Shown piece by piece: positions 1-64,000 of a stretch of DNA of 64,000 nucleotides; the stretch's first letter is position 1, and every line of letters starts with the position of its first letter. A program made the position numbers and the translations under genes. The notes beneath the pieces are model-generated. The model had not been told where the DNA came from. It saw nothing but the letters and a program-made list of their open reading frames with translations, and did no database searches. The stretch is from Kaistia hirudinis (lineage in GTDB: Bacteria > Pseudomonadota > Alphaproteobacteria > Rhizobiales > Kaistiaceae): contig NZ_JACIDS010000002.1 of NCBI RefSeq assembly GCF_014196455.1, positions 186,001-250,000 on the forward strand, in the 5' to 3' direction.

Positions 1-576
1 GACTTCCACACCGGCACGACGGGTTTCGAGGTCGCGGCCTTCAACATCGGCGGCATGGATGTGCCGGCGGTGAAGGCGATGATCGAGCTCTATCCCGTCG
101 ACCAGATCTTCGACAATCACGTCTATCCGGGCGTGCTGCACAACGCCTTCATGGATGCCGGCATCCCCGCCTTCACGCCGGAGATCGGCGCCGCGCGCGT
201 GCTCGATCTCGACATGGCCGCGCTGTTCGTCGAGGGGACGATGAACGTCCTCAAGCATTACGGCATCGTCGCCGGGCCGATGGGGCGCACGGGCAAGGAC
301 GTCGACGTCTTCACCGGCAACAGCGCCTTTCCGATCCTGGCGAGGGAGGGCGGGCTGGTCGAGCCGCTGGTCCGGCTGGGTGACCGCGTCCAGCCCGGAC
401 AGAAGATCGCCATCCAGCGCAACAGCTTCGGCGAGATCGTCGCCGAATATGAAACCGCCGTCGCCGGCGTGGTGACGGGCCAGCGCAGCGACGCCATGGC
501 CGAACCCGGCAACCCGCTGGCCTTCATCCTGTTCCACCGCGACGCCCAGGACGGCGCGGAGAGCTATCCGGAGTGA
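1..576 (+). CDS. Succinylglutamate desuccinylase/aspartoacylase family protein, 3' part
   Basis: The reading frame is open from base 1, so the gene starts outside the window; 191 residues are visible. The visible part opens with DFHTGTTGFE, which fits the 'D-x-H-T-G' strand of the zinc-dependent carboxypeptidase-like AstE/AspA family. The C-terminal third (around PLVRLGDRVQPGQKIA) looks like the beta-barrel domain typical of the family. Members hydrolyse N-acyl amino acids or related amides. The zinc-binding HxxE motif lies upstream and cannot be checked, so the substrate is unknown. A perfect hairpin at 602-620 follows the stop codon. Confidence 0.8.
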   Translation, partial: DFHTGTTGFEVAAFNIGGMDVPAVKAMIELYPVDQIFDNHVYPGVLHNAFMDAGIPAFTPEIGAARVLDLDMAALFVEGTMNVLKHYGIVAGPMGRTGKDVDVFTGNSAFPILAREGGLVEPLVRLGDRVQPGQKIAIQRNSFGEIVAEYETAVAGVVTGQRSDAMAEPGNPLAFILFHRDAQDGAESYPE

Positions 577-1092
577 GCGGGCGAGGCGCCGGCGCTTTTC
601 CCCTCTCCCTGAGGGAGAGGCCTGACGGCCTTGGCGTCGCCGGGAGCGCAGCGAGCGAGAGGCCTTAGGGCGGCAGGGTGAGGGTTTACGGCCTCGACGA
701 GGAGGGACCGAACGGCGCCGGCTGGCCGCTCCCCTCGACCCGCCGCTGGAGGGCAAATCGAAAACGCCTCGGCGTTTTCGGGGAGGGGGCTGAGTCACCC
801 TCTTCTCCCTCCCCCCTTGTGGGGGAGGGCCGGGGAGGGGGGGGTACCCCGCCGTGACCTCTCCGATCCGTCCTCACGCCAAGCCCCGCACCCCCCCTCT
901 CCAGCTCTCCCCCACAAGGGGGGAGAGGGCAGGCCGTCGCGCTGCATCAACGCCAAGCACGCTTCGGCTGGCGCCGAAGCTACCCAGGCCCAAGGGCTGG
1001 GTGCTTGCGTCCCAAGTGCTGCTCGGGCCCTTGATCCAAACAGAGAAATAGAACATATATAGAACCGAGATGCAATCTGTAGGAGCGGATTC
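577..1092. repeat. Gene-free region with REP-like palindromes
   Basis: I see no credible gene in these 516 bases. There is a perfect 9-bp stem palindrome at 602-620 (CCTCTCCCT-G-AGGGAGAGG). Two inverted copies of a 'CTCCCCC-cttgtg-GGGGGAG' element lie at about 803-840 and 895-932. Related elements occur at 35817-35940 and 39138-39267. The last 60 bases are AT-rich and probably hold the promoter of the next gene. Confidence 0.6.
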
Positions 1093-1578
1093 GTGGACGC
1101 CAACACTATCGCACTCAAGCTCGTGCTCGACGCCGTTGCCGAGCCGACGGAGATTGGCACGGTGATGGATCGATTGCGCCTCCAAAAGGCGATATACTTG
1201 ATTCAGGCCTCTGGTGTGAATTTGGGCTATTCCTATAGTTGGTATGTTCGAGGGCCGTATTCAACAAATCTCACAAAAGACTATTATCGATTGAGTGATG
1301 AACTGAGATCTTCTGCGTCCGAAGTGGAGCAGTACAATCTTAGTCCAGGACTAAATACAGGACTCGCGAAGGCAAAGGATATTTTGAATAAGCCTTCTGG
1401 CGTTGGCTTAGGTGTGCCAAATTGGTATGAATTACTTGCGTCTATTCACTATCTAATGACATATAGTCGTTTAGACTTTGGCAAAATGAAAGAATTGTTG
1501 TCGGCAGAGAAGCCGCATCTGAGAGATTTTATCGACGTGGGCTACAATAGGCTTCGGCAGTGCGGGTATCTTAGCTAA
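1093..1578 (+). CDS. YwgA-like small protein (possible partner of the HD phosphohydrolase)
   Basis: This is a 161-residue protein with a GTG start and a well-placed TAGGAG about 7 bases upstream. Residues 27-58 (RLRLQKAIYLIQ ... YSYSWYVRGPYSTNL) carry the 'LQK-x-IYLL ... YGPYS-x-L' pattern of Bacillus YwgA; the same broad pattern occurs in Panacea/SocA-type antitoxin domains. In B. subtilis ywgA lies next to ywfO, an HD phosphohydrolase gene, and here too an HD gene follows at once in the same frame. No membrane segment or signal peptide is seen. Base composition is clearly AT-richer than the flanking chromosome, suggesting transfer. Its biochemical role is unknown; regulator or antitoxin of the HD enzyme is an inference. 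Confidence 0.6.
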   Translation: MDANTIALKLVLDAVAEPTEIGTVMDRLRLQKAIYLIQASGVNLGYSYSWYVRGPYSTNLTKDYYRLSDELRSSASEVEQYNLSPGLNTGLAKAKDILNKPSGVGLGVPNWYELLASIHYLMTYSRLDFGKMKELLSAEKPHLRDFIDVGYNRLRQCGYLS

Positions 1579-1596
1579 TCGTTGACGAGGTATGGC

Positions 1597-3063
1597 GTGC
1601 TTGACGAATTCTTTCGTAGAAGAATTTCCGATCCCATACACGGGAATATCGGGCTAAGCGACCTTGAGTCAGAGATTGTATCTTCTCGTGCGTTCCAGAG
1701 ACTGCATAATGTTCGTCAGCTTGGGCTGGCGCATCTTGTGTTTCCGGGGGCGGCCTATTCTCGATTTGCTCATTCGGTCGGAGCATGTTATAATGCATCC
1801 AGTATTTTGGAGTCGTTGCAAAGAAATAGTGATATCCAGATAGAAAAAAGCAGGATAATTGCGCTGAGATTGGCTGCGCTAGTCCATGATATCGGGCATT
1901 ATCCATTTTCACATGCTACAGAGCATTTGGTTGTTGATTACTATAAACGAAAAGATCTTCTTTTACAGGTGCGCCCGGCTGAAGCGTTTGTTGAGCGCGG
2001 CGCCGGGGATTTGCCATCCCCCATTGGCGATCTCACCCCCCTGGGGGTAAGTGACCCTCCTGCGTTTGGTCATGAGGATGTCGGCCGGCTGATTGTTTCA
2101 AGCGATTCGGAATTGGCAGAAATTTTCTTGCGTCATGGCTTAGATGCCGCTTTGGTATCCGAGCTATTAGGTAAAGCGATGCCGGAGCCGCTTCTTCCAA
2201 TAATAAGCTCCGATCTTGATTGCGATAGATTGGATTATCTCAACAGAACAGCCCACTTTAGTGGTACACCATACGGATCTGTTGATATTAGATTTCTTGT
2301 AGATCAATCAACGATTGACTGTGAGGGAAAGTTTTGTTTTGAGAATAAGGCGGTTCGGGCAGCTGATCATCTTTTGGTCTCGCGATATTACGATCATTTG
2401 CAGGTTCCGTTTCACAAAACTGTTGCTGCATTAGAATGGAGTCTGACGGAGTCTATCACAGCTCTGATGGACCGGGGCATTGTAGATTTTTCGTCGAGAG
2501 CAATAAGGGCTTCAATCGCTAACGGAATATGGAGGACGTTCGATGACTTCAGTATAATAGAGCGATTTAAAGAGCTGGCGATAAGTCTAGGTTCCAGCGA
2601 TCCAATTCTTAGTGCTCATTTGGAAGCAGTGCTAAACCGGAAGGCAGCAAAACTTTTGGCGGCTTGGGAGGATTTTGCTCCCTTGCTGAATGATGATGCC
2701 TACACACTAACGATCGATGCAGCTGAACGTGCTACCAAAGACGCAGCGACCAAATTCGGCCTCGACTCGAGACGGTTCCGAGTATGGCGGAACACGAAGA
2801 GAATATCTTCTGTGACATCTGGCGACAAGTTGGAGGATCTCGACGATGGGCAACTAGTTGAAGCGATCTTTATAAAGAATTCATTGACTAATCGAGCTGA
2901 ATTACTAGTCTCTCATAGAGAATCGTTGCTCTATCATTTATCAGATAAACGTTATACAGGGGTACGAATATACTATTTACCGGATGCAAATGACTCCCCG
3001 GATCTTCGAGATAAGCTGAGAAAGGAGGTAATTGGCGCGGTAAAAGCGCGGGCAACCTCCTAA
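1597..3063 (+). CDS. HD-domain phosphohydrolase, YwfO/dNTPase-like
   Basis: This encodes a 488-residue protein. GTG 1597 is preferred because GAGG lies 6 bases upstream; an in-frame TTG at 1582 would add five residues. Counting from TTG, it has [11 protein letters not shown] (13-23), a first histidine in RFAHSVG (H64), the HD motif [15 protein letters not shown] (H102/D103) and [12 protein letters not shown], whose aspartate (about D215) would complete the metal site. This is the layout of COG1078 HD enzymes, related to dGTPase/SAMHD1 nucleotide triphosphohydrolases. It follows the YwgA-like gene by 18 bases, so the two are probably co-transcribed. AT-rich composition and codon use set it apart from its neighbours. 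Nucleotide hydrolysis is predicted from the family; a defence role is inference. Confidence 0.8.
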
Positions 3064-3109
3064 TGTCCAAAAGCAAAACGAAACCTAAGCTGCTCGCATC
3101 CTTGCCTCT

Positions 3110-3343
<234 letters not shown>

Positions 3344-3380
3344 GACCGAACTCGGTCGGCGGGATTGGCCTCTCGTTCCA

Positions 3381-3782
3381 TCAAAATACGTCCAGCATAG
3401 TCACACCGTCGCCTATGATCTCGATGGTGGTTGCCTCGTAAGGGTTCTCGTCGGTGTAAAAGTCGACATAGTCCCCAGACGCCAGCCACATCCTGAGCAC
3501 GAACGGGGTAGGCAGCTCGAATCGCTCCGGTACTTGTCCGATGATCATCCATACCGGGATCGCGGTCGGGCCTTCTTCCCACTCATATGTACGACCTTCT
3601 AGGAAGAAGGCGACCTTTAGCATGGCATTGATGGATCGGATGCGGCCAAACGATATGGAGAAGTTGTAAATTCCGAGGCCAATCGACTCGATGGGATCGC
3701 CATTACAAAGCTTATCCAGGTACTCAAGAACTGAAGAGTCGAATTTCCTCAAGTCGTCTCCCCGAATATTTGTCGCCGGCAT
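3381..3782 (-). CDS. Protein of unknown function, 133 residues
   Basis: I do not recognise this family. It is a single compact soluble domain without signal peptide or membrane helix. It is rich in aromatic and acidic residues, with [10 protein letters not shown] (about 72-81) and [19 protein letters not shown] near the C-terminus, a beta-rich look seen in many small bacterial immunity-type proteins; that comparison is impressionistic. It starts with ATG at 3782 and lies between the partial ispG copy and intact ispG, on the ispG strand. Its composition is less GC-rich than ispG, so it probably arrived with the accessory block. Confidence 0.6.
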
Positions 3783-3877
3783 TGGACAGTTGCGCTATGG
3801 TCCGGTTCCCGCTGTCCCGCGTGAGCGCGGCGTGCCAGATGGCTCGGCTCGCGATCGACCTTAGCGCGGCGGTCGTC

Positions 3878-5131
<1,254 letters not shown>

Positions 5132-5190
5132 GGGGCGCTCGGTTCGTTCAAGGGGCGCTCTTGGGCATAGGTTCGCTCGGCCGGCGCATG

Positions 5191-5706
5191 TCACGCCGTC
5201 CGGCAGCGGGCGCAAAGGCCCCGGATCTCGATCACGGGCGAGCGCGGCGTGAAGGCGGCGGCGCGCGTCACCGCGTCGAGCGCGCCGGCGAGCTCGGCCG
5301 AGGCGGCCTCGGCGGCCGCGCCGCAGGCGTCGCAGAGCAGGAAGACGGTGACGGCGCCGGGATGGCCATGCACCGCCGTGCTGTGCGAGCAGGCGATATA
5401 GGCGTTGCGGCTCTCGATGCGGTGGGCGAAGCCGTGCTCGACGAGAAAATCGAGCGCGCGATAGACGCTGATTGGCGCGGGCCGCGGCCCGGTCAAGGCG
5501 AGGCGGTCGATCACGTCATAGGCGCTGGCGGGAACATGGCTTTCGGCGAGCGCGGCGAGCACCTTGCGGCGCTGGTCGGTGAAGCGCAGGCCCTGCGCGC
5601 TCGACACCGCCTCGGCGCGCGCCATCGCGCCCTCGGCGCAATGCTCGTGGTCGTGCTCGGTGTGCTCCAGCGCGGCGGCGCCGCTCTCGTGCTCGATCGG
5701 TTCCAT
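5191..5706 (-). CDS. Fur-family regulator, Zur-like
   Basis: This is a 171-residue Fur-superfamily repressor. It has a winged-helix region ([15 protein letters not shown] ... [20 protein letters not shown]), then the metal-binding dimerisation domain with two CxxC pairs (CDACG and CARC) that usually hold a structural zinc. The histidines of [10 protein letters not shown] and the two CxxC pairs fit Zur better than Fur. The N-terminus has a His/Glu-rich stretch, HTEHDHEHC, that could bind metal. ATG 5706 is chosen for the GGAAGG just upstream; the frame continues to 5844 without a better start. Specificity for zinc is inferred. Confidence 0.8.
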
Positions 5707-5873
5707 CACCTTCCGCTCCGGGACAGGGGGCCCTGCGGCATGCCGCCCTTCTAGCACGCCTCGGCGCCCGATTGGACCCTTCAGCATGCGTATGCGGTTT
5801 CCGCGCCTCTCGCACTGCAATATATAGGGAGCGGGGAGAGGCATCCCACCTCTCGAACGATCGGAGACGGATC

Positions 5874-6671
5874 ATGGCTGACGGCAAGCATCTTACCGGC
5901 AAGACGGCGCTCGTCACGGGCTCGACATCGGGGATCGGGCTCGGGATCGCGAAGGCGCTCGCCGGGGCGGGTGCGAATATCGTCCTGAACGGCTTCGGCG
6001 ACGCGGGCGAGATCGAGGCGATCCGCGCGGCGCTGGCGTCCGAGAACGGCGTCGAGGCGCGCTACTTTGGCGCCGACATGACCAAGCCGGACGAGATCGC
6101 GGCCATGGTCGGCGGTGTCGAGAAGGAGTTCGGCGCGATCGACGTGCTCGTCAACAATGCCGGCGTGCAGCACGTCGCGCCGATCGACGAGTTTCCGATC
6201 GACAAGTGGAACCTGATCATCGCGCTCAACCTCTCGGCCGCCTTCCACGCCATCCGCGTGGCGCTGCCGGCGATGCGGAAGAAGGGCTGGGGCCGCATCA
6301 TCTCCACGGCCTCCGCGCATGCGCTGGTCGCCTCGCCCTATAAGGTCGCCTATGTCGCGGCCAAGCACGGCATCGCCGGCATCACCAAGACGGTGGCGCT
6401 CGAAGTCGCGCAGCAGGGCATCACCGTGAACGCGATCTGCCCCGGCTATGTCTGGACGCCGCTGGTCGAGAAGCAGATCCCCGATACGGCCAAGGCGCGC
6501 GGCATTTCCGAGGAGGAAGTGAAGAAGAACGTGCTCCTCGCCGCGCAGCCGACCAAGGAATTCGTCACGGTGGAGGAAGTCGCGGGCCTCGCCCTGTTCC
6601 TGACCACCGATGCGGCGAAGAACATCACCGGCGCGCTGCAATCGATCGACGGCGGCTGGACCGCGGAATGA
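5874..6671 (+). CDS. bdhA: 3-hydroxybutyrate dehydrogenase
   Basis: This 265-residue SDR enzyme interconverts (R)-3-hydroxybutyrate and acetoacetate with NAD, a step in breakdown of poly-hydroxybutyrate. It shows the TGSTSGIGLG cofactor motif, NNAGVQH, the catalytic serine in STASAHALVASP and YVAAK (YxxxK), plus NAICPGYVWTPLVEKQIPD, typical of BdhA rather than general SDRs. The start is ATG 5874 with GGAG upstream. It runs divergently from the Zur-like gene and overlaps the patatin gene by 4 bases, so the two are translationally coupled. Confidence 0.92.
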   Translation: MADGKHLTGKTALVTGSTSGIGLGIAKALAGAGANIVLNGFGDAGEIEAIRAALASENGVEARYFGADMTKPDEIAAMVGGVEKEFGAIDVLVNNAGVQHVAPIDEFPIDKWNLIIALNLSAAFHAIRVALPAMRKKGWGRIISTASAHALVASPYKVAYVAAKHGIAGITKTVALEVAQQGITVNAICPGYVWTPLVEKQIPDTAKARGISEEEVKKNVLLAAQPTKEFVTVEEVAGLALFLTTDAAKNITGALQSIDGGWTAE

Positions 6672-7741
6672 AGGTCCCGCGCCTCTTCCCGGGCCAGGCG
6701 AAGGCGGGTCCGGACGCCGGCAAGGGCAAAGGGGGGCGGCGGACGATCAATCTGGCGCTCCAGGGCGGCGGCGCGCACGGCGCCTTCACCTGGGGCGTCA
6801 TCGACGCGCTGCTCGAGGACGGGCGGCTCGCCTTTGACGGCATTTCGGGCACCAGCGCCGGCGCGATGAACGCGGTGGTGCTGGCCGATGGCCTCGTGCG
6901 CGGCGGCAACGAGGCGGCGCGCGAAAGGCTGGCGGAATTCTGGACCGGCGTCTCGCGCGCCAGCACGATCGGCGGGGCGCGCGACCTGCTGCAAAGCTGG
7001 ATGTCGTTCTGGAACGTCCCGGCCTTCCGCCCCACGCAATGGCTCGACATGATGTCGAACCTGACGTCTCCGTATGGTTTCAACCCGCACAACATCAATC
7101 CGCTGCGCGATCTCGTCGAGAGCCTCGTCGATTTCGAGCGCGTGCGCGCGGCGGCCTCGCCCAAGCTCTTCATCTCGGCGACCAATGTACGCAACGGCAA
7201 GATCAAGGTCTTCACCGATGGCGAGGTCACGGCCGATGCGGTGATGGCCTCGGCCTGCCTGCCCTATCTGTTCCAGACCGTGGTGGTCGATGGCGAGCCC
7301 TATTGGGATGGCGGCTTCATGGGCAATCCCGCGCTCTTCCCCTTCTTCACCGAGACGAAGGCGGAAGATATCCTTCTGGTCCAGATCAACCCGATCGAGC
7401 GCAACGACGTGCCGACCGGCACCAAGGAGATCCTGGAGCGGATGAGCGAGATCACGTTCAACGCCTCGCTCCTACGCGAATTCCGCGCCATCGATTTCGT
7501 CAATCGCATGCTCGACGAGGGCCGGCTCGATCCGAAGCGCTACCGGAGGAACCGCGTCCACCGCATCGATGGCGGCAAGGCGCTGGAGCGCTTTTCCGCG
7601 TCGACCAAGTTCGACACCTCTCCCGCCTTCTTCGAGCAGCTCCGCGATGCCGGGCGCGAGGCGGGGCACGAATGGCTGGATGCGCATTTCGCCGATGTCG
7701 GCGTCACCGGCACGGTCGATCTCCGCGCCCAGTTCGCCTGA
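6668..7741 (+). CDS. Patatin-like phospholipase
   Basis: This is a 357-residue lipid acyl hydrolase. The patatin signature is intact: oxyanion loop LQGGGAHGAF (about 30-39), nucleophile elbow GTSAG, and the DGG box in YWDGGFMGNP that supplies the catalytic aspartate. There is no signal peptide, so it is probably cytoplasmic. It is coupled to bdhA by an ATGA overlap; a patatin next to 3-hydroxybutyrate dehydrogenase is a frequent alphaproteobacterial arrangement, suggesting a role in lipid or PHB-granule turnover. The actual substrate is unknown. Confidence 0.88.
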   Translation: MKVPRLFPGQAKAGPDAGKGKGGRRTINLALQGGGAHGAFTWGVIDALLEDGRLAFDGISGTSAGAMNAVVLADGLVRGGNEAARERLAEFWTGVSRASTIGGARDLLQSWMSFWNVPAFRPTQWLDMMSNLTSPYGFNPHNINPLRDLVESLVDFERVRAAASPKLFISATNVRNGKIKVFTDGEVTADAVMASACLPYLFQTVVVDGEPYWDGGFMGNPALFPFFTETKAEDILLVQINPIERNDVPTGTKEILERMSEITFNASLLREFRAIDFVNRMLDEGRLDPKRYRRNRVHRIDGGKALERFSASTKFDTSPAFFEQLRDAGREAGHEWLDAHFADVGVTGTVDLRAQFA

Positions 7742-7753
7742 AAGGATCGCTTC

Positions 7754-8491
7754 ATGAGCAAGCTTCGCGGGCGGCGCGCCGCCGTCACCGGCGCGGCCAG
7801 CGGCATTGGCCGCGGCATCGCCGAGACCTTCGCGGCGGCGGGCGCGCGCGTCGCGATCCTCGATCGCGACATCGCGGCGGCGAGGGCGGTCGCTGCCGGC
7901 ATCGGCGACGCTGCGCTGGCGTTTGCCTGCGACGTCGCCGACGAAGCGTCCGTCGCCAGCGCCTTCGCCGCGATCGAGGCGGAGTTCGGTGGCGTCGATA
8001 TCCTCGTCAACAATGCCGGCGTGCTGCGCGACACGCCCTTTGCCGAAATGACGGTCTCAGAATGGGACCGCGTCATGGGCATCAATCTGCGCGGTACGTT
8101 CCTGTGCACGCAGCAGGTCGTGCCAGGCATGAAGGCGCGCGGCTGGGGCCGGATCATCAATCTCGGCTCGCAGCTCGCGCACAAGGGCGCGGCCGAGCTG
8201 TCGCACTATGTCGCCTCCAAGGCCGGCGTGATCGGCTTCACCAAGGCGCTTGCACATGAGCTCGCCCGTGACGGCATCACGGTGAACGCCATCTGCCCCG
8301 GCATCATCGAGACGCCGATGAGCGCCGGCGTGCCGCCCGAGGTGAAGGCCATGGTTGCGGCAAAGCTGCCGATCGGCCGTTTCGGCCGCGTCGATGAAGT
8401 CACCGGCGCGGCGCTGCTGCTCGCCTCGGACGAAGGCTCCTATTTCATCGGCGCGACGCTCAACATGAATGGCGGCGACGTGATGATCTGA
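7754..8491 (+). CDS. SDR-family oxidoreductase (FabG-like)
   Basis: A 245-residue classical short-chain dehydrogenase/reductase with [10 protein letters not shown] (cofactor loop), NNAGVL, the catalytic serine in [15 protein letters not shown] and ICPGIIETP. It follows patatin by 12 bases and is probably the third gene of the bdhA operon, which makes a hydroxyacyl or hydroxyacid substrate plausible. Sequence alone does not distinguish 3-oxoacyl reductases from sugar or alcohol dehydrogenases. Confidence 0.85.
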
Positions 8492-8552
8492 GAGCGTTTT
8501 TTAGCGAAGTGGCCCCGGTTCGCGTGAAGACAACGCGACCCAGCAAAGAGCC
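8492..8552. repeat. Intergenic element with small hairpin
   Basis: The stretch between the SDR and the curlin gene contains CGCGT-gaagaca-ACGCG (8521-8537), a small hairpin between convergent genes. The surrounding sequence (GTTCGCGTGAAGACAACGCG) resembles a short repeat common in Hyphomicrobiales genomes. It occurs once here, so the repeat status rests on memory, not on this window. Confidence 0.35.
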
Positions 8553-8558
8553 TGGTGG

Positions 8559-8975
8559 CTACCAGCCCAACTGCACGGTCGCGCCCGTTCCGCTGTCGCC
8601 CTGCTGGACGACATCGGCATTCGTGTTCCGGCCGAACTGGAAGATGCCGTAGGAATTGGCGTTGCCAACCTGCTGCAGCGTCGCGGCATGGCCATCGCCC
8701 TGCTGTCGGACCACGCCGACATTGCCGGCACCATATTGCGCGAGGCCTGCCTGGTTGCCGCGGCCGAACTGGCGCACCAGCGCGCCGCTGCGGATGCCGT
8801 TATAGAGCGCATAGCCGCGCAGCCCGAAATCCATGATCTGCGCGTCCTGAGCGTTGCGCGGCGCGAGCGCGAAGCTGACCGAGCCGCCGGCGAGCGCGGG
8901 GGTCGCCAGCGGGGCCGCGCCGATCAGGGCGGCGAGGCCAGCGATGGTCAGCGTCTTGAGCAATGTGCGGGTCAT
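8559..8975 (-). CDS. Curlin-repeat secreted protein (CsgA/CsgB-like)
   Basis: This 138-residue protein has a signal peptide ending near ATPALA. From about residue 60 it carries curlin-type imperfect repeats of the Q-x-G-x-x-N form (VRQFGRGNQAGLAQYG, VRQQGDGHAATLQQVGNAN, FQFGRNTNADVVQQG), which form beta-strand-loop-beta-strand units in amyloid fibres on the cell surface. ATG 8975 has AGGAG 9 bases upstream. The gene shares strand and neighbourhood with the CsgH-like gene and another curlin gene. Whether it is the major fibre subunit or a nucleator cannot be told. Confidence 0.85.
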   Translation of the reverse strand: MTRTLLKTLTIAGLAALIGAAPLATPALAGGSVSFALAPRNAQDAQIMDFGLRGYALYNGIRSGALVRQFGRGNQAGLAQYGAGNVGVVRQQGDGHAATLQQVGNANSYGIFQFGRNTNADVVQQGDSGTGATVQLGW

Positions 8976-9085
8976 GGCGGCGTCTCCTGATGGGCCTTGC
9001 CTTGCGATGTCGCCACTTTCGCATTCGTCGGCTGAACCGTGCCGGAAGGCGCCATTCAGAGATCGTTCAGCCGCCGGATAACGAA

Positions 9086-9110
9086 AAGGCCCCGGTCATA
9101 CCGGGGCCTT
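9086..9110 (-). terminator. Rho-independent terminator after the csgH-like gene
   Basis: A perfect 10-bp stem, AAGGCCCCGG-tcata-CCGGGGCCTT, is followed on the minus strand by TTTTCGT. It lies downstream of the CsgH-like gene and upstream of the curlin gene at 8559-8975, implying separate transcripts. Confidence 0.8.
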
Positions 9111-9204
9111 GGAAAGCGATGCTTTGCGGTCATCTGGCGCCGATGGCCGTTCGTTCTCTTCTCAGCGTCTGGCATCGATTCACGGTCTGCCCGAACAAAG
9201 CTCC

Positions 9205-9304
9205 GTCATCCCGGACTTGATCCGGGATCCATTCAGCTGTGCTGCTGTTCATCCAGGCGCCCGATGAACCGGCGGTATGGATCCCGGATCAAGTCCGGGA
9301 TGAC
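9205..9304. repeat. Inverted pair of REP-like repeats (GTCATCCCGG family)
   Basis: The 26-base element at 9205-9230, itself nearly palindromic, is repeated in inverted orientation at 9279-9304. Similar inverted pairs occur at 48392-48497, 51757-51840 and 53673-53767, always between genes. Confidence 0.85.
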
Positions 9305-9352
9305 GGCGGCGTTGGTGGCGCCGTCTGTGCTCCAATCAAGACATCGATCTCG

Positions 9353-9772
9353 CTAAATCGCGCCGGTCACCTTCTTGGCGCAGCTGACGCTGGAGCCGCC
9401 TGCCGTCAGCTTGAGCGTGACGTTGTAGATGCCGCCTGCGCTGACGCTTACCTGTCCGAGCGGTGTCTCGCTGCCGGCCGCGGCCGTGAAGTCTCCGCCC
9501 TGGCGGATGTTCGACGAGCCGCCCGAGCCGCCGCCGGAGAGGCTGAGGCTGTAGGCGCCGCTGACGGTGCGGTCGGAGCGGACGACCGGCTGGATGAGGA
9601 TCGTGTCGCCCTCGAGGCTTTGCCGGATCTCGCAGCGCATCGGGCCGCTGGTCGTGACGGTGCCGGTGCTGTCGCTCGTGCGCCCGGCAGCGGCGACATT
9701 CGCGCCGGCGGCGATCGTACCGGCCAGCACCAGAACGGCGACGGCGGCGAAGCGCATGTCCTGACGGGTCAT
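9353..9772 (-). CDS. csgH: CsgH-like curli chaperone/inhibitor
   Basis: This is a 139-residue secreted protein with a signal peptide ending near NVAAA. The mature part starts CEIRQSLEGDTILIQPVV and continues as a small beta-sandwich with Gly/Ser-rich loops and a second cysteine near the C-terminus (SCAKK). That matches CsgH, an alphaproteobacterial periplasmic protein that keeps curlin from polymerising early. Placement between two curlin-repeat genes supports this. ATG 9772 has AAAGGAG upstream. The family assignment is from remembered sequence features. Confidence 0.75.
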   Translation of the reverse strand: MTRQDMRFAAVAVLVLAGTIAAGANVAAAGRTSDSTGTVTTSGPMRCEIRQSLEGDTILIQPVVRSDRTVSGAYSLSLSGGGSGGSSNIRQGGDFTAAAGSETPLGQVSVSAGGIYNVTLKLTAGGSSVSCAKKVTGAI

Positions 9773-9880
9773 GGACTTAACTCCTTTGCTGCGGGGAGGG
9801 GCCCCGGCGCGTTGCGCGCCGGCCGGCCCTCTCCTCCGTTTCGATGCGGGGCGGACGCGAAAGCGGGACTGCCGCCCGGC

Positions 9881-10315
9881 TCAGGGGCAGGCCTGCACGA
9901 AGGCCGCGACATTGCCGCTGCCGCCCTGGTTGACGTCGGCGGCGCAGCCATGGCCGACCTGCACGCCGGCCGCGACATTGCCATTGCCGTCCTGCGTCAG
10001 GACCGCCGTATGGCCCGAGCCGAACTGGCCGATGCCGGCGACATTGCGGTCGCCATACTGGTAGGTGGCGCCATAATTGCCCGCGCCCTGCTGGCCGATC
10101 GCCGACAGGTTGCGGCTGCCATATTGCTGGCCCGTGGCGCTGTTGAACTGGCCTTCCTGATAGACACGGACCCGGTTGCGCCAGCCATTCTGGACGCCGC
10201 CGGCCGAGTTCTGCCAGCCATACTGCTCGATGCGGACATCGTTCGCCGAGGCGGGGCTGGCGGCGAAGCCGGCCGCTGCGAGCAGGATGGCGCCGATGAG
10301 CGAGGTACGGATCAT
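9881..10315 (-). CDS. Curlin-repeat secreted protein with terminal cysteines
   Basis: A 144-residue protein with a signal peptide (MIRTSLIGAILLAAAGFAASPASA) and about five curlin-type repeats: EQYGWQNSAGG, YQEGQFNSATGQQYGSRN, GQQGAGNYGATYQYGDRN, GQFGSGHTAV and TQDGNGNVAAGVQVG. ATG 10315 is preferred over the upstream GTG because AAGGAG then lies 9 bases away. Unusually for a curlin it has two cysteines near the C-terminus (GHGCAAD and VQACP), which could form a disulfide. CsgG, CsgE and CsgF, needed for export, are not in the window. Confidence 0.85.
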   Translation of the reverse strand: MIRTSLIGAILLAAAGFAASPASANDVRIEQYGWQNSAGGVQNGWRNRVRVYQEGQFNSATGQQYGSRNLSAIGQQGAGNYGATYQYGDRNVAGIGQFGSGHTAVLTQDGNGNVAAGVQVGHGCAADVNQGGSGNVAAFVQACP

Positions 10316-10535
10316 GGGGATCACTCCTTCGTTGCGGCCCGTGCCGCGTTGTGACGCCCTCCTTGTAGGAAGACGCGGCGGAACGGCGGCTGAAGGGGGT
10401 GTTCACCGGGCATTCACGCGCCGCCGGCGCCCCGTGCCGGACCACAAATGGGGGGTGTTACAAATCGATACGCGCACGACATCGCGGAGCAACGCGGCGA
10501 TGTGATCGTGGCTTCACCAGCCATTGGAGCCGACC

Positions 10536-10784
10536 ATGCACCGCCGTTTCGCCGTCTCGATCCTGCTCGCAATCCTCTCGCTCGCCACGACCGCCGCCGC
10601 CGCGCAGCAGCCGACGGATGCGCAGCGCAAGGCGGTGCGCGACGCCTGCATGGCCGACCTCAAGACCGTCTGCGCCGGCGTCACGCCGGGCGAAGGCCGC
10701 GTCGCCGCCTGCGCCAAGGCCAATTTCGCCAAGCTCTCCCCGCCCTGCCAGCAGGCGCTGATCGCGGCGAAGAAGGGTGGATGA
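10536..10784 (+). CDS. Small secreted cysteine-rich-repeat protein
   Basis: An 82-residue protein with a signal peptide (cleavage near TTAAAA) and one unit of the Cys-rich repeat seen in GLG1-type proteins: CMADLKTVCAGVTPGEGRVAAC...LSPPCQQAL, with four cysteines spaced as in the family. Short alphaproteobacterial members are probably periplasmic; their function is unknown. ATG 10536 is chosen because GGAG lies at 10526-10529. Confidence 0.8.
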   Translation: MHRRFAVSILLAILSLATTAAAAQQPTDAQRKAVRDACMADLKTVCAGVTPGEGRVAACAKANFAKLSPPCQQALIAAKKGG

Positions 10785-10868
10785 GGGGGGCTTGTTGGCG
10801 ACAGACGGGTTCATTGCGTGGCCCGCCTAGCGGAGCAGCGTCCCGTGCTCCCGTCATGTGCCCGATGA

Positions 10869-11813
10869 TCAGCCGCCGTGAATGCGGTCTCTTCCATCGC
10901 TGTTGCCGGCATTGGCCAGTTCCAGCAGCCGCCATGCGCCCGGTGGTTGCCCGTGATGGCGCCGGAAGGCCGAGGCGAAAGCATAGGGCGAGCCGTAGCC
11001 GACCCTCTCGGCAATCTGTGCGAGCGACATGTCATCGGCACGTAGATGATCGCGCGCAAGTGTCATGCGCCAGTCGGTGAGATAGTCCATCGGCGTCTGG
11101 CCGAGCGCCTCGCGGAAGATACGGGCGAAGGACGCGCGGGAGAGGCCGCTGATCCGCGCGAGCTCGGGGACCGACCAGGCCCGGGCCGCATCCTGATGAA
11201 TCGCCTGCAACGCCGTCTTGAGGCGCGGATCCGCCGACGCCCGATACCAGCGCGGCGTGGTTGGGCTCTCGCGAAAGCTCGAACGGAGAGCGAGGACCAG
11301 AAGAACGTCGAGCAGGCGGTCGAGGACCGTGTTCTGTCCGGGCTCAGAGGCAGAGAGCTCGCGTGACAAGAGACTGATCACCTCGCGCAGCGGGTCGCCG
11401 ATCGCCGGCGTGAGCGGCATGACCTGTGGCAGCGCGGCGAGGAGGCCACGGCCGATATCGCCGGACAGCCGGTAGGCGCCACACAGGAAGATGGTCGCCC
11501 CCGGATCGTCGGAAACACTCTCGCCCGCGTGCCGGGCCCGGAATGTCTCCGGATCGAGACATTCGGCGCCGGGCTCATGCCCGATGGAATGGTCCGGCCC
11601 GCCGCGCACCAGCGTGACGTCGCCCGGAGTAAGCCGCATCGGTTCGGTCTCACCATCGTCGAGCCATAGCCATCCGCGCCCCTGGACGACCGCGTGAACG
11701 GCCAGCTGAATCGATCCGCCGAGCCGCAGTCCCCAGGGCGGGCTTGCGACGGTGCGCGCGAAGACGGCGCCCGAAGCGCGCGCCCGTAACAGATGGTCGT
11801 TCAGAAGGTCCAT
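10869..11813 (-). CDS. AraC-family transcriptional regulator
   Basis: This is a 314-residue protein with an N-terminal cupin sensor domain (AraC_binding_2/Cupin_6 type; around WLWLDDGETEPMRLTPGDVTLVRGG) and a C-terminal double helix-turn-helix: VPELARISGLSRASFARIFREALGQTPMDYL and MSLAQIAERVGYGSPYAFASAFRRHHGQPPGAWR. It is divergent from the NmrA-like and SnoaL-like genes, with only about 130 bases between starts, so it most likely controls them. The inducer is unknown. Confidence 0.9.
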   Translation of the reverse strand: MDLLNDHLLRARASGAVFARTVASPPWGLRLGGSIQLAVHAVVQGRGWLWLDDGETEPMRLTPGDVTLVRGGPDHSIGHEPGAECLDPETFRARHAGESVSDDPGATIFLCGAYRLSGDIGRGLLAALPQVMPLTPAIGDPLREVISLLSRELSASEPGQNTVLDRLLDVLLVLALRSSFRESPTTPRWYRASADPRLKTALQAIHQDAARAWSVPELARISGLSRASFARIFREALGQTPMDYLTDWRMTLARDHLRADDMSLAQIAERVGYGSPYAFASAFRRHHGQPPGAWRLLELANAGNSDGRDRIHGG

Positions 11814-11948
11814 GCCGCAGGCTAGATCGGACGATCGAGTCGGTCAATTGGATGAGCGTTTTGATTAAATAATCGAGACGTTAGCGCATTGATACGATCA
11901 GTCCGTAGTCTCATCATGACATCACGTTGCAACATGGGAGCAAGACGG

Positions 11949-12806
11949 ATGATGAGTTCATCGCGGAAGACAACGCTCGTTCTCGGCGGCACCGGGCGAA
12001 GTGGGGCGCTGATCGCGCAGACGCTGGCCCGCCACGGGCTGGACGCCCGCCGGGCAGCGCGCCACGGCGGGGATGTCGTCTTCGATTGGGACAACCAGTC
12101 CACATATGGGCCGGCGCTCGAAGGGGCCGACTGCGTCTACCTCGTCACGCCTGTCATGCGGACTCGGTTTGCCGGTCAAGTTGCCACCTTCCTCGATCTC
12201 GCGGAGCAACGCGGCGTTCGGCATGTGACCTATCTGAGTGCCTATGGCAGCGATAGGGCGCCGCCCGAGATCGATATCTATGCCGCCGAACGAGAGCTGG
12301 CCGGCAGGACAGCCTTAGGCCATTCGATCCTGCGCCCCGCCTGGGTTATGCAGAACTTCGCCGACCAGCACCTGCCGCTCATTGGCGACACCTTCACCGT
12401 GCCGACTGGCGGCGGTGCGGAGGCCTATGTCGACGCGGCGGATATCGCGGCAGTGGCGGTCGAGACGCTGGTCGACCCGGATGCTCACGCCGGGGCGCAC
12501 TACGCGCCGACCGGGCCGCATGCGCTCACCATGGACCAGGTAGTCGATATCGTCTCCCGGGCGGTCGGTCGTCCGATCGCCAGCAACGATGTCGATCCGG
12601 AACATTGGATTGGCAGTGCGGTCGAGGCAGGCTTCGTGCCGGCCGATTATGCGGTGATGCTGCGTTGGCTAACGAGCAGCATCATCTCCGGCAACGGCGC
12701 GCGGCCGAACACCGATGTCGAACGCGTCACCGGCAGGCCGGCGACGTCGTTCGAGGTTTTCGCCCGGCGCCATGCCGCGGCTTGGGCGCTGCGGTCGGTC
12801 GCGTGA
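11949..12806 (+). CDS. NmrA-like NAD(P)-binding protein
   Basis: A 285-residue atypical SDR. TTLVLGGTGRSGALIAQTL is the Rossmann glycine-rich loop (GGTGxxG), followed by VTYLSAYGSD and RPAWVMQNF, as in NmrA/azoreductase-like proteins that bind NAD(P) as sensors or as quinone/aldehyde reductases. ATG 11949 (or 11952) is chosen for GGGAG at 11936-11940; the frame is open further upstream. It is co-oriented with the SnoaL-like gene 33 bases on and divergent from the AraC gene. Confidence 0.85.
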   Translation: MMSSSRKTTLVLGGTGRSGALIAQTLARHGLDARRAARHGGDVVFDWDNQSTYGPALEGADCVYLVTPVMRTRFAGQVATFLDLAEQRGVRHVTYLSAYGSDRAPPEIDIYAAERELAGRTALGHSILRPAWVMQNFADQHLPLIGDTFTVPTGGGAEAYVDAADIAAVAVETLVDPDAHAGAHYAPTGPHALTMDQVVDIVSRAVGRPIASNDVDPEHWIGSAVEAGFVPADYAVMLRWLTSSIISGNGARPNTDVERVTGRPATSFEVFARRHAAAWALRSVA

Positions 12807-12839
12807 GCGGCAGGCGGCAATTTGACGAAGGAGACCGGG

Positions 12840-13286
12840 ATGATCGGGAAGACCAATGCGGCCCAAACACCTTATGCGGCCTATCGAGGAGCAGAACCCT
12901 ATTTCACGCTGGTCCGGCAGGCGCTCGGCGAACGCGTTGATGGTGCGCATTTCTTCGATATCGTCGCCGACGATGTCTCCTATGAGGTCCGCTACGAGCT
13001 TGGCTGGCCGCGCATCATCCGAGGCCGCTCCGATCTGATGGCAGCTTTCCTGAGCTATGTAGAAGGCATCTGCCTGCGTTCCGCCGACGGGCTGATCGTC
13101 AACGCCGCCGACAGCGGCCGTGTCGTCACCATCGAATACGACGTTCACGGCACGATCCTTTCAACCGGGGTCCGCTATGAAAACCGCTTTTGCTCGGTCA
13201 TCGAAATCAAGGATCGTAAGATCGCGCGTTGGCGCGACTATATGGATTCCTATGCGGCATGGCAGGCGCTGACGGCCAAGGCCTGA
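12840..13286 (+). CDS. SnoaL-like / nuclear transport factor 2-like protein
   Basis: A 148-residue protein with the cone-shaped NTF2-like fold pattern: an N-terminal helix, a central DDVSYEVRYELGWPRIIRGRSDLMAAF segment and terminal strands ending VIEIKDRKIARWRDYMDSYAAWQAL. Such proteins are small isomerases, hydrolases or binding proteins. ATG 12840 has AAGGAG 6 bases upstream. It is probably co-transcribed with the NmrA-like gene; the substrate is unknown. Confidence 0.78.
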   Translation: MIGKTNAAQTPYAAYRGAEPYFTLVRQALGERVDGAHFFDIVADDVSYEVRYELGWPRIIRGRSDLMAAFLSYVEGICLRSADGLIVNAADSGRVVTIEYDVHGTILSTGVRYENRFCSVIEIKDRKIARWRDYMDSYAAWQALTAKA

Positions 13287-13360
13287 CGGGGAGAATTATC
13301 AAACGGCGACCGGCCCGCACGCTGGGGCTCGCGAGATCAACCGCCCTCAGCCCCGTCGCC

Positions 13361-14224
13361 TCAGACGGCCATGCGCTTGAGAAGCGCCGCGTTCAGTTCG
13401 CTGCCCGGCTCGGCGATCGTCTCGATCACCGCGAAATGGTGCAAATCGCCGATCTCGAGCGTCGGGACGATCGCGCCGCCGCGTTCGAGCGTGGCGGCGT
13501 AGTCGCGCTGCTGGCGCTTGAATTCGTCGGATTCGCCGCCGCCGCAGACGAGCGTGAGCGGCGGCATTTCCATCTTGGTCTGGCAGATCGGGCTGCCGCG
13601 CCAGGCCATGGGCTCGTCGAGGCCGACGGTCTCGTTGAGATAGGAGAGGCGGATCGGTTCGAGATCGTAGAGGCCGGAGACGGCGAGGCCCCCGGCGACG
13701 ATCTCGGGTGGCAGCGCGGCGTCGAAGCTCTGCCAATGCGTCGAGGCGGCGATGGCCGTCAGATGGCCGCCGGCGGAATGGCCGGCGAGGAAGATGCGGT
13801 TGCGGTTGCCGGGGATGACGCCGCCCGCATTCTTCCAGGTGAAGGCGACGGCGGCGCGCACCTGGCGGATGATCTCGTCCATGGTCACATGCGGCGTCAG
13901 CGCATAATTGATCACGACGAGATTGACGCCGGCGTCGACGACGCCTTCCGCGACGAAGCGGAAATCCACCTTGTCCTTCCAGATCCAGTAGCCGCCATGG
14001 ATATAGATCAGGATCGGGCCGTCCGGATCGGCCGAGGGGAAGACGTCGAGCTTCTCCATCTCCGACGGGCCATAGGCGATATCGACGATGCAGGGGCGCT
14101 TCGCGGCGCTTGCGTCGCTGCGGGCGCGCCAGCGATCGAAGATCGCATAGGAATCCGGCGCTACCAGGCGCTCATATTGCGCGTCGAGCCCCTCCTGGTC
14201 ATAGCCGCGATAGACGGGGGTCAT
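13361..14224 (-). CDS. Alpha/beta hydrolase, arylformamidase-like
   Basis: A 287-residue alpha/beta hydrolase with the oxyanion motif YIHGGYW, nucleophile elbow AGHSAGGHL, and a late histidine in DLHHFAVIE that can complete the triad. HGGYW plus GHSAGG is the pattern of kynurenine formamidase-like and related esterase/amidase enzymes. It is the last gene of a leftward operon; ATG 14224 overlaps the previous stop by 4 bases. In that setting an N-formyl, N-carbamoyl or ester substrate is plausible but not shown. Confidence 0.85.
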   Translation of the reverse strand: MTPVYRGYDQEGLDAQYERLVAPDSYAIFDRWRARSDASAAKRPCIVDIAYGPSEMEKLDVFPSADPDGPILIYIHGGYWIWKDKVDFRFVAEGVVDAGVNLVVINYALTPHVTMDEIIRQVRAAVAFTWKNAGGVIPGNRNRIFLAGHSAGGHLTAIAASTHWQSFDAALPPEIVAGGLAVSGLYDLEPIRLSYLNETVGLDEPMAWRGSPICQTKMEMPPLTLVCGGGESDEFKRQQRDYAATLERGGAIVPTLEIGDLHHFAVIETIAEPGSELNAALLKRMAV

Positions 14225-15234
14225 GCTGCGCTCCGCAGGCCGAACTGATCGTGCCGTTCCTGCCATTCCATCAGATGTTCGAAGGCGGCGTCGAGATCGA
14301 AACGGCCGGTCGGCCCGAATTCTTGCGTGAAGCGGTCGCCGGAGAGGATGCCGCCATCATGGTCGCCATAGAGGTCGATCGGCGCGCCGTCACCCGTGCC
14401 GACATGGATCTGGAACGCCGGGAAACGCGCGGCGAGACGGTCGCACCAGTCGGCGATCGACCACACATAGGGCGTGCCGAGATTATAGACCTTGTGCCTG
14501 TGCGAGGGTGTGTCGAGCAGCGTGACCAGTGCGCTGGCGGCGTCGCGCGCGAAGTGCCAGTTGCTCTTGCCCCGCCGCGGCAGGAAGGCGTGCCGGCCGG
14601 CGATCGCGAGCGTATTGGCCTGGAAGACCGGGTTCATGAAGTCGCGGATGCCGGTGCGGTATTCCCATGGGCCGAACACGCCGGCGAGCCGCCCTGCGAC
14701 CCAGTCGAGCCCGGTCGAGGCGCCGAGCAGGTCGAGGATCATCTCGCCGGTCCATTTCGACAGCGCGTAGATCGTGCCGGGTGCCTTCGGCCAGTCCTCG
14801 TCCAGCAGCGCATAGTCGGGCACGCCGCCGCCGAAGACCGCGTTGGACGAGACGAAGACGAAGCGCTCGACGCCCAGCGCCGCCGCGGCGCCGGCGACGG
14901 CGGTGAGCCCGCCCATATTGACGCCGACCGTGTGACAGGCCTCGGTGCGTTCGCGCGCCGTGTTCGAGGTCACGGCTGCCGCGTGCACCACGCGCTTGAC
15001 GCCATATTCGCTCATGATGCGCTGCATGGCGTGCTGGCTGCGCACATCGGCGACGATCTGCACCAGGCGGCCGGGCAGCTCGGCGAAGGCGAGGGCCGCG
15101 ATCTGCGGCACGGGGCGGTCGGAGACGCCGATGACGTCGTCGCCGCGCGCGAGGAGGTGCTCGACGATGTTGAGGCCGACGAAGCCGCTCGATCCGGTGA
15201 CGAGGATGGTCATCTTGGCCGAGGCCTCCATCAT
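14221..15234 (-). CDS. NAD-dependent epimerase/dehydratase family protein
   Basis: A 337-residue extended SDR with TGSSGFVGLN (Rossmann loop), a serine in VFVSSNAVFG, the catalytic YALSK (YxxxK), and RLAGVFGPWE with HFARDAASALVTLL near the end. It joins the GntR and hydrolase genes by 4-base overlaps at both ends, so it belongs to the same transcript. The substrate may be a nucleotide sugar or a hydroxyacid-like compound; the motifs do not decide. Confidence 0.85.
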   Translation of the reverse strand: MMEASAKMTILVTGSSGFVGLNIVEHLLARGDDVIGVSDRPVPQIAALAFAELPGRLVQIVADVRSQHAMQRIMSEYGVKRVVHAAAVTSNTARERTEACHTVGVNMGGLTAVAGAAAALGVERFVFVSSNAVFGGGVPDYALLDEDWPKAPGTIYALSKWTGEMILDLLGASTGLDWVAGRLAGVFGPWEYRTGIRDFMNPVFQANTLAIAGRHAFLPRRGKSNWHFARDAASALVTLLDTPSHRHKVYNLGTPYVWSIADWCDRLAARFPAFQIHVGTGDGAPIDLYGDHDGGILSGDRFTQEFGPTGRFDLDAAFEHLMEWQERHDQFGLRSAA

Positions 15235-15911
15235 GATGAGGGCGCGTCCATCGCGGCGATGGCGCTGAGCGCCACCGCGCGCGCGGCGCGGATGTGGTGG
15301 GTGGAAAGGCGCGCCGCCTCGGCGCCGTCGCCGGATTTGAGCGCGGCGCAGAACGCGCGCATCTCCTCGAGGCTCGCCGCCGGGCGCCCCGGCTGAGACA
15401 TGGAGAGCGAGCGCAGATACGAGACGCGGCTGTGCAGCGCGGAGAGGATCTGCCCGAGCACGATATTGCCGGCCCCGGCGAAGACCTCGTCATAGAAGCG
15501 GCCGTTCGAGTCGCGCTGCGCCTGCCGGTCGCCTGAGCGGGCGGCGGCCTCGATCGCGGCGAAGGCGGCATCGAGCCGCTCGGCACGCTCCGCCGTCATA
15601 TTGGCGGCGCAGAGCGTCGAGGCCTCGGCCTCCAGCAGGATCCGTACATGATAGAGATCGCCGATCTCGGCCGCGCTCATCCGCGTGACGATGAAGCCGT
15701 GCCGGCGGTTGCTCTCGATCAGCCGCTCGCCCTCGAGCTCGCGGATCACCTCGCGCGCGATGGTGCGGGAGACGCCGTAGCGCTCGCAGATCTCGCGCTC
15801 GGTCAGCCGGTCGCCGGGACGCAGCTCGCCGTCATAGATCGCGACGCGCAGCAATTCGCTCGCCTGCTGGCGCACGGAGAGGAGGGCTGGCGGCGCGAGC
15901 GGACCGGACAT
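15231..15911 (-). CDS. GntR-family regulator, FadR/FCD subfamily
   Basis: A 226-residue protein with the GntR winged helix (LRPGDRLTEREICERYGVSRTIAREVIRELEGERLIESNRRHGFIVT), then an all-helical FCD ligand domain with the metal-binding Asp/His pattern (DLYHVRILLEAEAS, DSNGRFYDEV, LHSRVSYL, STHHIRAA). FCD proteins are usually repressors released by a small acid. It is inside the operon it probably controls; a candidate operator is at 21105-21123, upstream of the first gene. Confidence 0.88.
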   Translation of the reverse strand: MSGPLAPPALLSVRQQASELLRVAIYDGELRPGDRLTEREICERYGVSRTIAREVIRELEGERLIESNRRHGFIVTRMSAAEIGDLYHVRILLEAEASTLCAANMTAERAERLDAAFAAIEAAARSGDRQAQRDSNGRFYDEVFAGAGNIVLGQILSALHSRVSYLRSLSMSQPGRPAASLEEMRAFCAALKSGDGAEAARLSTHHIRAARAVALSAIAAMDAPSS

Positions 15912-16507
15912 CAGCGGAGCCCGTCCTCGCCGACAATCTCGGCCGCATCGACGCCGCCGAGCCGCGCGTTCAGCCGACCGCGCGAGGCGAAGGCCGCGAG
16001 GATCGCGATCTCGTCGGGCAGCGGCGCATCGGGCAGATGCACGCTGATGCCGTCATAATGCGAGCGGACATAGAGCGCGTCCTTGTGCGCCAGCGGCACG
16101 TCGATGACCGTGCCGGGCGCCGCGCGCTTGGAGAAGGACGAGATCCAGGCCTGCCCGCCGCCGATGCCGGCGCGCAGCGAATCGCCGAACGGCGTCGTGA
16201 TGAGCGCGATGCCGTGCTCCTGTTCGCCGTTCAGGCCGACCACGGCACCCTTGCCATAGCTCTCGATCGGCGCGCCGCCCATGGCCTCAACGGCCGCCGC
16301 CGCCATGGCGCTGCCGAGCGCGGCGCTCGGAGCGATCAGCGGCGAGAGATCCTCGGTGAAGGGTTTGCCGGCGAAGGGGTTGTTCAGGACGACCACGACC
16401 GCGACCTTGACGAGCGGCCGGTCGGCCGCGAGACCGGCCTCGGCGGTGGTGATGTCCGTGAGCACGAACTGGCGGCGGATCGCGAGCGTCGGAACGGCGA
16501 TGATCAT
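15911..16507 (-). CDS. Amino acid synthesis family protein (PF06684/DUF1185-like)
   Basis: A 198-residue protein beginning MIIAVPTLAIRRQFV, with AVVVVLNNPFAGK, ESYGKGAVVGLNGEQEHG and APGTVIDVPLAHKDALYVRSHYDG. This matches the 'amino acid synthesis' family as I recall it; members are often found with hydantoinase-type genes, and their reaction is not well defined. It overlaps hyuB and the GntR gene by 4 bases each. ATG 16507 is fixed by the overlap; the frame upstream is only shadow coding. Confidence 0.75.
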   Translation of the reverse strand: MIIAVPTLAIRRQFVLTDITTAEAGLAADRPLVKVAVVVVLNNPFAGKPFTEDLSPLIAPSAALGSAMAAAAVEAMGGAPIESYGKGAVVGLNGEQEHGIALITTPFGDSLRAGIGGGQAWISSFSKRAAPGTVIDVPLAHKDALYVRSHYDGISVHLPDAPLPDEIAILAAFASRGRLNARLGGVDAAEIVGEDGLR

Positions 16508-18264
16508 CGCGCGGCCTCCATCGCGGCGCGCCGCGCCGTCGTCGCGGCAAGGTCGAGCGTGTGATCGGGGCTGATGACGACGCCATAGGCGCGCTCGGCA
16601 TAGGCGCGCGTGCAGAAGCCGTCGAGCACGTCGTCGAGCACGGTTTCGGCCGGCCGCTCGAGCGGGTCGCCATAGCCGCCGCCGCAGGGCGAATAGAACG
16701 CCATCGTGTCGCCCGCCTTCATGACGACGCCGGAGATCTTCGCATACTGGGCCTCGGTGGTGCCGTCGCGGTTCGCATGGTTGAAGATGTCGACCCGCCC
16801 TTCCGCCCCGTCCGCGCCGCCGAACAGACCCCAGGGCTTGTCGGTATGGCGCTCGGCTTCGTGCGTCAGCCAGCCGCCATCGAGCAGGCGCTGTTCCTTG
16901 ACGACGCCGATGCCGCCGCGGAACTTGCCGGCGCCGCATTCGACATCGTCGCGCAGCTCATAACGGTCGCAGATCATCGGCAGGTGCATGCCGAGATCCT
17001 CGATCGGATTGTTGCGGGTATTGGCCATGAGATTGTCGATCGAATCCGGTCCATCCGAACGCGGGCGGCCGCCATAGGCGCCCTCGTTCACTTCGATGAA
17101 GACCCAGTAGTCGCCGCTTTCCTTGCGCAGGCCCGAATAGGCGACGAAGGAGAGCGAGGCCGACGAGCCGGCGATCGCCTTGTCGGGCAGGACCGGCGAG
17201 AGCGCGCGGATGATGCAGTCGATCATCCGGTTGCACTGCGAAAAGCGCGCCGAGGCGGCGGTCGGGAAGATCGGGTTGAAGATCGTGCCCTTCGGCGCCG
17301 TCACCTTGATCGGCCGGAACGAGCCCTCATTGGCCGGCACGGGCACGGCCGATGTGTAGGCGTCGAGCAGCAGCGAGCGGAAGGCGACATAGCAGGCGAC
17401 CTTGGTCGAGCCTTCGAACGGCACGTTGAATGCCGTCGGCACCTGCGGCGAGGAGCCGGTCAGGTCGACCTCGGCCTCGTCGCCGCGAATGCGCACGCAG
17501 ACCTTGATCGGCAGACGGACATTGCGGTTGCGCCCGTCATCGTCGAGCCAGCTCTCGGCGGTGTAGTCGCCGTCGGGAATGGCGGCGATCGCCTGGCGCA
17601 GCATGCGCTCCGTATAGTTCATCAGCTCCGCCGAGGCCGCCTCGACGGTGTCGGCGCCGTAAGTGGCGTAGAGTTCCTGGAAGCGCTTGGCGCCGAGCTG
17701 GGCCGAGGCGATCTGCGCGCCGAGATCGTCCTGCAATTGCCGGCCGACGCGGGAATTGTCGCGGAGATAATTCCAGAGCGTCTCGTTGCGCACGCCGCCC
17801 TCATAGAGCTTGGCGGCCTTCAGCAGCATCCCCTCGCCGAAGATATCCTGGATATCCACGATGAGGCCGGGCGTCGCAGAGCCGATATCGACGTGGTGCG
17901 CGGTATTGGCGGCGAAGCCGACATGCCGGCCCTCGAAGAAGACCGGCACGACGACGGCGATGTCCGGCGAATGGCTGGCGCCGAAATAGGGGTGATTGTG
18001 GATGACGACGTCACCCTCGCGCCAGGGCGTGGTCATGGTCGCGTCGATACCGCGCAGATAGCCGGGAATCGAGCCGATATGCAGCGGCGTGTTGTCGCTT
18101 TCGCAGAGCGTCGCGAAATTCGCATCGAACAGACCGGCGCCGAGGTCCTCGCTCTCGCGGATGATCGAGGAGAACGACATGCGGTAGAGGACGTAGGCCA
18201 TCTCCTTGGCGATGGTGTGCAGCGCACCGCCGATGACCTGCAGCGTGACGGGATCGATGGTCAT
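16504..18264 (-). CDS. hyuB: Hydantoinase/oxoprolinase B subunit family protein
   Basis: A 586-residue HyuB protein, the partner of the adjacent HyuA. Typical segments are MTIDPVTLQVIGGALHTIAKEMAYVLYRMSFSS, DVVIHNHPYFGASHSPDI, DLTGSSPQVPTAFNVPFEGS and the Gly-rich FYSPCGGGYGDPLERP near the C-terminus. HyuAB complexes hydrolyse cyclic amides (5-oxoproline, hydantoins, N-methylhydantoin) with ATP, or carboxylate ketones. ATG 18264 has GGAGG 7 bases upstream; a GTG at 18270 would overlap the hyuA stop. Confidence 0.92.
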   Translation of the reverse strand: MTIDPVTLQVIGGALHTIAKEMAYVLYRMSFSSIIRESEDLGAGLFDANFATLCESDNTPLHIGSIPGYLRGIDATMTTPWREGDVVIHNHPYFGASHSPDIAVVVPVFFEGRHVGFAANTAHHVDIGSATPGLIVDIQDIFGEGMLLKAAKLYEGGVRNETLWNYLRDNSRVGRQLQDDLGAQIASAQLGAKRFQELYATYGADTVEAASAELMNYTERMLRQAIAAIPDGDYTAESWLDDDGRNRNVRLPIKVCVRIRGDEAEVDLTGSSPQVPTAFNVPFEGSTKVACYVAFRSLLLDAYTSAVPVPANEGSFRPIKVTAPKGTIFNPIFPTAASARFSQCNRMIDCIIRALSPVLPDKAIAGSSASLSFVAYSGLRKESGDYWVFIEVNEGAYGGRPRSDGPDSIDNLMANTRNNPIEDLGMHLPMICDRYELRDDVECGAGKFRGGIGVVKEQRLLDGGWLTHEAERHTDKPWGLFGGADGAEGRVDIFNHANRDGTTEAQYAKISGVVMKAGDTMAFYSPCGGGYGDPLERPAETVLDDVLDGFCTRAYAERAYGVVISPDHTLDLAATTARRAAMEAAR

Positions 18265-18266
18265 GA

Positions 18267-20360
18267 TCACGCCTCCCGCGCGATGTGAATATTGCCGGAG
18301 CGGTGGACGCGCGCGGTGAAGCCCGGCGGCACCAGCGTGGTCGAATTGTGCTGCAGGATGATCGCCGGACCCGGCACGGCGTGGCCGGCGCGCAGTCTGT
18401 CGCGGTCATAGCGCGGTGTTGGCACCGTCTTGCCGTCGTCGAAGGTCGTCGGCCGCTCATAGAGAAGCGCGGCGGAGAGATCCTGCGACGGCGCCGCGGC
18501 GAGCTCCGGCCAGACCAGCGGCGGCACTTCGGCGAAGCCGATGACGCGCAGCGTCACGATCTCGACCACGCCATCGTCGAAGCCGTAGCCATAGTCGCGC
18601 CGATGCACGGTGTGGAAGGCCTCCGCGATCGCCGCCGTGCTCTCCGGCCCGAGTTCGCCCTCCGGCAACGGCGTGCGGAGTTCGAAGCCCTGGCCCTGGT
18701 AGCGGCATTCGGCGACCCGCTCGAAGCGATGGCGCGCCGGCTCGACCGCATCGGCCGAAAGCCGCTCGGCCGCCAGCGCGGTGAGCTCGGCGAGCGTCGC
18801 ATTGACGGCGGAAAGATCGCCCGCATGCGGCCCGGTGAGCAGCGTCGGCGTCGAGCGCGTGAACTCATAGGCCATGCGCGTCGCCAGCAGGCCCATGGCG
18901 GCGGTGATGCCGGGCGCGGGCGGCACGATCACTTCCTTGGCCGAAACGGCCTCGGCCAGCGCGACGCCATGCAGCGGGCCGGCGCCGCCGAACGGCATCA
19001 GCGAGAAGCGGCGCGGATCGAAGCCGCGCGCCACCGAATTCGAACGGATGGCGAGGGCCATATTGGCATTGACGATGGTCACGATGCCGAGCGCGGCCTC
19101 GGTGAGGCTCATGCCGAAGGGCTCGGCGATCTTCTCGCGGACCGCCTTTTCGGCGAGCGCCGGATCGATGCGCATGTCGCCGCCGAGGAAGCGCTCCGGA
19201 TCGAGGCGGCCGAGCACGACATGCGCGTCGGTCACCGTCGACTCCGTGCCGCCATTGCCATAGCAGGCGGGGCCGGGCGCGGCGCCGGCCGAGCGCGGGC
19301 CGACGCGGAAGGCGCCGCCGGCGTCCTTGAAGGCGATCGAGCCGCCGCCGGCGCCGATCGTGTCGAGATCGAGCATCGGCGCGAGCACGGGATGATGCGC
19401 CACCACCGTATCGCGCGGGTTCATGATGCGGATCTCGCCATCGGCGATGACGCCGATATCGGCCGAGGTGCCGCCAATATCGATGGTGATGACATTGCCG
19501 ACATCCGACATGGCGCCGGCCCAGCGCCCGCCGATCACGCCGCCGGCCGGGCCGGACATCAGGATCGTGACGGGGCGCTCCGAGCAGGTCGCGACCGTGC
19601 CGATGCCGCCATTCGACTGCATGATGCGCAGTTCCGCATCCATGCCGTGGCTCTTAAGGCGGCTTTCGAGATTGCGCAGATAGCGCGCCGTGCGCGGACC
19701 GACATAGGCGTTCATCGCCGTGGTCGAGAAGCGCTCGAACTCGCGGATGACATTGGCGACCTCGGAGGAGGCGGAGACGAAGGCCTCCGGCATCTCCTCC
19801 TTCACGATCTCCAGGGCCGCCTTCTCATGCGCGTCGTTGAGGAACGAGAACAGGAAGCAGACGATGACGGCCTCCACGCCGCGGCCCTTCAGCTCGCGCA
19901 CCGCGGCGCGGACTTCGTCGAGGTCGATCGGCGTCTCGACGTGCCCGTCCGGCGGCATGATCCGCTCAGTGATGGGCATGCGGTTGCGCCGCCTGACCAG
20001 CGGGCTCGACTGCCAGGGCACGTCGAAATGCAGCGAGAAATTGTGGGGCCGCTTGTGGCGGGCGATGTGCAGGAGGTCGCGGAAGCCCTTGGTCGTCAGC
20101 ATGCCGACTTCGGCGCCGTTCTGCTCGATCGTGATGTTGGTCGCGACCGTCGTACCATGCACGACCAGTTCGACCGCCTTCGGATCGACCGCGGCAAGGC
20201 GGCAGATGGCGAGGATGCCGTCGACGACGCCGATCGACTGATCTGCGGGCGTCGAGGGCACCTTGTGCACGAAGACGGTACGGCCGTCGGGGCCCGCCTC
20301 CGCCTTTTCCAGCACGAGGTCGGTAAAGGTGCCGCCGACATCGACGCCGATCTTTGCCAT
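18267..20360 (-). CDS. hyuA: Hydantoinase/oxoprolinase A subunit family protein
   Basis: A 697-residue HyuA protein with an ASKHA-type ATP-binding fold: IGVDVGGTFTDLVL at the N-terminus, TTKGFRDLLHIARHKRPHNF, MSGPAGGVIGG, IDIGGTSADIGVI and MPFGGAGPLHG. It forms an ATP-dependent ring-opening or carboxylating enzyme with HyuB. ATG 20360 is chosen because AAGGA lies 6 bases upstream; an ATG two codons earlier would abut the Shine-Dalgarno. It follows the carbamoylsarcosine-amidase-like gene by 31 bases, which points to a hydantoin-type substrate. Confidence 0.93.
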   Translation of the reverse strand: MAKIGVDVGGTFTDLVLEKAEAGPDGRTVFVHKVPSTPADQSIGVVDGILAICRLAAVDPKAVELVVHGTTVATNITIEQNGAEVGMLTTKGFRDLLHIARHKRPHNFSLHFDVPWQSSPLVRRRNRMPITERIMPPDGHVETPIDLDEVRAAVRELKGRGVEAVIVCFLFSFLNDAHEKAALEIVKEEMPEAFVSASSEVANVIREFERFSTTAMNAYVGPRTARYLRNLESRLKSHGMDAELRIMQSNGGIGTVATCSERPVTILMSGPAGGVIGGRWAGAMSDVGNVITIDIGGTSADIGVIADGEIRIMNPRDTVVAHHPVLAPMLDLDTIGAGGGSIAFKDAGGAFRVGPRSAGAAPGPACYGNGGTESTVTDAHVVLGRLDPERFLGGDMRIDPALAEKAVREKIAEPFGMSLTEAALGIVTIVNANMALAIRSNSVARGFDPRRFSLMPFGGAGPLHGVALAEAVSAKEVIVPPAPGITAAMGLLATRMAYEFTRSTPTLLTGPHAGDLSAVNATLAELTALAAERLSADAVEPARHRFERVAECRYQGQGFELRTPLPEGELGPESTAAIAEAFHTVHRRDYGYGFDDGVVEIVTLRVIGFAEVPPLVWPELAAAPSQDLSAALLYERPTTFDDGKTVPTPRYDRDRLRAGHAVPGPAIILQHNSTTLVPPGFTARVHRSGNIHIAREA

Positions 20361-20391
20361 GGACATTCCTTGAAGGCTGCGGCCGGGCCGC

Positions 20392-21075
20392 TCAGACATT
20401 GCGCGTCGGCAGATGCGAGAAATAGGTGAGCACGGTCTCGAGGCTCTCGACATCGCCGAACTTGGCGTCGATGTCGAAGAGGTTCCATTCGACCGCGCCG
20501 GCGATGCGGTCGCCGACGCATTCGCGCACCACGATCGGCCGGAAGCCGGCCCAGAGCGCATCCTCGCAGGAGATGCGCACGCAGGAGGAGAGCGTCACGC
20601 CGGTCAGGATCACCGTGTCGACGCCGAGGCTGGTCAAATAGCCGGCGAGATCCGTGCCCTCGAAGGCGCTGGCGCGCTTCTTGACGACCAGAAGCTCGTC
20701 GTCGCGCCGCTCCAGCCGGTCGTCGATCTCGCAGAGCGGGCTGCCGGCCTTGAGATGTTCGAGCGGGATCTTCTTGCCCCAGAGCCCGGTATCGGCGAAC
20801 GGCCCGTCCACGATGTCATAGGCGCAGGTCGTGAAGACGATCGGCAGGCCGAGCGCGCGCCCCGCTGCGATCAGCTTCTGCGTCGACGGGATGATCGTCT
20901 CCATGCCGTCGCAGGCAAACGCGCTGCCCTCGGTCGTCCAGGCCTTGGCGAGGTCGACATTCACGATCGCCGGACGTGCGCCGAAGCCGAGCCGGCGCAT
21001 GAAGCCGCGGCCACGATAGAACTCGGAATACTCCTTGAACGCCGTCCGGAGTGCCGCCTCGAAATCACGGTCCAT
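20392..21075 (-). CDS. N-carbamoylsarcosine amidase-like isochorismatase-family hydrolase
   Basis: A 227-residue cysteine hydrolase. The triad is visible: aspartate in VNVDLAKAW, lysine in VVKKRASAF and cysteine in LSSCVR. Several stretches (YRGRGFMRRLGFG.RPA, DGMETIIP, RASAF.GT.L, WNLFDIDAKFGDVES) closely match my memory of Arthrobacter N-carbamoylsarcosine amidohydrolase, which makes sarcosine, CO2 and ammonia. It heads the operon with hyuA/hyuB; ring opening of N-methylhydantoin followed by this amidase is a known creatinine route. ATG 21075 is chosen; the frame runs to 21129. Exact substrate unproven. Confidence 0.82.
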   Translation of the reverse strand: MDRDFEAALRTAFKEYSEFYRGRGFMRRLGFGARPAIVNVDLAKAWTTEGSAFACDGMETIIPSTQKLIAAGRALGLPIVFTTCAYDIVDGPFADTGLWGKKIPLEHLKAGSPLCEIDDRLERRDDELLVVKKRASAFEGTDLAGYLTSLGVDTVILTGVTLSSCVRISCEDALWAGFRPIVVRECVGDRIAGAVEWNLFDIDAKFGDVESLETVLTYFSHLPTRNV

Positions 21076-21104
21076 GAAGAGCCTCGATGCTGATACGCCG
21101 AGGC

Positions 21105-21123
21105 TCGTACGATTGTATGACAA
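21105..21123. promoter_or_regulatory. Candidate GntR operator upstream of the hydantoinase operon
   Basis: The plus strand reads TCGTACGATTGTATGACAA. It contains the FadR-type dyad TTGT-ATG-ACAA (21113-21123) and, on the minus strand, ACAATCGTACGA. The same 12-mer (one base different in one copy) occurs at 55208-55219 and 55988-55999 beside another GntR gene. It lies 30 bases upstream of the amidase start. Confidence 0.6.
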
Positions 21124-21153
21124 AGTCAATGCGGAACGCGCGACATGGCCGTG

Positions 21154-21172
21154 CGATAATCTCCGCTTATCG
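21154..21172. promoter_or_regulatory. OxyR-like dyad upstream of katG
   Basis: CGATAA-tctccgc-TTATCG is a perfect 6-bp inverted repeat with a 7-base spacer, matching the geometry of OxyR half-sites (ATAG-N7-CTAT). It sits about 190 bases upstream of katG. Assignment to OxyR is inference; the regulator gene is not in the window. Confidence 0.4.
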
Positions 21173-21253
21173 TTCCAATCCGAAAATCAGAATTAATCCA
21201 ATGAGCGAGATTTGCTAGAAAGATGGCGGAGGAGAGAAGCGGTGCGCCGGTGA

Positions 21254-23539
<2,286 letters not shown>

Positions 23540-23561
23540 GCGCAGCATCGCTCGCAAATCC

Positions 23562-23588
23562 GGCCGGTCGCCCTTGGGGCGGCCGGCC
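23562..23588 (+). terminator. Rho-independent terminator of katG
   Basis: A 12-bp stem (GGCCGGTCGCCC with GGGCGGCCGGCC, one G-T pair) with a 3-base loop is followed by TTTTCGTTTT. It starts 22 bases after the katG stop. Confidence 0.85.
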
Positions 23589-23692
23589 TTTTCGTTTTCG
23601 CCGCGCGTTCCCGCAGCGGGCGGATTTGGCTCGGCGCCCTATCCAAGGCAGGCTTCAGCCTCTAGAAAAGGCCGAACAATGAGCGATCCGTC

Positions 23693-24592
23693 ATGAGCCG
23701 CATCTACTGCCTCTCCACCGTCGATCTCGATCGCGTCTTCGAGATCGATCATTTGCCGGCTCATGACGAGAAGATGTTCGCGTCGTCCTATCGCGAAGTG
23801 GCGGGCGGGCAGGGCGTCTTCACCGCGCGGGCGCTGGCGGCGCTGCATGCGCCGGTGACCTTCGTCGGAACGGTCGGCGACGACCTCACGGGCACGTTCC
23901 TGATCGAGGAGATGAAGCGCGTCGCCGGGCTCGAGGTCGCGATCGAGCGGCTGCCGGGCGTCGCCAGCGGCTCCTGCGTCATCCTGGTCGACAAGACCGG
24001 CGAGAAGGCGATCGTGCTCGCGCCGATCCATGGCGACCTCGTGACGCGGCTGGGGGAGACGCTGAGCGTTGCGCCGGGCGATCTCGTCACCTGCAATTTC
24101 TTCGATCCGGCCGCCATCCAGCGCCTCTTCGCCCGTGTGCGCGCCGAGGGCGGGCTGTCGCTGATCGACATGGAATTCACCGGCATCCGCATCCATGGCT
24201 GGGACGCGACCTTCGCCACGGCGGCGACGGCAGACGTCATCTGCACCAACAAGACGGCGCTCGCCGCCTGGTGCGAGCGCGAGATCGTCTCCGGCACTCT
24301 TCTGGACCGCGCCGAGGCGCTGGCGCAGGCGCTCTCCGGCGGGACGCGACGCGTCTGCGTCACGCTGGGCGGTGATGGCGTGCTGGTGCATGAGGGGGGC
24401 CGCTCCGTCCACGTACCGGCCCTTCCAATCCGCCCCGCCAACACGACCGGTGCAGGCGATACGTTCTTAGCCGGCATAGCATTCGCGCTGGCGCGGGGCG
24501 ATCGCTTCGTCGACGCGGCCGGCCTTGCGACCCGCGTCGCCGCCGATTTCCTCGTGCATGGCCATGTCGATCCGGCACGCGCCGGCGTCTGA
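23693..24592 (+). CDS. PfkB-family carbohydrate kinase
   Basis: A 299-residue ribokinase-fold sugar or nucleoside kinase. The glycine-rich sugar site is EVAGGQGVFTARALAALHAPVTFVGTVGDD (about 36-65) and the anion hole/catalytic base is in NTTGAGDTF (about 250-258), both intact. It is followed by an ADP-ribosylglycohydrolase, which would release a ribosyl unit this kinase could phosphorylate. The substrate is not defined by the motifs. Confidence 0.9.
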   Translation: MSRIYCLSTVDLDRVFEIDHLPAHDEKMFASSYREVAGGQGVFTARALAALHAPVTFVGTVGDDLTGTFLIEEMKRVAGLEVAIERLPGVASGSCVILVDKTGEKAIVLAPIHGDLVTRLGETLSVAPGDLVTCNFFDPAAIQRLFARVRAEGGLSLIDMEFTGIRIHGWDATFATAATADVICTNKTALAAWCEREIVSGTLLDRAEALAQALSGGTRRVCVTLGGDGVLVHEGGRSVHVPALPIRPANTTGAGDTFLAGIAFALARGDRFVDAAGLATRVAADFLVHGHVDPARAGV

Positions 24593-24622
24593 TCCGTTTT
24601 TCCTTCTTACTCTTTTTCGCCG

Positions 24623-25684
24623 ATGGAGCCTTTCTTGACCCAGTCGTCCCTCACCCTGTCCGAGCGTATCGAGAACGTGCTCACCGCCGCCTGCCTCGGC
24701 GATGCGCTCGGCGCGCCGCCGGAGGCGATGTATCCGGGCGACATTCCCGCCGTGTTCGGCGGCCGCATCACGCGCTTCTTCGCGCCGCCGCCCATGGCGC
24801 CGTTCTCGATCGGCTCGGTGCCGGGCTCGCTGACCGACGACGCGACGCAGATGCTCGCCATGGCCGAGATCGTCATCGAATCGAAGGGCCAGCCGACGCT
24901 CGCCGACGCGGCGCGCGGTCTGATCCGCTGGGCGGATGACCCGCGCGGCTTCGGCCGCTTCGCCGGCCCGACGACGCAGGCCGCGATCCTGCGGCTGAAG
25001 GCGGGCGAGGATCCGTCCGTCGTCGCGACGCCGGCGCTCTATTCGGCCTCGATGGGCACGACCAATGGCGCCGCGATGCGCGCGCCCGTCGCCGGCTGCA
25101 TCCGGCCGGGCGATATCGAGGGCGCGGTCGACGTGGCCGCGATCCTCTCGGCGCCGACGCACAATACGCAGATCGCCTGGTCGGGCGCCGGTGCCGTGGC
25201 GGCGGCGATCGCCGCCGGCCTCGCGCGCGACGGCTCGATCTCGATGGCCGATGCGGCGATGGCCGGGGCCGAGGCGGGCGAGAAGCTCGCGGCGAGCCGC
25301 GGCCGTTTCGCGGCCGGGCCGAGCGTCATCCGCCGCCTCGAACTGGCGCTCGCGATTGCCGAACATTTCGAGGGCGATGCCGATGGCGCGATGGAAGAGC
25401 TCGGCGCCGTGATCGGCGCGGGCCTGCCGATGGCCGAGGCTGTGCCGGTGGCCGTCGGCCTCGCCGTCGCGGCGGCGGGCGACCCCTGGGCGGTGATCGT
25501 CGCGGCGGCCAATGCCGGCAATGATTGCGATACGGTCGCCCTCTTCGCCGGCTCGATCGCCGCCGCCTGGACCGACGCGATCGGCGCGCCGGACGACTTG
25601 ATCGCCGAGATGAAGCTCGTCAACGGCCTCGATCTCGGCGCCACGGCGTCGGACCTCGTCGCCGCCTGCGGCCTGAAGGGGTAG
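24623..25684 (+). CDS. ADP-ribosylglycohydrolase family protein
   Basis: A 353-residue all-helical DraG/ARH-type hydrolase. Two metal-binding clusters are visible: SLTDDATQMLAMAE near residue 70-85 and NAGNDCDTVALFAGSIAAAW near 295-315, plus the N-terminal AACLGDALGAPPE. Such enzymes cleave ADP-ribose-protein or N-ribosyl bonds. It follows the PfkB kinase by 30 bases; the pair looks like a salvage unit for a ribosylated compound. Confidence 0.9.
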   Translation: MEPFLTQSSLTLSERIENVLTAACLGDALGAPPEAMYPGDIPAVFGGRITRFFAPPPMAPFSIGSVPGSLTDDATQMLAMAEIVIESKGQPTLADAARGLIRWADDPRGFGRFAGPTTQAAILRLKAGEDPSVVATPALYSASMGTTNGAAMRAPVAGCIRPGDIEGAVDVAAILSAPTHNTQIAWSGAGAVAAAIAAGLARDGSISMADAAMAGAEAGEKLAASRGRFAAGPSVIRRLELALAIAEHFEGDADGAMEELGAVIGAGLPMAEAVPVAVGLAVAAAGDPWAVIVAAANAGNDCDTVALFAGSIAAAWTDAIGAPDDLIAEMKLVNGLDLGATASDLVAACGLKG

Positions 25685-25696
25685 GGCGGAAGCCCT

Positions 25697-25729
25697 CTCT
25701 TCGCCTCCCGCTGATGGGGAGGCGAAGAG
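25697..25729. terminator. Bidirectional hairpin between convergent genes
   Basis: A perfect 13-bp stem, CTCTTCGCCTCCC with GGGAGGCGAAGAG, and a 7-base loop lie between the ends of the ADP-ribosylglycohydrolase (+) and gnd (-). There is no clear T-run, so it may be a weak terminator or only a transcript-end structure. Confidence 0.55.
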
Positions 25730-25757
25730 CAGAAGGCGTCAGGCGCCGAAGCGTCCC

Positions 25758-26738
25758 TTACTGCGGGATCTCGACATGCCCGCCGAAGCCGAAGCGCATC
25801 GCGGAGAGCATGCGGTCGCCATAGGTGTGCTCCTCGCGCGAGCGGAAGCGCGCGAACAGCGCCGTGGCGAGCACCGGGATCGGAACGGCTTCCTCGATCG
25901 CGGCTTCCACCGTCCAGCGGCCCTCGCCGCTGTCGGCGACCGCACCGGAATAATGCGAGAGCTCGGCATCGCTCGCCAGCGCCTGCGCGGTGAGATCGAG
26001 CAGCCAGGACGAGATGACCGAGCCGCGGCGCCAGACCTCGGCGATATCCGCCATGTTCAGATCGAAGCGCTGATCTTCCGGCAGCTCACCCGAATTCTTC
26101 ATCTTGAGAACGTCGAAGCCTTCGGCATAGGCCTGCATCATGCCGTATTCGATGCCGTTATGGACCATCTTCACGAAATGGCCCGACCCGGCCGGGCCGG
26201 CATAGAGATAGCCGTTCTCGGGCCGGTGATCGGAGCCGGGCTGCCGGCCGGCGGTGCGGGTGATCGTGCCGAGACCCGGCGCCAGCGTCGCGAAGATCGG
26301 ATCGAGCCGGCGCACGACATCGTCGGGGCCGCCGATCATCATGCAATAGCCGCGCTCCAGCCCCCAGACGCCGCCGGAGGTGCCGACGTCGACATAGTGT
26401 AGGCTCTTCTCGGCCAGCGCCTTGGCGCGGCGGATATCGTCCTTATAGAAGGTGTTGCCGCCATCGATGATCACGTCGCCCGGCTCGAGCAGGCCGGAAA
26501 GCGCGGTGATCGTGTCCTCGGTCGGGCGGCCGGCCGGCAGCATCACCCAGATCGCACGCGGCTTGGCGAGCTTGGCGACCAGCGCCTCGATGCTGTCCGC
26601 GCCCGAAGCGCCGTCCGCGGCGATGGCCGCAACGGCGTCGGCGGCGCGGTCAAAGACCACCGTCTCGTGGCCGCCGCGCATCAGGCGGCGGGCGATGTTG
26701 CCTCCCATCCGGCCGAGGCCGATGATACCCAGCTGCAT
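25758..26738 (-). CDS. gnd: 6-phosphogluconate dehydrogenase, decarboxylating (short form)
   Basis: A 326-residue enzyme converting 6-phosphogluconate to ribulose 5-phosphate. N-terminal Rossmann motif is [16 protein letters not shown]; substrate and catalytic stretches are [34 protein letters not shown] and [19 protein letters not shown]. The length is that of the YqeC/GndA short group (often NAD-dependent), not the 470-residue E. coli form. It stands alone, converging with the upstream pair. Confidence 0.92.
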
Positions 26739-26946
26739 TGGTCTGTCTCCGTTTCCCTGTCAGGCGCCCTGCGCTGCCTCACGCTAGCGCGACTCTATGA
26801 ACGGTTCGTACCGCGGCGACGACAATCCGCCGGGAGCGGCGCTCATTTCAGCCCATCCGCACCGCGCTTCCGCCGCGGGCCTTGCCCATCGGCCCGGCGA
26901 TGCCATTGTCTTGCGGCCGCGCGGGGCGGCGATTCGGGGTCGACCT

Positions 26947-28194
26947 TTGCTTTCGAGTTTTGACGTAGCGGCGCTGCTCTTCGTGTTGGCGGCAGTCATC
27001 GGTGTCGCCAATGAGCGCTGGTTCGGCTTGCCGCGCCCGATCGCGCTTCTCATCGGCGCGATCATCGTTTCGCTCGGCATTCTGTTCGCGTCCGACGTCC
27101 TGTCGCTCGATCTGCAGCATCGGACGCGCATGCGCCTCGTCCATTCCGACCTGCCGGACGTGCTGCTCGACGGCGTGTTGGCGCTGCTGCTCTTCGCCGC
27201 CAGCCTGCAGGTCGATCTGGTCGCGCTGCGCCGGCATCTCGTGCCGATCGTGCTGTTCTCGACCATGAGCGTCGTCATCGCGATGCTGTTGTTCGGCTTC
27301 GGCATGTTCAAGCTGTTCGCGCTCGCGGGCGTGCCCGTGCCGCTGGCCTGGTGCTTCGTGCTCGGCGCGATCCTCGCGCCCACCGACGCCGTCGCGGTGG
27401 AGCAGCTTCTGCACCGGGTGAAGATGCCCGAGAGCCTCCGCGCCATGATCTCCGGCGAGAGCCTCTTCAATGATGGCGCGGCCGTCGTGCTGTTCTTCGC
27501 CGCGCTCGCCGCCGCGACGGGGCTCGAACATGAGACGGGGCATGGCGAGATCGCGCTGCACCTGATCGTGGCGAGCCTCGGCGCCATCGCGCTCGGCGCC
27601 GCCACCGGCTTTGTCGCCGCCGCCGCGGTGCGCCGCATCGTCGAGCCGGCGCTGGTCGTCACCGTCTCGCTCGGCCTGATCCTCGCGACCTATCGCCTGG
27701 CGGCCTGGCTCGAAATCTCCGGTCCCGTCGCCGTCGTCGTCTGCGGCCTCGTCTTCTACAATGCCGGCGGACGGCGCATCGAGACGCTCGGACATGGCGC
27801 GCCGCTCAAGGCGTTCTGGTCGATCATCGACGACCTCGTGAACACGCTGCTGTTCCTGATCATGGGCTTCGAACTGCTGGCGATCCGCTTCACTGCGGTG
27901 CCGCTGATCCTCGTCGGCGCGGCCATCCTCATGTCGCTGTTCGTGCGCTTCGCGTCGATCGCGCTGCCCATGCTCCTGGCGCGGCGGCCGGAAGGCGGGC
28001 GTGCCCCGGCCATCGCCGTGCTCACCTGGACCGGCCTGCGCGGCGGCATCTCGCTCGCGCTCGTGCTCGGCCTGCCGGAGGGGCCCTATCGCGACGAGCT
28101 CGCCATGGTCTGCTACGCGGTCGTGCTGTTCACGGTGCTGATCCAGGGCCTGTCGACGCCGGCGCTGGTGCGCCGCCTCTATTCCAAGGGCTGA
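26947..28194 (+). CDS. Sodium/proton antiporter, CPA1 family
   Basis: A 415-residue inner-membrane protein with about 11-12 hydrophobic segments. The ion-binding region is intact: LGAILAPTDAVAV, then SGESLFNDGAAVVLFF, the ND motif of CPA1 (NhaP-like) antiporters. TTG 26947 begins just before the first hydrophobic segment (SSFDVAALLFVLAAVIGV); the open frame extends to 26797 but that part is hydrophilic and unlike the family. The start is therefore uncertain. Confidence 0.88.
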   Translation: MLSSFDVAALLFVLAAVIGVANERWFGLPRPIALLIGAIIVSLGILFASDVLSLDLQHRTRMRLVHSDLPDVLLDGVLALLLFAASLQVDLVALRRHLVPIVLFSTMSVVIAMLLFGFGMFKLFALAGVPVPLAWCFVLGAILAPTDAVAVEQLLHRVKMPESLRAMISGESLFNDGAAVVLFFAALAAATGLEHETGHGEIALHLIVASLGAIALGAATGFVAAAAVRRIVEPALVVTVSLGLILATYRLAAWLEISGPVAVVVCGLVFYNAGGRRIETLGHGAPLKAFWSIIDDLVNTLLFLIMGFELLAIRFTAVPLILVGAAILMSLFVRFASIALPMLLARRPEGGRAPAIAVLTWTGLRGGISLALVLGLPEGPYRDELAMVCYAVVLFTVLIQGLSTPALVRRLYSKG

Positions 28195-28274
28195 GCCGCC
28201 TGCGCTCTGGCAACTGGCCGCCGCCCCGTGCCATGCTGGCGTCAACCATAAAGGGAACGCCAGGGAAGAACGCC

Positions 28275-29114
28275 ATGCAGAAGCTCGTCGTGATGCAATC
28301 GCTGTGGGCGATGGAGCGCCGCCAGCCGGACGGCCTCGAACGCTCGCTCGAGATGAACCTCGAGATGATCGTCGAGGCGCGCTATGGCGGCGTTTCGACC
28401 GACTGGCGCGACCGCGAGACCTCCCGCCGCATCGCCGCCTTCCTGAAGCCGCACGGCCTCGTCGTCGAGGGCCAGTGCTTCCCCAAGACCGTCGATGATT
28501 TGAAAAGCGTGCTGGAGATCGGCACCGAGACCGGGCTGCACCATCTCGACATCCAGCCCGATGTCCGTCCGCGCACGCTCAAAGAATGCATGCCGCTGAT
28601 CGAAGGCTGGACCCGCCTCGCCGAGGAGGTGGATTTCCCGGTCTATATCGAGACGCATCGCGACCGCATGACGACGGACCTCTTCTTCGTCCTCGACCTG
28701 CTCGACGCCTTCCCCAATCTGAAGCTGCTCGGCGATCTCTCGCATTTCCTCGTCGGCCGGGAATTCGCGACGCCGGTGGACGCGACGAACCACGGCTACA
28801 TCCACCGCGTGCTCGACAATTGCTGGGCGCTGCACGGCCGCGTCGCCAGCCGCGAACAGGTGCAGGTCGAAGTCTCCTTCCCGCATCACAAGATGTGGTT
28901 CGACCTTTTCCTCGGCTGGTGGGAATACGGCATCCGCTCGTGGCGCAAGCGCGCCGGCGCGAATGACAGCCTCTCCTTCGTCTGCGAACTCGGGCCCCAG
29001 CCCTACGCCATCGCCGGCCCGGACGGCGCGGACCTCTCCGACCGCTGGAGCGACGCGCTGATCATCCGCGAGGCGGTGGAGAAGCTGTGGGCGCGGATCG
29101 CGGCGGAGGGGTAG
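28275..29114 (+). CDS. Sugar phosphate isomerase/epimerase-like TIM-barrel protein
   Basis: A 279-residue protein resembling the xylose isomerase-like/AP endonuclease-2 TIM barrels: EARYGGVSTDW, HHLDIQPDVRPRTLKECMPLI, FPVYIETHRDRMTTDLFFVL, LKLLGDLSHFLVG and SFVCELGPQPYAI. Glu, His and Asp residues in these strands could bind a divalent metal. The substrate is unknown. A degraded second copy of its last codons lies at 29990-30080, next to the SIR2 gene. Confidence 0.8.
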   Translation: MQKLVVMQSLWAMERRQPDGLERSLEMNLEMIVEARYGGVSTDWRDRETSRRIAAFLKPHGLVVEGQCFPKTVDDLKSVLEIGTETGLHHLDIQPDVRPRTLKECMPLIEGWTRLAEEVDFPVYIETHRDRMTTDLFFVLDLLDAFPNLKLLGDLSHFLVGREFATPVDATNHGYIHRVLDNCWALHGRVASREQVQVEVSFPHHKMWFDLFLGWWEYGIRSWRKRAGANDSLSFVCELGPQPYAIAGPDGADLSDRWSDALIIREAVEKLWARIAAEG

Positions 29115-29285
29115 GGCACCGCCGCGCCATACCCCGCCCCATGCCGCGGGACGAGAGGGGGCATCCGAAAGTATGCCCTTCGAAGAGCTGCGTATGATTG
29201 AGAGAGGCCCCTTCCGGCAGGCACCTTGATGCCCGGCAAAGAGCGCGGCGCACACCGGGTCGCCAGCCGAACGAAGGTAGAAATC

Positions 29286-29840
29286 ATGCAGGTCCTGACC
29301 GACAAGATCCTCTCGCAAGCCGCCTTTTCCGCGGAGATCGACGTCCCGCTCGCAAGCATCGACATCGGCGAATGGCTGTTCAGCCTGCCCGAGGCGGAAT
29401 ATCAGCGCTGCTGCCCGCCGGATCACATCGCCGCCGGTGTGACGACGACGGATGACGGCCGCCGCATGTCGATCAATGTCGAGATGATCGGCACCGGCCT
29501 CGTCGTCCAGCACTATATCGCCGAGGAAGTGACGCCGAGCTATTGCCGGATGAACTCGATCTCCGACGTGTTCACGCCGGCCGGGCGCACGCAGGTCAAC
29601 GTCATCTGGGAGCTGATCGGCGAGGCGATCGAGGGTGGACGCACGCGCTACACCAATCGCGTCACCTCGCACCCGACGGACGCCTTCATGCGCTTCATCG
29701 CCGAGCACGGCCAGACCTTCGAACAGGCGGCCGCCGCGCGCCAGGCCGCCGGCGGCGACCACAACCGCCGCGAAACCCCCCTCTTCGCCGCCTCGATCGC
29801 CCGCCGCGCGGCGGCAAGGCAGCAGAACAAGGCCGCCTGA
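29286..29840 (+). CDS. Conserved hypothetical protein, 184 residues
   Basis: I cannot name this family with confidence. ATG 29286 is used; the frame opens earlier but the sequence before it does not look coding. The central part (MSINVEMIGTGLVVQHYIAEEVTPSYCRM, TQVNVIWELIGEAIEGGRTRYTNRVTSHPTDAFMRF) alternates like a beta-sheet cup with a long helix, reminiscent of SRPBCC-type ligand-binding folds. The last 40 residues are Ala/Arg/Gln-rich and probably disordered. No signal peptide. Composition matches the chromosome, not the SIR2 block. Confidence 0.65.
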   Translation: MQVLTDKILSQAAFSAEIDVPLASIDIGEWLFSLPEAEYQRCCPPDHIAAGVTTTDDGRRMSINVEMIGTGLVVQHYIAEEVTPSYCRMNSISDVFTPAGRTQVNVIWELIGEAIEGGRTRYTNRVTSHPTDAFMRFIAEHGQTFEQAAAARQAAGGDHNRRETPLFAASIARRAAARQQNKAA

Positions 29841-29989
29841 AGGGGCCGCGAGGCGAGGGAGCGGCGAAGCCGCTCCTTCGCGCGGGGCGGTGTGGGGACG
29901 GCTCTGCCCTCCCGCCAGCGGGAACGGCGGGCTCCCCGATGTCAGCGGACCCCCCCGGGAGCCTCCCGCGATTACCCGGCCGATGCGCC

Positions 29990-30080
29990 CATCTCTCAGA
30001 CTACTGGAGTGACGCACTGATCACCCACGAGGCGCGGTGGAGGAGATTTGGGGGAAGGTGGAGAGGGAGGTAAATGGGCG
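29990..30080 (+). pseudogene. Decayed copy of the 3' end of the TIM-barrel gene
   Basis: The frame reads HLSDYWSDALITHEA and, after a 2-base insertion, VEEIWGKVEREVNGRYG. The end of the intact gene (29031-29113) reads DLSDRWSDALIIREAVEKLWARIAAEG. Base similarity is obvious but imperfect. No start codon or upstream portion is present. It marks the left edge of the AT-richer SIR2 block. Confidence 0.75.
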
Positions 30081-30143
30081 CTACGGCTCCCTCATCGACA
30101 TTTTCGACATTACGAGATCAAGATGCTCGATCCACAACGGCCG

Positions 30144-30626
30144 CTATCTTGCGTCCCATCGGCGCTTCAAGGAAGTTAGTCTTTCATCTCTATTCAGCCT
30201 GGTGTCAGCCCGCCCAATTTGCTCCAATATCTCGTCGATCCCATAGGGCCATGCCAACGCGCTATCTGGCAATACTGCGTGAAGAAGTCCCAGCGCCTGC
30301 TCCGGATATCTGTTCACTATATTTTTTCCAGATCGACGAAGTGCTGCGATCATCAAATGGTCACGTTCAATTCTTCCAATGAGCGGCAGGACGAGCGCCG
30401 CTACGGTAGGAAATTGATCTCCGCTTGAGAAAGCCAACTCGCAAAGGCGAGCTGACGTGTTGGGCGATTTGGCTGATAGCTGCCGCGGCCAGATCTCAAG
30501 CAGCGCGGAGAGCTGTCCATCCCATCGCTCAGGCGAATTCTCGTTAGCTTCGTCAGACCACCTTTGAGCCTGCCACAGAACCCGCGATCGAAATTCGTCA
30601 TCGACCGCTAAGAGCAAACGACGCAT
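30144..30626 (-). CDS. C-terminal part of the SIR2 protein, separated by one stop codon
   Basis: This 160-residue frame starts with ATG directly after the TAG of the SIR2 gene and is in the same reading frame. It has no Shine-Dalgarno of its own apart from the preceding coding sequence. The sequence (SARLCELAFSSGDQFPTVAALVLPLI ... YPEQALGLLHAVLPDSALAWPYGIDEILEQIG) is helical and reads as a natural continuation of the SIR2 protein's helical region, giving about 1281 residues if joined. It may be a broken end, a product of stop readthrough, or a separate peptide made by termination-reinitiation. Confidence 0.6.
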   Translation of the reverse strand: MRRLLLAVDDEFRSRVLWQAQRWSDEANENSPERWDGQLSALLEIWPRQLSAKSPNTSARLCELAFSSGDQFPTVAALVLPLIGRIERDHLMIAALRRSGKNIVNRYPEQALGLLHAVLPDSALAWPYGIDEILEQIGRADTRLNRDERLTSLKRRWDAR

Positions 30627-33600
30627 CTAGTCGTTGGAAATGCAACGTTCCCCGGTGGCATCGTCAACACTTGCCCACCCGGCCAAGATAATACCTGCGA
30701 CAAGTCCACCGTAAGACCGGTGCGACGTTAGAGGATTAGCGGCGAACTCCAGCATGTCATTTTTAAGCCTCATATAGAGTCGTCGATTTGGAGTTTTCGC
30801 CCCCCACAAGAAGCCCGCCCATGCCGCATCGCGGTCATCCGTGTCGTCACCATGAAGCAAGGGCAACAACCTTTGCTCCGTCCATTTCGGATCAACAGCG
30901 AAAAACCAGTTGAGTTCGTGGAATAATATCACCATAGAATATCTACGAAGGTCATCTGAAAGGGCCAGAAGGGCCTCAGCATTGGAAAGCCATTCGCGCG
31001 GAAGTCCTTGGTTAATATTCATATTATTCTTACGGGGATCGCCAAAAAGGGCCTCTGAAATCTTTCCTGTAGGTGAATTGATTGCTTCCGTAGTCCAATC
31101 CCGTTCCCTGGAGCCGCGCACGACGCTCCGGCGCCCCTCATTCGGCGATTCACGAAGGATTCCGATCAACTTCTTCAAAACGCGGTCGAAAACAGGAAGG
31201 CATTCAATGTTCAGTTTCGAGCTGGCGTCCCGAAGCCAATCGGTCGTAGGGTTGAGGATCTTTGCAAGCCGCTCATTTGGACAGCGAGCTAGTCGTTCGG
31301 CGATCAGCCAGACCAGTCTTTCCTTGTCATTCTTCCGTGACTCTGAATTGAGGAACCGTGTCCATGCCCACTCTGGAAAGTCGCCTTGCTTTGCTGCGTA
31401 GGTGAGTGCTGCAAAAGCGCGCGCAGGGCGTTGAGCGGCCAGACCGGCAAAAGGATCGTTCTTGATGAAAAAATCGTCTGATCGACCCCCACGCTCCTTG
31501 GCTTGCAGCAGCACCGTCGAAAGGGGGGTGTCCACCAGTTCCTCAAAGCTGGTGTCGGTCTTGACCCATCCTGTCCGACCCTCCAACGAAGCAGCCGCCT
31601 TCGCTCCGTAATCCTCTTTCCAGTTGGGCACCACAACGCGGAGCAGCTTCGCTTGCCCACGGGCGATGGCAGATAGCTTGCATCCAGATATCTGAAGCCA
31701 ATGAACTCGATTCAGAATTGACGAAGCTCGCCTGCTTTCGAATGCCGTTACCTTCTCCCCGCGCCATCGTTTAGGGCCGCGCAACAGCTTCTTCTCCAGT
31801 AACCTACGCGAGGTGGCGTTGAGCTTCTTCCATCTACCCGCAAGGACGAGCAAAAGATCCCTCTGGTGATGGATGTCCCAGAATGCGGAATAGCTCAAAG
31901 AGGCTATTATTTTCTCAAAATTATCATCGGGTACGACACTTCTATTCCCTGCCGCCCATATTCGCAGTCGCGCGAAGATTGTGTCATCGTCCGGAGACCA
32001 TGATTGAAATTCGCGCCTAGCGGCTGATTTATCTATTTCAACTAGATGCGAAAAGAGTTCCGAAAATCGAATAATCGCAGCGGAAAGCCCATGCGTTCGA
32101 TTAAATGCGGCCTCCTCGATGCCGTCCGGAAATAGTGGACTTATATTGCTAAGGCCGTAACCACCAATTTCTTGCTCGAGTACAAGGGCCAGCTCAAGAT
32201 TTTGTCGTAGGACTTTCACGACAGTAGCACACCACTCGTTCGGAACACTGACTGCTTCGTGCGTTTCAGGATAATTGACGTCCATCCGCAGCAAGCGACG
32301 ACCCTGCTTGTCATCGCTCCCGAGTTCGGGCGGCTTTGGGCCATGCCAGAAATCTGGTCCGGCAGAGAGGCTAGGTCGAAGTATTTCCCCAAATCGTCGT
32401 ACGACAGTACTACTCCACCCGTCTGCCTCAATGGCGGTCTGCAAGGCATCCCAATCGCTGTCGACGTCGTTGACGTGATTCCAAACCTCAAAAAGCGACC
32501 GCCAATCGGTACGAATGTCTTGACTGATATGGCGATCGTTTCGTTCTAGCTCCCGTGAGATGCGTTCTTGAATGCTCTGATGAAGTGAGATCTGGTGAGC
32601 AGCCCACCACACAGCGGCAGGCTGGTCGCAGACCCTTGCGAGCCATACGCCCAGTTGATCTATTCGTGGGACAAGACGTGGGGAATTTTTAGCCCAATAT
32701 CCGCGAAGCGTTGCAAGATTACCATCGCGGATCGATGCTTGATCAACACGATTAAGTTCGAAGGCGTCCCACGCATCGGACGGCACCTCGCGCTTGGCAT
32801 AATAGTCGTCAGGGTCAGATTTGGTCGGCGGGATATCTGAATCGAGGCCGTATAGTTCGAACGGATCAACATAGGGTCCTTTGCGACCAAACGAACCTGA
32901 ATTGCCCGCCTTTGCAAATCGACGATATTTGTCGAACACACAAAGCCATTCAGCGGAGGGAAGAACCTCCCCGACGCAGAACCTCTTCACGCCTTCGTAG
33001 GTTGAAACGACATGCGCTACTTGACCTCGCTCATGCGGCTGAATTGCTGCAGGCCCCTTCTTGGATGCGTCAATGCCCTTTGCATACCAATCATCGGGAT
33101 CACGGGCACGTTCTGCCCACGCCTCAAGGGACTGCCATAGAGCAGCATGCTCATCGTCTGGACTATATGGTATGGCTTCCACACCCTTGTGTCGCCACCG
33201 TGCAGCAGCATCGATGTGGTGACCAGACTGAAAGGCGTAAGCGCTTTCAAGCCTCCCCGAGGTCCTGCGCAGCGCTTCAAGGAGATACTGCACGGGAGGA
33301 TCGTCAGCCGTATAACCAATGAATGCGACCACATATTTGCTAAGTATTTCTCGAATAAATGTCGTTGCCCATCCGTCCGACAAATACGCTCGGCCAAATG
33401 CGGAACTCGAGAGAACAAAGCCGTCGCCCTCCGCGCCTGTATAATTCGGCGTGGCTCGGCCATGTAGGTATACAATTCCGTTGATATCATTCGGGCGCAG
33501 AGGGTCTGGTAACCTTGGCGGTTGCCATGCCTGAAGGTCGCTCCCACAATCGTTAAACAATCTGTCAAAGTTCGTTGTAACTAATTGAACCGCGCCGTCG

Positions 33601-33989
33601 GGCGTGGTTGCCAAATCTAGCAAGATCCTATGCGCGGTCAGATCGCATTCTGGAGGCGGCTTCAGCGCGAAGGCAACAGCCTCCTCAATGTCGCGCGAGG
33701 CAAAGTCTCTTTCCAGAAGTCCGAAAATACGGTCGGCCGATATCACACCGGAAATACCAACGCGTCGGTCTATTTCTTGGGCTTCTTGGATAAGCTTGTA
33801 GGCTGGGCTGTCTTGATCAACTCCAAGCTTAGACACGACCTTACGAGCCAAGCCAAAGAAATCAGGGAGATTCGCGCGCGCTCTCGATACTCCAGCTCCG
33901 CAAAAGAAGATTACGCGCCCCTGGTCGCGGGCAAGAAGGAGGTCATCTGGAATTGGGGGGCCATCGGCCAGGAACCGCAATTCTCGCAC
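30627..33989 (-). CDS. Very large SIR2-domain protein, probable NAD-degrading defence protein
   Basis: A 1120-residue protein. Residues 1-250 form a SIR2-like domain: VIFFCGAGVS (27-35), TTNFDRL with N140, YLHGR with H176, and GYTADDPP (225-232); the asparagine and histidine usually needed for NAD cleavage are present. The remaining ~870 residues are mostly helical, without recognised motif. This layout resembles DSR1-type defence sirtuins, which drain NAD during phage infection. The start is GTG 33989 (an in-frame stop lies just upstream). TAG at 30627-30629 is followed at once by ATG and 160 more codons in frame. The gene is AT-richer than both neighbours and has no nearby partner gene. Confidence 0.85.
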   Translation of the reverse strand: MRELRFLADGPPIPDDLLLARDQGRVIFFCGAGVSRARANLPDFFGLARKVVSKLGVDQDSPAYKLIQEAQEIDRRVGISGVISADRIFGLLERDFASRDIEEAVAFALKPPPECDLTAHRILLDLATTPDGAVQLVTTNFDRLFNDCGSDLQAWQPPRLPDPLRPNDINGIVYLHGRATPNYTGAEGDGFVLSSSAFGRAYLSDGWATTFIREILSKYVVAFIGYTADDPPVQYLLEALRRTSGRLESAYAFQSGHHIDAAARWRHKGVEAIPYSPDDEHAALWQSLEAWAERARDPDDWYAKGIDASKKGPAAIQPHERGQVAHVVSTYEGVKRFCVGEVLPSAEWLCVFDKYRRFAKAGNSGSFGRKGPYVDPFELYGLDSDIPPTKSDPDDYYAKREVPSDAWDAFELNRVDQASIRDGNLATLRGYWAKNSPRLVPRIDQLGVWLARVCDQPAAVWWAAHQISLHQSIQERISRELERNDRHISQDIRTDWRSLFEVWNHVNDVDSDWDALQTAIEADGWSSTVVRRFGEILRPSLSAGPDFWHGPKPPELGSDDKQGRRLLRMDVNYPETHEAVSVPNEWCATVVKVLRQNLELALVLEQEIGGYGLSNISPLFPDGIEEAAFNRTHGLSAAIIRFSELFSHLVEIDKSAARREFQSWSPDDDTIFARLRIWAAGNRSVVPDDNFEKIIASLSYSAFWDIHHQRDLLLVLAGRWKKLNATSRRLLEKKLLRGPKRWRGEKVTAFESRRASSILNRVHWLQISGCKLSAIARGQAKLLRVVVPNWKEDYGAKAAASLEGRTGWVKTDTSFEELVDTPLSTVLLQAKERGGRSDDFFIKNDPFAGLAAQRPARAFAALTYAAKQGDFPEWAWTRFLNSESRKNDKERLVWLIAERLARCPNERLAKILNPTTDWLRDASSKLNIECLPVFDRVLKKLIGILRESPNEGRRSVVRGSRERDWTTEAINSPTGKISEALFGDPRKNNMNINQGLPREWLSNAEALLALSDDLRRYSMVILFHELNWFFAVDPKWTEQRLLPLLHGDDTDDRDAAWAGFLWGAKTPNRRLYMRLKNDMLEFAANPLTSHRSYGGLVAGIILAGWASVDDATGERCISND

Positions 33990-34227
33990 TCCCTCTTCTC
34001 AATCCAGTCATGACGGTACGTCTGGCTGACCAGATCACGAAATATCGAAATGTCCAATTGTCGATCGGTAGATATCCATGGCCTCAGCAGCCGAACTCGG
34101 AAGTAGCTAGGATTCTGAGTGGGCGCGGAACCCGCCTCATGCGATTTGATCTCTCTCTTGCACAGTCACGGGCGAAGGTACTTCCTGGGCCTAAAACAGC
34201 CGAGTCCCCTTGCCCCATCCCCAAACT
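33990..34227. other. Gene-free spacer upstream of the SIR2 gene
   Basis: About 240 bases of moderately AT-rich sequence separate the divergent SIR2 and binding-protein genes. The one open frame across it (plus strand) starts inside the SIR2 gene and has no Shine-Dalgarno or recognisable content. It should hold the SIR2 promoter, but I cannot pick -35/-10 boxes with confidence. Confidence 0.5.
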
Positions 34228-34237
34228 CGTTATAACG
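34228..34237. promoter_or_regulatory. CGTTATAACG palindrome, candidate operator 1
   Basis: A perfect 10-base palindrome 66 bases before the first binding-protein gene. The identical palindrome lies 32 bases before the second binding-protein gene (37804-37813), and both are followed within 15 bases by CATAAG. A GntR/UTRA regulator is encoded in the same cluster. Confidence 0.6.
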
Positions 34238-34302
34238 TCCCTACGTCATAAGGAGCCGTGCCCCTAGAAACGGGGTGCTGGTGTCAGGGAAAGAGGGACT
34301 TC

Positions 34303-35598
34303 ATGACGATCAGACCTTTTGCGGGGGCGTTTCTGGGCGTGGCGCTCGCGGCTTTGTCGGTGGGTGCGGCTTTTGCCGAGGATGTCACGGTTTCGTTCCT
34401 GACGCACTGGCCGCCGGAGACGGTGGCGAAGCTGGAGGCCGCGGCGGCGGCCTATTCCAAGGACCATCCGGATGTGAAGGTCGAGGTGCGCGCCGTTCCC
34501 TTCGGCGACCTTCTGACCACGTTGCGTTCGCAGGCCGGCCAGGCCGGCGGGCCGACGATCACCGGCATCTATGACCTCTGGCTGCCGGAGCTGGTGCGCG
34601 ACAAGCTGGTCAACGCCGCGCCGGAGGCCAATGCCTCGGACGTTTCGACCAACTGGCCGAAGGGCGTCGCGAGCGCTGCGAGCGTCGGCGGCTCGGTCTA
34701 TGGCTATCCGAACGAGATCGACGTCTACGCGCTGAATTACAACAAGAAGCTGTTCGAGGAAGCCGGCATCAAGGACGCGCCGAAGACCTGGGACGAGTTC
34801 GTCGCGGCGGCCGAGAAGCTGACCAACAAGGACAAGGGCCAGCATGGTTTCGGCCTGATCAATTCCTGGGCGGCGGGCGTCGTGCACCCCTTCGCCTCGC
34901 TGCTGGCCTCGAATGGCGGCGCGCTCGTCGTGGACGGCAAGCCGGCGCTCGACAGCGAGAACGCGGCCGAGACCTTCGCGCTCTATGAGAAGCTGGTGAA
35001 GTCCGGCGCCTCGGTGCCCGAGATGGGCACGGCCGACGCGAACACCACCGGGCCGTTCCTCGACAATTTCGTCTCCGGCAAGACCGGCATGATCATCATG
35101 GCGAACTGGTGGGAATCGGCGCTTAAGGCGGGCATGGGCGACAAGTTCGCCGATATCGCCACCGCGCCGATCCCCGTCGGCCCCAAGGGCGATGGCCCGC
35201 ATTCGATCTCCTATTCCTGGATGACCGTCGTCTCGGACGGCGCCTCAGACGCGGAGAAGAAGGCGGCGTGGGATTTCCTTGCCTGGCTGAACGGCCCGAC
35301 CTCGGGCGAGAAGGGCGCCTCCGCCATGGGCGATTTGCTGCAGTCCATGGGCATCCTGCCGTCGCGCAGCTCCGACGTCGCGGCCTTCGCCGACCGGCTG
35401 AAGACGCCGTTCCTCGCCGGCTATGTCGACGTGCTCAACGAGGCGCGGCCGTTCCCGACCGTGCTCGGCGGGCAGGAATTTACCGAGTCGCTGCAGAGCC
35501 ATATCGAGGCGCTGGAGTTCGGCAAGGAAACCGCCACTGACGCCCAGAAGGGCGCGCAGGCCGACGCCGCCGCGATCCTCGAAAAGGCCGCGAAGTAA
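34303..35598 (+). CDS. ABC sugar transporter, periplasmic binding protein
   Basis: A 431-residue extracellular solute-binding protein, family 1 (MalE-like). Signal peptide MTIRPFAGAFLGVALAALSVGAAFAED; the mature part has THWPPETVAKLEAAAAAYSKDHPDVKVEV, YGYPNEIDVYALNYNKKLFEEAGI and TWDEFVAAAEKLT, all typical. ATG 34303 follows GAGGGA. It serves the permeases at 35941-37733. The likely substrate is a carbohydrate; cluster context suggests an amino sugar or glycan fragment. Confidence 0.9.
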   Translation: MTIRPFAGAFLGVALAALSVGAAFAEDVTVSFLTHWPPETVAKLEAAAAAYSKDHPDVKVEVRAVPFGDLLTTLRSQAGQAGGPTITGIYDLWLPELVRDKLVNAAPEANASDVSTNWPKGVASAASVGGSVYGYPNEIDVYALNYNKKLFEEAGIKDAPKTWDEFVAAAEKLTNKDKGQHGFGLINSWAAGVVHPFASLLASNGGALVVDGKPALDSENAAETFALYEKLVKSGASVPEMGTADANTTGPFLDNFVSGKTGMIIMANWWESALKAGMGDKFADIATAPIPVGPKGDGPHSISYSWMTVVSDGASDAEKKAAWDFLAWLNGPTSGEKGASAMGDLLQSMGILPSRSSDVAAFADRLKTPFLAGYVDVLNEARPFPTVLGGQEFTESLQSHIEALEFGKETATDAQKGAQADAAAILEKAAK

Positions 35599-35940
35599 GG
35601 GGGCTGACACTTCCTTCCCCCTCTCCCACGCCAGTGGGAGAGGGTCGGGGTGAGGGTCTTGCTTGAATTCCTTGCTGCCTGTTCTGTCGAAGAAAAGCCC
35701 CTCACCCCCCCCCCTCTCCCGCCAGCGGGAGAGGGGGAAGAAAGGGGCTTAGCGTCTCCGAGACTGACCTGCATGATCCTATTGGTATCGCAACGCCTTT
35801 GATGAAGCGCTCCGATCTGCCCTCTCCCCCACAAGGGGGGGGGAGGGGCAGGAAGTCGGGTGGGCCTGAGCTTTTCCGGATGGCCCGTAAACCCTCACCC
35901 GGCGCTTCGCGCCGACCTCTCCCTCAGGGAGAGGTGAAGA
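35599..35940. repeat. Gene-free region with three REP-like palindromes
   Basis: There is a perfect 10-bp stem at 35619-35644 (CCCTCTCCCA/TGGGAGAGGG), an 11-bp stem at 35711-35736 (CCCCTCTCCCG/CGGGAGAGGGG) in a mirrored context, and further elements at 35817-35850 and 35885-35938. They split a binding-protein gene from its permease genes and may hold back downstream transcription or stabilise the upstream mRNA, as REP elements in mal-type operons do. Confidence 0.75.
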
Positions 35941-36870
35941 TTGCCCATTTCCAAGAGCACGCCGTTTCGCATGACCGCCTTCCGCAGATCGATCGTCACC
36001 ATGCTCGTGCCGAGCCTCGGGCCGATCGCGGTCTTCGTCCTCGTGCCGATCGCGCTGACGATCGGCCTTTCGTTCACGAAATGGTCGACGCAGACGCCGT
36101 TCGCGACGGCGAGCTTCATCGGCCTCGACAACTACGCCGAGATCTTCTCGGCCTCCTCGGTCGGGCGGGACTTCAAGGGCGCGCTGTCGAACACGGCGCT
36201 CTATTCCGCGCTGTCGATCGCGCTGCTGCTGCCGCTCTCGGTCGCCTTCGGCCTGCTGGTGCATCAGGCACGGCTCAAGGGCGCGGAGGTGCTGCGGACC
36301 ATCCTGTTCGCGACCTATATGGTGCCGATGATCGCGGTTGCGCTGGTGTTCTCGAAGCTCTATTCGCCGACCGAGGGCCCGATCAACCAGATGCTCGCCC
36401 TCATCGGCCTGCCGCGCCAGCCCTGGCTCTCCTCGCCGGATACGGCGCTCGTTTCGATCGTGCTGCTCAATGTCTGGCAGCAGGTCGGCTATTTCACGAT
36501 CCTCGTCATCGCCGGCCTGACGCAGATCCCGCAATCGGTCTATGACGCGGCGCGGATCGACGGCGCGCGCGGGCTCCGCCTCTTCGCCTCCATCACGCTG
36601 CCGCTCCTGAAGCGCACGCTGCTCTTCTCTGCCGTCATCGCGCTGATCAATGCGGTGCAGGTGTTCGAGCCGGTGGCGCTGATCACGCAGGGCGGCCCGG
36701 TCGGGTCGACCAATGTGCTCACCTATCATATCCGCCGCGTCGGCATCGAACGGGCCCAGGGCGGGCTCGGCTCGGCCATGTCGGTGACGCTGCTCCTCGC
36801 GCTTGTGATCACCGTGACGGCGGTCTTCGCCTTCGCGCGCTCCGAGCCGACCGGACGGGGAGCGAAATAA
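35941..36870 (+). CDS. ABC sugar transporter, permease (MalF-like)
   Basis: A 309-residue inner-membrane protein with six hydrophobic segments. The cytoplasmic EAA loop that docks the ATPase is visible as VYDAARIDGARGLRLFASITLPLL. The start may be TTG 35941 (GAGAGGTGAAGA just upstream) or ATG 35971. It overlaps the next permease by one base. No ATPase gene is present in the cluster. Confidence 0.88.
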   Translation: MPISKSTPFRMTAFRRSIVTMLVPSLGPIAVFVLVPIALTIGLSFTKWSTQTPFATASFIGLDNYAEIFSASSVGRDFKGALSNTALYSALSIALLLPLSVAFGLLVHQARLKGAEVLRTILFATYMVPMIAVALVFSKLYSPTEGPINQMLALIGLPRQPWLSSPDTALVSIVLLNVWQQVGYFTILVIAGLTQIPQSVYDAARIDGARGLRLFASITLPLLKRTLLFSAVIALINAVQVFEPVALITQGGPVGSTNVLTYHIRRVGIERAQGGLGSAMSVTLLLALVITVTAVFAFARSEPTGRGAK

Positions 36871-37733
36871 TGGCCGCCCGCGATATCTACGCCCCAGGCG
36901 AGGGCGCGCCGCTCGGCCGCGCGCTGCTCTATGCCCTGATGATCGCGATCGCGGTCGCCGCCGCCTTCCCGCTCGCCTGGATGGTGCTGTCGAGCCTCAA
37001 GACGCCGGCCGAGGCGATGCAGACGCCGCCGGTCTGGATCCCCGCGACGCCGTCGCTCGACGCCTATGGCAAGGTGACGGACCTGATCAATGCCGGCCGC
37101 TCCTTCGTCAATTCGGCGATCATCGCCGGGGTGACGACGACCGGCATCCTGATCACCTCGCTGATGGCCGGCTACGCCTTCTCGAAATATCGCTTCCGCG
37201 GCCGCGATGCGCTGTTCGCGATCACCATCGCGACCATGTTCCTGCCGCCGATCGTCACGCTGATCCCGCTCTACCGCATGATCGGTTCGATCGGGCTCTC
37301 GGCGAGCCTTGCGGGCGTCATCTTGCCCAATCTCGCCAATGCGTTCGGCATCTTCCTGATGCGCCAGTTCGTGGCGGGCGTGCCCGACGAATTGCTGGAG
37401 GCGGCGCGGCTCGATGGCGCGTCCGAGATGCGGATCGTCTTCACCATCGTGGCGCCGGCCGTCGCGCCCGCGCTGGCGGCGCTGGCGCTGTTCGCCTTCG
37501 TCTATCACTGGAACAGCTATCTGTGGCCGCTCACCGTGCTGCAGGGCAATTCTGACCAGTACCCGATCGTGATCAGCCTCTCGCGGCTGCTCTCCTACAA
37601 CCGCTCCGCGGTCAACACCAACCTCGTCATGGCCGGTGCGACGCTGGCCGTGCTGCCGCCGCTGATCCTCTTCGTCTTCCTGCAGCGCTTCTTCGTGCGC
37701 ACCGTCACCGCCTCGGGCATGGGAGGCCAATAG
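36870..37733 (+). CDS. ABC sugar transporter, permease (MalG-like)
   Basis: A 287-residue inner-membrane permease with six hydrophobic segments and the EAA loop LLEAARLDGASEMRIVFTIVAPAV. It starts at the last base of the previous permease stop (TAATG overlap), so the pair is translationally coupled. It completes the first importer with the binding protein at 34303-35598. Confidence 0.9.
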   Translation: MAARDIYAPGEGAPLGRALLYALMIAIAVAAAFPLAWMVLSSLKTPAEAMQTPPVWIPATPSLDAYGKVTDLINAGRSFVNSAIIAGVTTTGILITSLMAGYAFSKYRFRGRDALFAITIATMFLPPIVTLIPLYRMIGSIGLSASLAGVILPNLANAFGIFLMRQFVAGVPDELLEAARLDGASEMRIVFTIVAPAVAPALAALALFAFVYHWNSYLWPLTVLQGNSDQYPIVISLSRLLSYNRSAVNTNLVMAGATLAVLPPLILFVFLQRFFVRTVTASGMGGQ

Positions 37734-37803
37734 CGCCGATTTCGGCGGGGGAGGGCGCGAATGCCTCTTGCGTGGGCGCCCTGTCCGGATAAAGTAGTCA
37801 GGA

Positions 37804-37813
37804 CGTTATAACG
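37804..37813. promoter_or_regulatory. CGTTATAACG palindrome, candidate operator 2
   Basis: The same 10-base palindrome as at 34228-34237, here within GGACGTTATAACGACATAAG, 32 bases before the second binding-protein gene. Identical placement before two paralogous transport units suggests one regulator for both. Confidence 0.6.
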
Positions 37814-37844
37814 ACATAAGCACTGTCAACAGAGGGAACATGAC

Positions 37845-39095
37845 ATGCTGAAGGTTGGAATGTCTTTGCGCAAAGCCGTCCTCGGGGCGGCCCTGCTGGC
37901 GGCGAGTGCATCGAGCGCGCTCGCCGGTGAAGTGACGCTGTGGAGCTGGCGCACCGAGGATCAGGCGGCGATGGAGAAGATCTTCGCCGCCTTCACGGCG
38001 AAGAACCCGGACATCACGGTCAAGCTGCAGTTCACGCCGGATGCCGATTACCAGAACCGCCTGTCGACCGCGCTGCGCGGCGGCAAGGGGCCGGATATCG
38101 CCCAGCTCAAGGCCTATGGCGAATTGCAGCCGCTGATCCAGGGCGGCTATCTCGAGGCGCTCGACGAGAGCGTGCCGCAGCTCAAGGAATTCGGCGAGGC
38201 GGCGCTCGGCGGCTCGCGCTCGATCGATGATGGCAAGCTCTATGGCGTGCCCTATTCGACGCCGGTGATGGGCGTCTTCTACAATACCGAGATCTTCGAG
38301 AAGAACGGCATCGCCGTCCCGAAGACCTATGAGGAATTCATCGCCGCCTGCACCAAGCTCAAGGCGGCTGGCGTGCTGCCGATCGCCGCCGGCGGTGCCA
38401 ATGGTTCTGCCTGGGCGCTCGAGATCAGCGTCGGCGTTGTCGGCCCGACCGTTTATGGCGGCGGCTTCTATGACGAGATGATGAGCGGCAAGGCGAAGTT
38501 CACAGATCCGCGCTATGTCGCGGCGCTGCAGCGCGTCAAGGACCTCGCGCCGTTCTATTCCGACGGCTTCGCCGGCGTCGATTATACGACGGCCACGCAG
38601 CAGTTCATCTCCGGCAAGGCGGCGATGTTCCTCGGCGGCGCCTGGGAAAATGGCTCGTTCAAGGCACAGAACCCGGACCTGAAGTTCTCGATCTTCCCGT
38701 TTCCGGCCGACAAGGATGACGGCCCGGTCGCGGTCTCGACCTTCTCGGACGGCTCCTACGGCCTCGTGTCCGACAGCGAGCACAAGGAAGACGCGGTCAA
38801 GGTGCTGCAGTTCATCGCCTCGCCGGAATTCGCGCAGCTCTTCGCCGACAATCTCGGCTGGCCGCCGGCCCGCTCGGGTGCCACGGCGAATGATCCGGTG
38901 CTGAAGTCGATGATCGACATGCAGGCGAAGCCCACGCCCTATCTGACGCTGGTCGGCTTCCGCTGGCAGACGCCAACGGCGTCCTCGATCCTCCAGGCCG
39001 AGATCATCGACATGATCGAAGGCAAGATCGCGCCGGACAAGCTCGCCGCCGACATGGATGCGGGCGTCGCGACCTGGTTCAAGCCGAAGCAGTAA
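37845..39095 (+). CDS. ABC sugar transporter, periplasmic binding protein
   Basis: A 416-residue family 1 solute-binding protein. Signal peptide MLKVGMSLRKAVLGAALLAASASSALAG; mature motifs are LWSWRTEDQAAMEKIF, YGVPYSTPVMGVFYNTEIFEKNGI, PKTYEEFIAACTKLKAAGVLPIA and MFLGGAWENGSF. It is only distantly similar to the first binding protein, so the two importers probably take different, related sugars. It is paired with the permeases at 39285-41056. Confidence 0.9.
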   Translation: MLKVGMSLRKAVLGAALLAASASSALAGEVTLWSWRTEDQAAMEKIFAAFTAKNPDITVKLQFTPDADYQNRLSTALRGGKGPDIAQLKAYGELQPLIQGGYLEALDESVPQLKEFGEAALGGSRSIDDGKLYGVPYSTPVMGVFYNTEIFEKNGIAVPKTYEEFIAACTKLKAAGVLPIAAGGANGSAWALEISVGVVGPTVYGGGFYDEMMSGKAKFTDPRYVAALQRVKDLAPFYSDGFAGVDYTTATQQFISGKAAMFLGGAWENGSFKAQNPDLKFSIFPFPADKDDGPVAVSTFSDGSYGLVSDSEHKEDAVKVLQFIASPEFAQLFADNLGWPPARSGATANDPVLKSMIDMQAKPTPYLTLVGFRWQTPTASSILQAEIIDMIEGKIAPDKLAADMDAGVATWFKPKQ

Positions 39096-39137
39096 GGCGG
39101 GACGCAAGGCGAGGATCGTTCTTCCGGTCCTCGCCTT

Positions 39138-39267
39138 CTTCACCTCTCCCAGAGGGAGAGGTCGGACCGCAGGTCCGGGTGAGGGGTTACGGCCTCATCC
39201 GGAGAATTCCCTAACCCCTCACCCGCCGCGCTTCGCGCGTCGACCTCTCCCTCCGGGAGAGGTGAAG
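39138..39267. repeat. Inverted pair of REP-like elements
   Basis: The 27-base element CTTCACCTCTCCC...GTCG at 39138-39164 returns inverted at 39241-39267; each copy has its own inner palindrome. The interior (GAGGGGTTACGGCC against CCCTAACCCCTCAC) is also inverted. It separates the binding-protein gene from its permeases, as at 35599-35940. Confidence 0.85.
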
Positions 39268-39284
39268 AACCCAGGAGGCGACCC

Positions 39285-40220
39285 ATGGCATCCCGCCTCC
39301 GGCGTGATCCGATCGACTGGCCGAAGCACCGCGCTGCCGTGTTCTTCGTGCTGCCGGCGCTCGTCATCTATTGCCTGTTCGTGGTCTATCCTCTCGCGAC
39401 CTCGCTGTTCGGGTCGTTCTTCGAATGGCGCGGACTCCGGATGCGCGGCTTCGCCGGGCTCGACAATTTCGCACGCCTCTTCGTCGATCCGAGCTGGCCA
39501 CGGCTATCGGGCGCCTTCCTGCACAATGTGTTCTGGTTCTGCGGCATCATGGTGCTGCAGAACGCGCTCGGGCTGATCTTCGCCTATCTGCTGTTCCTGC
39601 GCAGCCGCGGCACGGCCTTCCTGCAATCCGTGTTCTTCTTTCCCGCCGTGCTGTCGCCGGTCATTGTCGGAGCGCTCTGGCGGCTGCTGCTGACGCCGGA
39701 TGGCGTGGTCGAGACCGTCCTGCACAATCTCGGTCTCATCCAGGGTCGCCTCACCATCCTCGGCAATTCGAGCTGGGCGCTCTGGGTCCTCGTCGCGGTC
39801 GATGCATGGAACTGGATGGGCCTGCCGGTGCTCATCTTCACGGCTGGTCTCCGCCAGATCCAGGGCGAGGTCTTCGAGGCCGCGCGGCTCGATGGCGCCG
39901 GTGCCGGTCGCATCCTGTGGTCGATCGCGCTGCCGCAACTCATTCCCGCGATCTCGTCGCTGACGACGCTGACCTTCATCAACACCTTCAACCAGTTCGA
40001 CCTCGTCTATGTGATGCAGGGCGTGCAGGGCAATCCGAGCTATTCGACCGATACGCTGGTGACCTATTTCTATCGCCTCGCCTTCGGCGCCGAGGGGGCC
40101 GTCGGCATCACCGATATCGGCCTCGCCCTTGCGCTCGGCACGCTGCTCTTCCTGCTCCTGACCGTGGTGACGATCATGCTGCTGCGCTTCTTTGAGAAGC
40201 GGACGGTGAGGCTGTCATGA
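39285..40220 (+). CDS. ABC sugar transporter, permease (MalF-like)
   Basis: A 311-residue inner-membrane permease with six hydrophobic segments. The EAA loop reads VFEAARLDGAGAGRILWSIALPQL. The start is ATG 39285 after CCAGGAGG. It overlaps the next permease gene by 4 bases. It is part of the second importer, again with no ATPase alongside. Confidence 0.9.
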   Translation: MASRLRRDPIDWPKHRAAVFFVLPALVIYCLFVVYPLATSLFGSFFEWRGLRMRGFAGLDNFARLFVDPSWPRLSGAFLHNVFWFCGIMVLQNALGLIFAYLLFLRSRGTAFLQSVFFFPAVLSPVIVGALWRLLLTPDGVVETVLHNLGLIQGRLTILGNSSWALWVLVAVDAWNWMGLPVLIFTAGLRQIQGEVFEAARLDGAGAGRILWSIALPQLIPAISSLTTLTFINTFNQFDLVYVMQGVQGNPSYSTDTLVTYFYRLAFGAEGAVGITDIGLALALGTLLFLLLTVVTIMLLRFFEKRTVRLS

Positions 40221-41056
40221 CCAATCTCGACATCGCGCTGCACGTGAAGCGTCTGCCGGGCTGGATGGTGCTGGCGCTATGGACGCTGGTCGTCGCGCTG
40301 CCGCTCTACATCCTGATTGTCTCCTGCTTCAAATCGACGGCGGAGATCTATGGCGACAAGTTCGGCCTGCCGACGCAATGGACGCTCGACAATTTCGTCA
40401 ATGCGTGGACCAAGGCGCAGTTCGCTCGCTACATGGTCAATTCCTTCCTGGTGACCGGCGGCGCGGTGGCGCTGACCATCATCGTCTCGGCCATGGCGGC
40501 CTTTCCGCTCTCGCGCTATCCGCTCGGCTGGTCCTCGCCGCTGCTCGCCTTCTTCCTCGCTGGCGTGATGCTGCCGATCCGTCTGGCCTCGGTCGAGATG
40601 TTCACGCTGATGAAGCATCTCGACTTGCTCGACAGCCGCCTCGGCCTCGTCTTCGTCTATACGGCGATCCGCATTCCCTTCGCCGTCTTCATCCTCGCCA
40701 ATTTCATGCGCGTGCTGCCGCGCGAGCTCGAAGAGGCGGCGCGGCTCGACGGCGCCAAGGAATGGCGCATCCTCGTCTCGATCATCGTGCCGACAATCCG
40801 CCCGGCGATCGCGATCGTCGCCATCTTCACGGCGATCGCGGTGTGGAACGATTTCTTCTTCCCCCTGATCTTCATCTTCGATGATGCCTACAAGACCGTG
40901 CCGCTCGCCATCACCACCTTCGTCGGCCAGTTCCGCACCGACTGGGGCATGGTCTTCGCCTCGCTCGCCATCTCGATGATGCCGGTGCTGGTGATGTATC
41001 TGCTTCTCGCCCGCCAGATTCGCGAAGGCGTCGGCGCAACGGGAGGTCTCAAGTGA
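40217..41056 (+). CDS. ABC sugar transporter, permease (MalG-like)
   Basis: A 279-residue inner-membrane permease with EAA loop ELEEAARLDGAKEWRILVSIIVPTI. It overlaps both the upstream permease and the downstream PIG-L gene by 4 bases, so transport and sugar-processing genes are on one message. Confidence 0.9.
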   Translation: MTNLDIALHVKRLPGWMVLALWTLVVALPLYILIVSCFKSTAEIYGDKFGLPTQWTLDNFVNAWTKAQFARYMVNSFLVTGGAVALTIIVSAMAAFPLSRYPLGWSSPLLAFFLAGVMLPIRLASVEMFTLMKHLDLLDSRLGLVFVYTAIRIPFAVFILANFMRVLPRELEEAARLDGAKEWRILVSIIVPTIRPAIAIVAIFTAIAVWNDFFFPLIFIFDDAYKTVPLAITTFVGQFRTDWGMVFASLAISMMPVLVMYLLLARQIREGVGATGGLK

Positions 41057-41808
41057 TCGACGCGCAGATCTATTCCGCTCGCTCGCTGCTGGTCGTCGGC
41101 GCCCATGCCTTCGACGCCGAGGTGATCGCGGGGCCGCTCGCGGCGCAGGCGGCAAGGCGCGGCGTCGAGGTGACGTTCCTGCATCTGACCATGGGCGAGC
41201 AGGGCCATACCGCGCTGGCGCCAGCGGCCTATGCTGCGCAGAAGCGCGCGGAAGCCGCGCGCTTCGCGGCGCGGCTCGGCATTGCCTGGCGCGATCTCGG
41301 CTATCCCGACGCCTTCCTGCCGGACGATGACGCCGTCGCGCTCAAAATCGCGGACGTGATCCGCGAGGTCCGGCCGGACACGATCGTCACCCATTGGCAT
41401 GGCAGCTGGCACAAGGATCACCGCGCCGCGGCCAACGCCACCAAGACGGCGGTGCTCTATGCGGCGCTGCCGACGCTCGAACGCGCGCATCCCGCCTTCA
41501 GCCCCTCGCTGCTGCTGTTCGGCGAGAACTGGGAAGATGACGAGGGTTTCGCCCCGGCGCATCTTGTCGATGTTTCGGAGGGGTTCGAGACCTGGCGCGA
41601 GGCGATCGTCGAATATGAGCTCGCACGCGGGCTTTCGTCCTTCCCCTATGTCGACTTCTATTCGGCGCTCTACCGCATGCGCGGCTGCCTGAACGGCACG
41701 ACCTATGCGCAGGGCTTCGCGACGACGTCGCATTCTTTCAATGCTGGCGGCGGCATGTTCGCGGGGGCCCGGCATCGCCCATCCTGTGGCTGCGGAGGTG
41801 ACGCGTGA
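41053..41808 (+). CDS. PIG-L/LmbE family deacetylase
   Basis: A 251-residue zinc-dependent N-deacetylase-like protein. The usual AHPDDxE motif reads GAHAFDAEV here: histidine and the last aspartate are kept, but P-D is A-F. The third metal ligand is in HWHGSWHKDHRAA. Family members remove acetyl groups from GlcNAc-type sugars. It sits between permeases and a ROK kinase in a chain of 4-base overlaps. The C-terminus ends with a Cys-rich tail, CGCGG. N-deacetylation of the imported sugar is the likely role. Confidence 0.8.
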   Translation: MIDAQIYSARSLLVVGAHAFDAEVIAGPLAAQAARRGVEVTFLHLTMGEQGHTALAPAAYAAQKRAEAARFAARLGIAWRDLGYPDAFLPDDDAVALKIADVIREVRPDTIVTHWHGSWHKDHRAAANATKTAVLYAALPTLERAHPAFSPSLLLFGENWEDDEGFAPAHLVDVSEGFETWREAIVEYELARGLSSFPYVDFYSALYRMRGCLNGTTYAQGFATTSHSFNAGGGMFAGARHRPSCGCGGDA

Positions 41809-42698
41809 CCGTTGCTTCCCCGGTCCTGGCGCTCGACCTCGGCGGCACGAGCCTCCGCGCCGCTTTCGCGCCGCTCGGCGATCCGGCCGCGCTCGAAATG
41901 GTCGGCCGCTGGCCGGCGCCGGCCAGCATGGCCGAGCTCGAGGGGCGCGTGGCATCGATCCTCGCGGATCGGCCGGTCGCCGGGATCGGCATCACGGCGC
42001 CGGGCCTCGTCGAGGGCACGGTGACGCGCTGGGTACCGAACCTGCCTTTTCTCGACGGCATCGATCTTCAGGAGCGCCTGGCGCCCGCAGGCGTGCCGCT
42101 GGCCGCCGGCAATGACGCGCAGATGGCACTGCTCGCCGAATCCGCCGTCGGCGCGGCGGCGGGGCTCGACGACGCGATCCTGCTGGCGATCGGCACCGGC
42201 ATCGGTTCGGCGGTGCTCACCGGCGGGCGCATCGCGCGCGGCGCGCATGGCGGCGCCTGCTCGTTCGGCTGGGCCTCCGCCGATATCGGCGATCCCGGCG
42301 AAGACCGCTCGGGCTGGCTGGAGCGCAAGGCCGCCGGCCGTGCGCTCGACGCCCATGCCACGGCGATCGGCCTTGCCGATGGCGCGGCGCTCATCGACGC
42401 CGCACGACGAGGCGAGGGCGCAGCGCTTGCCGCGATCGGTGCGGTGGGCGACGCGCTCGGAACGGTTCTGGCTGGCGCGGTCGCGCTGCTCGATCCGCAA
42501 CTGGTTCTCGTCGCGGGCGGCGTTTCGGAGTCGCTCGATGTGCTGGCCCCGCCGGTGTTGGCGGCGATGCGGCGTCAATTGCCGCCGCATCTGCGCGGCA
42601 TCACGCTGCGCGCCGGCGTGTTCGGTCCGCGCGCCGGCCTGGTCGGCGCCGCGGTCGCCGCGGGGCGTGGCCGGGAATGGTGGAGGAGGAAGGAATGA
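41805..42698 (+). CDS. ROK-family sugar kinase
   Basis: A 297-residue ASKHA-fold kinase starting at GTG 41805. It has ALDLGGTSLRAAF (phosphate 1), GIGITAPGLVEG, GNDAQMALLAE and AIGTGIGSAVLTGG (phosphate 2). The zinc-binding CxCGxxGC motif of most ROK proteins is absent; the region reads HGGACSFGWASAD. It lacks a DNA-binding domain, so it is an enzyme and not a NagC-type repressor. It probably phosphorylates the deacetylated or imported amino sugar. Confidence 0.82.
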   Translation: MTVASPVLALDLGGTSLRAAFAPLGDPAALEMVGRWPAPASMAELEGRVASILADRPVAGIGITAPGLVEGTVTRWVPNLPFLDGIDLQERLAPAGVPLAAGNDAQMALLAESAVGAAAGLDDAILLAIGTGIGSAVLTGGRIARGAHGGACSFGWASADIGDPGEDRSGWLERKAAGRALDAHATAIGLADGAALIDAARRGEGAALAAIGAVGDALGTVLAGAVALLDPQLVLVAGGVSESLDVLAPPVLAAMRRQLPPHLRGITLRAGVFGPRAGLVGAAVAAGRGREWWRRKE

Positions 42699-43438
42699 AC
42701 AAGGACATGCTCCTCACTGTCGACCGGCGCAAGCCGGAGCCGCTCTGGCATCAGGCGGAGAAGGCGATCCGCGAACGGATCGAGGCCGGCGAATGGCCGC
42801 CGGGCACGCAGATTCCGGCCGAGGACAAGCTGTGCGAATGGCTCGGCGTCTCGCGCATCACCATCCGCCACGCGCTGCGCAACCTCGAATCCATCGATCT
42901 CCTGCGCCGTGAGCATGGCCGCGGCACCTTCGTGCGCAATGCGAGCGTCGTTGCCGGTCCGCGCGGCCTGACCTCCTTCACGACGGAAATGGCGGCGATC
43001 GGGCTGAAGGTCGGTTCGCGCCTGCTCTCGCAGGAGATCGTGCCGGCCAATGCCGCCATCGCCGCGGCGCTCGGCATCGAGGAGGGCGACGACGTCGTGC
43101 GCATCCGCCGCCTCCGCCTCGGCAATGGCGATCCGATCGGCGTCCAGTCCGCGCATCTGCGCTTCGACCGCGTCCCCGGCCTGATCGAGCAGGACCTCAG
43201 CGAGGGCTCGCTCTATCAGCATCTGGAGCGGCTCTACGGCATCAAGCCGATCGAGGCGACGGAGACCTACCGCGTCGGTCCGGCCGGTGCCGAGGATGCG
43301 GCGCTGCTCGGTGTCGTCGAAGGCAGCCCCTCCTTCATCGTCGAGCGCATCACGGTCGATGCGCGCGGCCCCTTCGAAACCACGCTCTCCGTCATGCGCG
43401 GCGACCGCTACGAGATCCGGTCGGTCCTGCGCGCCTGA
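42695..43438 (+). CDS. GntR-family regulator, HutC/UTRA subfamily
   Basis: A 247-residue regulator. Its N-terminal winged helix is PLWHQAEKAIRERIEAGEWPPGTQIPAEDKLCEWLGVSRITIRHALRNLESIDLLRREHGRGTFV; the UTRA ligand domain follows, with EEGDDVVRIRRLRLGNGDPIGVQSAHLRFD. UTRA regulators often sense sugar phosphates (for example NagR with GlcN-6-P). ATG 42695 overlaps the ROK stop by 4 bases and follows GGAGGAAGG. Best candidate to bind the CGTTATAACG sites; that link is inference. Confidence 0.9.
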   Translation: MNKDMLLTVDRRKPEPLWHQAEKAIRERIEAGEWPPGTQIPAEDKLCEWLGVSRITIRHALRNLESIDLLRREHGRGTFVRNASVVAGPRGLTSFTTEMAAIGLKVGSRLLSQEIVPANAAIAAALGIEEGDDVVRIRRLRLGNGDPIGVQSAHLRFDRVPGLIEQDLSEGSLYQHLERLYGIKPIEATETYRVGPAGAEDAALLGVVEGSPSFIVERITVDARGPFETTLSVMRGDRYEIRSVLRA

Positions 43439-43498
43439 GCTTCCCCCACCCCGGGCGCGCCTCGTCGCTCCCGGCCCCCTTTACCCAAGGAGACTTCA

Positions 43499-44284
43499 AT
43501 GTCCGACTTCTACCTGCACCGCCTGATCGGCCTGATCGAGAAGGCAGGCACCAACAACGCCGCCGCGCTCGACGAGGCGGCCAAGCGCTTCTCCGAGACG
43601 CTGGCGAAGGGTGGTCTCGTCCATCTCTTCGGCTCGGGCCATTCGGTCCTGCCGACGCAGGAGGCCTTCCCGCGCTATGGTTCCTTCGTGGGTCTGAACC
43701 CGCTCACCGACCCGCGCGTGATGTGGCACAACGTGCTCGGCGCCGGCGGCGTGCGCGAACTGCTCTGGCTGGAGCGCACCGAGAACTACATCGACAAGTT
43801 CCTCGATCACCAGCCACTCAATCCGGGCGACTGCATCATCATCTACAGCCATTCCGGCACCAATTCGGCCGGTATCGAGACGGCGCTCTACGCCAAGAAG
43901 CGCGGCCTCTTCGTCGTCGCCGTCACCTCGAAGGCCAACGACAAGCCGGCCAAGCACTCCTCGGGCAAGCGCCTCAAGGATGCGGCCGACCTCGTGATCG
44001 ACACGGGCTCGCCCGTGGAGGACGCGATCGTTCCGATCGAGGGCTGGAGCCGTCCGGTTTCGGGCTCGTCGACCGTGCTCGCCATGATCCTGACGCATGA
44101 GCTGATCGCGCGCACCGCCGACCAACTCGCCAAGAAGGGCGTCGAACTGCCGGTCTTCGCGTCGCCGACCATCGAAGGCGTCACGCTGCACGACACCGAC
44201 ATCATCTACGGCGTCTATCGCGAACGCATGCTCGAGGCGCAGCAGAAGCACCTCGACACCTTCAAGCAGACCATGGCCGGCTAA
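43499..44284 (+). CDS. SIS-domain sugar isomerase-like protein (UPF0309-like)
   Basis: A 261-residue protein with a single SIS fold: GLVHLFGSGHSVLPTQEAF (phosphosugar-binding loop) and DCIIIYSHSGTNSAGIETALYAKKRGLFVVAVTS (second SIS loop). Together with the deacetylase and kinase it could isomerise or deaminate an amino-sugar phosphate. It follows the GntR gene by 60 bases and has AAGGAG before the ATG. A long inverted repeat follows its stop. Confidence 0.83.
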   Translation: MSDFYLHRLIGLIEKAGTNNAAALDEAAKRFSETLAKGGLVHLFGSGHSVLPTQEAFPRYGSFVGLNPLTDPRVMWHNVLGAGGVRELLWLERTENYIDKFLDHQPLNPGDCIIIYSHSGTNSAGIETALYAKKRGLFVVAVTSKANDKPAKHSSGKRLKDAADLVIDTGSPVEDAIVPIEGWSRPVSGSSTVLAMILTHELIARTADQLAKKGVELPVFASPTIEGVTLHDTDIIYGVYRERMLEAQQKHLDTFKQTMAG

Positions 44285-44296
44285 GGCCTGCGCCGG

Positions 44297-44350
44297 CTTT
44301 CGAATGCTTTCGCTTCGCGCTAGACTGGTGCGAAGCGAAAGCATCGAAAG
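44297..44350. promoter_or_regulatory. Long inverted repeat, probable DeoR/GlpR auto-operator
   Basis: The left arm at 44297-44318 and right arm at 44330-44350 are perfect reverse complements except for one extra A, with an 11-base spacer. The arms contain TTTCG repeats, the half-site type bound by GlpR/DeoR repressors. The right arm ends 6 bases before the regulator's ATG, so it could block translation or transcription. It could also act as terminator for the SIS gene. Confidence 0.7.
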
Positions 44351-44356
44351 GCTGCG

Positions 44357-45133
44357 ATGTTCACGTCCGAGCGCCAATCCGCCATCCTCGCCCGCGCCAA
44401 GGCAGAGGGGCGCGTCCTCGTCGACGCGCTGGCGGCGGAGTTTGGCGTCTCGCCGCAGACGATCCGCAAGGATCTGAACACGCTCTGCGACGCGCGCCAG
44501 CTGGTGCGCGTCCATGGCGGCGCCGCGCTCGCCTCCGGCATCGAGAATCTCGAATATGAGGCGCGCCGTACGCTCGCGGCCGACGCCAAGGCTGCGATCG
44601 GCCGTGCCGCCGCCGCGCTGATCCCTGACGGCGCCTCGCTTTTCGTCAATATCGGCACCACGACCGAGGCCGTCGCCGCGGCGCTCGCCGAGCGTGCCGG
44701 CCTGATGGTCATCACCAACAATATCAACGTCGCCAATCGGCTCCGCACCCATTCCGGCATCGAGGTGATCATTGCCGGCGGCGTCGTGCGCGCCGCAGAT
44801 GGCGGCATTGTCGGCGAAGCGGCGGTCGACTTCATCCGCCAGTTCAAGGTCGATTTCGCCGTGGTCGGCGTCTCCGCGATCGACGCGGACGGCGCGCTGC
44901 TCGATTTCGATTTCCGCGAAGTGAAAGTCGCGCAGGCGATCATGGCCAATGCGCGCCACATCATTCTGGTCGCCGACGCAACCAAGTTCGAGCGCTCGGC
45001 GCCAGTGCGGATCGGCCATGTTTCGCAGGTCCACAGCTTCGTCACCGACCGCTGCGACAAGGTGGGCATCCGGCGCATCTGCGCGGAGCACGGCGTCCGG
45101 CTCGTGGAGGCGGCGCCGCGAGCTTTCGTTTGA
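44357..45133 (+). CDS. glpR: DeoR-family transcriptional repressor, GlpR-like
   Basis: A 258-residue repressor. Its N-terminal HTH is RQSAILARAKAEGRVLVDALAAEFGVSPQTIRKDLNTLCDARQLVRVHGGA; the DeoR C-terminal sensor domain has NIGTTTEAVAAAL and IIAGGVVRAADGGIVGEAA. glpD follows 69 bases downstream, which supports a glycerol-3-phosphate regulon. TTTCG-containing operators lie on both sides of it (44297-44350 and 45124-45151). Confidence 0.88.
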   Translation: MFTSERQSAILARAKAEGRVLVDALAAEFGVSPQTIRKDLNTLCDARQLVRVHGGAALASGIENLEYEARRTLAADAKAAIGRAAAALIPDGASLFVNIGTTTEAVAAALAERAGLMVITNNINVANRLRTHSGIEVIIAGGVVRAADGGIVGEAAVDFIRQFKVDFAVVGVSAIDADGALLDFDFREVKVAQAIMANARHIILVADATKFERSAPVRIGHVSQVHSFVTDRCDKVGIRRICAEHGVRLVEAAPRAFV

Positions 45134-45151
45134 ATTTCGTTTGCGTTCGTA
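45124..45151. promoter_or_regulatory. Tandem GlpR-type operator before glpD
   Basis: Two 11-base direct repeats, TTTCGTTTGAA and TTTCGTTTGCG, are followed by a partial third, TTCGTA. They overlap the last codons of the regulator gene and end 52 bases before glpD. The TTTCGTTT core matches the half-sites in the inverted repeat upstream of the regulator. Confidence 0.7.
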
Positions 45152-45202
45152 TTAGACCAATCAGGCTTTCACATTCGCCGCGAGGCGGCGCGAGAGGCTC
45201 GC

Positions 45203-46720
45203 ATGGCGGACGCACCCCTCTACGACATCTTCGTCATCGGCGGCGGCATCAATGGCTGCGGCATCGCGCGCGACGCGGTGGGGCGCGGCTATTCGGTCTA
45301 TCTCGCGGAGATGAACGATCTCGCCAGCGGCACCTCGTCGGCCTCGACGAAGCTGATCCATGGCGGTCTGCGCTATCTCGAATATTACGAGTTCCGCCTG
45401 GTCCGCGAGGCGCTGATGGAGCGCGAGGGGCTGTGGCGGATGGCGCCGCACATCATTCATCCCATGCGCTTCGTGCTGCCCTATGCCAAAGGCATCCGTC
45501 CGGCCTGGATGATCCGGCTCGGCCTCTTCCTCTACGACCATATCGGCGGCCGCAAGCTGCTCCCGGCGACGCGAACGGTGGATCTGCGCCACGACCCGGC
45601 CGGCAAGCCGCTGAAGCCGCTCTTCTCGACCGCGTTCGAATATTCCGACGGCTGGGTCGACGATGCGCGCCTCGTCGCCCTCAACGCCCGCGATGCCCAT
45701 GAGCGCGGTGCCGTCATCCGCACCCGCGCGCGCGTCGTCGGGGCGCAGCGCGCCGGCGAGATGTGGCGCGTGACGATCGAAGACGGACGCACCGGCGCAG
45801 TGAACGAGGTCTTCGCTCGCCTTCTCGTCAACGCCGCTGGTCCCTGGGTCGATCACGTCCTGTCGGATGCGCTGGGCGAGGGCGACGTCCACAATGTCCG
45901 CCTCGTGCAGGGCAGCCATATCGTCGTCAGAAAGAAGTTCGACGATCCGCGCGCTTTCTTCTTCCAGAACCATGACGGCCGCATCATCTTCGCCATCCCC
46001 TATCAGGATGATTTCACGCTGATCGGCACGACCGACCGCGACTATCCCGGCGATCCGCATGATGTGCGGATCAGCGAGGAGGAGACGGACTATCTCTGCG
46101 CGGCGGCGAGCGAATATTTCGCCGAACCCGTGCGGCGCGAGGATATCGTCTGGACCTATTCCGGCGTCCGCCCGCTTTATGACGATGGCGCCTCGACCGC
46201 GCAGGCAGCGACGCGGGACTATGTGCTGCGCGAGGAGGCCCCGGATGGCGGCGCGCCGCTGATCAGCGTCTTCGGCGGCAAGATCACCACCTATCGCCGG
46301 CTGGCCGAGCACGCGCTGGAGAAGATCGGCGCGCATATCGGCGCGAAGGGGCCGGCCTGGACCGCGGCGAGCCGCCTGCCGGGCGGCGATTTCGAGCCGC
46401 AGGCCTTCGATGCGGGCGTCGCGACGCTGGCGCGTGACTATCCCTTCCTCGGCGCGGTGACGGCCCGCCGCCTCTTCCGCCTCTATGGCACGGAGGCCGC
46501 GGCCTTTCTCGGGCGGGCGGCGAGCCGTGCCGAACTCGGCCGCGATTTCGGCCATGGCCTCTTTGAAGCCGAGGTCCGCCATCTGGTCGCGCGCGAATGG
46601 GCGGTCAGCGCGGACGATATCCTGTGGCGGCGCACCAAGCTCGGCCTGCGCTTCTCGGCCGAGCAGGCGGCTCAGCTGGCCGATTTCCTCGGCCAGCTGC
46701 ATCTCGAGGCGGCGGCCTGA
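45203..46720 (+). CDS. glpD: Glycerol-3-phosphate dehydrogenase, FAD-dependent
   Basis: A 505-residue aerobic enzyme oxidising glycerol 3-phosphate to dihydroxyacetone phosphate and passing electrons to quinone at the inner membrane. N-terminal FAD motif DIFVIGGGINGCGIARDAVGRG; LASGTSSASTKLIHGGLRYLE is diagnostic of GlpD; the C-terminal DAO_C domain (RLFRLYGTEAAAFL ... EVRHLVAREWAVSADDILWRRTKLGL) is complete. Regulated by the adjacent GlpR-like protein. Confidence 0.96.
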   Translation: MADAPLYDIFVIGGGINGCGIARDAVGRGYSVYLAEMNDLASGTSSASTKLIHGGLRYLEYYEFRLVREALMEREGLWRMAPHIIHPMRFVLPYAKGIRPAWMIRLGLFLYDHIGGRKLLPATRTVDLRHDPAGKPLKPLFSTAFEYSDGWVDDARLVALNARDAHERGAVIRTRARVVGAQRAGEMWRVTIEDGRTGAVNEVFARLLVNAAGPWVDHVLSDALGEGDVHNVRLVQGSHIVVRKKFDDPRAFFFQNHDGRIIFAIPYQDDFTLIGTTDRDYPGDPHDVRISEEETDYLCAAASEYFAEPVRREDIVWTYSGVRPLYDDGASTAQAATRDYVLREEAPDGGAPLISVFGGKITTYRRLAEHALEKIGAHIGAKGPAWTAASRLPGGDFEPQAFDAGVATLARDYPFLGAVTARRLFRLYGTEAAAFLGRAASRAELGRDFGHGLFEAEVRHLVAREWAVSADDILWRRTKLGLRFSAEQAAQLADFLGQLHLEAAA

Positions 46721-46742
46721 CGCCGCCGCGCATTCGGGCGCG

Positions 46743-47123
46743 CTACTGCACGACCCTGGCCCGGAGGCGGCCATATTCCTCGGCGGAGAGGGAACCCGAG
46801 GCCTTCAGCCGGTCGAGCTTCTCGATCTCGTCGGCGGCGCTGTAGCCGACGATGTGGCGCAGATGCTCCTGCGCGCTCTTGGCCCGCGCGGCGTCGCGTT
46901 CCGCCATGCCGCGGCCCTGCGTCAGCAGATAGAGGAAGATGCCGAGATACGGCAGCACGATCAGCAGGATCACCCAGAGCACCTTGGTGAAGCCGGATGT
47001 ATCGTGCCGGCGGAACAGATCGCCGATCACCACGATCATCAGCCAGAACCAGACGATGAACAGGAAGATCGCGAATGCGTCCGCCAGGAAATTGGCGAAT
47101 GTGAAACCGCCTTCGAAAAGCAT
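46743..47123 (-). CDS. Small membrane protein with SHOCT domain
   Basis: A 126-residue protein with two membrane helices (ADAFAIFLFIVWFWLMIVVIGDLF and VLWVILLIVLPYLGIFLYLLTQ, the PLDc_N-type pair) and a C-terminal SHOCT motif, EIEKLDRLKASGSLSAEEYGRLRARVV. SHOCT tails mediate oligomerisation or sensing; the function is unknown. ATG 47123 precedes the first hydrophobic part; the open frame to 47234 is not convincing. Converges with glpD. Confidence 0.82.
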   Translation of the reverse strand: MLFEGGFTFANFLADAFAIFLFIVWFWLMIVVIGDLFRRHDTSGFTKVLWVILLIVLPYLGIFLYLLTQGRGMAERDAARAKSAQEHLRHIVGYSAADEIEKLDRLKASGSLSAEEYGRLRARVVQ

Positions 47124-47570
47124 GGCCGGTGTTTCCTTGTCTCGAATCGGAGGGCGCCCCGGCCATCCTTGCGGTTCGCCTGTCGTCCAACGTCGTCCCT
47201 TTACGCCGGCGACGAAAGAACTTCCACACCACAATCGACGGTGTTCTGTGTAAAACCACGCCTGATCCAGGGAATGTTAAATTTCGGGGCCCGCGACACT
47301 ACAAATCGTCTCAGAACGATGCAGTTCGTCCCAATCTAGTTGATGGCGGCGACGCCGCACATGCTCGCGCGGTCGGGCGGACTCGGGCGAATTCACCGAA
47401 GAGGCTTCGAGATGATCAAGAGGGCAGGCGCGCTGGTTCTGCCCGCGCTGATCGGCTCGTGCCCCGACGGCCTTAACCCCTTGGCGTCCGCGCATTGACG
47501 TTCTATTCCCAAGCCGAAGCTCATGCCGGCGCGCCACGGGCGCCGCCGGTTCATCGGGAAGGAACGTCGG
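47124..47570. other. Gene-free region between divergent genes
   Basis: About 450 bases between the SHOCT protein and the SDR. A 28-codon frame at 47412-47498 (starts MIKRAGALVLPALIGSC, lipobox-like) is the only candidate, but it has a poor Shine-Dalgarno and no known family, so I do not call it a gene. No REP element is seen here. Confidence 0.5.
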
Positions 47571-48359
47571 ATGGATCTCGGCATCAAGGGCAGGCGGGCG
47601 CTGGTGCTCGCATCTTCGCGCGGCCTCGGGCTCGGCGTCGCGACGGCGCTGGTCGCCGAGGGTGTGGACGTCGCCATCACGGGCCGCAGTGCCGAGCGCC
47701 TCGAGGCTGCCGCGGCGCGGCTGAACGCCAGCGGTCCCGGACGCGCGGTCGCACTGCCGCTCGATTTCGCGGCGCCGGACGCGGTCGAGGTCCTCGTGCG
47801 CGAGAGCCTCGCGAAGCTCGGCGGCGTCGACATTCTGGTCAACAATACCGGCGGCCCGCCGCCCGGCCCGGTCAGCAAGGTCGCGGACGAGACCTGGACC
47901 GCACAGTTCGACATGATGGTGCGCAAGGTGATCTCGATCACCGGCGCGCTCGTGCCGGCGATGATCGAGCGCCGCTGGGGCCGCGTGCTGACGCTGGCTT
48001 CGACCAGCGTCATCGAGCCGATCCCCTATCTCGGCATCTCCAACACGCTGCGCTCCGCGCTCGTCGGCTGGTCGAAGTCGTTGGCGAGCGAGATCGCGCC
48101 GAGCGGCGTCACCGTGAACATGCTGCTCCCCGGCCGCATCCAGACCGAGCGCGTGGACGAGCTCGACCGCGCCAATGCCGCGGCGTCCGGCAAGACCCCG
48201 GAGGCGGTCGCCGAAGCCTCGCGCGCCTCGATCCCGCTCGGCCGCTACGGCACGGTCGAGGAATTCGCCGATGTGGCAGCCTTCCTGGTCAGCCAGCGCG
48301 CAAGCTACGTCACCGGCACGATCATGCGCTGCGACGGCGGCGCGGTGCGGTCGATCTGA
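47571..48359 (+). CDS. SDR-family oxidoreductase with atypical active site
   Basis: A 262-residue SDR. The cofactor loop reads VLASSRGLGLG in place of TGxxxGxG, followed by NNTGGPPPGP. Where classical SDRs have YxxxK this protein has PIPYLGISNTLRSAL, with no lysine four residues after the tyrosine. This subgroup is often annotated as 3-oxoacyl-ACP reductase-like, but the catalytic change suggests otherwise. ATG 47571 follows GGAAGGAACG. Confidence 0.82.
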   Translation: MDLGIKGRRALVLASSRGLGLGVATALVAEGVDVAITGRSAERLEAAAARLNASGPGRAVALPLDFAAPDAVEVLVRESLAKLGGVDILVNNTGGPPPGPVSKVADETWTAQFDMMVRKVISITGALVPAMIERRWGRVLTLASTSVIEPIPYLGISNTLRSALVGWSKSLASEIAPSGVTVNMLLPGRIQTERVDELDRANAAASGKTPEAVAEASRASIPLGRYGTVEEFADVAAFLVSQRASYVTGTIMRCDGGAVRSI

Positions 48360-48391
48360 GACTTCGGAGTTCGCGAGCTTACCCCGTTGGG

Positions 48392-48497
48392 GTCATTGCC
48401 GGGCTTGACCCGGCAATCCAGTCTTCCCTTCGGTTTCCGTGCACAATCCCGACGCTTGCCAGCAAGTCTGGATTGCCGGGTCAAGCCCGGCAATGAC
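48392..48497. repeat. Inverted pair of REP-like repeats (GTCATTGCCGGG family)
   Basis: A 30-base element at 48392-48421 recurs as an exact reverse complement at 48468-48497. It lies between convergent genes and belongs to the same general type as 9205-9304 and 53673-53767. The pair can form a long hairpin and may also end transcription. Confidence 0.85.
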
Positions 48498-48551
48498 AGC
48501 GGTTGGGTCCCGGCATGATGCGGCTATAGCTGAGGATCGGCAGCGACCCGT

Positions 48552-49331
48552 CTATTCCTCACCGTTATAGCGCAGCCACTCCTTGAACTGCGCTTCGGCA
48601 GCGAGGCGGAAGAAGTGGATCTCGCTGCCGGCCGCGACGAAATCGAAGCCGTCGTCGAAGGCTTTCTGCCAGCTCGTGCCGCGGCGCGGCACGGTGGCGA
48701 GCGGCTTGCCGGTCGGCTTCACCGCGGCGACCGCTTCGGCGATCAGCGCTTCGACCGTCGGATGGCCGGTGTCGCCGCCGACGCCGGCGCTGCCGGCAAG
48801 GTCGGTCGGGCCGATGAAGATCACGTCGATGCCGTCGATATCGGCGATGGCGCGGGCGTTCTTGATGCCCTCGACGGTCTCCAACTGCGCGATGACGAGA
48901 AGCTCGTCATGCACGCGCTTCATATAGTCTCGCGCGACGCCATAGCCGGCGGCGCGGGTGATGTCCCAGGCATTGCCGCGTTTTCCCAGCGGGGGAAAGC
49001 GGCAGGCATCCGCGATGCTCTTCGCCTGGCTCGCGGTCTCGACCATCGGCACCAGCACGCCCTCGATGCCGCCATCGAGGATGCGGCGCAGCACGAGAGG
49101 GTCGGAGGAGGGGACGCGCACGATCGAGGTCGTGTCGGTGACGGCGGCGGCGCGGGCCATGTCGATCGCCGCCTGCATGCCGCCGGGGCCGTGCTCCTGA
49201 TCCATGATGAAACAATCGAAGCCGATCAGCGCGGAAATCTCGGCGAAGGTCGGGTCGGCGCTCTGCAGCCAGATGCCGAAGGCCTTCTCGCCGGCCATGA
49301 GCTTCGCCTTGAGGCGGTTCTTGCGGATCAT
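48552..49331 (-). CDS. HpcH/HpaI-family class II aldolase
   Basis: A 259-residue metal-dependent aldolase for 2-keto-3-deoxy acids (pyruvate-releasing). Motifs: FAEISALIGFDCFIMDQEHG, IVRVPSSDPLVLRRILDGGIEGVLVPMVET, AQLETVEGIKNARAIADIDGIDVIFIGPTDLAGSAG. It is the last gene of a leftward cluster with a 2-hydroxyacid dehydrogenase and a sugar-acid dehydratase-like gene, which fits cleavage of a 2-keto-3-deoxy sugar acid. Confidence 0.9.
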   Translation of the reverse strand: MIRKNRLKAKLMAGEKAFGIWLQSADPTFAEISALIGFDCFIMDQEHGPGGMQAAIDMARAAAVTDTTSIVRVPSSDPLVLRRILDGGIEGVLVPMVETASQAKSIADACRFPPLGKRGNAWDITRAAGYGVARDYMKRVHDELLVIAQLETVEGIKNARAIADIDGIDVIFIGPTDLAGSAGVGGDTGHPTVEALIAEAVAAVKPTGKPLATVPRRGTSWQKAFDDGFDFVAAGSEIHFFRLAAEAQFKEWLRYNGEE

Positions 49332-49346
49332 GATGGCCTTTGCGTC

Positions 49347-50432
49347 TCAGGAGGGCGCGGCGAAGCGGGCGAGCTTCGCCTGGAAGGCCGGCCGCTCGAG
49401 CACGGCCGGGTTGACGATATGGGCGGGCACGAGCCCGCGCGCGGCGCGGATCATGCCATGCGCCATCTCGCTCATGGTGAGACGGGCGGCGTCGCGGGTC
49501 GAAGGCAGCCAGTGCGGCGTCAGGATGACGTTGCCGAGCGCATTGAGTGGATCGTCCTTGGGCAGCGGCTCGTGCTCGAACACGTCGAGCCCGGCGCCGG
49601 CGATCCGCTTTTCCGAAAGCGCCGCAACCAGCGCCGCCTGATCGACGATCTCGCCGCGCGCGACATTGATGAAATAGGCGCCGGGCTGCATGAGGGCGAA
49701 ATGCCGTGCGCCGATGGAGCCGCGCGTGGACGCGTCGAGGCGATTGTGCAGGCTGACGAAGTCCGACTGCCGGAATATGTCGTCGATGGACGGCACCAGG
49801 GCGACGCCGAGCCGAGCCGCATCCTCGGCCGAGGCGCGCGGCGAAAAGGCGATGATCCGCATGCCCCAGGGCGCGGCGAGGCGGGCGAGTTCACGCCCGC
49901 TGGCGCCGAGGCCGACAATGCCGAGCGTCTTGCCCGGCAAATCCTGCCCCATGGTCGCCGCCTGCAGATCCCAGCGTCCGTCGCGGACCATGGCCTGCTG
50001 CTCCGGCAGCCGTTTCGCGAGCGCCAGCATCAGGATGAAGGCGGAGGAGGCGGTCGCGTGGGTCAGCGTATCCGGCGCGTTGAAGACGGCGACATCATTG
50101 GCGGTGCAGGCCGCGAGGTCGATCTTGTCATAACCCGCACCGGCCCGGCCGATCACGGTCAGCCGCTCCGCGCCGCGGGCGAAGGTCGCGGCCTTGACCC
50201 AGGGACGGAAGATCACGACGCCGTCGGCCTCGGCGATATCGTCCGCCGTGAGCTCCAGCGAATAGAGCCGGCTCTGGTAGCCGGAATCGCCGGGCTGCGG
50301 CGACTGGCTGCGCAGGAAATCGACGTGGATCGCGGGATGCGCCGCGTAGAGATCGAGCGCGATGTCGGGGATGGCGAGGCTGCCATCTGGCGCCAGATAA
50401 TCGCCCGTATAGCGAAGCTGGAAAGGGTTCAT
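49347..50432 (-). CDS. D-isomer-specific 2-hydroxyacid dehydrogenase
   Basis: A 361-residue NAD-dependent dehydrogenase. NAD motif LGIVGLGASGRELARL; catalytic Arg in NVARGEIVDQAAL, Glu in DVFEHEPL, His in LTPHWL. The N-terminus includes LRYTGDYLAPDGSLAIPDI, longer than classic PGDH. It lies between the enolase-superfamily gene (one base away) and the aldolase; it may reduce or oxidise a hydroxyacid of the same pathway. Confidence 0.9.
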   Translation of the reverse strand: MNPFQLRYTGDYLAPDGSLAIPDIALDLYAAHPAIHVDFLRSQSPQPGDSGYQSRLYSLELTADDIAEADGVVIFRPWVKAATFARGAERLTVIGRAGAGYDKIDLAACTANDVAVFNAPDTLTHATASSAFILMLALAKRLPEQQAMVRDGRWDLQAATMGQDLPGKTLGIVGLGASGRELARLAAPWGMRIIAFSPRASAEDAARLGVALVPSIDDIFRQSDFVSLHNRLDASTRGSIGARHFALMQPGAYFINVARGEIVDQAALVAALSEKRIAGAGLDVFEHEPLPKDDPLNALGNVILTPHWLPSTRDAARLTMSEMAHGMIRAARGLVPAHIVNPAVLERPAFQAKLARFAAPS

Positions 50433-50433
50433 C

Positions 50434-51705
50434 TCACCACCGCTTCAGCGTTTCTTCGGTGGTCACTTCCACGCGCGCATTCGGCTTCGAGAACAGATCG
50501 TCCCGGAGTCGCGTGCCGAGGCCGGGCCTATCGGGCAGCAGCAGGTGGCCGTCGCGGATCTCGATGCGGTCGGTGACGACGTCGTCGTACCAGCCGTCGA
50601 TATAGCCGCGCACCGTCTCCATGATCAGCGCGTTCGGGATGTGCAGCATCAGATGCGTCGCGGCCCAGAGCGCGACGGGGCCGATCGTGTCGTGGCAGGT
50701 GACGGGCAGGAAATAGGTGTCGGCCATGGCGGCGAGCTTGCGCCCCTCCGTCAGGCCGCCGCCCCAGGAAAGGTCGGGCATGATGATGTCGGCGGCGCCG
50801 CGCTCGATCCAGGGCCGATAGTTGAAGCGCGTGAAGACGCGCTCGCTCTGGCAGATCGGGATCGTCGTCGCCTGCTTCAGGCGGACATAGCTCTCGACAT
50901 TGTCCGGCGGCATGATCTCCTCGAGCCAGGCGATGTCATAGGGCTCGAGCGCCCGCGAGATGCAGGTCGAGGCGCCGAGGTCCCAGCGCGCATGGCCCTC
51001 GATCATGATCTGGATCTTGTCGCCGACGGCGCGGCGGATGTCCTCGACGATCGCGATGCCGGCCTTGAGCTCGTCATGGGTCAGGTCGTGGCCGCGCGGT
51101 CCGGCCGCCGTCTGCGCGCCCCACATGACCATGGGCTTCCTGGTATCGACAGGGCCGGACAGGGTCGGACCGAACTGGTCGAACGGCCAGATCTTCATCG
51201 CGGTGACGCCCTGCGCGACGAGACTTTCCGCCAGTTCGCCCGCCTTGCCGTTCAGCCAGGCGTTAAGGTCGTCATATTTCCCGTAGCCGACGCAGGTGTT
51301 GTAGAGGCGGATGCGATCGCGGCTGCGTCCGCCGAGCGCGGTATGGATCGGCACGCCCGCGCTCTGCGCCGCGATATCCCAGAGTGCCACGTCGACGGCC
51401 GAGATCGCGCGCATCTCCGCGCCATAGGCGCCGCAGAAGCTCACCAGCGCGAACATGTTCTGCCAGTGGTTCTCGATGTCGCGCGGATCGCGGCCGATGA
51501 GCAGCGGTGCGAAGATGTCGTGCACGATCGGCGCGACGGCGCGCGGCAGGTAATAGGTCTCGCCGAGCCCGACGAGGCCGGTATCGGTATGGATGCGGAC
51601 CCAGAGATTATTGGGCAGCGCCTGCCGCGCCTTCGGATTCAGCTTCGCCCACTCGGTCTGCGGCAGCGCCTCGAACCAGAGGGTTTCGATCTTGGTGATT
51701 TTCAT
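50434..51705 (-). CDS. Mandelate racemase/enolase-superfamily dehydratase-like protein
   Basis: A 423-residue enolase-superfamily enzyme: capping domain MKITKIETLWFEAL..., catalytic lysine region VTAMKIWPFDQFG, metal ligands in IMIEGHARWDLG, WLEEIMPP and ICQSERVFTR, and a late histidine in PVTCHDTIGPVA. These are typical of sugar-acid dehydratases giving 2-keto-3-deoxy acids. ATG 51705 is chosen; the frame to 51783 crosses a REP-like repeat. Confidence 0.9.
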   Translation of the reverse strand: MKITKIETLWFEALPQTEWAKLNPKARQALPNNLWVRIHTDTGLVGLGETYYLPRAVAPIVHDIFAPLLIGRDPRDIENHWQNMFALVSFCGAYGAEMRAISAVDVALWDIAAQSAGVPIHTALGGRSRDRIRLYNTCVGYGKYDDLNAWLNGKAGELAESLVAQGVTAMKIWPFDQFGPTLSGPVDTRKPMVMWGAQTAAGPRGHDLTHDELKAGIAIVEDIRRAVGDKIQIMIEGHARWDLGASTCISRALEPYDIAWLEEIMPPDNVESYVRLKQATTIPICQSERVFTRFNYRPWIERGAADIIMPDLSWGGGLTEGRKLAAMADTYFLPVTCHDTIGPVALWAATHLMLHIPNALIMETVRGYIDGWYDDVVTDRIEIRDGHLLLPDRPGLGTRLRDDLFSKPNARVEVTTEETLKRW

Positions 51706-51756
51706 GATGGCGTTTCCTCGGAACGTAGGTGGGCGGCCGCTCTCATCCAGTCCGGC

Positions 51757-51840
51757 GTCATCCCGGCGAAAGCCGGGAACCATTCAGCCGAAGCGCCGGC
51801 CGTCTCAGGCTGGATAGACCCCGGCTTTCGCCGGGGTGAC
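51757..51840. repeat. Inverted REP-like repeat
   Basis: GTCATCCCGGCGAAAGCCGGG at 51757-51777 returns as a near-exact reverse complement at about 51820-51840. It lies between the permease and dehydratase genes of the same strand. Confidence 0.8.
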
Positions 51841-51874
51841 GGCAAAGCGTGGGTTTGACGCAGGAGCATCCCGC

Positions 51875-52726
51875 TCACCCCTTCACCGCGCCGGCCGTGA
51901 GGCCGCGCAGGAGATGGCGCTGGATCGCCATGTAGAAGAAGACGGGCAGGATCGAGAAGGTGACGCCGGCTGCCATCAGCACGAAGAGCGGCGTGTCGAG
52001 CTGCGTCATCAGCGTCGCGAGGCCGAGCGAGGCGGTATAGAGGTCGTTCTTGGTGATCAATGTCGAGGCGAACAGGAACTCGTTCCAGCTCGCGAAGAAG
52101 GCGATGACCGAGACCGCCACGAGGCCGGGCTTGGTGAGCGGCAGCAGCACGAGCCACAGCACCTTCCAGCGGTCGCAGCCATCGATCAGCGCCGCCTCGA
52201 TGATCTCCTTCGGAACGGAATCGAACGAGGTCTTCAGCACCCAGGCGCAGAGCGGCACGACGAAGGCGGTGTGCAGCAGCGCGAGCGCCCAGAGATTGTC
52301 TGTCCAGCCGAGGCTGCGATAGAGCATCAGCACCGGCGCGACGACGACCGCGCCCGGCATCATCTGCGTGAACAGCAGCATCAGGCCGAAGGCCGAGCGG
52401 CCGACCCAGTAGAGCCGCGACAGCGCGTACGCAGCGGGGATGACGAGGATCAGCGTGCCGATCACGGTGAGGCTCGCCACGAAGGTCGAGAGCATCAGCC
52501 AGTGCGCGATCGGCTTCTCGGCGAAGAGCTGGCAGAAGGAAGAGAATTCGAGCGCGTGCGGCAGCAGAGGCGGCGGGAAAGAGAGCGACTCGTCGGACGG
52601 CCGGAGCGCCGAGACCACCATCCAATAGACCGGGAACATCACGATCGCCGTGACGACCACGATCGCGACGGTGCGCAGGACCGGCTCGATGCGCGAGGCG
52701 CCGGGGCGTGTCGAGACCGTGCTCAT
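51875..52726 (-). CDS. ABC sugar transporter, permease (MalG-like)
   Basis: A 283-residue inner-membrane permease with six hydrophobic segments (first: TVAIVVVTAIVMFPVYWMVVSAL) and an EAA loop IIEAALIDGCDRWKVLWLVLLPLT. ATG 52726 overlaps the upstream permease stop by 4 bases. It belongs to the sugar-acid importer with the genes at 52723-55130. Confidence 0.9.
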   Translation of the reverse strand: MSTVSTRPGASRIEPVLRTVAIVVVTAIVMFPVYWMVVSALRPSDESLSFPPPLLPHALEFSSFCQLFAEKPIAHWLMLSTFVASLTVIGTLILVIPAAYALSRLYWVGRSAFGLMLLFTQMMPGAVVVAPVLMLYRSLGWTDNLWALALLHTAFVVPLCAWVLKTSFDSVPKEIIEAALIDGCDRWKVLWLVLLPLTKPGLVAVSVIAFFASWNEFLFASTLITKNDLYTASLGLATLMTQLDTPLFVLMAAGVTFSILPVFFYMAIQRHLLRGLTAGAVKG

Positions 52727-53646
52727 TCGCTCGTCTCCACGCGGCGCTGCGCCGCGACAAAGACCAGCGTCGCCACGGCCGAGATCACGAAACCGACCAC
52801 CGCGATCGCGCCAGCATAGGGGAAATTGTAGAAGCGGAAGGCCTGCATGTAGATCGCCGGCGCCAGCGTCGTGGTCGCGTCGACCGGTCCGCCGCCCGTG
52901 ATCAGCCAGATCAGCGTGAACTGCTGCGTCGAATAGATGAAGGCGAGCACGGCGAGCAGCGCGAGCGTGTCGCGGATTCCCGGCAGGGTAATGTGGCAGA
53001 ACAGCGCGAAGCGCCCGGCGCCGTCGATCCGCCCGGCCTCGTAGAGTTCGTCCGGCACGCTCTGAAGCGCCGAGAGCAGCACGAGCGAATAGAATGGAAA
53101 GCCCTTCCACACCGTCACGGCGATCACGACGACCATGGCGAGCACGGGATCGAGCAGCCATTGCGGGTTCTCGGTGACGCCGGGAAAAAGGCGCAGAAAC
53201 GCGTTGAAGACGCCGAAGCTCGGGTCGAGCATCAGCACGAAGGTGATCGCGACCGGAACCTCGGGGATCGCCCAGGGAATGGTCAGCAGGCTGCGCACCA
53301 GGCCGCGCCCGCGAAAGCTCCAGTTCATGAGCAGGGCGAGCGACAGGCCGATCGTCAGGATCGCGACATCGACCGAGAGCGTGAAGACGAGCGTGTGCCC
53401 GATCATCCGCCAGAAATCGGGATCCGCCAGCATCGTCCGGTAATTGTCGAGGCCGAGACCCGTGTCGGTCTCGAGACTGAACAGCGCGCCGCGGATGATC
53501 GGATAGATGACGAGCGCGCCTTCGAGCGCCAGCATCGGCAGGATGAGCAGATAGGGAAAGGCGCGGCTGCCGACCACGCCGCGCCGTGCGCGCGCCCTGC
53601 GCCGGGCCTCGGTCGCGGTGCCGGAAAGCGCCGGAGCCAATGCCAA
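52723..53646 (-). CDS. ABC sugar transporter, permease (MalF-like)
   Basis: A 307-residue inner-membrane permease; EAA loop LYEAGRIDGAGRFALFCHITLPGI. The likely start is TTG 53646 because GGAGG lies 7 bases before it; the longer frame starts with GTG 53664, which would put the Shine-Dalgarno inside the gene. Coupled to the next permease by a 4-base overlap. Confidence 0.87.
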   Translation of the reverse strand: MALAPALSGTATEARRRARARRGVVGSRAFPYLLILPMLALEGALVIYPIIRGALFSLETDTGLGLDNYRTMLADPDFWRMIGHTLVFTLSVDVAILTIGLSLALLMNWSFRGRGLVRSLLTIPWAIPEVPVAITFVLMLDPSFGVFNAFLRLFPGVTENPQWLLDPVLAMVVVIAVTVWKGFPFYSLVLLSALQSVPDELYEAGRIDGAGRFALFCHITLPGIRDTLALLAVLAFIYSTQQFTLIWLITGGGPVDATTTLAPAIYMQAFRFYNFPYAGAIAVVGFVISAVATLVFVAAQRRVETSE

Positions 53647-53672
53647 GTGAAGTCCTCCCAACACCGCACTGC

Positions 53673-53767
53673 CGTCATCCCGGGCTTGACCCGGGATCCA
53701 TTCAGCCGAGACGCATGACGTTGGTACGCCTCAGGCTGAATGGATCCCGGCTTCCGCCGGGATGACG
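53673..53767. repeat. Inverted REP-like repeat (GTCATCCCGG...CATTCAGC family)
   Basis: The element CGTCATCCCGGG...GGATCCATTCAGC at 53673-53706 is matched by an inverted copy at about 53734-53767. The core matches the copies at 9205-9304. It separates the binding-protein gene from its permeases. Confidence 0.85.
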
Positions 53768-53810
53768 CCGTTTCTGCAAGGCCTGACGGGTCAGGCGGCC
53801 GGACCGCCGA

Positions 53811-55130
53811 TCACACCCGCTTCGCCAGTGCCTCGAGCTGCTTCTGCGCGCCGTCCATCGCGGCCTTGACCGATCCGCCGGGGCGGAGCGCGCTCTGGAA
53901 GTTCTGCATGATGATGCGGCCGAACTGGTCGTCGACGAAGGCGAAATCGCCCATCACGTCGATCGGCGAGACCTGCTTCGCCTCGTTGAAGCCGGTGATC
54001 CAGGGCTTGTCGGCCAGGAACGCCTTGAACTTCTCCGACTTGGCGGCGAGGTCGTAGGGCGGCATGACATAGAGATTGGTGATCATCAGCTCGGCCATGA
54101 CATCCGGCGTCATGGCAAACTTGATGAATTCGAGCGCGCCTTCCTCGTTCTTGCCCTTGAGGGCCATCAGCGGATGGATGCGGTCCAGCGAGCGCTTGCT
54201 GGCCCAGGGCGGCGCGGCGGAGCGCAGCTTCGGATAGATGTCCGGATTGGTGGCGCGCAGCACGACGACGGTGGGGTTGACGCCGAAGGCCTGCGCGACG
54301 CGTCCGTCGGCCGCGAGCTTCATGATCGCGCTCTGCGCCGTGCCCTGCGGCACGCCGGCCTCATAGAGCCCCTTCCACAGTTCGAGGCCCTTCACCACCT
54401 CAGGCGAATTGGCGAGCGGCGTCTTGCCCTCGGCCCATTTCCCGTCGAAGGGCAGGCAGAAATTCTGCAGCTGGAACCACCATTCGCCGGCGTCCGCGAT
54501 GACGTTGGTCAGCGCGATGCCGAACTGGTCGGGCCGCTTGGTGAGCTTCGCGGTTTCCTCGATCCATTGCTCGGGCGTCGTGGCGGGCTTGAGGCCGGCC
54601 TTGTCGAGCAGCTCCTGATTATAGATCAGCGCGAAGTTCACATCGATCGCCGAGAGGCCGTAGAGCTTGCCGTCCTGCTTCAGGAAGGCATGGCCAGCGC
54701 TCGGTGTGATGCCGAGCGCCTCGACGACGCTGTCGACCGGCACGGCAAGCTTGAACTTGCGGATCACCTGCGCGGCGAGATCGGGCATCGCCATCAGCAC
54801 ATCGGCATCGATGCCGCCGGCCTGCGCCTGGATCACGACATTGGAGACGTACTGGCTCGCCGGCCAGCCGGTCCAGTCGACCATATATTTGGACTGCGAC
54901 TCGTTGAATGCCTTGAAGAGGGCGTTCCAGCCCTCCTTCTCGCCCGGCTGGAACTGCTCCCAGCTCATGACCTTCAGCGGAATGCGGTCCGCCGCACGGG
55001 CCCTGCCGGCGCCGAGCGGGGCGGCTGCGAGCGCGCCGCCGATCGCGGCGGCGCCACCGAGAAACTGGCGCCGGTTCGGGCTCGGCCCCGTCGCGGCGCG
55101 CACGGACTTACCCTCTTTCGGTGTCGTCAT
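53811..55130 (-). CDS. ABC sugar transporter, periplasmic binding protein (Tat-exported)
   Basis: A 439-residue family 1 solute-binding protein with a twin-arginine signal (NRRQFLGGAAAIGGALAAAPLGAGRARA), so it is probably folded before export. Mature motifs: KVMSWEQFQPGEKEGWNALFKAFNES, GLSAIDVNFALIYNQELLDKAGL, EQWIEETAKLTKRP. ATG 55130 is chosen; the long upstream frame is shadow coding. A candidate GntR operator lies 72 bases upstream. Expected ligand: the sugar acid or sugar used by the cluster. Confidence 0.9.
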   Translation of the reverse strand: MTTPKEGKSVRAATGPSPNRRQFLGGAAAIGGALAAAPLGAGRARAADRIPLKVMSWEQFQPGEKEGWNALFKAFNESQSKYMVDWTGWPASQYVSNVVIQAQAGGIDADVLMAMPDLAAQVIRKFKLAVPVDSVVEALGITPSAGHAFLKQDGKLYGLSAIDVNFALIYNQELLDKAGLKPATTPEQWIEETAKLTKRPDQFGIALTNVIADAGEWWFQLQNFCLPFDGKWAEGKTPLANSPEVVKGLELWKGLYEAGVPQGTAQSAIMKLAADGRVAQAFGVNPTVVVLRATNPDIYPKLRSAAPPWASKRSLDRIHPLMALKGKNEEGALEFIKFAMTPDVMAELMITNLYVMPPYDLAAKSEKFKAFLADKPWITGFNEAKQVSPIDVMGDFAFVDDQFGRIIMQNFQSALRPGGSVKAAMDGAQKQLEALAKRV

Positions 55131-55201
55131 GCTGTCCTCCCTTGGCCGCGTCGCCGGGAGGGCGCCGCGGTGCGGCCGTGTCTGATCGGCCTTATTGTCA
55201 T

Positions 55202-55219
55202 TTGTTAACAATCGGACGA
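55202..55219. promoter_or_regulatory. Candidate GntR operator before the binding-protein gene
   Basis: TTGTTAACAA is a perfect 10-base palindrome (55202-55211), running into ACAATCGGACGA (55208-55219). The 12-mer differs by one base from the copies at 21105-21116 (minus strand) and 55988-55999. Confidence 0.65.
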
Positions 55220-55258
55220 TAGCACGAGGGTCCCCTCTGTCAAGCCGCCTGGGCGGCG

Positions 55259-55969
55259 TCAGCCGGCGCGGATACGCAGCACCTCTTCCTGGGCCATGTG
55301 CTCCTGCAGCCGCTTGTAGGCGCCGCCGATATGCGACTCGATCGTCGCCTCGGCGAGCGCCGTCTCGCGCATCCGGACCAGTTCGAGCAGCCTTGAATGG
55401 TCCCGATACCAGGAGGTGAGATAGTCGTCGGGTAGGCCGTCGCGCAGCAGCAGGAAGACGAAAATCTGCGAGCGCAGCGTCTCCCAGGTGCGGTAGAGGC
55501 GCGCGTGATGCGCCGCGCGGAACAGCGCATCGTGAAAATCGATATCGAGCTCGGCGACGCGCCGGCGCGTGATCGAAGCGCGCGGAATCGATTGAAAAAG
55601 CAGGAGAATGGCTTCGAGCGGCGCCAGGTCCTCGGCCTGCGCCTTCTCGCAGGCCGAGCGGATGGCGAGCCGCTCCAGCGCCTGGCGGAGGCTGTAGATC
55701 TCGGCGGCGTCCTCGATGGAAACCTGCGTCACGGTCGCGCCACGATGGGTCTCGTGGACGACCAGCCCCTCCTGCTCGAGGCGGAAGATCGCCTGCCGGA
55801 TCGGCCCGCGCGAGACGCTGAGACTCTCGGCGAGATCGTCCTCGATCAGCCGGTCGCCGCCCTTGAGGCGGCCGCTCAGGATCGCCTCGCGGATCGAGTC
55901 CGCGACATCGTCGGTGAGGACGCGGCGCTCGCGGCGCTGCAACTGACTGCTCAAGGGGGTCTTGCTCAT
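55259..55969 (-). CDS. GntR-family regulator, FadR/FCD subfamily
   Basis: A 236-residue regulator: winged helix ILSGRLKGGDRLIEDDLAESLSVSRGPIRQAIFRLEQEGLVVHETHRGATVT, then an FCD helical sensor domain with DLNFHDA-type metal site (ELDIDFHDALFRAAHHARLYRTW, IESHIGGAYKRL). It lies between the importer genes and the 2-hydroxyacid dehydrogenase, with candidate operators on both sides. ATG 55969 is preferred over an adjoining GTG at 55972. Confidence 0.9.
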   Translation of the reverse strand: MSKTPLSSQLQRRERRVLTDDVADSIREAILSGRLKGGDRLIEDDLAESLSVSRGPIRQAIFRLEQEGLVVHETHRGATVTQVSIEDAAEIYSLRQALERLAIRSACEKAQAEDLAPLEAILLLFQSIPRASITRRRVAELDIDFHDALFRAAHHARLYRTWETLRSQIFVFLLLRDGLPDDYLTSWYRDHSRLLELVRMRETALAEATIESHIGGAYKRLQEHMAQEEVLRIRAG

Positions 55970-55982
55970 CACAACAGTCTAC

Positions 55983-55999
55983 TGTTAACAATCGTACGA
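55983..55999. promoter_or_regulatory. Candidate GntR operator between divergent genes
   Basis: TGTTAACA palindrome (55983-55990) continuing as ACAATCGTACGA (55988-55999), 14 bases before the GntR start and 40 bases before the dehydrogenase start. It could serve both autoregulation and control of the dehydrogenase. Confidence 0.65.
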
Positions 56000-56038
56000 C
56001 GCTAGGGCGGTGCCCCGGCGAGGAATGGCAGGAGCATT

Positions 56039-57076
56039 ATGCGCATTTTCAAGGTCAATTGGTATCCGCCGGCGAACGAGGAACTGGAGACGCTGTTCGG
56101 CGGCGTGGCGAGCTTCGACATCGACCCGATACCGACCGATCCGGCCTATCGCATCGCCCGTGAACGCAGCCGCGCCGCCGACGCGCTGATCAATTGCTCG
56201 GCGACCCATCTGGTCCCTGCCGACCTCGATGATTTCGAGAATGTCCGTATCGTCGTGCGCGAGGGTGTCGGCTACGACAATCTGGATCTCGAGGGCTGGG
56301 GCGCGCGCGGCGTGCCGGTCTGCAACGTGCCCGATTACGGCACGACCGAGGTTGCCGATCATGCGATCGCGCTGATGCTGGCGCTGACGCGCGGCACCTC
56401 GACCTATACCGAGGTGCTGCGGGCGGATCCCGTCGCCAACTGGGGCTTTGCCCACGCGCCGCTCATCCGCCGGCACAAGGGCGCGACCTTCGGCGTCATC
56501 GGCCTCGGCCGCATCGGGCTCGCCGCCGCTCGCCGGGCCGCCGCCTTCGACATGAAAGTGGTGTTCTTCGATCCCTATCTGCCCAATGGCACCGAGCTCT
56601 CGGTCGGCTATGACCGCGTGACGAGCCTCGCCAAGCTCATGGAGATCAGCGATATCGTCAGCGTGCATACGCCGCTCAACGACGAGACGCGCGGCTTCGT
56701 CGGCGCCGCGGCCTTCGCCGCTGCCAAGCCCGGGCTGATCCTGGTCAATACGGCGCGCGGTCCGATCGTCGATCTCGACGCGCTCGCCGAGGCGCTCAAG
56801 TCGGGCAAGGTCGCCGGTGCCGGCCTCGACGTGCTGCCGCGCGAGCCCGCCGATCCCGATCATCCGCTGATCAAGGCGTTCGCGGCCGGCGAAGACTGGC
56901 TGCGCGGCCGCCTCGTCCTCTCTCCGCATGCGGCGTTCTACAGCCCCGATGCGATCAAGGACATGCAGCGCAAGGCCGTCGAGGTGATCGTCGCCTATCT
57001 GAACGAGGGCCGTCTCACCAATTGCGTGAACCGGCAGTTCCTGAAGCAGCCGGCGCCGGTCCGCCGCGCGTCCTGA
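56039..57076 (+). CDS. D-isomer-specific 2-hydroxyacid dehydrogenase (CtBP-like)
   Basis: A 345-residue NAD-dependent dehydrogenase. NAD loop GVIGLGRIGLAAARRAAAFDMKVVFFDPYLP; catalytic Arg in NTARGPIVDLDAL, Glu in DVLPREPADPDHP, His in LSPHAAFYS. The region VPVCNVPDYGTTEVADHAIALMLAL is typical. Overall pattern is that of the C-terminal-binding-protein subgroup. Divergent from the GntR gene and followed by a terminator. Confidence 0.9.
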   Translation: MRIFKVNWYPPANEELETLFGGVASFDIDPIPTDPAYRIARERSRAADALINCSATHLVPADLDDFENVRIVVREGVGYDNLDLEGWGARGVPVCNVPDYGTTEVADHAIALMLALTRGTSTYTEVLRADPVANWGFAHAPLIRRHKGATFGVIGLGRIGLAAARRAAAFDMKVVFFDPYLPNGTELSVGYDRVTSLAKLMEISDIVSVHTPLNDETRGFVGAAAFAAAKPGLILVNTARGPIVDLDALAEALKSGKVAGAGLDVLPREPADPDHPLIKAFAAGEDWLRGRLVLSPHAAFYSPDAIKDMQRKAVEVIVAYLNEGRLTNCVNRQFLKQPAPVRRAS

Positions 57077-57097
57077 TTTCGGCAGTCCGCAAGGAAG

Positions 57098-57126
57098 AAG
57101 GCCGCCGGCGCATCCGGCGGCCTTTT
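57098..57126. terminator. Bidirectional rho-independent terminator
   Basis: A perfect 11-bp stem AAGGCCGCCGG-cgcat-CCGGCGGCCTT ending in TTTT lies between the convergent dehydrogenase genes; the opposite strand reads ...CTTCTTCC after the stem. Confidence 0.85.
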
Positions 57127-57131
57127 CTCGT

Positions 57132-58211
57132 TCAGGCGAGGCGCGGCGGCAGCGGCACGCCGAGCCGTTCCGCATAGCCCTCGAAGGCGGCCCAGGTGAC
57201 GCGGTCGATCGGCACGCCGGTGCTCACCCGCCGCTTTGCCTCGGCCTTTTCGAGATCGCCCGGCGCCTGCACGGCCATGTCGCCCTTTGCCGGCTGGGCG
57301 CGGAGATCGGCGAGGAAGCTGCCGATCCGCGCATCGAAGGCCGAGAGCGTCTGGAACAGGGCAGGGGACAGCACGACGAAGAAATGGCCGATCGGGATCG
57401 GCTTCGACCAGTCCGGGCCGCCAAAGGCCGAGAGCGTGCGGCCATGGCCCATGCCAGTGAAGGCTGAGCAAAGCAGGTCGACCATGGCGGCGAGGCCGCT
57501 GCCCTTGTAGCCGAAGGTGGCGCCGCCGACCGGGCCGACCGCGACGGCGGCGTTGGCGTCGGTGGTGAAGGCGCCCGTCCGGTCCACCGCGATCTCGGGC
57601 GGCAGTGGCGTGCCGGTGGCGCGTCTGAGCTCCACGCGGTTGAACGGGATCGCGCTGGTCGCCATGTCGAGCAGCAGCGGATCCTCACCCGGCGCCGGCA
57701 CGGCGAAGGAAATCGGGTTGGTGCCGAAGAAGGCCGATGTGCCGCCGAAAGGGATCACCGCGCTGTCGGCATGGGTCATGCCGAGCGCCGCGAAGCCATC
57801 GAGCGCCGCCAGGCGTGTATAGCAGCCGGTCGCGCCGTGATGCGACGAGCGTCCGACGGTCGCCACCGCGACGCCGGTCTCGGCGGCGACCTTCGAGGCC
57901 TCGGCAATGGCGCGATAGCTCGCCAGATGTCCGAAGCCGTCATCGGCATCGATATGCAGCACCGCCGGCGCCTTGCGTTCGACCGTGAGCCGCGGCGCGC
58001 GGTTGATGCGCCCGCCTTCGAGGCCCCTCATATAGAAAGGCACGAGGCGCACGCCGTGGGTGTCGAAGGCGCGAGACGAGGCGTCGACGACGGCGGTCGA
58101 GACCGCCTCCGCGCTCGCCGCGTCGGCGCCGGCCGCGCGAAAGACGGCTTCGACAAAGGGTTTCAGATCGCGCGTCGCGACGCGCGCGCCATCGATGGTT
58201 TCCAGAGACAA
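57132..58211 (-). CDS. Ldh-family (malate/L-lactate/ureidoglycolate-type) dehydrogenase
   Basis: A 359-residue NAD(P)-dependent oxidoreductase of the MDH2/YlbC fold, unrelated to classic Rossmann dehydrogenases. Motifs: SRAFDTHGVRLVPFYMRGLEGGRIN, GRSSHHGATGCYTRLAA (catalytic His), FGTNPISFAVP and GYKGSGLAAMVDLL. Members oxidise L-hydroxyacids such as lactate, malate, sulfolactate or 2,3-diketogulonate. A perfect TATTATAATA palindrome lies 49 bases upstream. The substrate is probably part of the sugar-acid route. Confidence 0.9.
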   Translation of the reverse strand: MSLETIDGARVATRDLKPFVEAVFRAAGADAASAEAVSTAVVDASSRAFDTHGVRLVPFYMRGLEGGRINRAPRLTVERKAPAVLHIDADDGFGHLASYRAIAEASKVAAETGVAVATVGRSSHHGATGCYTRLAALDGFAALGMTHADSAVIPFGGTSAFFGTNPISFAVPAPGEDPLLLDMATSAIPFNRVELRRATGTPLPPEIAVDRTGAFTTDANAAVAVGPVGGATFGYKGSGLAAMVDLLCSAFTGMGHGRTLSAFGGPDWSKPIPIGHFFVVLSPALFQTLSAFDARIGSFLADLRAQPAKGDMAVQAPGDLEKAEAKRRVSTGVPIDRVTWAAFEGYAERLGVPLPPRLA

Positions 58212-58259
58212 GGCGCTTCCTCACGCAGCATGGCCGCGCTTTGTCGGTCTGCGGCCAAT

Positions 58260-58269
58260 TATTATAATA
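58260..58269. promoter_or_regulatory. TATTATAATA palindrome upstream of the Ldh-family gene
   Basis: A perfect 10-base AT-only palindrome in otherwise GC-rich DNA, 49 bases upstream of the gene on the minus strand. It could be a -10 box (TATAAT lies within it), an operator, or both. Confidence 0.45.
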
Positions 58270-58372
58270 CTATGAGAGGTAGACGATCTCGTCGCGGCTG
58301 AAAAGATGGCGATGCGGAAGTTGATGCTCGTCGGGCAGGTGGCGCGCGCCAGTGCCGGGAGCCGAAAGAGCT

Positions 58373-58402
58373 AAGGGCCGCACCCTCGCGGATGCGGCCC
58401 TT
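58373..58402 (-). terminator. Hairpin after the second hyuB gene
   Basis: A perfect 10-bp stem AAGGGCCGCA with TGCGGCCCTT and a 10-base loop lies 70 bases past the hyuB stop on the minus strand, followed there by AGCTCTTTC. It is a plausible terminator for the leftward hyuA-hyuB-type message. Confidence 0.5.
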
Positions 58403-58471
58403 GTCGGGCGGCCTGACCTCGCTCCGCGGCGTGGGGCCGGTCGGTGCGGAGGAACTGACGCGCCGCCGAGA

Positions 58472-60241
58472 TCAGGCCGTTGCCGGCAGCGCCTCACGCA
58501 GCTTCGCGGTCTTGGCGGCATCGATCGCGCCCTCGGCGTCGATCGCAACGCCATAAACGCTCTCGGCCCGCTCGCGGCTGATCCAGCCCTCGCGCACATC
58601 ATGCAGCACGCGAGCCGGCGCGCGTTCGAACGGATGGCCGTAGCCGCCGCCGCCGCCGGAGATCGAGACCATCCGCTCATCGGCGGCGATCACCACTTCG
58701 GCGCAGGCCGGCACCGGCTCCAGCGAGCCGTCGGCATGGCGGCGGAACTGGGCAGACGGCGCGCCGGCAAGACCACCACGCGTGCCGAGCGCCGGGTTGA
58801 TGTTGCCGTCGCTGACATAGGCAACGGTCATCGCGCAATCGACGGGCGCGAATTCGGAATAGGCGCCGAGCGCGCCGCGGAAGCGGCCTGCGCCTTCGGA
58901 ATCGGGGATGAGGCGGCGCTGATGCACGAAGATCGGATGGCGCAATTCGTCGATCTCGATCGAGTCCTGGTAGCACATGCCCGCATTGCCGACATGCAGG
59001 ATGGTGAGCCAGCCATCGGTCCAGGGCGTGCCGGCGCCGCCGGTGCAGCCCAGATAGACCTCGTTGACGAACGGCTTGCCGTCATGGACGCCCGAGACGA
59101 CGCCGCAGGAGGGCGGGATCAGCGCGCCCGTCTCGGCCTGGCCGAGACCGTCGGCGAGCTCCGCCATCGCCGCCTGCACCGGATTGGCGACACGGTCGGC
59201 GATATTGGTGGTCGCGACCGAGCAGGAGGTCGGGTGCTTCGGCCGGCCGACGATGCAGCCGTCGCGCAGATGGATCTTGATGCGGCGGAAGCTGCCCTCG
59301 TTCTTCGGCACCGTATGGTCGATCGAATTGAAGATGCCGATCATCGGCGTCGACAGCGCGCAGGCCTCGGAGAGGTTGAGCCCGTTCGGCATCGAATCCG
59401 GATTGTCGGTCATGTCGACCTCGATCAGGGCCTCCTCGGGCTTCACCTCGACGGTCGCCTTGATCGTGACGCCCTCGGCCGGGGTGCCGGGGAAGGCGTC
59501 ATGCGTCGAGGTGCGGGTAACCTTGCCCTTGGGCAAAGCGCGGATCACCTCGATCATCCGCCGCTCGGAATAGTCGAACCACTGGCCGGTGTAGTCCTCC
59601 AGCCGGTCCCAGCCGATCTCCTTGCCGAGCGCCAGGATCTCGCGCTCGCCGACGCGGGCGGCGCCCAGCGTCGCCAGATAGTCGCCCCACCACTGGTCCG
59701 GAACACGGATGCGCATCTGGCACATGCGGATGATGTCCATCACGTGCTGGTAGTCGTTCTGGATCTTCACGGCCGGGAAGATCAGCGCGCCCTCGTTATA
59801 GACGTCGACGGCGGCGCCCATATAGGTCGTCGGCAGCGAGTTGCCGCAATCGGCCTGGTGCGCCTTGGCGAGCACGGTGAAGCGGTGCACGCCCTCGTCG
59901 TCGATGATCGGCACGAGGATCGAGTGATCCGCCGGATGCGTGCAGCCGTGATAGGGCGAATTGTGCAGGAAGGCGTCGCCGCGCTTCAGCACCGGATGGT
60001 TGTCGGTCATGGTGCGCGACATGATGTCGGGGCCGCGCAGCACGTGGTTCGGCAGGCTCTCCGCCGTCGCGAGCAATTCATGCTTGGCGGTCAGCACCAC
60101 GCAGGAGAAATCGCGCGCGATCGTCAGGATGCCGGAGCGGCCCGTGCGATGCAGCGTGTTCGCCATCTTGCGGGCGATGCCCTCGAAGCGGGCCGTGAGC
60201 ACCGCGAGGGTCGATCCGTCCATGGTCGTCTTGTTCGTCAT
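58472..60241 (-). CDS. hyuB: Hydantoinase/oxoprolinase B subunit family protein (second copy)
   Basis: A 589-residue HyuB protein. Motifs: MTNKTTMDGSTLAVLTARFEGIARKMANTLHRTGRSG, DAFLHNSPYHGCTHPADHSI, DMTDNPDSMPNGLNLSEA, GGGGGYGHPFERAP. It is clearly divergent from the first HyuB (16504-18264), with different N-terminal and metal-site spacing, so the two pairs probably have different substrates. It follows hyuA by 12 bases; GAGGAG precedes ATG 60241. Confidence 0.92.
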   Translation of the reverse strand: MTNKTTMDGSTLAVLTARFEGIARKMANTLHRTGRSGILTIARDFSCVVLTAKHELLATAESLPNHVLRGPDIMSRTMTDNHPVLKRGDAFLHNSPYHGCTHPADHSILVPIIDDEGVHRFTVLAKAHQADCGNSLPTTYMGAAVDVYNEGALIFPAVKIQNDYQHVMDIIRMCQMRIRVPDQWWGDYLATLGAARVGEREILALGKEIGWDRLEDYTGQWFDYSERRMIEVIRALPKGKVTRTSTHDAFPGTPAEGVTIKATVEVKPEEALIEVDMTDNPDSMPNGLNLSEACALSTPMIGIFNSIDHTVPKNEGSFRRIKIHLRDGCIVGRPKHPTSCSVATTNIADRVANPVQAAMAELADGLGQAETGALIPPSCGVVSGVHDGKPFVNEVYLGCTGGAGTPWTDGWLTILHVGNAGMCYQDSIEIDELRHPIFVHQRRLIPDSEGAGRFRGALGAYSEFAPVDCAMTVAYVSDGNINPALGTRGGLAGAPSAQFRRHADGSLEPVPACAEVVIAADERMVSISGGGGGYGHPFERAPARVLHDVREGWISRERAESVYGVAIDAEGAIDAAKTAKLREALPATA

Positions 60242-60253
60242 GGCTCGCTCTCC

Positions 60254-62317
60254 TCAGACTTCGATGACGAGGTTGCCGGAAGCATCGCGCCAGGCCTTGC
60301 AGCCCGGATCGACGACGATCGAGGTGAAATCGGATTCGACGATCGCCGGGCCGGTCAGCATCTGGCCCTCCGGGATCGCCTCGAGCCGCCAGACATCGGC
60401 CTCGACCCAGTCCGTGCCCAGGAAGCGCACCGGCCGCGACGGCAGGCGGGCCGGACGCGTATCGGCGGCGAGGCGTCCGGGCTCGTCGGGCGCGATGCGG
60501 CAGCGCACCTCGGCGTTCCAGCTCACGGTCTCGATCTCCGCCTTGTCGTCGCTGACGGCGAAGATGTCCTGGTGCATGCGATGGAAGTCGCCGACCAGCG
60601 CCGCGATATCGGCCGGACTGGTGAAGGCCTCTGTGTGCAGCGGCACTTCGATTTCCCAGGCCTGATCGGTGTAGCGCGCCTCGGTCGACCATTCGATCGA
60701 GACCGATGTCGCGCCCGCGCCAGGTCCAGCCGCGAAGGCTTCGCAGCCGGCCTTCAGAGTGGCGAGGACGGCGTTGACGCCGTCGCGATCGAACGCGTCG
60801 CTGCGCGTGTGGAACATCGCCTGCTGATGCGTGGTGAGGTCCGAGATCAGCGCGCCGGAGGCCGCCAGCGCGGCGCCGGCTTCGGTGACGAGCACGCGCT
60901 TGCAGCCGAGGCGGCGCGCGATGGCGACGCAGTTGATCCCCGCGGCGCCGCCGCCGGCCACGAAAGTCGCCTGCGTCGGGTCGATGCCCTGGTTGACCGT
61001 GATGTCCATGATCGCCTGGACCATGTGCTCGGTCGCGAGCGTCACGATCGACTCGGCGGCCTCGTCCACGCTCTTCCCGAGCGGCTCGGCGACATCGCGG
61101 CGGATCGCGTCGAGCGCGCCGTCCTTGTCGAGCGCCATGCGGCCGCCGAGGAAGAATTTGGCGTCGATGAAGCCGAGCGCGACGGAGGCGTCGGTGAGCG
61201 TCGGGCGAGTGCCGCCGCGGCCATAGCAGACGGGACCGGGAACCGCGCCGGCGCTCTTCGGCCCGACATGCAGCAGGCCGCCGGCATCGACCCAGGCGAT
61301 CGAGCCGCCGCCGGCGCCGATGCTCTTCACATCGACGGAGGGCATGCCGGTCATGTGGCTGCGGAAGGGCTGGCCGAGCCAGGTCTCGCGGGTGCGCGGG
61401 ATACGGCCACGGCGGACCAGCGAGACGTCGAAGGTGGTGCCGCCCGTATCGCCGACGATGAGCGTCTCGGCGGCATCTCCGGCGCCATAGGCGCGCGCGG
61501 CGACAGGCGCCATGCTCGGGCCGGAATTGATCAGGTGCACCGGCGCCTCGGCGACGCGCGCCGCATCCATGACGCCGCCCTGCGAGGTGACGACGAGGAC
61601 GCGGCCCTTGAAGCCGGCATCGCGCAGCCGCTGTTCGAGGCCGCGCATATAGGCGCCCATGACAGGCTTCAGCGAGGCGTCGATGCAGGTCGAGGAGGCG
61701 CGGCGATATTCGCGGATCGACGGGTTGATCCGGTGCGACAGCGTATAGGGAACGCCGGGCAGGACCTCTTCGATCAGCGCGCCGACGGCGAGCTCGTGCT
61801 CGGGATTCACCACCGACCACAGGAAGCAGACGCCGATCGCCTCGACGCCGGCCGCCTTGACCTGACGCAGGATCTCGATGACGGCGTCCTGGTCGAGCGG
61901 CGTCTTGACCGCGCCGCTGACAGCGATGCGCTCCGGCACCTCGAAGGTGAGCGCCCGCGGCACATAGGGCTCGGTATAGGGAACGGTGAAATTGAACGGC
62001 TCGATGCGGCCGCCTTCGCGGAACACCAGCGTATCGGGATGGCCCTTGGTGGTCAGAAAGGCGGTCTTGGCCGTCGAGCCGGTCACGATCGCGTTGATCG
62101 CGTGCGTCGTGCCATGGACGAGGATGTCGCCGCGGCCGAGATAGTCGGCCAGCGGCTCGCCGACGGCCTCGGCGGCGATGCGGAGGCTGTCGATGACGCC
62201 CGCGACCGGATCGGACGGCGTCGTCGATGCCTTGTGCATCGACAGGACACCGGCCTCGTCTGCGACCATCAGATCGGTGAAGGTGCCGCCGGTGTCGACG
62301 GCGAAGCGAAGGCCCAT
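60254..62317 (-). CDS. hyuA: Hydantoinase/oxoprolinase A subunit family protein (second copy)
   Basis: A 687-residue HyuA protein: FAVDTGGTFTDLMVAD, TTKGHPDTLVFREGGRIEPFNF, VGDTGGTTFDVSLV, VAGGGAAGINCVAIARRL. The last differs from the PFGGAGPLHG of the first HyuA, placing it in another subgroup; glutamate or acetone-carboxylase-like relatives exist there. ATG 62317 starts just before the Rossmann-like strand. The neighbouring fumarylacetoacetate-hydrolase and Ldh-family genes suggest a keto-acid or lactam pathway. Confidence 0.92.
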   Translation of the reverse strand: MGLRFAVDTGGTFTDLMVADEAGVLSMHKASTTPSDPVAGVIDSLRIAAEAVGEPLADYLGRGDILVHGTTHAINAIVTGSTAKTAFLTTKGHPDTLVFREGGRIEPFNFTVPYTEPYVPRALTFEVPERIAVSGAVKTPLDQDAVIEILRQVKAAGVEAIGVCFLWSVVNPEHELAVGALIEEVLPGVPYTLSHRINPSIREYRRASSTCIDASLKPVMGAYMRGLEQRLRDAGFKGRVLVVTSQGGVMDAARVAEAPVHLINSGPSMAPVAARAYGAGDAAETLIVGDTGGTTFDVSLVRRGRIPRTRETWLGQPFRSHMTGMPSVDVKSIGAGGGSIAWVDAGGLLHVGPKSAGAVPGPVCYGRGGTRPTLTDASVALGFIDAKFFLGGRMALDKDGALDAIRRDVAEPLGKSVDEAAESIVTLATEHMVQAIMDITVNQGIDPTQATFVAGGGAAGINCVAIARRLGCKRVLVTEAGAALAASGALISDLTTHQQAMFHTRSDAFDRDGVNAVLATLKAGCEAFAAGPGAGATSVSIEWSTEARYTDQAWEIEVPLHTEAFTSPADIAALVGDFHRMHQDIFAVSDDKAEIETVSWNAEVRCRIAPDEPGRLAADTRPARLPSRPVRFLGTDWVEADVWRLEAIPEGQMLTGPAIVESDFTSIVVDPGCKAWRDASGNLVIEV

Positions 62318-62374
62318 GGCTCGGCTCCGAATAGAGGGGTCAGGGTCGGCCGGAGGCCGCAATGGAACGGCGGC

Positions 62375-63370
62375 CTAGAGCGGGCGCACCACGAAAGTCT
62401 TGTCGGGCACCGCCACCATACGATTGCGCAGCGGCCGGCCGAAATCCGGCACGTCGATTTCGAACTGGTCGCCCGACTGGGTCGTCACGCCATTGGCGCA
62501 GGACAGAAGCGGCGCGCCGAAGAAATAGGCGTGCAGGTCGCCGGGACGGCGGAAGATGTCGTAGCGGAAATGATAGTGCTCGAGATTGCGCACCGAGTGC
62601 GACATGTTCTTCTCGCCGCTCAGGAATTCGCCCTCCCAGATCGGCGCACCGTCGCGGATGACGCGGATGGTGCCGCGCGTATCCTCGGGCAGGTCGCCGA
62701 CCAGAAGCTCCGGCCCGATCGAGCAGGCGCGCAGCTTGGAATGGGCGAGGTAGAGATAGTTGAGCGCCTCGGTCACCTGGTCGGAGAATTCATTGCCGAG
62801 CGCGAAGCCGAGCCGCCAGGGATTGCCGTCGGGGCCGATCAGGTACAGCCCGACGATCTCGGCTTCCTCGCCGCCGGCAAGCGCGAAGGCCGGCATCGGC
62901 AGGTCCGCCTCGGGCGCGACGACGGAGGTGCCGAGGCCTTTGAAGAACCATTCCGGTTGCACGCCGACTTCGCCTTCCGCCGGCTTGCCGCCTTCGAGGC
63001 CCATGCGGAAGATCTTCATCGAGTCGGTCATCTCGGCGTCGGCGCCGTGGGCGATCTCGTGCATCTTGTCGCGCGCATCGGCGCTGCCGATGTGGGTCAG
63101 GCCCGTGCCGGTGATCCAGAAACGGTTGGGCTCGGGATGGTCGAGCGCCGGCAGCAGGCGGCCTTCGGCGATGATCTCGTCATAGGACGCATGGCCGTCG
63201 CGCGGCTCGGCATCGACAATCGCGGCCAGCGACTGCCCGGCCTCGATCGCGCGGGTCGCGAGTTCATAGACCGAGGTCGAACGGGTCAGCGGCGACAGGC
63301 TGGCGCCGCCGGGCGCTGCGACGCCGACCTTGCGCTCGCCGGTACGGCTCTTGAATTGCACAAGACGCAT
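62375..63370 (-). CDS. Fumarylacetoacetate hydrolase superfamily protein, AraD1-like
   Basis: A 331-residue protein starting MRLVQFKSRTGERKVGVAAP. Metal-site residues fit the FAH fold in VQPEWFFKGLGTSVVAPEADLPMPAFALAGGEEAEI (Glu-rich) and GNEFSDQVTEA. The AraD1 group includes 2-keto-3-deoxy-L-arabonate dehydratase-like proteins. ATG 63370 follows TTGGAGA. It heads the leftward operon with the second hyuA/hyuB and faces the IclR gene. Confidence 0.87.
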   Translation of the reverse strand: MRLVQFKSRTGERKVGVAAPGGASLSPLTRSTSVYELATRAIEAGQSLAAIVDAEPRDGHASYDEIIAEGRLLPALDHPEPNRFWITGTGLTHIGSADARDKMHEIAHGADAEMTDSMKIFRMGLEGGKPAEGEVGVQPEWFFKGLGTSVVAPEADLPMPAFALAGGEEAEIVGLYLIGPDGNPWRLGFALGNEFSDQVTEALNYLYLAHSKLRACSIGPELLVGDLPEDTRGTIRVIRDGAPIWEGEFLSGEKNMSHSVRNLEHYHFRYDIFRRPGDLHAYFFGAPLLSCANGVTTQSGDQFEIDVPDFGRPLRNRMVAVPDKTFVVRPL

Positions 63371-63638
63371 GAATGTCTCCAAGGGAATGGGATGCTGCGG
63401 CGCGCGGTACGGATCAGGAGGCGAGGCGCGGGATAGCCGCGAGGGACGGACGGGCAGACGGGACGAAGGCGAGGCCGTGATGCGGGCCGGACACCGATCC
63501 TCCGGGAGCATTGCGGCTCCCCGATACCAACCGGGTGCGACGCCAGACGAGCCTTTGACCGGGGAGCGTATCCTTGCGGATGCCGCCGAACCACGCCGCC
63601 GATCCCGGCTTTTTCTTCTCGGCCATCTTGCCCGCGCT

Positions 63639-63680
63639 TTGACTGATGCTATTGTTCGGCTATACAGAACAATGTTCTGT
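63639..63680 (+). promoter_or_regulatory. Promoter with overlapping IclR-type palindrome
   Basis: TTGACT (63639-63644), a 16-base gap and TATACA (63661-63666) form a good sigma-70-like promoter reading toward the IclR gene. A perfect palindrome ACAGAACA-A-TGTTCTGT (63664-63680) overlaps its -10 box. The position suggests autorepression by the adjacent IclR protein and joint control of the divergent operon. Confidence 0.65.
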
Positions 63681-63777
63681 TATACAAATCGTTAGGACAG
63701 GTGGTAGGCGTTGTCAACCACGGCTGCCGGCGAGTATCGATGAGCATTCGCGTTCGCGCGGGGCAGCTGGAGTGCGG

Positions 63778-64000
63778 ATGATGAAGCAGGCAGTGGACAA
63801 GGCCGAGGGCAAGCCGGCGGCGGCTGAGGATCGCTATCCGCTGCGCAGCGTCGGGCGCGCGCTCGACGTGCTCCAGGCGCTCGGCGCCAATAGCGGCAAG
63901 GGCATGGGCGTCGGCGAGATCGCCGAGGCGATCGGCGTCTCGCGCTCGACCGCCTTCACCCTGCTGCAAACCATGGTGGCGCGCGGCTTCGTCTCGGATG
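63778..64000 (+). CDS. IclR-family regulator, N-terminal part
   Basis: 74 codons are visible before the window ends. After a short charged leader comes the IclR winged HTH: YPLRSVGRALDVLQALGAN ... MGVGEIAEAIGVSRSTAFTLLQTMVARGFVSD. The ligand-binding domain is beyond base 64000. It starts at ATG 63778 (or 63781) after GGAG. It is divergent from the AraD1-hyuA-hyuB operon, its likely target. Confidence 0.88.
   Translation, partial: MMKQAVDKAEGKPAAAEDRYPLRSVGRALDVLQALGANSGKGMGVGEIAEAIGVSRSTAFTLLQTMVARGFVSD

What the first reader, a model, noticed from the sequence alone, without database searches (positions are those of the whole stretch)
30144..33989. Giant SIR2-domain protein in an AT-rich block: candidate NAD-depleting phage defence gene
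Seen: a SIR2 domain with GAGVS, N140 (TTNFD), H176 (YLHG) and GYTADDPP, fused to roughly 870-1030 mostly helical residues without known domains; composition differs from the sugar-metabolism genes on both sides. Known: DSR1-type and related SIR2 defence proteins have this N-terminal NADase plus long C-terminal sensor layout. Inferred: single-gene abortive-infection system. Low similarity of the sensor region to anything I recognise suggests a new subgroup.
Basis: partly seen in the sequence, partly recalled or inferred. Interest (0 to 1): 0.72.

Follow-up and report, generated by a model that had tools for sequence, protein, structure and literature searches.

The report
Interrupted DSR1-like anti-phage sirtuin gene
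A bacterium carries a horizontally acquired relative of a known single-gene anti-phage NAD-cleaving defence, but a stop codon cuts off the last eighth of the protein, so this copy is probably broken or altered.

Summary
The SIR2 domain, its motifs and the AT-rich block are real. The claimed 1281-residue chain is not: an in-frame TAG at 30627-30629 (codon 1121) splits the frame into 1120 + 160 residues. Both pieces match Dsr1 models in order, and ten distinct relatives read straight through that codon. The gene belongs to a proteobacterial sister clade of DSR1: 68-78% identical to its closest kin, 23-26% to five NCBI-named Dsr1; two intact close kin also score far below NCBI's Dsr1 cut-off. Tree, composition and occurrence in 2 of 14 genomes of the genus point to horizontal acquisition. 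The post-stop segment kept a low dN/dS on the window branch, so the stop is probably recent. Most likely: a DSR1-like NADase defence gene recently crippled by a nonsense mutation that removes about twelve predicted sensor helices. One relative (G360) is also broken about seven codons away, apparently by an insertion; this may be chance. A sequencing error cannot be excluded.

The parts
30627..33989 (-). DSR1-like ORF as it stands: 1120 aa from GTG 33989; the start may instead be the TTG at 33980 (residue 4), where homology to most relatives begins
   Evidence: L001's ORF starts with TTG at exactly this residue
33090..33980 (-). SIR2 domain, residues 4-300, with CGAGVS, TTNFD (N140), YLHG (H176), GYTADDPP
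   Evidence: Pfam SIR2_2 at residues 136-273, E 5.2e-14; motifs aligned in 23 rows
30630..33089 (-). sensor region up to the stop, residues 301-1120, predicted mostly helical
   Evidence: identities; hhalign with Dsr1 sensors E 6.8e-39; low-confidence models
30627..30629 (-). in-frame TAG at codon 1121 that interrupts the gene
   Evidence: ten distinct relatives have one open frame across this position
30144..30626 (-). remainder of the gene: 160 codons plus the natural stop; last part of the sensor; begins with an ATG whose Met is conserved in the six relatives aligned
   Evidence: matches Dsr1 profile 1126-1259, E 1e-15, and PADLOC Dsr1, E 1.5e-14; 67-79% identical to five close relatives, 48% to L004; Met:
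29116..34205 (.). stretch between two conserved flanking genes that has no counterpart in G004, the congener with the most similar flanks, which holds about 4.8 kb of other sequence there
   Evidence: blastn of the window against L043; ORFs of L043
29975..30052 (+). degraded second copy of the 3' end (29018-29091) of the flank gene 28233-29114, about 90 bases from the end of the DSR1-like gene: possible scar of insertion
   Evidence: local alignment score 64, reached by 0 of 973 random stretches of the window
34258..35598 (+). flank: ABC transporter substrate-binding protein
   Evidence: PF01547, PF13416
28233..29114 (+). flank: conserved chromosomal gene; looks like a sugar-phosphate isomerase/epimerase (name recalled, from no call)
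   Evidence: DNA matches in 14 of 14 genomes of the genus, some perhaps paralogues; no Pfam match
29226..29840 (+). small conserved protein of unknown family between the flank gene and the DSR1-like gene
   Evidence: 74-76% protein identity to loci in two congeners; no Pfam match

Best explanation
This is a horizontally acquired gene of a proteobacterial sister clade of DSR1. In intact members the N-terminal SIR2 domain would cleave NAD+ when the long helical C-terminal sensor is engaged by a phage product (inferred by analogy with DSR1 and DSR2). In this genome a recent nonsense mutation at codon 1121 removes the last 160 residues of the sensor. The most likely outcome is an inert or badly impaired protein: the SIR2 domain is untouched, but sensing and assembly probably fail. 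Shown: homology, interruption, uninterrupted relatives, conservation of the lost part, a tree at odds with the genus. Inferred: NADase activity, phage trigger, recency, loss of function.
For: Dsr1 models match both pieces in the right order. The catalytic motifs are kept. The sensor is homologous to Dsr1 sensors. The tree joins the gene to L044 of another family of the order (98/96), with Billgrantia and Pleomorphomonas copies in the same 100/100 group and the congeneric K. granuli copy outside it. 2 of 14 genomes of the genus have it. Gene GC is 0.49-0.54 in six loci whose surroundings range from 0.50 to 0.68 (window GC). Ten distinct relatives read through the stop position, and identity is alike before and after it, e.g. 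78.2/79.4% and 73.6/75.6%. Window-branch dN/dS after the stop is 0.23. In DSR2, H2-H4 take part in dimer formation, DSAD1 binds H3 and H4, a tail-tube loop enters the C-terminal ring, and SIR2 alone was not active with the trigger (PMC10973363, PMC11087589; passages).
Against: I found no experiment on this clade in the listings. The trigger is unknown. The frame shows no other lesion, so the short protein might still work. The Met right after the stop could allow a second chain. A base-calling error would make the gene intact. One DSR2 paper assigns the dimer to SIR2 and the middle domain rather than the last domain (PMC11087589). Models were weak (mean pLDDT 47.2 and 62.6) and the fold search showed generic helical solenoids, no DSR2 in the 50 rows listed.
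Confidence: 0.7

Rival explanations
1. The stop is a sequencing or assembly error and the gene is intact and functional.
For: The rest of the frame is undamaged and post-stop dN/dS is low.
Against: Nothing points to a poor assembly: 14 contigs, completeness 100, contamination 2.99. No reads were available, so this is weak evidence.
Confidence: 0.15
2. The shortened 1120-residue protein is functional by itself, the last sensor block being dispensable or its loss changing the trigger range.
For: The break lies just after a predicted inter-helix loop, so the upstream part could fold. G360 has a break about seven codons away.
Against: The last 160 residues are present in ten distinct relatives, over 80% or more of their length in 23 plasmid records, several of them near-copies, and in E. 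coli Dsr1. Post-stop dN/dS on the window branch shows past selection for them.
Confidence: 0.1
3. Split protein: ribosomes re-start at the ATG that directly follows the TAG, so the 160-residue tail is made as a separate chain that joins the main one.
For: TAG is directly followed by ATG; the tail is conserved and still open.
Against: That Met is present in the six aligned relatives, so it did not arise as a start. I see no clear ribosome-binding site before it (by eye).
Confidence: 0.05
4. A housekeeping sirtuin deacylase.
For: A SIR2 domain is present.
Against: Best families are SIR2_2 and Dsr1, the chain is co-linear with Dsr1, and 12 of 14 genomes of the genus lack it.
Confidence: 0.01

Closest known systems
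DSR1 (defense-associated sirtuin 1; NCBIfam NF041818, PADLOC PDLC02183 and PDLC04167)
   Same: Relatives of the same length class (1194-1280 residues in the 22 other rows), same order of SIR2 and sensor, catalytic motifs kept, sensors homologous; single gene
   Different: SIR2 35-38% and sensor 18-24% identical to five NCBI-named Dsr1. Against the cut-off of 1400 bits, four proteins outside that group score 307-447, two of them close kin of the window gene, and three NCBI-named Dsr1 score 1424-2088. This copy is interrupted
DSR2 (Bacillus subtilis)
   Same: SIR2 domain with Asn/His pair plus long helical C-terminal sensor (papers' passages)
   Different: No DSR2 chain matched the family profile by sequence and none is in the 50 fold-search rows listed; DSR2 has 1005 residues
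ThsA (Thoeris), SIR2-APAZ/Ago, Sir2-HerA
   Same: SIR2 effector domain (passages)
   Different: Thoeris and SIR2-APAZ/Ago are two-gene systems; no partner gene was recognised beside this one

Membership tests
DSR1, strict (NCBIfam NF041818 equivalog) | score above the curated cut-off of 1400 bits | tested here: not met
   window 360 and 57 bits for the two pieces; intact kin L001 420 and L006 447
DSR1, broad sense (PADLOC Dsr1 models) | significant match to Dsr1 models at both ends of the chain, in order | tested here: met
   (1.5e-81 and 1.5e-14); intact kin
DSR1, broad sense | SIR2 catalytic Asn and His | tested here: met
   N140 and H176
DSR1, broad sense | sensor homologous to the Dsr1 sensor | tested here: met
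   hhalign probability 100, E 6.8e-39, 867 columns
DSR1, broad sense | uninterrupted chain of about 1200-1280 residues | tested here: not met
   TAG at codon 1121
DSR1, broad sense | anti-phage activity with NAD+ loss | not testable with these tools
   needs phage challenge and NAD assay
DSR2 | sequence or fold match to solved DSR2 | tested here: inconclusive
   no sequence match; models too weak, only generic solenoids listed

The most novel reading that the evidence does not exclude
The last sensor block of this DSR1-like clade is a separable module: breaks at its edge (the stop here, an apparent insertion in G360) leave two parts that act together as a split system, or change what the sensor recognises.
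Probability: 0.06. Interest if true: 0.6.

Novelty: new member of a known kind. Interest (0 to 1): 0.3.

Why it matters
It extends DSR1 to a divergent proteobacterial clade that NCBI's Dsr1 model does not name, with kin on plasmids (22 of 59 matching records typed conjugative) and in distant hosts, and whose trigger is unknown. The broken copy is a caution: a defence gene that looks complete on reading can carry a stop. If the stop is real, it is a natural case of recent loss of a phage-defence gene.

Tried and rejected
Housekeeping sirtuin: rejected. Recombination between alleles: nucleotide identity to L044 is 81-94% in eight blocks before residue 484 and 66-83% in the blocks after it; third-position differences give only p = 0.02 uncorrected, and a control pair, L001-L002, gives 0.041; trees of the parts are poorly supported. 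A hint only. Faster change of sensor residues 301-1120 on the window branch (rounded 100 N / 62 S against 52 N / 62 S on the L044 branch, Fisher p = 0.0098) has the same caveat, and no such excess is seen after the stop (p = 0.60). Structure: mean pLDDT 47.2 and 62.6; fold search of the better model listed generic solenoids. Phage records: no match; viral contigs: no relative, with only two peptide patterns. Promoter and terminator scans found no excess over shuffles. The first PDB search gave three MHC chains at E 0.006, taken as chance; the family profile matched KomC SIR2 over 45 positions only. Literature: DSR1 with related words and Kaistia with SIR2 (0 papers); no paper on this clade stood in those listings. 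A neighbourhood of L044 was fetched (L107) and not analysed beyond its ORF list.
Full report
Observation. Translation gives 1120 residues, a TAG at 30627-30629, then 160 residues and the natural TAG at 30144-30146. The start may be the TTG at residue 4: homology to most relatives begins there and L001's ORF starts there. GC is 0.535 against 0.62-0.73 in the kilobases on either side.

Identity. Pfam finds SIR2_2 only (E 5.2e-14). NCBIfam finds Dsr1 for both pieces (E 2.6e-107 and 1e-15), and so does PADLOC (1.5e-81 and 1.5e-14), in the right order along the models. In an alignment of 23 rows, the window included, GAGVS or GAGIS is kept in 22 of 23 (one annotated ORF begins downstream of it), TTNFD in 22 of 23 (one TTNFE) and the histidine of LHG or IHG in 23 of 23. 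Sensor identity to five NCBI-named Dsr1 is 18-24%, yet profile comparison of the sensors gives probability 100 and E 6.8e-39 over 867 columns. That N140 and H176 match DSR2's N133 and H171 rests on the motif and on a paper's statement that the pair is conserved in DSR1 (PMC11087589, passage); I did not align DSR2.

A sister clade. Against the NCBI Dsr1 model (cut-off 1400 bits) three NCBI-named Dsr1 score 1424-2088 and four proteins outside that group score 307-447, two of them close kin of the window gene. In the tree five NCBI-named Dsr1 form one group (100/100) and 17 rows with the window gene another (99/99). The two are parted by long branches, and one very long row, Burkholderia, has no sure place. 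Of the 13 plasmid regions fetched, NCBI calls the eight outside the Dsr1 group 'SIR2 family protein'.

Spread. The nearest row is L044, from another family of the order (78% identity, 98/96). Copies from Billgrantia (a gammaproteobacterium) and Pleomorphomonas fall in the same 100/100 group, and the Kaistia granuli copy lies outside it. I take the window's genus to be Kaistia because G003, a same-genus genome, has a contig of the same length as the K. granuli one, with the same match. Counts with the window's own genome included: 2 of 14 genomes of the genus; 20 of 397 in a sample of the order at E 1e-20, several of them SIR2-only matches; 9 of 385 in a class sample and 14 of 398 in a phylum sample, both at E 1e-40. 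In plasmids 59 records match, 25 of them over at least 80% of the query. None of 50,697 phage records matched. A viral-contig scan with two peptide patterns gave no relative. The gene keeps GC 0.49-0.54 in six loci while the sequence around it ranges from 0.50 to 0.68.

Site. The gene is convergent with a small conserved gene (29226-29840) and divergent from a substrate-binding protein gene (34258-35598). G004, the congener with the most similar flanks, has the same outer flanks but about 4.8 kb of different sequence between them. A degraded second copy (29975-30052) of the end of the flank gene (29018-29091) lies about 90 bases from the end of the DSR1-like gene; its alignment score of 64 was reached by 0 of 973 random stretches of the window. 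This may be a scar of insertion. The AT-rich block at 1001-3063 likewise lies beside a second copy of an ispG end. I did not test whether the two share a mechanism, and no integrase or transposase was recognised. Of the neighbours tested in close kin (five proteins; ten), those with Pfam names near the K. granuli and Pleomorphomonas copies look ordinary; the Billgrantia copy has a helicase with DUF2726 nearby, which could be defence. By annotation, two of the 13 plasmid regions show known defence genes close by: Shedu in Cupriavidus and restriction genes around an E. coli Dsr1.

The stop. Of 26 loci tested, one is the window's own and three are second copies (L008, L045, L046). Of the 22 others, ten have one open frame across the stop position (L001, L002, L003, L004, L006, L009, L044, L048, L049, L050; L002 lacks its 5' end), L047 breaks near it, and eleven (L051-L061) are held too short or match too distantly to test. 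The 13 plasmid homologues are each open over the 1194-1280 codons read. Identity before and after the stop is alike in close kin. On the window branch dN/dS is 0.13 in SIR2, 0.49 and 0.50 in the two sensor blocks before the stop and 0.23 after it; on the L044 branch it is 0.14, 0.16, 0.36 and 0.16. With an earlier dN/dS of 0.10-0.23, a stop as old as 40% of the branch is disfavoured (P 0.004-0.03). These are parsimony counts on about 39 changes with possible recombination, so they are rough.

A second break. In G360 the family profile matches 1-1111 at the start of contig C6 and 1112-1277 at the end of contig C1, with sequence at both edges that by eye is not of the gene. One edge looks like the end of an IS630-type transposase; that name is recalled and untested. 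Window codon 1121 is profile position 1118, so the breaks lie about seven codons apart. One random break would fall within seven codons of another about 1% of the time, but I noticed this after the fact. Two distant SIR2 relatives with stops (G237, TGA; G1066, TAA) are broken elsewhere.

What the lost part may do. In the model of a relative's sensor (mean pLDDT 62.6) the stop falls at the start of a helix after a loop, and twelve helices follow from there; 15 of the 17 ten-residue blocks there have pLDDT 70 or more, the others 55 and 65. In DSR2, H2-H4 take part in dimer formation, DSAD1 binds H3 and H4, and SIR2 alone was not active with the trigger (PMC10973363, passages); a tail-tube loop enters the C-terminal ring, while the dimer is assigned to SIR2 and the middle domain (PMC11087589, passages). 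By analogy the shortened protein would be inert rather than always on. This is inference.

Mechanism and its limits. For intact members the likely mechanism is NAD+ cleavage by SIR2 on sensing a phage protein; the trigger is unknown. A review states that DSR1 stops phage without cell death (PMC10952713, passages), so 'abortive' should not be assumed. Nothing here tests NADase activity or protection.

Verdict. A real DSR1-like gene of a divergent clade, horizontally acquired, interrupted by an in-frame stop that is probably recent. A new member of a known kind, of modest interest.

Noticed in passing
window 3106-3343 and 3877-4114: The 3' end of ispG (GcpE, 3878-5215 -) has a second copy (238 nt, 95%) beside an AT-rich block (GC about 0.465 over 1001-3000), as an element inserting at a gene's end might leave.
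   Followed up: partly
window 29018-29091 and 29975-30052: A degraded second copy of a gene's 3' end also lies beside the DSR1-like gene: intact gene end, spacer with a small ORF, second end copy, then AT-rich cargo, the same order as at ispG.
   Followed up: partly
window 1093-1578 + and 1582-3063 +: Cargo of the ispG block: a 161-aa protein with a PADLOC DarG match over 72 residues (3.5e-7) and an HD-domain protein with a dGTPase match (1.1e-7): possible second defence or toxin-antitoxin pair.
   Followed up: partly
window 29116-34205; L043 5737-10580: Variable site: G004 carries other ORFs between the same flanks (a Crp-like regulator, glycosyltransferase-like and methyltransferase-like, named by eye only).
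   Followed up: partly
L047 1-130; L106 2000-2124: The G360 copy of the DSR1-like gene is split at two contig ends about seven codons from the window's stop position, apparently by an insertion sequence.
   Followed up: partly
window 24623-25684 +: ADP-ribosylglycohydrolase family gene (PF03747, 4.8e-44) beside a PfkB kinase in the sugar cluster.
   Followed up: no
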